From a virus: DNA of 29,843 nucleotides. The stretch lies in IMG/VR virus record IMGVR_UViG_3300017757_000081, positions 1-29,843 of that record. One strand, given 5' to 3'. Numbering within the stretch: the first letter of the stretch is position 1; each line of letters begins with the position of its first letter. Made by a program: the position numbers and the translations under genes. The notes below the pieces were generated by a model. The model ran no database searches. It was given only the letters and a program-made list of their open reading frames with translations, and was not told the origin of the DNA. This document shows, piece by piece, positions 1-29,843 of the stretch.

Positions 1-2
1 AA

Positions 3-218
3 GACTGTTCTACAGATTGTTTAAGTGGGCACATACAAGATGGAAGGTTTGATAAAGATTGGGCAGACATAAAACAAGATTACAATAAAGAGGGTACAGT
101 TGATTTATTCAAATATGCTGAACGAGAGTTAGCTAAAGGAAATTACACTTTTTATAAATGGAATGAGCAAGAAAAACAATACAGAGAGGAACAAAATGAA
201 TATATTTGTACTAGATAG
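3..218 (+). CDS. 3' end of an unknown gene (partial, cut by window edge)
   Basis: An open frame runs from the first complete codon to a TAG at 216-218, giving 71 residues of a C-terminus with no start in view. The composition is coding-like: acidic and aromatic residues, a probable helix around YAERELAKG, and a charged EQEKQYREEQ stretch near the end. I do not recognise the family. It overlaps the start of the next gene (196) by 23 bases, which is common in this genome, and the overlap carries that gene's Shine-Dalgarno sequence. It could be a chance open frame, but the length without stops in AT-rich DNA and the gene packing argue for a real end of gene. Confidence 0.5.
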   Translation, partial: DCSTDCLSGHIQDGRFDKDWADIKQDYNKEGTVDLFKYAERELAKGNYTFYKWNEQEKQYREEQNEYICTR

Positions 219-675
219 AAACCCTATGGTATGTGCTATGTATCATTGTGATAAGCATGTACCTAAGATGATACTTGAGACGGCTCAGATGATGTGCACG
301 GTAGCTAATGAGCTCGGTGTACCTGATGTGCCGTACAAGTCTACTCATCCTAAACATCCGTCCACGTTGTGGATAGGTAAGTCATGGTCTAATTGGATAT
401 GGGCTAGACAACTAGCTTCGGCTCTTAACTTTGAGTATAAGAGACGCTTCAACCATGAGGTTAACCACAAGTCATGGGACGTGATAGATAACCTTAGACT
501 GACTGACGGTACTTACAGGCTAGACGGCATTGGGTTAACACCGTTTGCTCAAGCTATGCCTGATGAGTACAAACATGAAGACGCAGTGGTTGCATATCGT
601 AACTACTACAAACACGGTAAGGCAGACATACTGACTTACAAATACAGTAACAAACCAACATTCTTAGGAGAATAA
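196..675 (+). CDS. Conserved phage protein of unknown function (HCDKHV motif)
   Basis: 159 residues from ATG 196. An in-frame ATG exists at 163, but 196 has a good ribosome site (GAGAGGA, 184-190, six bases upstream) and starts directly with the conserved-looking N-terminus MNIFVLDRNP. The first part carries YHCDKHVPKMILETAQMM (about residues 16-33), rich in potential metal or catalytic residues (His, Cys, Asp, Lys). A second block, GLTPFAQAMPDEYK, followed by a Tyr-rich AYRNYYKHGK, lies near residues 115-140. I recall this motif pair from hypothetical proteins of marine phages, some labelled as DNA glycosylase/endonuclease V-like, but I cannot confirm that and assign no function. It sits just ahead of the RNA polymerase, in the early-gene position of T7-like phages. 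Confidence 0.85.
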   Translation: MNIFVLDRNPMVCAMYHCDKHVPKMILETAQMMCTVANELGVPDVPYKSTHPKHPSTLWIGKSWSNWIWARQLASALNFEYKRRFNHEVNHKSWDVIDNLRLTDGTYRLDGIGLTPFAQAMPDEYKHEDAVVAYRNYYKHGKADILTYKYSNKPTFLGE

Positions 676-678
676 AAT

Positions 679-906
679 ATGTGTGAACTAACATTAGAAC
701 AAGCGGGACAGTTTCATCCAGTAAAGGAGAGACACTATCAACAATACTTAAAGACGCTAGACTGGGCTGACTTTGGACAGCATGATACAGTCAGACGTGC
801 TAGGTATGAAGAGTTTATCAAGGGTGGCTTACATCCTAGTGAGGAAGAACACAAGAAGCCTATTAGACTAGTCACGGGGACTGAGGACTACGGCAAGGAG
901 TTTTAA
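679..906 (+). CDS. Small hypothetical early protein
   Basis: 75 residues, starting three bases after the stop of the gene before it, with a clear ribosome site (AGGAGA, 666-671). The product is soluble and charged, with a probable helical middle (HYQQYLKTLDWADF, then HDTVRRARYEEFIKGG) and an acidic end. There is no signal peptide or membrane segment. I do not recognise the family. Its TAA stop (904-906) is at the same time the first three bases of phage promoter P1. Position upstream of the RNA polymerase suggests an early gene, possibly acting on the host, but nothing in the sequence shows a function. Confidence 0.8.
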   Translation: MCELTLEQAGQFHPVKERHYQQYLKTLDWADFGQHDTVRRARYEEFIKGGLHPSEEEHKKPIRLVTGTEDYGKEF

Positions 907-920
907 AGTACCCTTTATAG
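904..920 (+). promoter_or_regulatory. Phage RNA polymerase promoter P1 (before RNA polymerase gene)
   Basis: TAAAGTACCCTTTATAG, one of five intergenic copies of the consensus TAAAGTNCCCNTTATAG. It is identical over 17 bases to P2 at 3460, and the identity continues as ATAC. By analogy with T7 promoters (which start TAATA and end TATAG, with G as +1), transcription would begin at G920. The first three bases are the stop codon of the gene before it. It would let the phage polymerase transcribe its own gene. Confidence 0.8.
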
Positions 921-972
921 ATACCACAAGGTATTTTCCTCTGGTGTCCTGAGCAAGACATAAAACTGCTCA
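921..972 (+). other. Two small hairpins in the RNA polymerase leader
   Basis: Directly after the predicted +1, ATACC (921-925) pairs with GGTAT (930-934) around a four-base loop and is followed by TTTT. Further on, TGAGCA (950-955) pairs with TGCTCA (967-972) around an 11-base loop. They lie in the roughly 90-base untranslated leader of the RNA polymerase gene, the longest leader among the promoters seen here. They could stabilise the transcript end, be processed by RNase III, or attenuate. The stems are short, so function is inference. Confidence 0.35.
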
Positions 973-1010
973 CCAATTATAAACACAATAACTTAAGGAG
1001 TTTATTCTAT

Positions 1011-3458
1011 ATGACAGAGATATTTAAGAACATCAATGAGTACGTTGATGAAGTAGAACATGAAGAAGAGATGATTCGACTGGGGAAACAGCGAGTCAAT
1101 AAGCGTAGGCACTCACATGTCCAACGTGAAGAGGAGTCAGTGACGAGCTATGGTAAAGTCATGGTCTCACAAACTATCAGACCGTTAGCTCAGTGTATAC
1201 AGACATACTTGGAGAGCAATGCTGAATCAATAGGTCAGCCACAAAAAGCTTTTACAAAGTTAAGACATGTAGAGCCTGAGATATCAGCCTTGATTACAGC
1301 TAAGCATATCATCAATACAATCACTCAGCATAAACCATTGACAGCTACGGCTATATCATTGGGCGGTAAGATTGAGACTGAGATAGCTTTACAAAACTTT
1401 AAGAACTTAAACCCTGAGTTGTATGAGGCAGTCAAGACTGACCTTGATAAACGCTCATGGAATTATTCTTATAAGCGTAGGAAACTAAGAGAGTCAGCTA
1501 AGAGAGATGATGTGGCTGAGTGGGAAGAGTGGGACACCAACACCAAGCTACAGCTTGGAATACGTTTGGTTGAGCTCATGATAGAAGCGACAGGTATGAT
1601 TGAAATGGGCGTTGAGGTTATTAACCGTAAGCGTACTAAGATTATCAAACAGACAGCCAAGACTAGAGAGTGGATAACCAATCGTAATAGTTTTAATGAG
1701 CTGTTGAATCCTGAGTATCTACCTACAGTGATGCCACCTAAACAGTGGACTTCAGTCACGGGTGGTGGATACTGGACTAAGGAGCTACCTGAGTTAGACC
1801 TAGTTAAACAGAAAAATAAAATCTTTAAGCGTGAGCTAGAGAACTTTGACATGCCTGAAGTATACAACGCTGTCAATGTTATGCAGTCTACTGGCTTTAA
1901 GATAAATACTTTTGTACTAGATGTGATGAAGCACGCTTGGGACAATGGGGAAGCTATGGGTGGTATGCCACCAACAAAGGATATGCCTATACCTAACAAG
2001 CCACATGACATAGACACTAACCCTGTGTCACGTAAGGAGTGGAAGAAACAAGCTGTTATCTGCCATACAGAAAACTCTAGGATGTTTAGTAAGCGATTAC
2101 TATACGCCAAGATACTTTGGGAAGCTGATAAGTTTAAAGACTACACCAATATATACTTCCCATTACAATTAGACTTTAGGGGCAGAGCCTATTGTGTTCC
2201 CGCATTTCTAAACTATCAGGGTATCAGTGGGGCTAAGGCTCTGTTGTCATTCTCTCATGGTAAAGAGATAACGGAAGATAATAGCGGTGGCTTTTGGTTA
2301 GCTGTGCACGGGGCAAACGTGTGGGGCAATGATAAAGTTACACTTGAAGAGCGAGCTCAATGGTCTATGGATGAGGACAACATGGCATGGATAAGACGAG
2401 TAGCTGAAGACCCTATCTCAAACAGAGAGTGGGAAGACGCTGACTCACCGTTCCAGTTTCTTGCATGGTGTGATGAGTGGATACGCTTTCAGAATGAGGG
2501 CTATGGTTTTATATCTTATCTACCAGTTGCAATAGACGGGTCATGTAATGGGCTACAATTATATTCGCTTATGTTAAAAGATAAAGAAGCGGGTAAGCTA
2601 GTCAATGTAGTGCCGAGTGATAAACCACAGGATATCTATCAGTTAGTAGCTGACGCTGTGACTGAGCGTTTAAAAGATGAGGCGGCACAGGGCAAAGAGT
2701 TTGCTCAGCTGTGGTTAGACTATGGAGTTAAGAGGAGTACTACTAAGCGTAGCATTATGACAATATGTTATGGCTCAACAAGGTACTCATGCACTGACTT
2801 TGTAGTAGAAGACTTGACCAAAAGAAAAGATAAAGGAGAGATACATCCCTTTGAGGACATGTTCAAACCCTCTATCTATCTTGCGGGTATTATTTGGGAG
2901 AGCATAGGAGACAACTTGAAGTCAGCCCGTAAAGGTATGGCTTACTTGCAGTCTATTGCTAAGGTGGTAGCTAAAGAGCAACTACCTATTCACTGGGTGA
3001 CACCCGTTGGATTCCCTGTGTATCAGTCGTATCCTGAGATGAAGTCTAAGAGAGTCAAAGCTATGCTAATGGGTGAAGTTATAAAACCTAGAATCAAAGA
3101 AGAGACAGACAAGACTGATAAGCTAAGGATGTCCAATGGTGTTGCACCTAACTTTGTGCACTCACTGGATTCAGCGGCTATGATACGGACTGTTAACATC
3201 GCTAATAAGAATGGTGTAAAGAACTTTTGCAACGTTCATGATAGCTTTGGTACAACAGCGGGAGATGTGGAGATGCTAAGTGCTAGTCTCAAAGAGGCTT
3301 TCATTCAGACATTCACAGAGACAGACGTACTTAAAGAGTTCAAAGAAGATGTGAAGTCACAGTTACCTGTAGACCTACACGATAAGTTACCTGAAGAATT
3401 AGAGAAGGGTGACTTGGATGTGCAGTTGCTCAGAGAATGTGATTACTTCTTTGCATAA
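1011..3458 (+). CDS. Single-subunit T7-like DNA-directed RNA polymerase (T7 gp1)
   Basis: 815 residues against 883 in T7, with the whole polymerase core recognisable. Motif A is LPVAIDGSCNGLQ, with the metal-binding Asp at residue 509 (T7 D537). Motif B is TTKRSIMTICYG, with Lys579 and Tyr587 spaced eight apart as in T7 K631/Y639. Motif C is NVHDSFGT, with the second catalytic Asp744 (T7 D812). The protein ends in the typical DYFFA, matching the aromatic-Ala end of this family. The N-terminal third is less conserved and accounts for the length difference. The start at 1011 has AAGGAG (994-999) at a rather long spacing of 11. The enzyme is expected to read the TAAAGTNCCCNTTATAG promoters found in this window and so to drive middle and late genes. 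Confidence 0.98.
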   Translation: MTEIFKNINEYVDEVEHEEEMIRLGKQRVNKRRHSHVQREEESVTSYGKVMVSQTIRPLAQCIQTYLESNAESIGQPQKAFTKLRHVEPEISALITAKHIINTITQHKPLTATAISLGGKIETEIALQNFKNLNPELYEAVKTDLDKRSWNYSYKRRKLRESAKRDDVAEWEEWDTNTKLQLGIRLVELMIEATGMIEMGVEVINRKRTKIIKQTAKTREWITNRNSFNELLNPEYLPTVMPPKQWTSVTGGGYWTKELPELDLVKQKNKIFKRELENFDMPEVYNAVNVMQSTGFKINTFVLDVMKHAWDNGEAMGGMPPTKDMPIPNKPHDIDTNPVSRKEWKKQAVICHTENSRMFSKRLLYAKILWEADKFKDYTNIYFPLQLDFRGRAYCVPAFLNYQGISGAKALLSFSHGKEITEDNSGGFWLAVHGANVWGNDKVTLEERAQWSMDEDNMAWIRRVAEDPISNREWEDADSPFQFLAWCDEWIRFQNEGYGFISYLPVAIDGSCNGLQLYSLMLKDKEAGKLVNVVPSDKPQDIYQLVADAVTERLKDEAAQGKEFAQLWLDYGVKRSTTKRSIMTICYGSTRYSCTDFVVEDLTKRKDKGEIHPFEDMFKPSIYLAGIIWESIGDNLKSARKGMAYLQSIAKVVAKEQLPIHWVTPVGFPVYQSYPEMKSKRVKAMLMGEVIKPRIKEETDKTDKLRMSNGVAPNFVHSLDSAAMIRTVNIANKNGVKNFCNVHDSFGTTAGDVEMLSASLKEAFIQTFTETDVLKEFKEDVKSQLPVDLHDKLPEELEKGDLDVQLLRECDYFFA

Positions 3459-3459
3459 C

Positions 3460-3476
3460 TAAAGTACCCTTTATAG
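3460..3476 (+). promoter_or_regulatory. Phage RNA polymerase promoter P2 (before SSB gene)
   Basis: TAAAGTACCCTTTATAG, identical to P1, followed by ATACAAC. It begins one base after the TAA stop of the RNA polymerase gene. The predicted +1 is G3476, leaving a leader of about 29 bases that contains the GGAG ribosome site of the SSB gene. Confidence 0.8.
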
Positions 3477-3504
3477 ATACAACAACAGAAAATGGAGAAT
3501 AAAC

Positions 3505-4128
3505 ATGGCACAAAACTATGAAAAGATTGTGACACCTGTAGGTACAAGCCAGTACGCTTGGTTATCTACACCTGACACACGCTTTGATGAGACGGGTCAT
3601 TACAAGACTAACTTAATTCTTAAGACTGAAGATGCAGCTGAGTTAATGCAGAGCATTGACAAAGCGTTAGCACTCAGTACTAAAGAAGCCCAAGAAAAAT
3701 CTAAAGGCAAGAAAGTTAAGACTGCGGATGCACCTTACTTTGAAGAGGTGAATGACGAGGGTGATGCAACAGGTAACACTATCTTTAAATTCAAATGTAA
3801 AGCACAGATAGTTACTAAGGACGGGACAATAATTCCTAACCGTGTAGCAATGTTTGATGCTAGTGGTACACCTATTGGTAAAGATGTAAGCGTATGGTCG
3901 GGCAGTGAGATGAAAGTCTCAGCTGAACTTGTACCTTACTTCACATCTATGGTAGGAGCGGGAGTCTCAATGAGATTGAGAGCCGTGCAAATAACTAAGC
4001 TAGTAGAAGGCGGTGGCGGCAACGCTAAAGGCTTTGGCTTTGATGAAACAGATGGATACGTTCATCAGGAGACTACAAAAACAAATGACATGGAGAGCAC
4101 GACTGAAACGGAAACCTCTGACTTCTAG
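3505..4128 (+). CDS. Single-stranded DNA-binding protein (T7 gp2.5-like)
   Basis: 207 residues against 232 in T7. The N-terminus (KIVTPVGTSQYAWLSTPDT, then a DETGHYKTNLIL block near residue 30) and the following beta-rich region have the pattern of the gp2.5 OB-fold family. The C-terminus is the diagnostic part: a flexible acidic tail, MESTTETETSDF, ending in Phe, which in T7 contacts the polymerase and helicase and competes with DNA for the binding cleft. Ribosome site TGGAGA lies at 3492-3497. The last 44 bases, encoding this tail, also encode the start of endonuclease I in another frame. Expected role: coating single strands at the fork and promoting annealing in recombination. Confidence 0.92.
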   Translation: MAQNYEKIVTPVGTSQYAWLSTPDTRFDETGHYKTNLILKTEDAAELMQSIDKALALSTKEAQEKSKGKKVKTADAPYFEEVNDEGDATGNTIFKFKCKAQIVTKDGTIIPNRVAMFDASGTPIGKDVSVWSGSEMKVSAELVPYFTSMVGAGVSMRLRAVQITKLVEGGGGNAKGFGFDETDGYVHQETTKTNDMESTTETETSDF

Positions 4129-4534
4129 AAAAGTTGGATTGATACACGGCTTTAGGTCGGGACTTGAAGAGTCTGTTGCGGCAGAGTTAAGGAGTCAGAA
4201 AGTACAGTATGAGTTTGAAGAAACTAAATTAAAATATACTAAACCTGAGAAACTACATACCTATACACCTGACTTCTATCTGCCAGCCGCTGACATTTTT
4301 GTAGAGACTAAAGGATTATTTACTACAGCAGACAGACAGAAGATGAAACTAATTAAGGAACAGTATCCTGATTTAGATATTAGATTCGTATTCAGTAGGT
4401 CAGCATCAAAGATAAGTAAGAGAAGTAAAACAACATATGGAATGTGGTGTACTAAATATGGATTTAAGTACGCTGATAAACATATACCAAAGGAGTGGTT
4501 ATGCGAAACGAAAGAAAAGAAACGGACTTCATAG
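4085..4534 (+). CDS. Endonuclease I, Holliday-junction resolvase (T7 gp3-like)
   Basis: With ATG 4085 the protein has 149 residues, exactly the T7 length. Longer in-frame starts from 4013 exist but only lengthen it into the SSB gene. The PD-(D/E)XK active site is complete: Glu28 in FRSGLEES, Asp63 in YTPDFYLP, Glu74 and Lys76 in FVETKGL, matching T7 E20, D55, E65 and K67. The end matches T7 too (TTYGMWCTKYGFKYADKHIP, then EW). A possible ribosome site AGGAG (4067-4071) lies 13 bases upstream, which is long, so translation may be coupled to SSB, whose last 44 bases it overlaps. Role: resolving branched DNA before packaging and degrading host DNA. Confidence 0.93.
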   Translation: MTWRARLKRKPLTSRKVGLIHGFRSGLEESVAAELRSQKVQYEFEETKLKYTKPEKLHTYTPDFYLPAADIFVETKGLFTTADRQKMKLIKEQYPDLDIRFVFSRSASKISKRSKTTYGMWCTKYGFKYADKHIPKEWLCETKEKKRTS

Positions 4535-4962
4535 TCGTCTGTTCTTCCGAGACACCACCCTGTGATAATATTGGACGTAAGGAACTAGATGCACAGCACC
4601 GTAAAGACGGTTGGTTCTCTTGTGGTTTTCATAAGATTATAACTAGGAGTGGTTACGTAGAAAATGGAAGAGACATTGGACTTGCTGGTGGTCACGTTGA
4701 TGACGGCACTGGTGAATGTACTAACGCTAATTCAGTAAGCATATGTATGATAGGTGGACAGGGAGAAGATGGTCAGCCTGACTGTAATTATACCTTCCAA
4801 CAATACATATCATTAAGAATAGTGATAGATGAATTAAGGCAACTGTATCCTACAGCACAGCTGATAGGACATAGAGATATAAATAATAAAACAAAGTGTC
4901 CATACTTTTGTGTTAATGAATTAATGGACATACATAATAGGAGTAAAGGTTATGGACGATAA
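4501..4962 (+). CDS. T7 lysozyme-like protein (gp3.5, Amidase_2 fold) with altered active site
   Basis: 153 residues (T7: 151), aligning without gaps to T7 lysozyme over the first half: TDFIVVCSSETPP against TDAIFVHCSATKP, then GWFSCGFHKIITRSG, GRDIGLAGGH, VSICMIGGQGEDG and LIGHRDI. In T7 this protein both cuts the N-acetylmuramoyl-L-alanine bond and inhibits the phage RNA polymerase. Zinc ligands His124 and Cys133 are present, but the first ligand (T7 His17) is Cys14 and catalytic Tyr46 is Phe43. The lysine equivalent to K128 is unclear because of a one-residue insertion (Lys130 or Lys132). There are eight cysteines. It may be a weak or inactive amidase kept as a polymerase regulator; that is inference. 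Start: ATG 4501 with AAGGAG at 4489-4494. It overlaps endonuclease I by 34 bases. Confidence 0.88.
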   Translation: MRNERKETDFIVVCSSETPPCDNIGRKELDAQHRKDGWFSCGFHKIITRSGYVENGRDIGLAGGHVDDGTGECTNANSVSICMIGGQGEDGQPDCNYTFQQYISLRIVIDELRQLYPTAQLIGHRDINNKTKCPYFCVNELMDIHNRSKGYGR

Positions 4963-5137
4963 ACAGAAAGCGGCGTATGAAAAACGTAAAGCGAAATATA
5001 CACAGATAGTAGTACCTAAAGAAGTTAAAGCTATGATAGATAAACTTTGTGAAAAATCTTTTAGGTCAGCAGCTGGTGAGGTTTCTTATCAGATAGCTAG
5101 AGCCTTAGAAAGAACTAAAGAGTTACCTTACGATTAG
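4952..5137 (+). CDS. Small ribbon-helix-helix (Arc/MetJ-type) DNA-binding protein, putative
   Basis: 61 residues. After a charged N-terminus (1-15) comes YTQIVV (16-21), a probable beta strand; then PKEVKAMIDKLCEK (22-35), a helix; a turn with Arg-Ser (38-39); and AAGEVSYQIARALER (40-54), a second helix. This order, with Pro at the start of helix A and R-S before helix B, closely matches Arc-type repressors (Arc: strand, W-P-R-E-V, G-R-S, E-I). It would bind DNA as a dimer through the strands. ATG 4952 has AGGAG (4940-4944) and overlaps the gene before it by 11 bases. It ends directly at promoter P3, so control of the replication genes is possible but not shown. Confidence 0.7.
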   Translation: MDDKQKAAYEKRKAKYTQIVVPKEVKAMIDKLCEKSFRSAAGEVSYQIARALERTKELPYD

Positions 5138-5154
5138 TAAAGTGCCCCTTATAG
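5138..5154 (+). promoter_or_regulatory. Phage RNA polymerase promoter P3 (before primase-helicase)
   Basis: TAAAGTGCCCCTTATAG immediately follows the TAG stop of the ribbon-helix-helix gene. Predicted +1 is G5154. The transcript would begin GTGAGGATTAAAAATG, so the ribosome site GAGGA (5156-5160) lies within the first seven bases and the start codon at position 14: an extremely short leader. Confidence 0.78.
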
Positions 5155-5166
5155 TGAGGATTAAAA

Positions 5167-6762
5167 ATGAAAGAAGACGACAGCACATTCCTACACCACG
5201 CCCCATGCCCCGCATGTGGTTCTAAAGATAATCTCGGTGTCTACACAGACGGACATGAGTATTGTTTTGGATGTGGTTATCATAAAAATGGAGAACAAAT
5301 GACAGCACCCGCAACAACAACAACCGATTACAATTTTGTACACGGAACTGTTACCCCTTTAAACAAACGTAAGCTTGACCACGACACACTACAGAAATTT
5401 AATTATGAAATTGGTGAGTCGAATAAGAGACCTGTTCAGATTGCTAACTACTACGATAGAGATAGAGTACTGGTTGCACAGAAGCTACGCTACCCTGATA
5501 AATCATTTCAGTGGATAGGTGAAGCTAAAGACGGGACGCTCTTTGGTCAACACTTATGGCGTGACAAAGGTAAAATGGTTATTGTTACTGAGGGTGAGAT
5601 TGATTGTCTCTCTGTCTCTAAAGTAAATGGCAATAAGTTTCCTGTAGTATCAGTTAAGACTGGGGCTCAGGGGGCTAAGAAAGATTTACTTAAAGAGTTA
5701 GAGTGGCTTGAATCATTCGAGACTGTTGTACTTATGTTCGACCAAGACGAAGCTGGTAAAAAAGCTGCGTTGGAATGTGCTAAAATCTTTTCACCTAACA
5801 AAGCCAAAGTCTGTACTCTACCTATGAAGGACGCTAACGAAATGCTGGTGGCTGGAAAAGTTAAAGAGTTAACAGATTGCATATGGTCAGCGAAAGCTTA
5901 TAGACCTGACGGCATTGTATTAGGTGCAGACTTGTGGAACGACATACAGAAGGAAGACAGTTATGTCACCGTTCAGTATCCGTTCTCTTGTCTGAATAAA
6001 AAAACACATGGTCTACGTAAAGGAGAACTTGTTACAATAACAGCTGGTAGTGGCGTTGGTAAATCCTCTTTCTGCCGCCACTTGGCTCTTCACTTACTGA
6101 GAGAAAAATTTTCAGTAGGTTACCTAGCTCTCGAAGAAAATGTCAAGCGTAGTGTTCTTGGCATAATGGGTATTGAGATGAGAAAGCCGTTACATTTAAC
6201 AAGGGAAGGAGTCAAAGATTCTGAATTAAAAAAAGTCTTTGACTCTACCGTAGGCAATGGGAACTTTTATTTATATAATCACTTCGGCTCAACAGCCAGT
6301 GATAATCTATTGGCTAAGATAAGATACTTAGCTAAAGGATGTGATGTAGACTTTGTAATCTTAGACCACCTACACATGGCATTGTCATCTATAGGTGATG
6401 AGACTACAAATGATGAACGTAAACTTATTGATTATACAGTATCAAAGCTTAGGACTCTAGTAGAAGAGACAGGTATAGGCTTAATACTTGTATCACACCT
6501 GAAGAGACCTGAAGGAAACAAAGGGTATGAGGACGGTGTAGCAGTATCAATGAATAGTTTAAGAGGTAGTGCGTCAATCGGGCAGTTATCTGATATGATA
6601 ATAAGTATGTCAAGAGACTTACAGTCAGAAGGTAACTTAGCTCAGGTCAACGTACTTAAGAACAGGTTTAGTGGAGAGACAGGCAAAGCTTGTACCTTAC
6701 ACTATGACTTAGAAACAGGATGTTTACAGGAGACACAGGATGATGTCAACAATGACTTTTAA
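5167..6762 (+). CDS. Bifunctional DNA primase-helicase (T7 gp4-like)
   Basis: 531 residues (T7: 566). The N-terminal zinc ribbon has CPAC (Cys14, Cys17) and CFGC (Cys33, Cys36). The TOPRIM primase part shows VTEGEIDCLS (Glu142) and MFDQDEAG (Asp192, Asp194). The RecA-like hexameric helicase has Walker A GSGVGKSS (294-301, Lys299), Walker B VILDHLH (Asp400), then LILVSHLKRP and the SMNSLRGSASIGQLSD motif. The C-terminus is acidic and ends NNDF, as in T7, where the terminal Phe docks on the DNA polymerase. Role: unwinding at the replication fork and primer synthesis. An internal ATG at 5299 with its own ribosome site could give a short form without the zinc ribbon, as T7 gp4B. First gene of the P3 transcript. 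Confidence 0.97.
   Translation: MKEDDSTFLHHAPCPACGSKDNLGVYTDGHEYCFGCGYHKNGEQMTAPATTTTDYNFVHGTVTPLNKRKLDHDTLQKFNYEIGESNKRPVQIANYYDRDRVLVAQKLRYPDKSFQWIGEAKDGTLFGQHLWRDKGKMVIVTEGEIDCLSVSKVNGNKFPVVSVKTGAQGAKKDLLKELEWLESFETVVLMFDQDEAGKKAALECAKIFSPNKAKVCTLPMKDANEMLVAGKVKELTDCIWSAKAYRPDGIVLGADLWNDIQKEDSYVTVQYPFSCLNKKTHGLRKGELVTITAGSGVGKSSFCRHLALHLLREKFSVGYLALEENVKRSVLGIMGIEMRKPLHLTREGVKDSELKKVFDSTVGNGNFYLYNHFGSTASDNLLAKIRYLAKGCDVDFVILDHLHMALSSIGDETTNDERKLIDYTVSKLRTLVEETGIGLILVSHLKRPEGNKGYEDGVAVSMNSLRGSASIGQLSDMIISMSRDLQSEGNLAQVNVLKNRFSGETGKACTLHYDLETGCLQETQDDVNNDF
5290..5301 (+). promoter_or_regulatory. Internal ribosome-binding site and start for a short helicase form
   Basis: GGAGA (5290-5294) sits five bases before an in-frame ATG (5299-5301, Met45), just after the zinc ribbon ends at about residue 39. 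T7 gene 4 makes a 63-kDa full form and a 56-kDa form from an internal start at Met64 that lacks the zinc ribbon; the arrangement here is the same. Seen: the site and its position. Inferred: that it is used. Confidence 0.5.
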
Positions 6763-6955
6763 AGTAAAAGAAATAAACTGGTCAGCAATACTAATATCAG
6801 CACTAACTGAAACTGCATCTACTAATAAGATAGTACAGATTCCGATAGCAACTGATGATGGTGAAAGCTTACTAAACCTTGCCCTTGATAAACTTATTGA
6901 AGAAGGTGATGACCGTGCCTATCAAATAGAAGTGGTGAGGCATAAGATACACTAA
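6740..6955 (+). CDS. Small hypothetical protein
   Basis: 71 residues, overlapping the end of the primase-helicase by 23 bases. ATG 6740 has AGGAG (6728-6732) at a spacing of seven; a second in-frame ATG at 6752 is possible. The protein is short, acidic in the middle (ATDDGESLLNLALDKLIEEG) and ends in basic residues (VVRHKIH), consistent with a small alpha/beta domain. There is no membrane segment or known motif. I do not recognise it. It is followed by a TAATG junction into the next gene, so the three small genes between helicase and polymerase are translated as a coupled group. Confidence 0.75.
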   Translation: MMSTMTFKVKEINWSAILISALTETASTNKIVQIPIATDDGESLLNLALDKLIEEGDDRAYQIEVVRHKIH

Positions 6956-7239
6956 TGAAAACAAAGTATTTACCTAAGTTAGACTTATTCAAACACGAGT
7001 TTGTCATGGTCTACTGGGTAGACATAGAGTCAGACGCTGGGTGGCGTAGTATAGAGGATGTCAACTGTGATGACTTACCTATCTGCATATCCAGTGGATG
7101 GCTCATTAAGAAAGATAAGAAGGTTACACGTTTAGTCAGTGACTTCAATGTAGATTCAGATGGTAAAGTAAATGAAGTAGGCAACTCAACAATCATTCCT
7201 ACTTGTGTCATACAAAAAATTATTAAAATAAAACTATGA
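6955..7239 (+). CDS. Small hypothetical protein, phage-conserved type
   Basis: 94 residues, starting in a TAATG overlap with the gene before it. The predicted structure is mostly beta: FVMVYWVDIESDAGW (17-31), ICISSGWLIKKDKKVTRLV, then STIIPTCVIQKIIKIK. I recall small proteins of this pattern (a W-x-D-x-x-S-D-x-G-W block, then I-P-x-x-V-I near the end) as hypotheticals in marine phages, without a known function. No catalytic motif, signal peptide or membrane segment is seen. It is placed between helicase and polymerase, so a role near replication is possible but unsupported. Confidence 0.75.
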   Translation: MKTKYLPKLDLFKHEFVMVYWVDIESDAGWRSIEDVNCDDLPICISSGWLIKKDKKVTRLVSDFNVDSDGKVNEVGNSTIIPTCVIQKIIKIKL

Positions 7240-7565
7240 ATAAAAATGATAAGGGACACTATGGTGAGCTTATTGGTTGTGCGTGGTTAATCAAGAAGGG
7301 CTACTGGGTATTCAGAAACGTTGCCCCGCATGGTTGTATAGATGCTGTGGGAATACATCAAGAAACTGGAGAAAAAATTTTAGTAGACTTTAAGGTAGCT
7401 TACTACCGAAAGAATGGCTGGGAGACTTCACGTATAACTAGTGCCAAAGGTAAAGAGTTAGGTGTGAGAATTGTATATGTAGATTTAGAAACACATGAAT
7501 GCCGCATTAAAGATACATGGGAAAACTATTTAAAAAATAAACGTAAAATTAAAATGGAGAAGTAA
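7236..7565 (+). CDS. Small PD-(D/E)XK nuclease, Holliday-resolvase-like, putative
   Basis: 109 residues. The active-site pattern of the PD-(D/E)XK superfamily is readable: Glu11 in GELIGCAWLIKKGYWVF, Asp36 in GCIDAVG, and Asp51-Phe-Lys53 in ILVDFKV. The order of helix with Glu, strand with Asp, strand with D-x-K is the same as in small archaeal-type Hjc resolvases and related restriction-like nucleases. It starts in an ATGA overlap with the gene before it and shows no ribosome site, so it depends on translational coupling. It stops in a TAATG overlap with DNA polymerase. A second junction or flap nuclease beside endonuclease I is the likely role; the exact substrate cannot be read. Confidence 0.7.
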   Translation: MNKNDKGHYGELIGCAWLIKKGYWVFRNVAPHGCIDAVGIHQETGEKILVDFKVAYYRKNGWETSRITSAKGKELGVRIVYVDLETHECRIKDTWENYLKNKRKIKMEK

Positions 7566-9298
7566 TGAAGAGATACATATTTGATATCGAGACCAATGGT
7601 CTACTGACAGACGCTACCAAAGTACATTGTATTGTGATGTATGACTTAGATAAAGGAGAGTTATTACATCTAGATAATGAAGCTGCAATTAAGAAGCTGA
7701 CTAAGGCTGACTTAATAGTGGGGCATAACATTATCAAGTTTGATATTCCTGTATTAAAAAAGATTTATGACTTTAAACCTAGAGGTAAAGTATTTGATAC
7801 TATCATTGCTACTAGATTATTATTCCCTGACATTAGAGATGCAGACTTTAAACGTCAAGACTTCCCGACTAAACTTATAGGGAGACACAGCCTTGAAGCA
7901 TGGGGACACCGCATTGGTAAATACAAAGCACATATAGAAACTGATTGGTCAGAGTTTACAGCGGAGATGTTAGAGTACTGTAAGCAAGACGTGATAGTTA
8001 ACTCAGGACTATACAAAGCTATAGAAAAGAAGGGCTATGCACAGTCTGCTATGGATTTAGAACATCAAGTTGCTGACATTGTATTCAGACAAGAACAACA
8101 TGGCTTTACATTTGATAATGATAAAGCTACTAGATTATTCTCTACACTAAATGCTCGACGTTTTGAAATAGAAGATGAGCTACAAGAATTATTCCCGCCT
8201 ATAATTAAAGAGACAACATTCATACCTAAAGTAAATAACAAGACTAGAGGGTATGTTAAAGGTGAGCCCTTCATTAAGAAAGAGACTGTAACTTTTAATC
8301 CATCAAGTAGACAACATGTTGCTGAAAGATTTATAGATGTCTATGGTTGGAATCCAAAAGAGTTTACACCTGATGGTAAACCAAAGGTAGATGATGTAGT
8401 ATTAAGCAAGTTGGATTACCCAGCTGCTAAACTATTAGCCGAGCATTTCCTTTTAGATAAACGAATTGCACAACTTGCTACTGGTAATCAGGCGTGGCTT
8501 AAACTAGAGACTAACGGTAAACTTCACGGTACATGTAACACCAACTCAACCGTCACAGCTAGAGCAAGCCATGCCTACCCTAACTTAGCTCAAGTGCCCA
8601 GCGTACATGCCCCTTATGGTAAGGAATGTAGAGAGTTATTCACAGTGCCGACAGGTAAGAAGCTTGTAGGTATAGATGTATCAGGACTAGAAGTCAGGAT
8701 GCTCGCACACTACATGGCTAAGTTTGACAATGGTGAATACACTAAGGTAGTACTTGATGGTGACATCCACACAGAGACACAAACATTAGCGGGTCTTGAT
8801 TCAAGAGACTTAGCTAAACGTTTTTATTATTGTTTTCTATATGGTGGTGGTGTTAAGAAGATAGCTGAAGTAACAGGCAAGACTGTTAAAGAAGCTGGTC
8901 AAGTTAAAAAGAGATTCTTAAATAACTTACCCGCTCTTAACAAACTCATAGAGCAAGTACAATCTGCTGCTGCTAAAGGACACCTTAAAGGTTTAGATGG
9001 TAGACAGATAAAAGTCAGGTCACCACATAGTGCATTGAATACACTACTACAATCAGCGGGTGCTATTGTATGTAAGAAATGGTTAGTTGAATTTGATAGA
9101 CTAATCAAACCTTATGCTGATGTTAACCAAGTAGTGTGGGTACATGATGAGATACAAGTACAAGTAAATGCAGAGTGGGCTAACATCATTGGTGATAAAG
9201 CTGTTGAAGCTATTGAGAATGTGGGTTCAGAATTAGACCTACGTATTCCACTTACTGGTGAATATAAAATTGGTAACAACTGGAGTGAGACACACTAA
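7565..9298 (+). CDS. DNA polymerase, family A, with 3'-5' exonuclease (T7 gp5-like)
   Basis: 577 residues (T7: 704). The exonuclease domain is complete: IFDIETNG (Asp7, Glu9), GHNIIKFDIPV (Asp60) and CKQDVIV (Asp142). The polymerase domain has motif A GIDVSGLEVRMLAHYMAKFD (Asp371), the O-helix DLAKRFYYCFLYGGG (Lys418, Tyr422) and motif C WVHDEIQV (Asp528). Tyr422 at the T7 Tyr526 position means little discrimination against dideoxynucleotides is expected. Between LFPP (209-212) and TFNPSSR (243-249) there are only 30 residues, where T7 carries its roughly 76-residue thioredoxin-binding insert; most of that loop is missing. Start ATG 7565 in a TAATG overlap, with GGAG just upstream. Confidence 0.97.
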   Translation: MKRYIFDIETNGLLTDATKVHCIVMYDLDKGELLHLDNEAAIKKLTKADLIVGHNIIKFDIPVLKKIYDFKPRGKVFDTIIATRLLFPDIRDADFKRQDFPTKLIGRHSLEAWGHRIGKYKAHIETDWSEFTAEMLEYCKQDVIVNSGLYKAIEKKGYAQSAMDLEHQVADIVFRQEQHGFTFDNDKATRLFSTLNARRFEIEDELQELFPPIIKETTFIPKVNNKTRGYVKGEPFIKKETVTFNPSSRQHVAERFIDVYGWNPKEFTPDGKPKVDDVVLSKLDYPAAKLLAEHFLLDKRIAQLATGNQAWLKLETNGKLHGTCNTNSTVTARASHAYPNLAQVPSVHAPYGKECRELFTVPTGKKLVGIDVSGLEVRMLAHYMAKFDNGEYTKVVLDGDIHTETQTLAGLDSRDLAKRFYYCFLYGGGVKKIAEVTGKTVKEAGQVKKRFLNNLPALNKLIEQVQSAAAKGHLKGLDGRQIKVRSPHSALNTLLQSAGAIVCKKWLVEFDRLIKPYADVNQVVWVHDEIQVQVNAEWANIIGDKAVEAIENVGSELDLRIPLTGEYKIGNNWSETH

Positions 9299-10083
9299 TG
9301 AAAGAAAACATGAAGAACTATAATAAGAAAAGAGAGTTACTTATAGATGGTGATATTATTATTTATAAGACAGCACTACAAGAAGAGCAAGCTATCAAGT
9401 GGGACGAAAACCTTTGGACACTACATGCGTATGAAGACAAGGCAATAGCAGCGGTTGATGAAGCTATTAAAAAACTACAGAGAGACTTGTTGTGTAAGCC
9501 TTATAAGATAGCATTGACATCCCCTAATAACTTTAGAAAAGATGTGATGCCTAGTTATAAAGCTAACCGTAAGGGTGTACGTAAACCTATGATACTACCC
9601 GTGTTAAGACAACACATCATGGATAATCATAAAGGTATTATGTGGGATGGACTAGAAGCTGATGATGTTCTAGGTATACTAGCAACTACCATTGACCCTT
9701 ATTATGATAAAGACCCCATTATAGTATCTATAGATAAAGACTTTAAACAGATACCAGCATTGATATGTCTTGATGGTGACACAATCAATAGGATTACAAA
9801 GCCTCAAGCTGACTACTGGTTTATGATGCAAGTATTAATGGGTGACCCAGTTGATGGTTACACAGGTTTACCTAGTGTAGGTATTAAGACTGCTGAAAAA
9901 ATACTAGGTGATAACAAGACTGTCCCACTGAGGACTTTGTGGGACAAAGTAGTTGAAGCTTATGAAAAGAAAGGATACACAGAGAAGGAAGCATTACAGC
10001 AAGCCCGTGTAGCTAAGATACTCAGAGCAGAAGACTATAACAAAAAGAAAGGAGAAGTAAAACTATGGCAAATAAAAAGGTGA
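9298..10083 (+). CDS. 5'-3' exonuclease (T7 gp6-like)
   Basis: 261 residues (T7: 300). Matches the FEN/5'-nuclease pattern of gp6: LLIDGDIIIY near the N-terminus, FRKDVMPSYKANRKG (T7: WRKELVDPNYKANRKA), GLEADDVLG (acidic metal cluster), IVSIDKDFKQIP and GDPVDGYTGLPSVGIKTAEK (helix-hairpin-helix DNA-binding region), then ARVAKILRAEDYN and a final LWQIK close to the T7 end LWRP. Role: removing RNA primers, degrading host DNA and making recombination ends. The start at 9298 is in a TAATG overlap; a second ATG at 9310 is also possible, since the ribosome site GGAG (9281-9284) is far away. A strong promoter-like sequence lies inside the gene at 9708. Confidence 0.93.
   Translation: MKENMKNYNKKRELLIDGDIIIYKTALQEEQAIKWDENLWTLHAYEDKAIAAVDEAIKKLQRDLLCKPYKIALTSPNNFRKDVMPSYKANRKGVRKPMILPVLRQHIMDNHKGIMWDGLEADDVLGILATTIDPYYDKDPIIVSIDKDFKQIPALICLDGDTINRITKPQADYWFMMQVLMGDPVDGYTGLPSVGIKTAEKILGDNKTVPLRTLWDKVVEAYEKKGYTEKEALQQARVAKILRAEDYNKKKGEVKLWQIKR
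9708..9724 (+). promoter_or_regulatory. Candidate internal phage promoter P6, inside the exonuclease gene
   Basis: TAAAGACCCCATTATAG matches the consensus TAAAGTNCCCNTTATAG at every fixed position but one (T to A at position 6). It is in the coding strand of the exonuclease gene, over codons for DKDPII, a stretch that is not conserved with T7 gp6 and so need not be kept for the protein. Predicted +1 is G9724, about 340 bases before the DUF3310 gene and 626 before nrdA. No other coding position comes this close to the consensus. Confidence 0.5.
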
Positions 10084-10340
10084 AGAATGATAAAGTACAA
10101 AATCCAAAACATTATTCGAGGTATAAGATACAGCCAGTGTCTTTTATTGTTGAGAATCAAATACCATATTGTGAGGCTAACGCTATCAAATACTTATGTC
10201 GCTGGCGTTACAAGCATAAGACGACTGCTGGAAAAATTGAAGACTTAAATAAAGCAGTAGAGTATATCAACATATTATTGAGAGAACAAAAAGATAGAAA
10301 AAAACTAGAGGACATTGACCCGCTACAAATAATTTCATAA
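10065..10340 (+). CDS. DUF3310-family protein (T7 gp1.7 nucleotide kinase relative)
   Basis: 91 residues with the family signature: NPKHYSRYKIQPVSFI (13-28), CEANAIKYLCRWRYKHKTT and GKIEDLNKAVEYINILL (60-76). The pattern N-P-x-H-Y, I-x-P, N-A-I-K-Y-x-x-R-x-x-x-K and E-D-L-x-K-A is that of DUF3310, which as I recall includes T7 gp1.7, a nucleoside-monophosphate kinase. Ribosome site AAAGGAG lies inside the exonuclease gene (10049-10055) and the start overlaps that gene by 19 bases. It is directly ahead of the ribonucleotide reductase genes, so a place in dNTP supply fits the context. Confidence 0.8.
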   Translation: MANKKVKNDKVQNPKHYSRYKIQPVSFIVENQIPYCEANAIKYLCRWRYKHKTTAGKIEDLNKAVEYINILLREQKDRKKLEDIDPLQIIS

Positions 10341-10349
10341 GGAGACAAC

Positions 10350-12104
10350 ATGATAGACCTGAGCAGAGATGAATTGTTAACATCATTCGGTAAGACTACC
10401 TTACATGATAGGTACTTATTACCTGAAGAGACTTCCCCACAAGAAGCATTTATGAGAGCAGCTAAAGCTTTCTCGGACAATGATGACATGGCGGAACGGA
10501 TATATAATTATTCATCAAAGCTTTGGTTCATGTTTGCTACACCCATACTTACCAATGGTGGTACTGACAGGGGTATGCCTATATCCTGTTTCTTGAACTA
10601 TGTGCCTGATAGCCGTGAAGGTTTGACTGGGCACTATTCAGAAAATGCTTGGCTTGCATCTGTTGGTGGTGGTATTGGTGGGTACTGGGGAGCAGTCAGG
10701 TCTGATGGTACAGCTACCAGTCATGGGTCACAAAGCTCAGGCTCTATACCATTCTTACATGTAGTAGACTCAGAGATGTTAGCCTTCTCTCAAGGAAAGA
10801 CTAGAAGGGGCAGCTATGCCGCTTACATGGACGTAAGCCATCCTGAGATACTAGAGTTTCTAGACATGCGTAAACCTAGTGGTGGAGATGTTCACCGTAA
10901 ATGTCTGAACTTACATCATGCAGTTAATCTATCTAATGACTTTATGGAATTAATATCTAACTGTATTAAAGAGCCAACGTTTGATGACAGCTGGAACTTA
11001 ATAGACCCACACACTAATAAGATAGTACGTGTAGTATCAGCTAGAGAATTATGGCAGAAGATATTAGAGAATAGAGTAGCTACTGGTGAGCCATACATAA
11101 TGTTTGGTGATACAGTTAATGAAGGTCTGCCACAACCACAAAAAGATTTAGGTTTAAAAGTACATCACTCTAACCTGTGCTCAGAGATAACATTACCAAC
11201 AGATGAGCACCGCACAGCAGTGTGTTGTCTGTCCAGTGTTAACCTTGAGAAGTATGATGAATGGAAAAAGGACAGTATGTTTATACCTGACTTGATACAT
11301 TTCTTAGATAACGTGTTACAACATTTTATCGACAACGCACCCGACACTTTATACAGGGCTAAGTTTTCCGCTGTCAATGAACGTAGTCTTGGGTTGGGTG
11401 CTATGGGGTTTCACTCTTACTTACAAGCGAACAGTATACCGTTTGAATCTGCACTAGCTAAGTCTAAAAACTTACAGATGTTTAAGCATATTAAACAACA
11501 AGCTATTGCGGAATCAAAGCGACTGGCTATTAAGAAGGGTGAAGCACCTGACATGGAAGGCACTGGTATGCGTAATGCACACTTACTAGCTATTGCACCA
11601 AACGCTTCTAGCTCAATTATCTGTGGTACTACATCACCATCTATTGAACCATTCAGGGCTAACGCTTATGTACAGAAAACAATGTCAGGTTCATTCTTAG
11701 TTAAGAACAAACACCTAGAGGAACTATTAGAATCTAAGGGTATGAACAATGATGATACATGGAAACATATACTAGCTAACAGAGGCTCAGTGCTAGAACT
11801 TAAAGGGTTAACTGATTATGAGAAAGATGTGTTTAAGACAGCTATAGAAATAAACCAGCAGTGGGTTATAGAGCACGCAGCAGACAGACAGGCATTTATT
11901 TGTCAGTCACAATCTGTTAATGTATTTGTTCCAGCTGATGTTCACATCAAGGAACTCCACGACATCCATATGTTGGCTTGGCAACGTAAACTTAAAACAC
12001 TATATTACTGTAGGTCTGAAGCTATCAAGCGAGCTGAACTAGTATCACAGAAAGTAGAAAGAACAATCATTCCCGAAGCGGAATGTCTATCATGCGAGGG
12101 ATAA
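10350..12104 (+). CDS. nrdA: Ribonucleoside-diphosphate reductase, alpha subunit (class I)
   Basis: 584 residues, much shorter than E. coli NrdA (761). All catalytic residues are seen: PISCFLN (Cys80), SNLCSEI (Asn275, Cys277, Glu279), VCCLSSVN (Cys292, second redox Cys), LYYCRSEA (Tyr552-Tyr553, radical transfer pair) and the C-terminal CLSC (Cys579, Cys582) that hands over electrons. The N-terminus enters the ten-helix barrel region early and lacks an ATP-cone, so dATP feedback at the activity site is not expected. Role: making deoxyribonucleotides from host ribonucleotides for phage replication. Ribosome site AAGGAG (10339-10344). Stops in a TAATG overlap with nrdB, giving equal expression of the two subunits. 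No glutaredoxin gene is seen beside it. Confidence 0.97.
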   Translation: MIDLSRDELLTSFGKTTLHDRYLLPEETSPQEAFMRAAKAFSDNDDMAERIYNYSSKLWFMFATPILTNGGTDRGMPISCFLNYVPDSREGLTGHYSENAWLASVGGGIGGYWGAVRSDGTATSHGSQSSGSIPFLHVVDSEMLAFSQGKTRRGSYAAYMDVSHPEILEFLDMRKPSGGDVHRKCLNLHHAVNLSNDFMELISNCIKEPTFDDSWNLIDPHTNKIVRVVSARELWQKILENRVATGEPYIMFGDTVNEGLPQPQKDLGLKVHHSNLCSEITLPTDEHRTAVCCLSSVNLEKYDEWKKDSMFIPDLIHFLDNVLQHFIDNAPDTLYRAKFSAVNERSLGLGAMGFHSYLQANSIPFESALAKSKNLQMFKHIKQQAIAESKRLAIKKGEAPDMEGTGMRNAHLLAIAPNASSSIICGTTSPSIEPFRANAYVQKTMSGSFLVKNKHLEELLESKGMNNDDTWKHILANRGSVLELKGLTDYEKDVFKTAIEINQQWVIEHAADRQAFICQSQSVNVFVPADVHIKELHDIHMLAWQRKLKTLYYCRSEAIKRAELVSQKVERTIIPEAECLSCEG

Positions 12105-13057
12105 TGAGAAACTTATTTAAAGAACGTACACACTACAAACCATTTGATTACTCATGGGCTTTTGAATCTTATGAGATGCAGCAAAAGATGCACTGGCTAC
12201 CATCTGAAGTATCTCTACATGAAGATGTAAGAGACTGGAATGAGAGACTAACAGAACCTGAGAAGAATCTTATCAATCAGATACTTAAATTCTTTACTCA
12301 AGGTGATGTTGATATAGCTAAGGCTTACCTTGATAAGTACATGCCTAAGTTTAAATCACCTGAAGTAAGGATGATGTTAACTTCCTTTGCTGCCAGTGAG
12401 GCTAACCATGCTCATAGTTATTCTATGCTCAATGATACACTGGGTCTACCTGAGTCAGAGTTTAAAGCATTCCAAGAATACAAAGAGATGGCAGACAAAC
12501 ACAAGTACCTATTCAAAGATAAAGGTAAAGGTACTGAAGGGCTGGCTAGAGACATAGCCTGTTTCTCAGCATTTGGTGAGGGGCTACAACTGTTCGCTTC
12601 CTTTGTTATGCTTCTTAACTTTCAACGCTTTGGACGTATGAAGGGCATGTGTCAGATAGTAACATGGTCAATTAGAGATGAGACTCACCATGTAGAAAGC
12701 ATGATTAAACTGTTCAAGGAAATGATTAAAGAGAACCCTGAGATTTGGACAGAAAAATTTAAAGCCAGTATCTACCAACAATGTAGAGATATGGTTGAGC
12801 TAGAAGATAAGTTTATTGACCTAGCATTTGAGCAAGGCGGTATACGTGGGCTAGAACCTAAGCAAGTTAAGCAGTACATTAGATACATTGCTGACCGTAG
12901 GCTGCTACAACTATCATTAAAACCTAATTACAAAGTAAAAGATAACCCATTAGAGTGGTTAGACTGGGTACTAAATGGTGTAGAACACGCTAACTTCTTT
13001 GAGAATAGAGCAACAGAGTACAACAAAGGAACAATTACTGGTACACTATGGACTTAA
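12104..13057 (+). CDS. nrdB: Ribonucleoside-diphosphate reductase, beta subunit (class I)
   Basis: 317 residues from ATG 12104, which overlaps the nrdA stop as TAATG and has GAGGG (12096-12100) four bases upstream; in-frame ATGs at 12083 and 12092 are less likely. The di-metal site is complete: Asp68 in FFTQGDVD, Glu99 and His102 in SEANHAHSY, Glu159 in FGEGLQLF, Glu193 and His196 in RDETHH. Tyr106, four residues after His102, takes the position of the radical Tyr122 of E. coli, so an ordinary tyrosyl-radical enzyme is predicted rather than a Tyr-less subtype. It forms the holoenzyme with the product of the gene before it. Its TAA stop is also the start of promoter P4. Confidence 0.96.
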   Translation: MRNLFKERTHYKPFDYSWAFESYEMQQKMHWLPSEVSLHEDVRDWNERLTEPEKNLINQILKFFTQGDVDIAKAYLDKYMPKFKSPEVRMMLTSFAASEANHAHSYSMLNDTLGLPESEFKAFQEYKEMADKHKYLFKDKGKGTEGLARDIACFSAFGEGLQLFASFVMLLNFQRFGRMKGMCQIVTWSIRDETHHVESMIKLFKEMIKENPEIWTEKFKASIYQQCRDMVELEDKFIDLAFEQGGIRGLEPKQVKQYIRYIADRRLLQLSLKPNYKVKDNPLEWLDWVLNGVEHANFFENRATEYNKGTITGTLWT

Positions 13058-13071
13058 AGTACCCGTTTTAG
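13055..13071 (+). promoter_or_regulatory. Phage RNA polymerase promoter P4 (before the structural genes)
   Basis: TAAAGTACCCGTTTTAG. It differs from the consensus by T for A in the TATAG box. The first three bases are the nrdB stop codon. Predicted +1 G13071 begins GAAGGATAAATATATG, so the AAGGA ribosome site of the next gene is in the first six bases. It is the last clear promoter before the portal, scaffold and capsid genes and probably drives them. Confidence 0.72.
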
Positions 13072-13083
13072 AAGGATAAATAT

Positions 13084-13287
13084 ATGTTTATAAATGATAT
13101 AGTAGGAACAGACGAAGACCAAGAGGTCAAACTGCCCAATACATCTAAGCAATTAGTAAAGTTATTGAATGAGATATACCCTGAGTCCTCTCCCAACATC
13201 TCTGATGAGGTGAAAGATATGTATTTCAAAGCTGGTCAACGTGATGTTGTCAGGTTCTTAAACGAATTAGTAGAGAGAGATAAGTAA
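13084..13287 (+). CDS. Small hypothetical protein
   Basis: 67 residues, first gene after promoter P4, with AAGGA (13072-13076) as ribosome site. It is acidic at the N-terminus (GTDEDQEVKLP), followed by two probable helices (SKQLVKLLNEIYPES, then SDEVKDMYFKAGQRDVVRFL). No known motif, membrane segment or signal. I do not recognise it. The pattern GQRDVVRFLNELVERD at the end recalls small proteins found near ribonucleotide reductase or portal genes in marine podoviruses, but I cannot name a function. Confidence 0.75.
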   Translation: MFINDIVGTDEDQEVKLPNTSKQLVKLLNEIYPESSPNISDEVKDMYFKAGQRDVVRFLNELVERDK

Positions 13288-13288
13288 T

Positions 13289-13537
13289 ATGTGTGGTTCT
13301 AGAGGTGGTATGGGACGTGGCATTGACATGCTAGAAGACATGGGTGCAGTCAGTAAAACTGGCAGTAGTCAAGACTTAGAGATATCACAGGCTGACCTTG
13401 AAGATGACCGAGCACCAGCTAGTGGTACTAAGCGTAGTAAAAAGAGTAAAACCAAAAGCTCTTCAAGTGCTACAACCATGAGCGGTACTAACCCATTAAA
13501 CAAGTCAAACACTGGCTTATCAATATACAGGAGCTAA
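13289..13537 (+). CDS. Met-Cys small virion-type protein, first of three tandem relatives
   Basis: 82 residues, low-complexity: Gly-rich N-terminus MCGSRGGMGRG, acidic middle (QADLEDDRAP), a Lys/Ser-rich stretch (KRSKKSKTKSSSS) and a C-terminus NTGLSIYRS. The Met-Cys start and the GL-S/N-I end recur in the next two genes. Its position ahead of the portal is that of T7 6.7/7.3, small head proteins that travel with the DNA, so a virion component is likely by context. The ribosome site is weak (GAGAGATAAG). No membrane segment. I infer a disordered protein with conserved ends; function is not known. Confidence 0.7.
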   Translation: MCGSRGGMGRGIDMLEDMGAVSKTGSSQDLEISQADLEDDRAPASGTKRSKKSKTKSSSSATTMSGTNPLNKSNTGLSIYRS

Positions 13538-13538
13538 T

Positions 13539-13766
13539 ATGTGTGGAATGTTATTCACCGAAGGTGACAATGTTAAAAGAATGTACAAAGACTCTACACC
13601 TGTTGGACAGGTAATCCGTAATGCAGACAGAAGAAATGCTGAGAAAGATAAGAATAGAATGAGAGATGAAGATTTAGCTATACAAAAAGATAAGAGAGAA
13701 ACTTACGGAAGCACCCGTAAAACCTTCGACAATACTAATACTGGATTAAACATTTACAAATCATAG
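13539..13766 (+). CDS. Met-Cys small virion-type protein, second of three tandem relatives
   Basis: 75 residues, beginning MCGMLFTEGDNVKRMYKD and ending NTNTGLNIYKS, closely matching the end of the gene before it (NTGLSIYRS). The middle is a highly charged, probably helical stretch (NADRRNAEKDKNRMRDEDLA, then IQKDKRETYG). Ribosome site AGGAG (13530-13534) lies over the end of the gene before. The unlike middles with like ends suggest old duplication, or a shared end signal placed on different bodies. Virion role inferred from position only. Confidence 0.7.
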   Translation: MCGMLFTEGDNVKRMYKDSTPVGQVIRNADRRNAEKDKNRMRDEDLAIQKDKRETYGSTRKTFDNTNTGLNIYKS

Positions 13767-13778
13767 GAGACAACATAT

Positions 13779-14003
13779 ATGTGTATGGGAAGCCCAAAGG
13801 TGTCAGCACCTGAACCAGCTCCAGCTCCAGCTCCAATAGCTTCACCAGCTGGTGATGACTTAGCTCCTACAGTTAAGACTTCTATTGATAAAGAGTCTGA
13901 AGAGGAAAAAGCTAAACGAGTTAAAAGACGTGGTACTAAATCATTACAAACTGGGTCAGGATTAAACATTCCTACAAGTGGCTCAGGTCTTAATATTTCT
14001 TAA
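13779..14003 (+). CDS. Met-Cys small virion-type protein, T7 gp7.3/gp6.7-like, third of three
   Basis: 74 residues: MCMGSPKVSAPEPAPAPAP (Pro/Ala-rich start), an acidic then basic middle (DKESEEEKAKRVKRRGTKSL) and an end with two copies of a motif, SGLNIPTSGSGLNIS. From memory T7 gp7.3 ends with KKSLSVARSSGGGINI and T7 gp6.7 begins MCFSPK with a Pro-rich region, so this protein resembles both; it also lies in the same place, directly before the portal. In T7 these proteins are in the particle and leave with the DNA. Strong ribosome site TAGGAGA (13765-13771). Stops in a TAATG overlap with the portal gene. Confidence 0.75.
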   Translation: MCMGSPKVSAPEPAPAPAPIASPAGDDLAPTVKTSIDKESEEEKAKRVKRRGTKSLQTGSGLNIPTSGSGLNIS

Positions 14004-15556
14004 TGGAATACAATATGCACGACAACACTACAGCCAAAGAACGATACAATAAATTAATAGAGAACAGACAGCACTATCTAGATAGAGCCCGTGAGTGTTC
14101 TGAAATTACAATCCCTTCATTAATCCCCGACGACGGCTTTGAGTCCAGCTCAGAGTTATATACCCCATTCCAATCAGTAGGTGCACGAGGTGTCAACAAC
14201 CTAGCATCTAAACTTCTATTACTATTACTTCCACCTAATGCCCCATTCTTTAGGCTATCACTTAGTGGTGCATCTAAAGAGGAGCTAGAACAGCAGAAAG
14301 AATTACAAAGTGAAGTAGAGAAATCTCTAGGTAAAATAGAGCGTGAAGTACATAACAAGATTGAACAACTAGCTTTAAGAGTATCTGTCTTTGAAGCACT
14401 CAAGCACCTTATTGTAGGTGGTAATGTCCTAACTTATCTACCTAAAAAAGGTAACATGAGAGTCTTTGGTATTACACAGTATGTATGTAGAAGAGATGAA
14501 GAGGGTACATTATTAGAAGTTATTATTAAAGAATCAGTAAGCCCTGTGGCTCTAGATGAAGAAACTAGAATGCAATTAGGTAAAGACCCTGATTATAAAA
14601 CTGATGATGAGTGTGAATTATATACACATATATACAAACTAGATGAGAAGAAATACTATGTTTGTCAAGAAGTAAACGGTATTAAATTACCTGAGTCAAT
14701 AGGCACATACCCAATAGACAACATGCCATACCAAGCATTACGCATGGTAAGAGTAGACGGTGAAGACTATGGACGTGGTTATGTAGAAGAATTTTTAGGT
14801 GACTTAAAATCATTAGAAGGGTTATCACAATCATTAGTAGAGTCATCTGCTGCAGCTAGTAAGATAGTCTTTATGGTTAGACCTAATGCTGTCACACGTA
14901 AGAAAGATTTAGCACAGACTAGAAATGGAGATATCATAACTGGTTCATCAGACGACGTAAGCGTTTTGCAATCTGACAAGCAATATGATTTGCAAATAGT
15001 AGAAAGAAGTATAGGCAGACTAGAAGAAAGATTAGCTTATGCGTTCTTATTAAACTCCGCAATACAACGTAATGCAGAACGTGTTACAGCTCAAGAAATT
15101 AGATACATGGCAGAACAACTTGAGATGGCTATGGGTGGTATATACTCATTACTATCACAAGAGTTTCAACTGCCTTTAGTACAAGTACTTATGAAGCGTA
15201 TGTCAGACTCTAAAGAGATACCAACACTTCCTAAGAACTCTGTTAAGCCTACTATCGTCACTGGTGTTGAAGCACTGGGACGTGGTAATGACTTACAGAA
15301 GCTAAGAGAATTTGTGGCTGAGATAGGTAATCTAGCTCAAATAAGTCCTGAAGTAGTACAGTCATTAAACACTAGTGACCTACTTACTCGTGTTGCTACC
15401 AGCTTAGGTATAGACACTGAGGGTCTTATGAAGAGTCAAGAGCAACTAGCTCAAGAACAAGAAGCTCAACAGCAACAAATGCAGCAACAACAAATGATGG
15501 ATATGGCACAAAGTGCTGTACCACAAGTTGCTAACAACTTAACAAAACCTGAATAA
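14003..15556 (+). CDS. Portal / head-tail connector (T7 gp8-like)
   Basis: 517 residues (T7: 536), with the gp8 pattern throughout: YTPFQSVGARGVNNLASKLL (T7: YQTPWQAVGARGLNNLASKLM), then LPPNAPFFRL, VFEALKHLIVGGNVLTYLP, YTHIY, MVRVDGEDYGRGYVEEFLGD, LLNSAIQRNAERVTAQEIRY and MGGIYSLLSQEFQLPLVQVL. The C-terminus is Gln-rich and probably disordered (QEQEAQQQQMQQQQM). It forms the ring at the vertex through which DNA is packaged and leaves. The start at 14003 is a TAATG overlap; Met5 (14015) is an alternative. No strong ribosome site, so translation is coupled to the gene before it. Confidence 0.96.
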   Translation: MEYNMHDNTTAKERYNKLIENRQHYLDRARECSEITIPSLIPDDGFESSSELYTPFQSVGARGVNNLASKLLLLLLPPNAPFFRLSLSGASKEELEQQKELQSEVEKSLGKIEREVHNKIEQLALRVSVFEALKHLIVGGNVLTYLPKKGNMRVFGITQYVCRRDEEGTLLEVIIKESVSPVALDEETRMQLGKDPDYKTDDECELYTHIYKLDEKKYYVCQEVNGIKLPESIGTYPIDNMPYQALRMVRVDGEDYGRGYVEEFLGDLKSLEGLSQSLVESSAAASKIVFMVRPNAVTRKKDLAQTRNGDIITGSSDDVSVLQSDKQYDLQIVERSIGRLEERLAYAFLLNSAIQRNAERVTAQEIRYMAEQLEMAMGGIYSLLSQEFQLPLVQVLMKRMSDSKEIPTLPKNSVKPTIVTGVEALGRGNDLQKLREFVAEIGNLAQISPEVVQSLNTSDLLTRVATSLGIDTEGLMKSQEQLAQEQEAQQQQMQQQQMMDMAQSAVPQVANNLTKPE

Positions 15557-15574
15557 TTAAAGGAGAAGAAACAA

Positions 15575-16300
15575 ATGGTAGAACAAGTAGAAATTAAAGC
15601 AGAAGAAACAACAGCAGAGACTGCTGAACCTGTATTAAAAACAGAGAGACCTGAAGGTTTACCTGAGAAATTTAATTCAGTAGAAGATATGGCTAAATCA
15701 TATCAGGAACTGGAATCTAAATTAGGACAACCTAAAGCTGAGGAGTCTACATCTGAACCTAAAGCTGACGACAACAACTTAGAGATAGCTGAGAAAGCTA
15801 CTCAAGCTGCTGGTCTAGACATGGGTGCACTAAATGCTGAGTATGCTGAGAAAGGTGAATTAGCTCAAGAGTCTTATGATGCTTTAGAAAAAGCGGGTAT
15901 TAGTAGAGAATACGTAGACCAGTTTATTGCTGGACAACAAGCGGTTGCAGATAAGCAATCAGGAGAAATCAAAGGAATAGCTGGTGGTGACGAAGGTTAC
16001 GAAGCTATGACTGGATGGGCTAAAGAGAATTTAACTGATGCTGAAATAGAAGCTTATAACTCAGCTGTAAATAGTGGAAACATGGAAACAACTAAGTTAG
16101 CAGTCACTGGTCTTAAAGCTAGATATGATGCTAATGAAGGTAGTGACCCTAAACTATTATCAGGCAAAGCTACAGGCACTGGTGAGAAAGGTTTTGAGTC
16201 TTGGGCTCAAGTCACAGAAGCAATGAAAGATGCTAGGTATGAGAAAGACCCAGCGTATCAAGCTGAAGTACAGAGCAAAATAGCAAACAGTAACTTATAG
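15575..16300 (+). CDS. Capsid assembly scaffolding protein (T7 gp9-like)
   Basis: 241 residues (T7: 307), acidic and probably mainly helical. The diagnostic part is near the N-terminus, LPEKFNSVEDMAKSYQELE, a pattern shared by scaffold proteins of T7-like phages. Then a long Glu/Ala/Lys-rich body follows, and a basic-acidic end (DARYEKDPAYQAEVQSKI) that probably docks on the capsid protein. Strong ribosome site AAAGGAGA (15559-15566). Placed between portal and capsid as in T7, except that two small basic genes separate it from the capsid gene. It guides prohead assembly and is lost before maturation. Confidence 0.93.
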   Translation: MVEQVEIKAEETTAETAEPVLKTERPEGLPEKFNSVEDMAKSYQELESKLGQPKAEESTSEPKADDNNLEIAEKATQAAGLDMGALNAEYAEKGELAQESYDALEKAGISREYVDQFIAGQQAVADKQSGEIKGIAGGDEGYEAMTGWAKENLTDAEIEAYNSAVNSGNMETTKLAVTGLKARYDANEGSDPKLLSGKATGTGEKGFESWAQVTEAMKDARYEKDPAYQAEVQSKIANSNL

Positions 16301-16308
16301 GAGTAATT

Positions 16309-16434
16309 ATGTCTTTGTATGCAAATATAAATAAACGTAAAAAAGCTGGAACTAGTAGAAGCAAAAAGAACTCTACTATATCTAAAAAATCTTATTCTAA
16401 TATGAAGAAAGGTTTTCCTAAGAAGAAGAAGTAA
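16309..16434 (+). CDS. 41-residue Lys/Arg-rich miniprotein between scaffold and capsid
   Basis: ATG 16309 follows the scaffold stop by eight bases and has TAGGAG (16298-16303) upstream, overlapping that stop. The frame reads MSLYANINKRKKAGTSRSK and ends MKKGFPKKKK; about 16 of the 41 residues are Lys or Arg and none is acidic. It stops in a TAATG overlap with the next, also basic, gene. The charge suggests binding to DNA or to an acidic protein such as the scaffold. I recall similar short proteins in marine podoviruses but no known function. Confidence 0.75.
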   Translation: MSLYANINKRKKAGTSRSKKNSTISKKSYSNMKKGFPKKKK

Positions 16435-16673
16435 TGACTTTAAAAAGACACCAAAGCAAAACTGGCGGACTAAATGCCGCTGGACGTGCTTATTACAAAC
16501 GTAAAACTGGGGCTAATCTCAAGCCGCCTGTAACAGGTAAACCTAAGAAAGGTTCTAAAGCAGCTGGTAGAAAGAAAAGCTTTTGTGCAAGAATGAGTGG
16601 TGTTAAAGGTGCAATGAGAAAAAATGGAAAACCGACACGTAAGGCTCTAGCTTTACGTAAGTGGAAATGTTGA
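16434..16673 (+). CDS. 79-residue basic protein (DUF6321-like, unknown function)
   Basis: Starts in a TAATG overlap with the miniprotein before it. Very basic: MTLKRHQSKTGGLNAAGRAY, a Lys/Gly/Pro-rich middle (PVTGKPKKGSKAAGRKKSF), then CARMSGVKGAMRKNGKPTRK and ALALRKWKC at the end. The blocks SKTGGLNA-x-GRAYY, SFCARMSG and RKAL-x-LRKW are, as I recall, those of the family DUF6321 seen in many marine phages, usually near head or packaging genes. The two Cys (in SFCARM and the last residue) and the K-P-T-R-K block suggest nucleic-acid contact. Function unknown; placing before the capsid gene is unlike T7. Confidence 0.82.
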   Translation: MTLKRHQSKTGGLNAAGRAYYKRKTGANLKPPVTGKPKKGSKAAGRKKSFCARMSGVKGAMRKNGKPTRKALALRKWKC

Positions 16674-16806
16674 CATAACAGTGCGACCTTTTTAGGTGGC
16701 TGTTGCCGACAAGTAGTAGTAACTTGACCTTCTGCGGAAGACAATCTTGGGGTGAATCTTAGAGGCTTTTATAAACAATTAACTTTAAATCATAGGAGAT
16801 TTTATT
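16674..16806 (+). other. Structured 133-base leader before the capsid gene
   Basis: Non-coding gap with no good promoter copy. It holds ACCT-TTTT-AGGT (about 16686-16697), GGC-TGTT-GCC (16698-16707) and CTTC-TGCG-GAAG (16729-16740), the last extended by TTG/CAA across a small internal loop. A sequence AGTGCGACCTTTTTAGG (16680-16696) resembles the phage promoter, but its spacing is wrong. The ribosome site TAGGAGA (16793-16799) is strong, and a 13-base block around it (AAATCATAGGAGA) also precedes the gene at 13779. A leader that stabilises or boosts capsid mRNA fits, but is inference. Confidence 0.4.
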
Positions 16807-17787
16807 ATGGCAAATGCTACTCCAGTATCTGTCGGTAGAGTCAACGCTGGTGGTTCTGAAGACGCTCTGTTTCTGAAAGTTTTTGCTGGAGAAGTTTTAA
16901 CTTCTTTTGAAAGAGCTTCAGTAACTCAAGGGTCTGAAACTGTCCGTTCTATTAGCTCAGGTAAATCTGCTACTTTCCCAGTAATGGGTAGAGTGGCTGC
17001 GGCTTACCATACAGCTGGTGCGGAAATCACAGGCAACGACGTAAACCACAACGAAAAGGTCATTACTATTAATGACTTATTAATTAGCTCAGTTTTCCTT
17101 AGCAATATTGAGGAAGCGAAAAATCACTGGGATGTAAGAGGAGCTTATTCTACTGAAATTGGTAGAGCTTTAGCTTTCCAAAAAGATAAGCACATCTTAC
17201 AAACTATTGGTCAAGCTGCACAAGCTTCTGCAAACGTATCTGATTCAGGTTACGGAGCGGGAACTGTGTTAACTGATACAAACATTGCATCAGCTACAGA
17301 CGCAACTGCTGCTAACGCAATGATAGACGCATTATTTGATGCGGCTAGAACAATGGATAATAACTACGTTCCTAAAGAAGGCAGAAAAGCTTTCATTAGA
17401 ACTGAAGAGTATTATAAATTAGCAAACGCTACTAACGCTGTAAACGTTGACTTTAGCGGTCAAGGTTCTATTGCTGAAGGTAAAGTTATGAAGATTGCTG
17501 GAATTGAATTAATCCCAACTCCACATTTTGTTTCTTCTAACATTACAACAGCATTACCTGACGCTGGTTCAGCTACTGCTGGTGGAACTAAACCACAAGC
17601 GGTTAACTTAGCAAACTATGTATGTCTAGTATGTCATCCATCAGCTGCTGGTACTGTCAAATTGATGGACTTAGCGACTGAAATGGAATATGACATAAGA
17701 CGTCAGGGAACGCTAATGGTAGCTAAATACGCTATGGGACACGGCGTGCTACGTCCTGAAGCGGCTGTAGGTATTAAAGAAGCGTAA
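16807..17787 (+). CDS. Major capsid protein (T7 gp10A-like)
   Basis: 326 residues (T7 gp10A: 345). The beginning (NAGGSEDALFLKVFAGEVLT, then SFERASV) and GKSATFPVMGRVAAAYHTAG are the usual start of podoviral HK97-fold capsid proteins. Further blocks are ITINDLLISSVFLSNIEEAK, YSTEIGRALAFQKDK and, near the end, MEYDIRRQGTLMVAKYAMGH followed by GVLRPEAAVGI, all with clear T7 gp10 equivalents. No frameshift extension (as in T7 gp10B) is evident after the TAA. Strong ribosome site TAGGAGA and an intrinsic terminator 18 bases after the stop point to a highly expressed transcript. Confidence 0.96.
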   Translation: MANATPVSVGRVNAGGSEDALFLKVFAGEVLTSFERASVTQGSETVRSISSGKSATFPVMGRVAAAYHTAGAEITGNDVNHNEKVITINDLLISSVFLSNIEEAKNHWDVRGAYSTEIGRALAFQKDKHILQTIGQAAQASANVSDSGYGAGTVLTDTNIASATDATAANAMIDALFDAARTMDNNYVPKEGRKAFIRTEEYYKLANATNAVNVDFSGQGSIAEGKVMKIAGIELIPTPHFVSSNITTALPDAGSATAGGTKPQAVNLANYVCLVCHPSAAGTVKLMDLATEMEYDIRRQGTLMVAKYAMGHGVLRPEAAVGIKEA

Positions 17788-17804
17788 GCTCTTTTAAACT
17801 TAAC

Positions 17805-17837
17805 GAGAGGGTGGCTTCGGCTGCCCTCTTTCTTTTT
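17805..17837 (+). terminator. Intrinsic terminator after the capsid gene
   Basis: GAGAGGGTGGC (17805-17815), loop TTCG (17816-17819), GCTGCCCTCTT (17820-17830): an 11-pair stem including three G-T pairs, capped by a UUCG loop, followed by TCTTTTT. It has the place of the T7 late terminator T-phi, just behind the capsid gene. It would set a high ratio of capsid mRNA to tail mRNA. Confidence 0.9.
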
Positions 17838-17848
17838 ATGGAATATAT

Positions 17849-18451
17849 ATGGCAACACAACTAACACCAACTACAGAGTTACAAGCTATTAATACTATGC
17901 TTTCTTCTATTGGAGAAGCACCTGTAAACTCTATTAGCGGCACTAACAATGTAGATGTAGCTGTCGCTATAAATATATTAAATGAGACAAGCCTTGCTGT
18001 TCAAAGTGAAGGCTGGAATTTCAACACCGAATACAACGTATCTTATTCTTTAGATACTGACAACAAACTCCCCCTACCCTCTAACTGTGTACAAGCAGAC
18101 GCTGGCTCAGCTAATAGAGACCGTAACTTAGTTATACGTAATGGTTTTATATATGACTTAGATAATCACACAGATGTATTAACTGCAAGTGTTCCCCTAG
18201 ATGTAGTATTGGTTCAATTATTTGAACAACTACCTGAATATGCAAGACGTTATATCACTACAAAAGCTGCTAGAAGATTCGCAGCTAGATTTATTGGTGA
18301 CGCTGGTTTAACTGAATTAGCTCAAGTTGATGAGCAAGAAGCTTATAACAATTTTAAACAGTCTGATTCTAGAAGTGAAGACAACAACATACTAGAAGGA
18401 GACGCTAACACTTATTCAATAATAAATAGACCCCCAAGAAGGACTTATTAA
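17849..18451 (+). CDS. Tail tubular protein A (T7 gp11-like)
   Basis: 200 residues (T7: 196). The N-terminus LTPTTELQAINTMLSSIGEA, followed by PVNSI, is the classical gp11 start, and LPEYARRYITTKAARRFAAR in the second half is the conserved helix. It ends in basic IINRPPRRTY. It forms the ring between portal and nozzle. The ribosome site is poor (only TGGA before ATATATATG), and the start lies 12 bases after the terminator, so expression relies on read-through and weak initiation. It stops in a TAATG overlap with the next gene. Confidence 0.93.
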   Translation: MATQLTPTTELQAINTMLSSIGEAPVNSISGTNNVDVAVAINILNETSLAVQSEGWNFNTEYNVSYSLDTDNKLPLPSNCVQADAGSANRDRNLVIRNGFIYDLDNHTDVLTASVPLDVVLVQLFEQLPEYARRYITTKAARRFAARFIGDAGLTELAQVDEQEAYNNFKQSDSRSEDNNILEGDANTYSIINRPPRRTY

Positions 18452-20931
18452 TGGCTGTAGTATCACAAAGTATACCTAATTTTCTAAATGGCATTAGCCA
18501 GCAGACACCTACTCAACGTGGAATTAATCAAGGTGAAGACCAAGTTAATTGCTCTAACAGTGTTGTTGATGGTTTATCTAAAAGACCGCCTTTAGAATAT
18601 GTAGCAACTTTAGATGCTTCTAACCTATTACCTAACACTGCTAAAACATGGTCTATACAAAGAGATGAGAGCAATAGATACATAACATCATTTTATAATG
18701 GTGGTATTAAAGTTTATGATTTAGATGGTAACTCAAAGACTGTTAACTTTCCTGACGGTACATCATACTTAACCAGTACAAATCCTAAAGAAGATTTTAA
18801 AATGGTTAATATAGCTGACTACACTTTTGTAGTTAACAAATCTATTGTACCTATAGCTGACTCAACAACTTCAGCAGCTAAAGTAGAACATTTTTATGTA
18901 GTGTTTACTGTCAGTAATTTTGGTAGAGAGTATGCAATACACCTAACTCACCCCGACTTATCTTATGGTATCAATGCTATTATACAAATGCCTGATGGTA
19001 GTGATGCTAACCATGACACAGATTTTAGAGACACAGGCAAGCTTATAGATATCTTTCTTAAAGGAACAAGCAGTGGTTATTGGAATAGTGCTTCTAGTAT
19101 TGAGTTTAAATTAACTAGAGCAGACACAGGTGCTACTTTAAGTACTACTCAAGGGCTAGGAACATACTCAGAAGTAACAGCTGAGTTCACATTTACAGAA
19201 CATCAATCATCTTTACGTGGTCTAGTTGTAGATGGCAACACTAATTACACAGTAGAAACTCATGATGGGGCTGGTAACAGTGAGCTTTATGCTATAAAAG
19301 ATGAGATACAAGATTTTACTAAACTGCCTTTCTATGCAAAAAATGGTGACAAGATTAAAGTAACAGGTGACGCTGGTGATACATCATCAGATTATTATGT
19401 TAACTATGTAGGTAATGGAGTATGGGAAGAGTGTATAGCTCCATCTACTTCGCTAGGTGTTAATGACGCTTATATGCCACACGCATTAATAAACAACAAT
19501 AATGGTACATTTACATTTGCTAAACAATCATGGACGGATAGAGACTGTGGGGACGCTACAACTAATCCTAACCCTACCTTTGTTGGACAGAAGATACAGA
19601 ACTTAACGTTCTTTAAAAGTAGACTAGGCATATTATCAGGAGAGAACTTAATACTCTCAGGTAATGCAGATTACTTTAACTTCTTTTCATCTACAGTAAC
19701 ACAAGTTTTAGACACTGACCCTATAGATGTTGCAGCTTCAGGTACAACAGTTAATACTTTAAAACATTCAATAGCATTTAATGAGACTCTATTGTTATTC
19801 TCAGATACAGCACAATACAAAGTAGGTTATGCTGGTGAGACTATTACACCACTAACAACTATACTAAATGAGGTATCTACATTCGCTTTAGATGACGCTG
19901 TAACACCTGTATCTTCAGGTAAGTTTGCATACTTTGCACAGAAGAGGAATGCTAACACAGCTATAAGAGAATACTTTGCTGACAATGACACACTAACTAA
20001 TGATGGTCTTGATATCACTGTAGCAGTACAAAAGCTTATTCCTAATAATGCTTATCAAATGATTAGTAACACAACAGAAGATACTTTAATGGTACTTTGT
20101 GCAGATACAGCTGATTCACAACTAGCCCCTTACTCAGGGACAGCTTCAGCAACTAACGCTTCAACAATGTTTATATACAAGTATTTCTTTGATAGAGGAG
20201 AGAAGGTACAAACAGCGTGGTCTAAGTGGACATTTACAGGTGTAAAGATACTTGGTGGCATGACTGTAAACAACTATGTTTATTTAATAGCAGCTGAAGA
20301 TACCGATACTAAATTATTTAGGATAGACCTACAAAACTTAGCTGACTCAACTATAGGCTTTAATGTTCATGTTGATTTTAAAAAGAGTGTAACAGGTACT
20401 TATTCTTCAGGTACAGGTTTAACAACATTTACAGCACCATACGGAGCTAAAGCGGGTCTTATAGCTGTTGATAGTACTACAGGTGCAAACTATACAGCTA
20501 CTAACACCAGTGGTGGTACATATACAATAGAAGGAGACCACACTGGTTTAATAATAGGTGTGCCTTATGAATCTAAATATACACTTTCTCCACAATATGT
20601 TAGAGAAGCTGCTGGTAATGGTGTCATAGCTATTACTTCAGGTAGATACCAAATTAGAACTATATCTTTTGATTATGAGAACTCAGGTTTCTTTCAAGTA
20701 GAAGTTACTCCTGAGACTAGAGACGCATATACAACTATAATGAATGGCTATGTTGTAGGCTTCTCAGGTAGTGTAGACAATCCAGCATTATCTAGCGGGA
20801 CACTGGTTGTCCCAGTACAATCTAGAAACACACAGTTTACTTTAAATGTAAAAAGCAGCAGTCATCTACCCATGTTTATACCAAGTGCAGAAGTAGAGGG
20901 CTATTATCATAGACGTTCTAAGAGGGTATAA
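18451..20931 (+). CDS. Tail tubular protein B, nozzle (T7 gp12-like)
   Basis: 826 residues (T7: 794). The start, SQSIPNFLNGISQQTPTQRG followed by INQGEDQVNCSNSVVDGL, is the well-known gp12 opening, and GQKIQNLTFFKSRLGILSGE with NLILSGNADYFNFF in the middle matches the conserved propeller blade. The rest is beta-rich without membrane segments, with NTQFTLNVKSSSHLPMFIPS and a final EGYYHRRSKR like that of T7. Start in a TAATG overlap with tail tubular A. It forms the tip of the tail tube and contacts the fibres. Confidence 0.94.
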   Translation: MAVVSQSIPNFLNGISQQTPTQRGINQGEDQVNCSNSVVDGLSKRPPLEYVATLDASNLLPNTAKTWSIQRDESNRYITSFYNGGIKVYDLDGNSKTVNFPDGTSYLTSTNPKEDFKMVNIADYTFVVNKSIVPIADSTTSAAKVEHFYVVFTVSNFGREYAIHLTHPDLSYGINAIIQMPDGSDANHDTDFRDTGKLIDIFLKGTSSGYWNSASSIEFKLTRADTGATLSTTQGLGTYSEVTAEFTFTEHQSSLRGLVVDGNTNYTVETHDGAGNSELYAIKDEIQDFTKLPFYAKNGDKIKVTGDAGDTSSDYYVNYVGNGVWEECIAPSTSLGVNDAYMPHALINNNNGTFTFAKQSWTDRDCGDATTNPNPTFVGQKIQNLTFFKSRLGILSGENLILSGNADYFNFFSSTVTQVLDTDPIDVAASGTTVNTLKHSIAFNETLLLFSDTAQYKVGYAGETITPLTTILNEVSTFALDDAVTPVSSGKFAYFAQKRNANTAIREYFADNDTLTNDGLDITVAVQKLIPNNAYQMISNTTEDTLMVLCADTADSQLAPYSGTASATNASTMFIYKYFFDRGEKVQTAWSKWTFTGVKILGGMTVNNYVYLIAAEDTDTKLFRIDLQNLADSTIGFNVHVDFKKSVTGTYSSGTGLTTFTAPYGAKAGLIAVDSTTGANYTATNTSGGTYTIEGDHTGLIIGVPYESKYTLSPQYVREAAGNGVIAITSGRYQIRTISFDYENSGFFQVEVTPETRDAYTTIMNGYVVGFSGSVDNPALSSGTLVVPVQSRNTQFTLNVKSSSHLPMFIPSAEVEGYYHRRSKRV

Positions 20932-20932
20932 A

Positions 20933-21400
20933 ATGGCACACGTGAGAAATGCAATAGTAGCAGATGGTTTATTCCTAGCTCCTAAGATGCGGGATGAAGA
21001 CAAAGATGAATTACTGGCGGCTGATGGTGTACAACCTATGGCTGCCTTGTTAGAACCTTTTAAACATAGAGGAGCTCGTAACTACAGTGTTATAGGCACA
21101 GAAGAAGAATATGTTGTTGGCATGTTTGGCTCAGTACCTTCAAGTGAAAAAGGATGGGGTGTAGCTTGGTTGTTATGCAGTGATGAGCTGTTTAATTATA
21201 AGAAAGAATTTGTAAAACAATGCCCTCAATGGGTAGAAGACATGGGTAAAGGGTATGATTACCTGTATAATTATGTAGACAAAAGAAATGACAAGTCATT
21301 AAAATGGCTTAAGTATTTAGGATTTAAAGAAGTAGAAGAAATCAAAGAGTATGGACATCTTAAGATGCCCTTCTTATTAATGGTCAAGGAGATGAAATAG
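20933..21400 (+). CDS. Internal virion protein A-like, GNAT-fold (T7 gp13-like)
   Basis: 155 residues (T7 gp13: 138). The pattern is that of the acetyltransferase-like gp13 family: a short N-terminal helix region, beta strands YSVIGTEEEYVVGMFGSVP and WGVAWLLCSDEL, then YDYLYNYVDKRNDKSLKWLK and YLGFKEVEE, close to T7 YDTLWNYVWVGNTSHIRFLK. The N-R/K-x-S...L-K-x-L-G-F block is the GNAT-type end. Whether it binds acetyl-CoA cannot be read. In T7 the protein is needed for correct virion assembly. It begins one base after the stop of the gene before; the site GAGGG overlaps that gene's end. Confidence 0.85.
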   Translation: MAHVRNAIVADGLFLAPKMRDEDKDELLAADGVQPMAALLEPFKHRGARNYSVIGTEEEYVVGMFGSVPSSEKGWGVAWLLCSDELFNYKKEFVKQCPQWVEDMGKGYDYLYNYVDKRNDKSLKWLKYLGFKEVEEIKEYGHLKMPFLLMVKEMK

Positions 21401-21401
21401 T

Positions 21402-22031
21402 ATGTGCGGCGTTAACGAAGCAATGGCAGTCTTGTCGATAATAAAATCAGTCAATGATTTTCAAGGACAAAAAGCTCAAGCTAAAGCTCAAAAAGAGGCT
21501 AACAGAATAACGGTAGAAAACGCTAACATATCTTATCTAAATGACATACAAAAGATAGAAGGTGAGAAAGTAGAAGCTGCTAGAGAATTTGCTCTTGAAG
21601 ATTTTAAAAACAAAATGGACTTGCGTAAGAAACAAGCCCAAGCACTTAACTTAGGCTTTGGTAATCCATTTAAAGTAGTGCAAGATTTAGCTGGAGCAGC
21701 TGACACAGACTACGTAGAACTACAAAACGCTTTCTTATCAGACATGTATAAAGCTAATTATCAGTATACACAGGCTTATGCAAATATGCAGAAGACTCGT
21801 TCTCAATATGTTAAACCTGTTTCAGAACCAAGTGCATTAGGATTAGGGGTTCAAATAGCAACAACAGCTGGAGCTTACGCATTAAGCCCAAATTCTATTA
21901 TTAATCAACCTAAATCATTATCTCAAGCTAGTAATAGTGCATTAAGTTATGGCTCAGGCACAGGTGGTTTTGAAGGTTTTAAGCCAGCGGGTCAATATTC
22001 AATACCAACAAGAACATTAGGCGGTAAATAA
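21402..22031 (+). CDS. Internal virion protein B-like, ejection protein (T7 gp14-like)
   Basis: 209 residues (T7: 196). Begins MCGVNEAMAVLSIIKSVNDF; T7 gp14 also begins Met-Cys (MCW) followed by a hydrophobic stretch. Then comes a long helical body rich in Ala, Gln and Lys (QGQKAQAKAQKEANRITVEN), the MDLRKKQAQALNLGFGNP block, and a Gly/Ser-rich tail (ALSYGSGTGGF). In T7 this protein leaves the particle first and forms the pore in the outer membrane. AAGGAG (21386-21391) is ten bases upstream; it ends in a TAATG overlap with the gp15-like gene. Confidence 0.83.
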   Translation: MCGVNEAMAVLSIIKSVNDFQGQKAQAKAQKEANRITVENANISYLNDIQKIEGEKVEAAREFALEDFKNKMDLRKKQAQALNLGFGNPFKVVQDLAGAADTDYVELQNAFLSDMYKANYQYTQAYANMQKTRSQYVKPVSEPSALGLGVQIATTAGAYALSPNSIINQPKSLSQASNSALSYGSGTGGFEGFKPAGQYSIPTRTLGGK

Positions 22032-24061
22032 TGGCATATGAATCTAAAGTAACAAACAAATACTTCGGCACTACATTTGCTGGTGGTGGTAAAGCAAGTG
22101 TGCAAGAAACAGAACTCTCAGGGTTAGTAAAAGCATTAGGTAACTCACTCCCACAATTACAAGAGATGGGCAACCAGTATATAAAAACCCAAGAACAAGA
22201 AGCAGCTACAGAAATAACTAAACTAAATGCACAGGGTAAGAGTACAGAGGAAATCAAAAAGATAATAGACTCAGGTGAGAATGAGGCTTTAAGTAGTATG
22301 TATGCTACAGCTACTAATAATTTGTGGCTAGGTAAACTACAAGCAGCTGAAGATATAAGAACAGCTACATCACAACTTGCTGACTACAATCCTGACGAAC
22401 AAACAATGGATGAGTTTTTAGCTGACCGTATTGGTACAGACTTTAGTAACACAGATAAGTATTATGCTGGTGGGTACGCTTCTGTCTTTAATGAAAAGAA
22501 AGCTCAACTATTATCTAAAGACGCTGAAGAGAGATACAAAAGAGCCTCTACAAAAAAAGTAACAGACTTATCAAACTTTATCCGCACATTTGAAGGTACA
22601 ACAGAAGAAGGTATTAGTTTTCATCAACGTATACCAAGAGATGGTACATACACAAACACACAAATAAATGACGCAACAGTACAAGCTGCTGAGTGGTATC
22701 TTGCTAACGCTGAGACTACAGCAGATATTGATAGAGCAATGAGTTACTTAGAAGCTGATAGAGGAACTGGTAAAAATGGTATGAAACTGGGCTCGTTAAT
22801 ATCAGCTGGTAATCAAAAAGCTATACAAACCTTAATTTCTCTTAAAGCTAAAAGAATATCTATATATAACCGTAATAGAATTATTAGACAACACAACAAA
22901 GAAGACGCAAGAGAAGAGGGTCTAGCAGCTTTATTTAACAAGAATATTACAAAAGACGAACTAATAAAAAATCTAAGTATAGCTGGTGCATTAGATTCCA
23001 CAACAATGAAAACTATTGATTACATTGAGGGAAAACAAACTTACTTTGCTACACCAAAACAAGTAGCAGAATTTAGATTAGGCATAGCTAATGGGCAGTT
23101 TAACTCACAAGCTGATATGTTTGGCTACATGGTAAAAAATGGCATAGCTTATGATTCTAGCTTTGCTACTATTTATAAATCTTCTAGAGAAGGTGAACTA
23201 CCTGTTTATGAAGCAGACCACATATATAGCAAAGGTGTTAGTAACATTATTAACGCTTATGCTGTTAATTTTGAGGGTAAATTTAGCAGAACCAAAGCAG
23301 AAAGCATTAGGCTGTATGTACAAGACGAGATACTAGACAGGCATTATACAGAAGAACCTAAAACTGTCAGTGAGAAAAGAGCCATGATGAGAGAAATCAT
23401 GCAAGAAGTAGAAAAACTTAATGAAACAAAAATGTTTGGTGCGGATAATACTATGGCAGAACCTAAAATTACTTCTGTTCCAGTAAAATCTGAAAGAGAT
23501 TTAACAAAAGAGTTTGAAGAAGATAAACAAGCAGCTGAAGAAATGGAACAAGAGTTTTTAGATGAAGAGTTTGTAGCTGGTGTTACACCAAAATTAATTG
23601 ACGCCCTATCTAAAGACACAAGCAGTCTACGAGATAATAAACCTGTCTTTACAGAAGAAGATAAAACGTTGTTAAGAACAGACGCACAGGATGAAAGAGC
23701 ATTTAGAATAGAACAGTTATATCCTTATATAGCTAAAGAAGTCTCTAATATACTGGGATTCCAAGACCAAGAAAGCCTTAACAGATTTGTAGCAAACACG
23801 TCTCCTGAAGAAATACAACAATTTGTTGAGCTATTAGCAGAAGCTTTTGGTGTAACTACAGACGAAATAAACCAAGCACTAAGTAGTAACTTTGCTGAAT
23901 ATGTTGGATATACACCTACTGACGAAACTAGAACAACAAGAGGTAGGGGTGGAAGAGAAATGACAGACGAAGAAAGACAAGCAAAATTAGAAGAGATTGA
24001 AGAAGAAAATAAAAAGAAAACTAAAGAAAGAAAATCAAAAGCAAAAGGACGTAATAAGTAA
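22031..24061 (+). CDS. Internal virion protein C-like, ejection protein (T7 gp15-like)
   Basis: 676 residues (T7: 747). Opening MAYESKVTNKYFGTTFAGGG and the following LVKALGNSLPQLQEMGNQYI are typical of the podoviral gp15 start (short beta part, then a helix on the core axis). The body is helical and charged, without membrane segments. The C-terminal 40 residues are a strongly charged coil (MTDEERQAKLEEIEEENKKK and then KERKSKAKGR). In T7, gp15 and gp16 form the periplasmic tunnel and motor for DNA entry. Position 5' of the gp16-like gene and TAATG overlaps on both sides support the call. Confidence 0.83.
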   Translation: MAYESKVTNKYFGTTFAGGGKASVQETELSGLVKALGNSLPQLQEMGNQYIKTQEQEAATEITKLNAQGKSTEEIKKIIDSGENEALSSMYATATNNLWLGKLQAAEDIRTATSQLADYNPDEQTMDEFLADRIGTDFSNTDKYYAGGYASVFNEKKAQLLSKDAEERYKRASTKKVTDLSNFIRTFEGTTEEGISFHQRIPRDGTYTNTQINDATVQAAEWYLANAETTADIDRAMSYLEADRGTGKNGMKLGSLISAGNQKAIQTLISLKAKRISIYNRNRIIRQHNKEDAREEGLAALFNKNITKDELIKNLSIAGALDSTTMKTIDYIEGKQTYFATPKQVAEFRLGIANGQFNSQADMFGYMVKNGIAYDSSFATIYKSSREGELPVYEADHIYSKGVSNIINAYAVNFEGKFSRTKAESIRLYVQDEILDRHYTEEPKTVSEKRAMMREIMQEVEKLNETKMFGADNTMAEPKITSVPVKSERDLTKEFEEDKQAAEEMEQEFLDEEFVAGVTPKLIDALSKDTSSLRDNKPVFTEEDKTLLRTDAQDERAFRIEQLYPYIAKEVSNILGFQDQESLNRFVANTSPEEIQQFVELLAEAFGVTTDEINQALSSNFAEYVGYTPTDETRTTRGRGGREMTDEERQAKLEEIEEENKKKTKERKSKAKGRNK

Positions 24062-27000
24062 TGCAAAATCTTAAACGTGAATTAGAAAGAAAAGAACAAG
24101 GTTTACCTGAAACTTCAAGGGACGCTGATGAAAGACGTCGTACTGCCGCTGAGACTCGTAAGAGTGTATCGCTAAATAAAAACTTAAATAAACCTGAAGA
24201 CCAGTTTGCAGCTTTACAAGAACTGACAACTGAAAAGTTTATTACTACAGCTAGAAGCTATTATAACCACAGAGAAGAAACCAATAAGTATGATGGCATG
24301 GATGAAGCTGATATATTAGAAAAGTTTTATGATGATAGAACATGGGGTAATTACAACACAGGTTCTATGGCAGCTGATGTTCTGTATACAGGAACAGAAG
24401 ATGATGAAGAAAGGTTACAACAGTTTGCATACTTACAACAAACTTATTCTCGTTTACCATCATTTTGGAATGACCCTAACAGAACCTTTGGTCGCTGGAT
24501 AATGGACGCTGGTGCAGCTATGTTATTAGACCCTGTTAACTTTGTAGGTCTTGGGGTTGGTAAAGTAGTAGCTAAAGAATCTTTTAGTCTAGTACTGAAA
24601 CAGAAGTTAGCTGGTAAGATGGCTAAAGAAGTAGAAGAAGATATTATAAACAACATAGCTAAACAAGCTAAAGAAGAAGCTTTAGGTAAAGCTGTTAAGA
24701 AAGGTGCATTATATGAAGGATTAGTAGCTGGTGCTATTACAGGTGCACAAGACGGTTTACTACAAACTTCTGCTATAAATACAGGCGTACAAGATAACTA
24801 CGACTTATCACAAATGGCAATTAACGCTGCCGCTGGTGGTGCTTTTGGCACATTGTTTGGTGCTGCTGGTTCAGCTTTTTCGTTTAAATTAACAAACAAT
24901 CAAATGAGAAAACGTGCTATTAGACAACTAGAGGACATACATAAATATGGTATTGAAACTACCAACGGCTCTCTTTTGTTTAATGATTTATTAACTGTAA
25001 AGAGAACAGACCAGCTTTACAAAAATATGAGTAAACAACAAAAGCAAGAACTAAAACAACTAAAAGAAAACACTTTAGATTTAGAAGCTGATGTTGACAC
25101 TACTATAGAAACACTAAGAAAGACACCTCAGACAGGCAGAGGCAAACCACCTGAAGAAACATTTAACTATGACAGAATAGACAATGCTGAAGCTGTAGAA
25201 TTTTTAATGGCTTACACAAGAAAAATAAGAGATAACTTAGAACAAGATTCTGTTTCATTAGAACAAATGAGAAAAGACGCTGCTGAAAAAGGATTAGACC
25301 CTGAGAATGTTTTAAAACAAGGTAAAAACATAGCAGAGTATAGAGATTTATATGCTGACATAATTGCACATAGAGAACTGATGGTTAAAGAATCAGCAGC
25401 TATAAGACAGCTAGCACAGAAGTTATATAGAGAAGACCTTACACCAGCTGATAAAACTAAGATTAAAGATGAGATAGCTAAGCGTGAAGAGATAATTGAT
25501 ATTATTATTAAGAATCAAAAAGAAGGGCAAACAAACGTAGCTAGAGGTCTTACTTCTTACAATACAAAAGTTACAGGTGAACAACGTGCTATCTTAGAAG
25601 CACAGCCTACAGACCCTAAAATGAAAAAGCTAAAGAAAGATGACCCTGAAGAGTATTACAAAAAGATAGCATTGTTGGATGATGATGACCAAGTAATAAG
25701 GGCGTTAACAGATGTCAAAGAATTTGATAGCTGGGACTTAGCAGCTGAATATGTTAACAACAACTTACTATCTTCTCCTGATACTCACATACTCAACATA
25801 ACGTCAGGGCTGACACAAGCTGTGTGGAAACCTTTTATAATGACACTACGTGCAGTTAACTTATCTTTAGTAGATAGACAGCGTTCAGCAAGTCTAGCTA
25901 GAGAGTCAATGAACACTTTGATACAACAGATGGTCTACACTAAGTTTGCCTTAGGTAGAATGGCTCAAGGGTTTCTTAAGGGTCGTCCTATATTAGATAA
26001 GCGACAACTGAAAGTAGACAACAATATACAACAAGGTAATTTACAGCGTTGGTTAAATGCGTCAGCTGAGATACTAACTGAACCTTTAGGTAGGACAGGT
26101 AGATTAATGCAACAGTATTTAGTAGAACCAACAACAGCAGTAATGACTTCACCTTTACGTGTATTAAGTGCTGGTGATGAATTTTTAAAGTCTATGTTCT
26201 TTAGAGGAAGAATGGCTGCTCAGATACATGAGTTAATATTAAAAGACCACCCTGATATTGTTAGCAATAAGTTTATAGCACCATTAAAAGCAAAAGGTAA
26301 ATATGCTGACAAATTTAAAGAGTATGAAAGGTTATACTACAATGACAAAGGGGAAGCTATAGATGTCAATGATTTACTACCTGAAGAAAAAGCTAAGCTT
26401 AGAACAGAAGATACAGCAGCTTACAACACTCCACTAAGGTATGCACAAGAAGGTTCATACACACAATCAGCTGAAGTCAAAGATGTTATCACAGGCGGTT
26501 CAGCACCATATAACATAACTAAAGAAGTACTTAACATCACTGGTAGAAACAAATGGATGAGAGTATTTGGCTTACACTTTATTAATACACCATCTAACTT
26601 AATACGTTGGAACATGCAGCATTTACCCCTACTAGGTAGATATCAAATAGAAATGCGTCAACTATTAAGAATGAAAGATGGAAGTGTTTATAACCCACTA
26701 AAACATTCAATCAAAGACGCAGTAGACCCTGAAGCAGCAGCAGAAGCAAACGCTAGGATACAAGCTGGGTGGTTAGTGTGGACAGCTGCAATGTATGCAG
26801 CAATGGAAGGTAAAGTTACTGGTGGTGGTTCTAGAGACTTCAGAGAAAACCAAGAACGTAAAAAAGCTACAGGATGGCAAGAATATTCTTACAGAAAACC
26901 TGACGGTAGTTATGTTTCTTTTAATAGATTAGACCCATTAGCTATGCCTTTTGGTATAGCAGCAGATGTATTAGACATAGTAGAAGACTACATGGCTGTT

Positions 27001-27918
27001 CACCCTGAGTTACCTGATTATATAGAATCACCATTAATAGAAGCAAGTATGGCTGGTATTACAGCAATGGTACGTAATATGACATCTAAGTTTTATACAC
27101 AAAACATAATAGAAACAGCTAACGGTTTATTAAGTGATGACTTCATACGCATGAACGCACCTGATAGATTCTTCTCAGGATGGGCTGCTAGAGGCATATA
27201 CAAAGCTACACCACTGTCAGGAACATTGAGATATGCTAATAGAATAGGTGATGAGTACAACAAAGAATTGTTTACATTTACAGATAGAATGAAACGACTA
27301 GACCCATTAGGCAGTGATTTCTCTTATCTAACTGATGAACCTGTTGACCCTATAATGCCTCAAAGAGATATGTTTGGTGCTAAAACACCTAGAAACAAAG
27401 GCTGGTTATTTGGTATAGAAGTTACTTCTTCACCATTTGCGTGGACTAAATGGAACAGTAAAGAGGTATCTAACTTCTTTAGAGACAGAGAGTTTACTTA
27501 CTCAAAACCAGCACATAAATTTAAAGGAACAAAGCTAGACCTTAGATTAGTAAGAGACCCTAACACTAGACAGACAGCATATGATTATATGTTAGAACGC
27601 AAAGGTTCTTACAAAGATTATTCTCATAAAGGCAAATCTGACTTATCACTAAAACAATATATAGAAGAACTTATAAAAGATAAAAACAGTGCTCTTTATG
27701 ATTTACCTACAAAAGAATATACGCTTAAAGATTATCAACAAGACTTTATTCTAAGTATAGTTAAACAAGCAGAAAGAAGAGCGTGGATAGATACACGTCA
27801 AAAATTCCCTGTTATAGATGAAACACTTTATAACATAAAAATGTTTGAAATGAAGGGTTTTGAAGATTATAGAAATCAAAAAGAATACATAGACAACATA
27901 TTCGACATAGAGGACTAA
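24061..27918 (+). CDS. Internal virion protein D-like, large ejection protein (T7 gp16-like)
   Basis: 1285 residues (T7: 1318), the largest gene here and in the place of gene 16. It has a charged N-terminus (RELERKEQGLPETSRDADER), then a region with hydrophobic Gly/Ala-rich stretches (FGRWIMDAGAAMLLDPVNFV at about 140-160; MAINAAAGGAFGTLFGAAGS at about 252-271) that could insert into membrane, a charged helical middle, and a C-terminal half with WLVWTAAMYAAMEGKVTGGG. T7 gp16 starts with a lytic transglycosylase domain; I see no such domain here (no catalytic Glu block, no G-L-M-Q motif). Role by analogy: inner-membrane part of the DNA ejection channel. The TAA stop is the start of promoter P5. 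Confidence 0.85.
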   Translation: MQNLKRELERKEQGLPETSRDADERRRTAAETRKSVSLNKNLNKPEDQFAALQELTTEKFITTARSYYNHREETNKYDGMDEADILEKFYDDRTWGNYNTGSMAADVLYTGTEDDEERLQQFAYLQQTYSRLPSFWNDPNRTFGRWIMDAGAAMLLDPVNFVGLGVGKVVAKESFSLVLKQKLAGKMAKEVEEDIINNIAKQAKEEALGKAVKKGALYEGLVAGAITGAQDGLLQTSAINTGVQDNYDLSQMAINAAAGGAFGTLFGAAGSAFSFKLTNNQMRKRAIRQLEDIHKYGIETTNGSLLFNDLLTVKRTDQLYKNMSKQQKQELKQLKENTLDLEADVDTTIETLRKTPQTGRGKPPEETFNYDRIDNAEAVEFLMAYTRKIRDNLEQDSVSLEQMRKDAAEKGLDPENVLKQGKNIAEYRDLYADIIAHRELMVKESAAIRQLAQKLYREDLTPADKTKIKDEIAKREEIIDIIIKNQKEGQTNVARGLTSYNTKVTGEQRAILEAQPTDPKMKKLKKDDPEEYYKKIALLDDDDQVIRALTDVKEFDSWDLAAEYVNNNLLSSPDTHILNITSGLTQAVWKPFIMTLRAVNLSLVDRQRSASLARESMNTLIQQMVYTKFALGRMAQGFLKGRPILDKRQLKVDNNIQQGNLQRWLNASAEILTEPLGRTGRLMQQYLVEPTTAVMTSPLRVLSAGDEFLKSMFFRGRMAAQIHELILKDHPDIVSNKFIAPLKAKGKYADKFKEYERLYYNDKGEAIDVNDLLPEEKAKLRTEDTAAYNTPLRYAQEGSYTQSAEVKDVITGGSAPYNITKEVLNITGRNKWMRVFGLHFINTPSNLIRWNMQHLPLLGRYQIEMRQLLRMKDGSVYNPLKHSIKDAVDPEAAAEANARIQAGWLVWTAAMYAAMEGKVTGGGSRDFRENQERKKATGWQEYSYRKPDGSYVSFNRLDPLAMPFGIAADVLDIVEDYMAVHPELPDYIESPLIEASMAGITAMVRNMTSKFYTQNIIETANGLLSDDFIRMNAPDRFFSGWAARGIYKATPLSGTLRYANRIGDEYNKELFTFTDRMKRLDPLGSDFSYLTDEPVDPIMPQRDMFGAKTPRNKGWLFGIEVTSSPFAWTKWNSKEVSNFFRDREFTYSKPAHKFKGTKLDLRLVRDPNTRQTAYDYMLERKGSYKDYSHKGKSDLSLKQYIEELIKDKNSALYDLPTKEYTLKDYQQDFILSIVKQAERRAWIDTRQKFPVIDETLYNIKMFEMKGFEDYRNQKEYIDNIFDIED

Positions 27919-27932
27919 AGTCCCCGTCTTAG
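27916..27932 (+). promoter_or_regulatory. Phage RNA polymerase promoter P5 (before the tail fibre gene)
   Basis: TAAAGTCCCCGTCTTAG, with two departures from the TTATAG box. Its first three bases are the stop codon of the gp16-like gene. Predicted +1 G27932, giving a leader of about 29 bases with an AGAGAG ribosome site. It has the place of T7 promoter phi-17, before the fibre gene. Confidence 0.7.
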
Positions 27933-27960
27933 ATAATAGATACTAGAGAGAAACATACAC

Positions 27961-29622
27961 ATGGCAAACAGTTTTGTAAGATATACAGGCAATGGCAGTA
28001 CCACTGCATACGCTGTACCTTTCAGCTATAGAGCACAAAGTGACATTACTGTTACCATTGGTGGCTCAGCGACTACAGCATTCGCATGGAATGGTGCGGG
28101 TACACAAATTACCTTTGACTCAGCACCAGCAAATGCGGCTGCAATAGAGATTAGAAGAACAACAAGTCAAGGGACTAAGCTAGTAGACTATGCGTCAGGC
28201 TCAGTACTGACAGAGACAGTCTTAGATACAGATAGTGACCAAGCATTCTTTATGGCTCAAGAGGCTATTGATGATGCTGATGATGTTATCAAGATAGAAA
28301 ATACTACATTCCAATGGGATGCCACATCTAAAAGAATGATTAATGTGACTGACCCTACAGGGGCTCAGGACGCAGCTACTAAGAATTACGTAGACACAGC
28401 GTCTACATCACAAGTAAACCAAGCAGCTACAAGTGCAACTGCGGCAGCAGCTTCTGCTACAGCGGCGGCTTCATCTGCATCCAGTGCATCCACATCTGCA
28501 TCCACAGCTACAACTCAAGCTTCGACTGCGACAACACAGGCTTCAACAGCGACTACCCAAGCTTCTACAGCGACAACTAAAGCTTCAGAGGCTGCAACGT
28601 CTGCTACGGCAGCTGCGTCGTCAGCTTCAAGTGCATCAACAAGTGCGTCCACAGCTACAACTCAGGCTTCAACTGCGACAACTAAAGCTTCAGAAGCATC
28701 TAGCTCAGCGTCAGCTGCGGCTACCTCTGCGGCTAGTGCGGCAACTTCACTAGATAACTTTGATGATACGTACTTAGGTGCTAAATCATCTGACCCATCT
28801 GTAGACAATGATGGTGATACTTTACAAACAGGTGCATTATATTTTAATTCATCTACTAATCAGATTAAATATTGGGATGGTTCATCATGGACTGGTATTG
28901 GTGTAAACACAGACATTCAAGTTAAGGTATCAGCTAATGATACAACTGCTGGTTATCTAAACGGTAAACTAGTAGCGGGTTCAGGTATTACATTATCTGA
29001 AACTAATGATGGTGGTAATGAAACTCTATCTATAGGTGGAGCAACACTGCCAACAATAACAGGTATTTCACCTACAGTAGCCTCTAACAGTGCTACAGAC
29101 ATTGTTATTACAGGCACTAACTTTGTTATTACACCTAATGTTGAACTAATAAATTCTAGTGGTGCTATCTTTTACCCTAATACAATAGTAAGAAACAGTG
29201 CTACTCAGGTAACAATCAATGTAACTTTAGGTACAGATGGTACTTACTTTATTAGGTTAGAAAACCCTGATGGTGGAGCTGTAAGAACAAGCACAGCTTT
29301 ATTAAACATTTCTGACGCTCCAACATTTAGCACAGCTGCGGGTTCTATTGGACAATTAGCTGCGGGCGGTAGTACCGCTTTTGCTGTAGCGGGCAGCTCA
29401 GATTCAACTGTTGCATACAGTATAACTAGTGGTGCATTACCGTCAGGTTATTCCCTTAACACTAGTACAGGAGCTATAACAGGCACAGAAAATGGTAATC
29501 CTACACAGGAAACAACATATAACTTCACAATTACTTTGACAGATGCAGAATCTCAGACAAGCTCAAGAGCGTTTAGCATTACTGTTACAGTAGGAATGAA
29601 TAATTCAGGACAATTTAACTAA
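27961..29622 (+). CDS. Tail fibre protein (T7 gp17-like N-terminus, repeat stalk, two Ig-like domains)
   Basis: 553 residues. Residues 1 to about 148 are the T7-type tail-binding domain: FVRYTGNGSTTAYAVPFSYR, then EIRRTTSQG and the VTDPTGAQDAATKNYVD block that usually joins it to the stalk. Residues about 149-262 are an Ala/Ser/Thr stalk with heptads of the type ASTATTQ. Residues about 285-312 (ALYFNSSTNQIKYWDGSSWT) are a short beta motif seen in many marine phage fibres. About 365-450 is an IPT/TIG-like domain (ITGISPTVASNSATDIVITG), and 454-548 a putative Ig domain of He_PIG type (SGALPSGYSLNTSTGAITGT). There is no receptor-binding tip of T7 type; the next gene may supply it. Ends in a TAATG overlap. 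Confidence 0.9.
   Translation: MANSFVRYTGNGSTTAYAVPFSYRAQSDITVTIGGSATTAFAWNGAGTQITFDSAPANAAAIEIRRTTSQGTKLVDYASGSVLTETVLDTDSDQAFFMAQEAIDDADDVIKIENTTFQWDATSKRMINVTDPTGAQDAATKNYVDTASTSQVNQAATSATAAAASATAAASSASSASTSASTATTQASTATTQASTATTQASTATTKASEAATSATAAASSASSASTSASTATTQASTATTKASEASSSASAAATSAASAATSLDNFDDTYLGAKSSDPSVDNDGDTLQTGALYFNSSTNQIKYWDGSSWTGIGVNTDIQVKVSANDTTAGYLNGKLVAGSGITLSETNDGGNETLSIGGATLPTITGISPTVASNSATDIVITGTNFVITPNVELINSSGAIFYPNTIVRNSATQVTINVTLGTDGTYFIRLENPDGGAVRTSTALLNISDAPTFSTAAGSIGQLAAGGSTAFAVAGSSDSTVAYSITSGALPSGYSLNTSTGAITGTENGNPTQETTYNFTITLTDAESQTSSRAFSITVTVGMNNSGQFN
28408..28746 (+). repeat. Degenerate 21-base repeats coding for the fibre stalk
   Basis: Seven-residue units (ASTATTQ, ASTATTK, ASEAATS and variants) repeat through the stalk. 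A larger block, running from SSASSASTSASTATTQ to ASTATTKASEA, occurs twice (about 28467-28590 and 28617-28696), the first copy with two extra ASTATTQ heptads. The copies are much closer in protein than in DNA, since synonymous codons differ. Base composition is richer in G and C than in the flanking coding sequence. Confidence 0.85.
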
Positions 29623-29843
29623 TGGCTAATTCATATTTAAGTAAAACACCAAATGCAAGTAACAGAAAAACTTATACAATTAGTTTATGGTTAAAGAGAA
29701 GTGCTTTAGGTGTTAGCTCTCCTTATCAAGCACACCCAATATTTACTGCTTACGAAAGTCCTTTTACATCGAGTAGTGGAGAAATACTTTTGCATTTTGA
29801 TGGTGATGATACTTTGCATTTTAGACAATGGAACGGCAGTTCT
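29622..29843 (+). CDS. 5' part of a second probable adhesion protein (LamG/ConA-like start, partial)
   Basis: Starts in a TAATG overlap with the fibre gene and stays open to the window end (74 codons). It begins MANSYLSKTPNASNRKTYTI followed by SLWLKRS, and later shows ILLHFDGDDTLHFRQWNGSS. This is the beta-strand pattern of laminin-G/concanavalin-type carbohydrate-binding domains (T-x-S-x-W-x-K near the start) seen in marine phage tail proteins. Role by context: a fibre tip or accessory fibre binding a host surface sugar. The rest of the gene is outside the window, so length and full domain content are unknown. Confidence 0.75.
   Translation, partial: MANSYLSKTPNASNRKTYTISLWLKRSALGVSSPYQAHPIFTAYESPFTSSSGEILLHFDGDDTLHFRQWNGSS

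Follow-up and report, generated by a model that had tools for sequence, protein, structure and literature searches.

Two very small genes lie between the scaffold and major capsid genes of the viral DNA studied here, and the question raised by this locus is what such strongly basic peptides do at that site. The window, meaning the whole stretch of DNA that was analyzed (29,843 nucleotides; IMG/VR record IMGVR_UViG_3300017757_000081), is, judged by its gene content, a piece of a T7-like phage of Pelagibacter (a pelagiphage). Profile searches revealed a phage RNA polymerase, a DNA polymerase, a connector, a scaffold and tail genes, and the closest named relatives of the capsid protein were those of the pelagiphages Eistla EXVC025P and HTVC031P (88% identity each). 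A tRNA scan found none, and no Rfam family was found in the window or in the intergenic stretch. A sequence-only reading of this DNA had placed two open reading frames (ORFs), linked by TAATG, between the two head genes. The coordinates confirmed both points, with flanking genes of the T7 gp9 and gp10 types (Table 1); the TAA of the 41-residue ORF occupies 16432-16434 and the ATG of the 79-residue ORF occupies 16434-16436.

Table 1. Features at the scaffold-capsid junction of the window.
Feature	Position	Strand	Remarks
Scaffold protein, T7 gp9 type, acidic	15575..16300	+	PF05396, E=3.5e-20
Likely ribosome-binding site GGAG of the 41-aa gene	16300..16303	+	overlaps scaffold stop codon; read by eye
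41-aa LYANI-box protein, type B	16309..16434	+	very basic, no D/E; phrog_25774
79-aa DUF6321 protein	16434..16673	+	N-box GGLxxxGR..Y, C-box RKSFCAR..G...R...WxC; start overlaps preceding stop
Major capsid protein, T7 gp10 type	16807..17787	+	PF21703, E=7.9e-87
Terminator-like hairpin, 11 pairs, then T-rich tail	17805-17830	+	just after capsid gene

A conserved RNA-like element with three hairpins, found in pelagiphages, was also observed between the DUF6321 and capsid genes (16677-16745, + strand). In 14 sequences (12 distinct), the two outer hairpins, comprising three helices drawn by eye, were paired in 132 of 132 cells. Seven of 12 pairs were changed on both sides, a number reached by 27 of 500 shuffles, and the covariation score was 0.51 versus at most 0.11 for slid controls (0/500 shuffles). 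The element matched no Rfam family, and its single-sequence folding was unremarkable (z -0.23).

The 41-residue protein contains 15 Lys and Arg residues and has a computed pI of 11.1. It had been described as about 40% Lys/Arg without acidic residues; the absence of Asp and Glu holds, whereas the basic share is 36.6%, not quite as high. The 79-residue protein is basic, as stated, with 25 Lys and Arg residues (31.6%) and a pI of 11.8, and it is likewise free of Asp and Glu. The computed charges of the two peptides are +14.5 and +24.5, respectively, and that of the scaffold is about -24 (pI 4.4). These values make it electrostatically plausible that the peptides are assembly helpers, which would bind the acidic scaffold or tune its exit and would not be kept in the mature head. 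The genes lie directly after the scaffold gene, and in T4, head assembly is slower without the internal protein IPIII, while internal proteins co-purify with gp22 (PMC9026906). We nevertheless consider such a helper role rather improbable, as a homolog, S-CREM2 gp137, was reported in purified particles (PMC10665884), and in several other phages the genes are located near the terminase, not the scaffold.

Both ORFs match established protein families. The 79-residue protein, which had been called DUF6321-like, proved to be a true member of the family, a stronger result than claimed (PF19846, E=1.2e-24; 87.2 bits against a cut-off of 28.5; profile positions 1-72 of 72), and the 41-residue protein matched phrog_25774 (E=6.7e-22, positions 1-41 of 42). 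Searches with tblastn returned relatives of the former in 189 phage records at E<=0.01 and of the latter in 33 at E<=1. The dN/dS ratio was 0.05-0.19 in 6 of 7 pairs for the 41-residue gene and 0.09-0.20 in 7 of 8 pairs for the 79-residue gene, with dS saturated in one pair of each and above 1 in most of the 13 of 15 pairs that were computable. Because of these relatives and the low dN/dS values, the two ORFs are real genes under purifying selection and not chance ORFs.

To describe the DUF6321 family, we aligned 35 domains and found R46, S49, C51, A52, R53, G56, R69, W77 and C79 to be invariant and the N-box (G11 G12 L13, G17 R18, G26, L29 K30 and P32) to be nearly so; two Cys residues and the Trp were conserved in at least 90% of 78 sequences. 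An AlphaFold2 model based on the 78 sequences predicted three helices (residues 15-25, 42-55 and 69-76) with a pLDDT of 87.4 and a pTM of 0.66. Foldseek with this model returned two matches from the PDB, the best at E 5.6 and none credible, and a PDB profile search gave no sequence match. Against BFVD, 14 matches were obtained at E<=0.001 with 39-65% identity, most of them named DUF6321; one 'AAA domain' and one 'Ferritin/DPS' fusion were also among the BFVD matches. Searches that differed in query and limits placed the domain in 348 and 547 phage records, including those of cyanobacteria, SAR11, Methylophilales and Vibrio phages. It was absent from T4, and P-SSP7, HTVC019P and Syn5 yielded no match at E<=1; a 39-aa ORF before the P-SSP7 capsid gene, considered as a relative of the pair, looks unrelated. 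DUF6321 relatives are also encoded by 61 genome-collection contigs assigned to a very wide range of bacteria and archaea (L257-L317); these contigs are probably phage contigs binned into MAGs, or prophages. A full-text search of the open-licence literature found no paper with the name DUF6321, and none appeared among the related-topic matches listed.

The partner protein belongs to a group, here called LYANI, with a (G/S)LYxNI box and basic residues after it, in which two forms can be distinguished. Type B is the form in the window, HTVC119P and HTVC200P, while type A (GLYANIHAKRKRIAAGSGEKMRKPG...) is present in HTVC031P, S-SBP1 and P-SCSP1s. The type A and type B profiles matched no common ORF, so the grouping rests on the box and the shared place. 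Stand-alone LYANI genes with an N-terminal stretch before the box often start with MAKRGLYANI. The two mini-genes were often, but not always, neighbors. At loci found with DUF6321, a LYANI gene lay within 600 bp in 22 of 63 (none did in the other 41), and DUF6321 lay within 600 bp at 38 of 67 loci found with type A and at 21 of 68 found with type B. Loci with no profile match or with <600 bp on either side were dropped from these counts, leaving 63/80, 67/80, 68/80 and 52/61. All neighbors were on the same strand, and the gap was at most 10 bp in 20, 25 and 10 cases of the DUF6321, A and B sets, respectively. Where LYANI was missing, other tiny basic proteins often adjoined DUF6321. We observed families of the types KRWFKEKWVDVRSGKPCG..C, YPSAYANMYAS..C, KHHSxKHMxxM and KQRKLAxVAPPxDKIT beside it (L020, L026, L034, L041, L047, L048, L055, L069, L074, L076 and others); the first two also occur as beads within long T4-like proteins.

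Type A was never found within 600 bp of type B (0/68 loci), and two such alternative types would fit the arms-race turnover of injected effectors, which would be packaged and yet counter restriction, or bind the nucleoid or RNA, in the newly infected cell, as with T4 IPI and Alt. The basic internal proteins of T4 bind DNA at low salt, many of them are ejected, and IPI blocks restriction (PMC9026906). Conservation of DUF6321, however, extends over phages that infect cyanobacteria, SAR11, Methylophilales and Vibrio, whereas the T4 internal proteins are described as not highly conserved (PMC9026906), and no host target is known. An effector role is therefore possible but unlikely in our judgment.

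In several other phages, the genes lie among head or packaging genes. In HTVC031P, HTVC119P and HTVC200P, the slot between scaffold and capsid is occupied by the pair; in HTVC019P and HTVC011P, it holds LYANI but not DUF6321 (in the latter, a 6-kb stretch around the slot was scanned). Whether the genes are 'inserted', as had been suggested, is consequently a matter of view. In the T7-like phage P-SCSP1s, both genes follow directly after the capsid gene. The pair precedes the terminase in S-TIP28; it does so too in the Methylophilales phage Venkman, where an endonuclease gene intervenes. The pair or its relatives adjoin TerL, or lie between TerS and TerL, in some phages. Against a head role, some DUF6321 genes, such as that of Ma-LMM01, are located away from the head genes. 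Since the genes adjoin the capsid gene, and capsid genes are highly expressed, the peptides could be decoration or cement proteins, as the sequence-only reading had also proposed. This idea is disfavored because the accessible text of the cryo-EM study of P-SCSP1u, a relative of the pair-carrying P-SCSP1s, reports no decoration proteins (PMC10575957); with no credible fold match and no sequence match in the PDB either, we consider it improbable in the extreme.

The same slot holds hli and psbA in P-SSP7 and S-SBP1, endonuclease genes are nearby in some phages, and a possible mobile cassette that also contains petE, PTOX, zwf and gnd has been reported to include T4-GC119 (PMC3037559). The two genes might accordingly be accessory cargo of a variable slot, perhaps moved by the neighboring endonucleases, or other late proteins that do not enter the virion. 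The low dN/dS values and the head or packaging neighborhood in several unrelated phages argue against this, as does the evidence from relatives described below (predicted protease sites, targeting sequences and detection in virions), and we regard it as very unlikely.

What this analysis adds is a link to T4-like phages, in which the two proteins can be parts of one. LYANI and DUF6321 were fused in 55 ORFs (22 after removal of near-duplicates), of which 42 and 11 were in two T4-like sets and 2 in contigs filed under bacteria; LYANI preceded DUF6321 in all 55, just as the LYANI gene precedes DUF6321 in the window. Of 160 DUF6321 ORFs in the two T4-like sets, 152 were at least 110 aa long, and the domain was C-terminal in all 152. 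This share of long proteins is biased, because long DUF6321 proteins had served as the queries for these two sets; in another set, L001-080, only 5 of 80 reached 110 aa. The domain was internal in P-SSM4_160, L266 and L270. The long proteins are Lys-rich and contain recurring beads, namely W..C..C, YPSAYA and CW..NCVP modules, and the W..C..C and YPSAYA modules also occur as stand-alone mini-genes. The smallest fused proteins, those of L369 (143 aa; MMKNFREFRELAE-AKRGLYANIHAKRKRG...ESFELTQE-AAAWTRKAG...DUF6321) and L483 (185 aa; MLTFKKYLEE-GERGLWDNIHAKRKR...KLFE-YAVDAKGHK...DUF6321), can be read part by part. We also observed a 1019-aa ORF in L270 (3864-6923) with an internal DUF6321 bead and a recurring (G)RIIxFE-like motif; it had no other Pfam match at E<=0.01.

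The junctions between beads carry a putative cleavage signal. The T4 prohead protease gp21 cuts after L/I-x-E (PMC9026906), and the motif before DUF6321 resembles this specificity. A Glu was present 3 or 4 residues before the W of the AW motif in 42 of 53 non-redundant DUF6321 junctions, compared with 20% for neighboring linker position pairs (p=3e-20; this and the other p-values given here are descriptive, the patterns having been picked after examples were viewed). Before these 53 were counted, junctions with an anchor <35 residues into the ORF had been removed, as had near-duplicates (70% identity over 24 aa). Within the 42 Glu junctions, P3 was L in 13, V in 10, I in 6 and M in 1, so that 30 were hydrophobic and 19 were L or I; for comparison, the LIVMF share was 17% in linkers (p=1e-14, descriptive as above), and two positions ahead of any Glu in these proteins it was 27%. 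A (hydrophobic)-x-E site was likewise found in the last 8 residues before LYANI in 11 of 18 cases (control, 7.5%), before CW beads in 33 of 43 (10%), before Y beads in 11 of 22 (12%) and before W beads in 12 of 30 (5%). As the linkers are acidic, the Glu site counts are strong but indirect. Junctions of another class, LLE|AAVDAKGHK (E at -4 in 81% of 16 non-redundant cases), have homologous linkers and were for this reason not counted as independent evidence. Exactly three residues separated the last Glu from the GL of LYANI in 37 of 54 fused ORFs; among 11 non-redundant ones, the spacing was three residues in 4 and one residue in 5. The idea that the mini-gene starts exactly at the cut was thus only partly borne out, and with only 4/11 fitting, its start corresponds roughly to the predicted cut place.

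T4 internal proteins enter the core by means of a targeting propeptide of 10-19 residues (PMC9026906). A targeting regex modelled on T4 was used to search for such starts; a looser first version had matched unrelated ORFs and was replaced before the T4 control. In T4 itself, 2 of 261 ORFs matched, with identical MKTYQEFIAEA starts and lengths of 100 and 193 aa, which we take by start and size to be IPII and IPIII. The propeptides of IPII and IPIII are reported to be identical (PMC9026906). The regex matched 35/263 and 11/346 ORFs in the two T4-like DUF6321 sets and 4/433 in L001-080, where L057 and L066 accounted for all four. It matched 0/651 ORFs of the LYANI-A set and 0/633 of the LYANI-B set, and in S-SM1 and P-SSM4 0/208 and 1/208. 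A strict form of the motif was present in 7/30 and 0/44 non-redundant complete-start DUF6321 proteins of the two T4-like sets. Bead proteins with their own targeting-like start included those of L483 and L426 and S-SZBM1_192, which reads MKTFKQYITE-AK...MRAE-GAAWTRKEG...DUF6321. In L345-504, however, the start showed no significant excess on bead ORFs over others (11/115 vs 40/742, p=0.09), and neighbors such as nucleotidyltransferases carry it too. We therefore rejected it as a marker of bead proteins as such; it marks the company of bead genes. The window proteins start with MSLYANINKRKK (41 aa) and MTLKRHQSKTGG (79 aa) and lack a T4-type targeting sequence. Of 13 long IMG/VR contigs that carry DUF6321 bead genes, 12 contained the protease family PF03420 (the exception being a 73-kb record), as did S-SM1, P-SSM4 and T4. 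It was found in 0/7 T7-like phages with LYANI or DUF6321 mini-genes, and the window, possibly only a fragment, gave no match either.

Targeting-like starts were also observed in T4-like contigs (L426, L429, L472, L473, L476, L489, L495 and others) on nucleotidyltransferase-like (AFGRMNPPT), KLKHI(T/H)H-type and other proteins, and this pattern of starts suggests a larger set of packaged proteins in these phages. Nucleotidyltransferase-like ORFs with such a start were present in L066 and L429, one ORF of L290 carries both DUF6321 and a CTP_transf_like domain (the latter at E=0.0016, which falls short of the Pfam cut-off), and nucleotidyltransferase-like proteins are reported in several cyanophage virions (PMC10665884, PMC9146016, PMC9602691).

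Published virion data on relatives point both ways. The DUF6321 match of the T4-like phage S-CREM2 (109291-109512) is the C terminus of gp137 (108049-109521), which is encoded between the terminase subunits. This protein was listed among the virion proteins with 4 unique peptides and 4.1% coverage (Table 3 of PMC10665884); it is possible that none of these peptides falls in the DUF6321 bead, and the authors consider that some proteins may have been co-purified. The adjoining gp136, which is Lys-rich and starts with MQTFSMFFSED..., is in the same list with 8 peptides (PMC10665884). The 517-aa DUF6321 protein S-SCSM1_29 is labelled 'virion protein' in its record, and 45 virion proteins are reported for S-SCSM1 (PMC9602691); we infer that the label marks detection by mass spectrometry. 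S-SZBM1_192, with its targeting-like start and site, is not among the 30 virion proteins in Table 1 of PMC9146016, and S-SM1_115 is still labelled 'hypothetical'. The Syn5 LYANI-B protein gp59 has no 'structural protein' label, whereas gp53, gp54 and gp58 carry it. A tryptic digest simulated in silico yielded a single peptide of at least 7 aa from the 41-aa window protein and two from the 79-aa one, and Glu-C would cut neither protein. No pelagiphage virion proteome was recognizable by title among the matches listed, and a word search of the accessible P-SCSP1u text found no mention of mass spectrometry, hypothetical or small proteins.

The fused relative looks built for packing into the head and for cutting, and the window pair therefore probably represents DNA-handling peptides inside the head. 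Of the three ideas in the sequence-only reading (DNA neutralization in the head, scaffold binding and capsid decoration), a DNA-related role in the head is the best supported, through homology and the virion mass spectrometry of S-CREM2 gp137, although it applies to the window phage only by extension. Our preferred reading, which we judge to be probable, is that the pair are separately encoded basic internal-head peptides resembling the T4 internal proteins but with neither targeting sequence nor protease. The two cationic peptides would enter the head as it assembles, together with the acidic scaffold or later, would stay with the packaged DNA in a charge-neutralizing or DNA-organizing role, and may exit along with the DNA at infection. 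In T4-like phages, one precursor would combine LYANI, a cleavable linker and DUF6321, sometimes behind a targeting sequence, and the prohead protease would cut LYANI and DUF6321 apart. T7-like phages without the protease would make the finished beads directly from mini-genes between scaffold and capsid; since the beads are encoded as free mini-genes beside these genes, neither targeting peptide nor cutting would be needed. A broader proposal, which we advance tentatively, is that tailed phages share an alphabet of tiny basic head-interior beads (LYANI, DUF6321, W and Y modules), encoded as a cut precursor in T4-like phages and as overlapping mini-genes starting near the cut places in T7-like phages, with DUF6321 as a virion DNA-organizing fold.

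The fusion, the site and the virion evidence together give DUF6321, previously without an assigned function, a concrete proposed role. If this is correct, basic internal head proteins, which are associated with T4-like and giant phages, also occur in some small marine phages of the T7 type, and polyprotein processing and separate mini-genes are two delivery routes for the same set of internal-head peptides. The T4 internal proteins are present at about 300 copies each (PMC9026906); at that number, the approximately 39 charges per pair would offset an estimated 15% or so of the charge of a 40-kb genome.

Comparison with known systems revealed both similarities and differences. Like T4 IPI, IPII and IPIII, the window peptides are small, basic and probably internal to the head, and the plan of those proteins (a targeting-like start, a (hydrophobic)-x-E site and a basic bead) was found in some T4-like relatives of the pair. 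In contrast to the T4 proteins, which consist of a targeting sequence and a basic body and are cut by gp21, the window beads are two free ORFs without a targeting sequence, no PF03420 was found in the window, and DUF6321 does not occur in T4; we do not claim membership of the pair in the T4 internal-protein family because the targeting sequence is missing. With respect to Pfam DUF6321, the 79-aa protein is a full-length member, but it is a free mini-gene product rather than the C-terminal bead of a longer protein. The family phrog_25774, of unknown function, is linked here to a second form, type A, which occupies the same place next to DUF6321. The inner-body and ejection proteins of the giant phages phiKZ and SPN3US are head-internal and matured by a gp21-like protease that cuts after Glu (PMC9026906), and the comparison with the pair is one of predicted location and processing. 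Internal head proteins are already known; what is new is the split between a cleavable precursor and free mini-genes.
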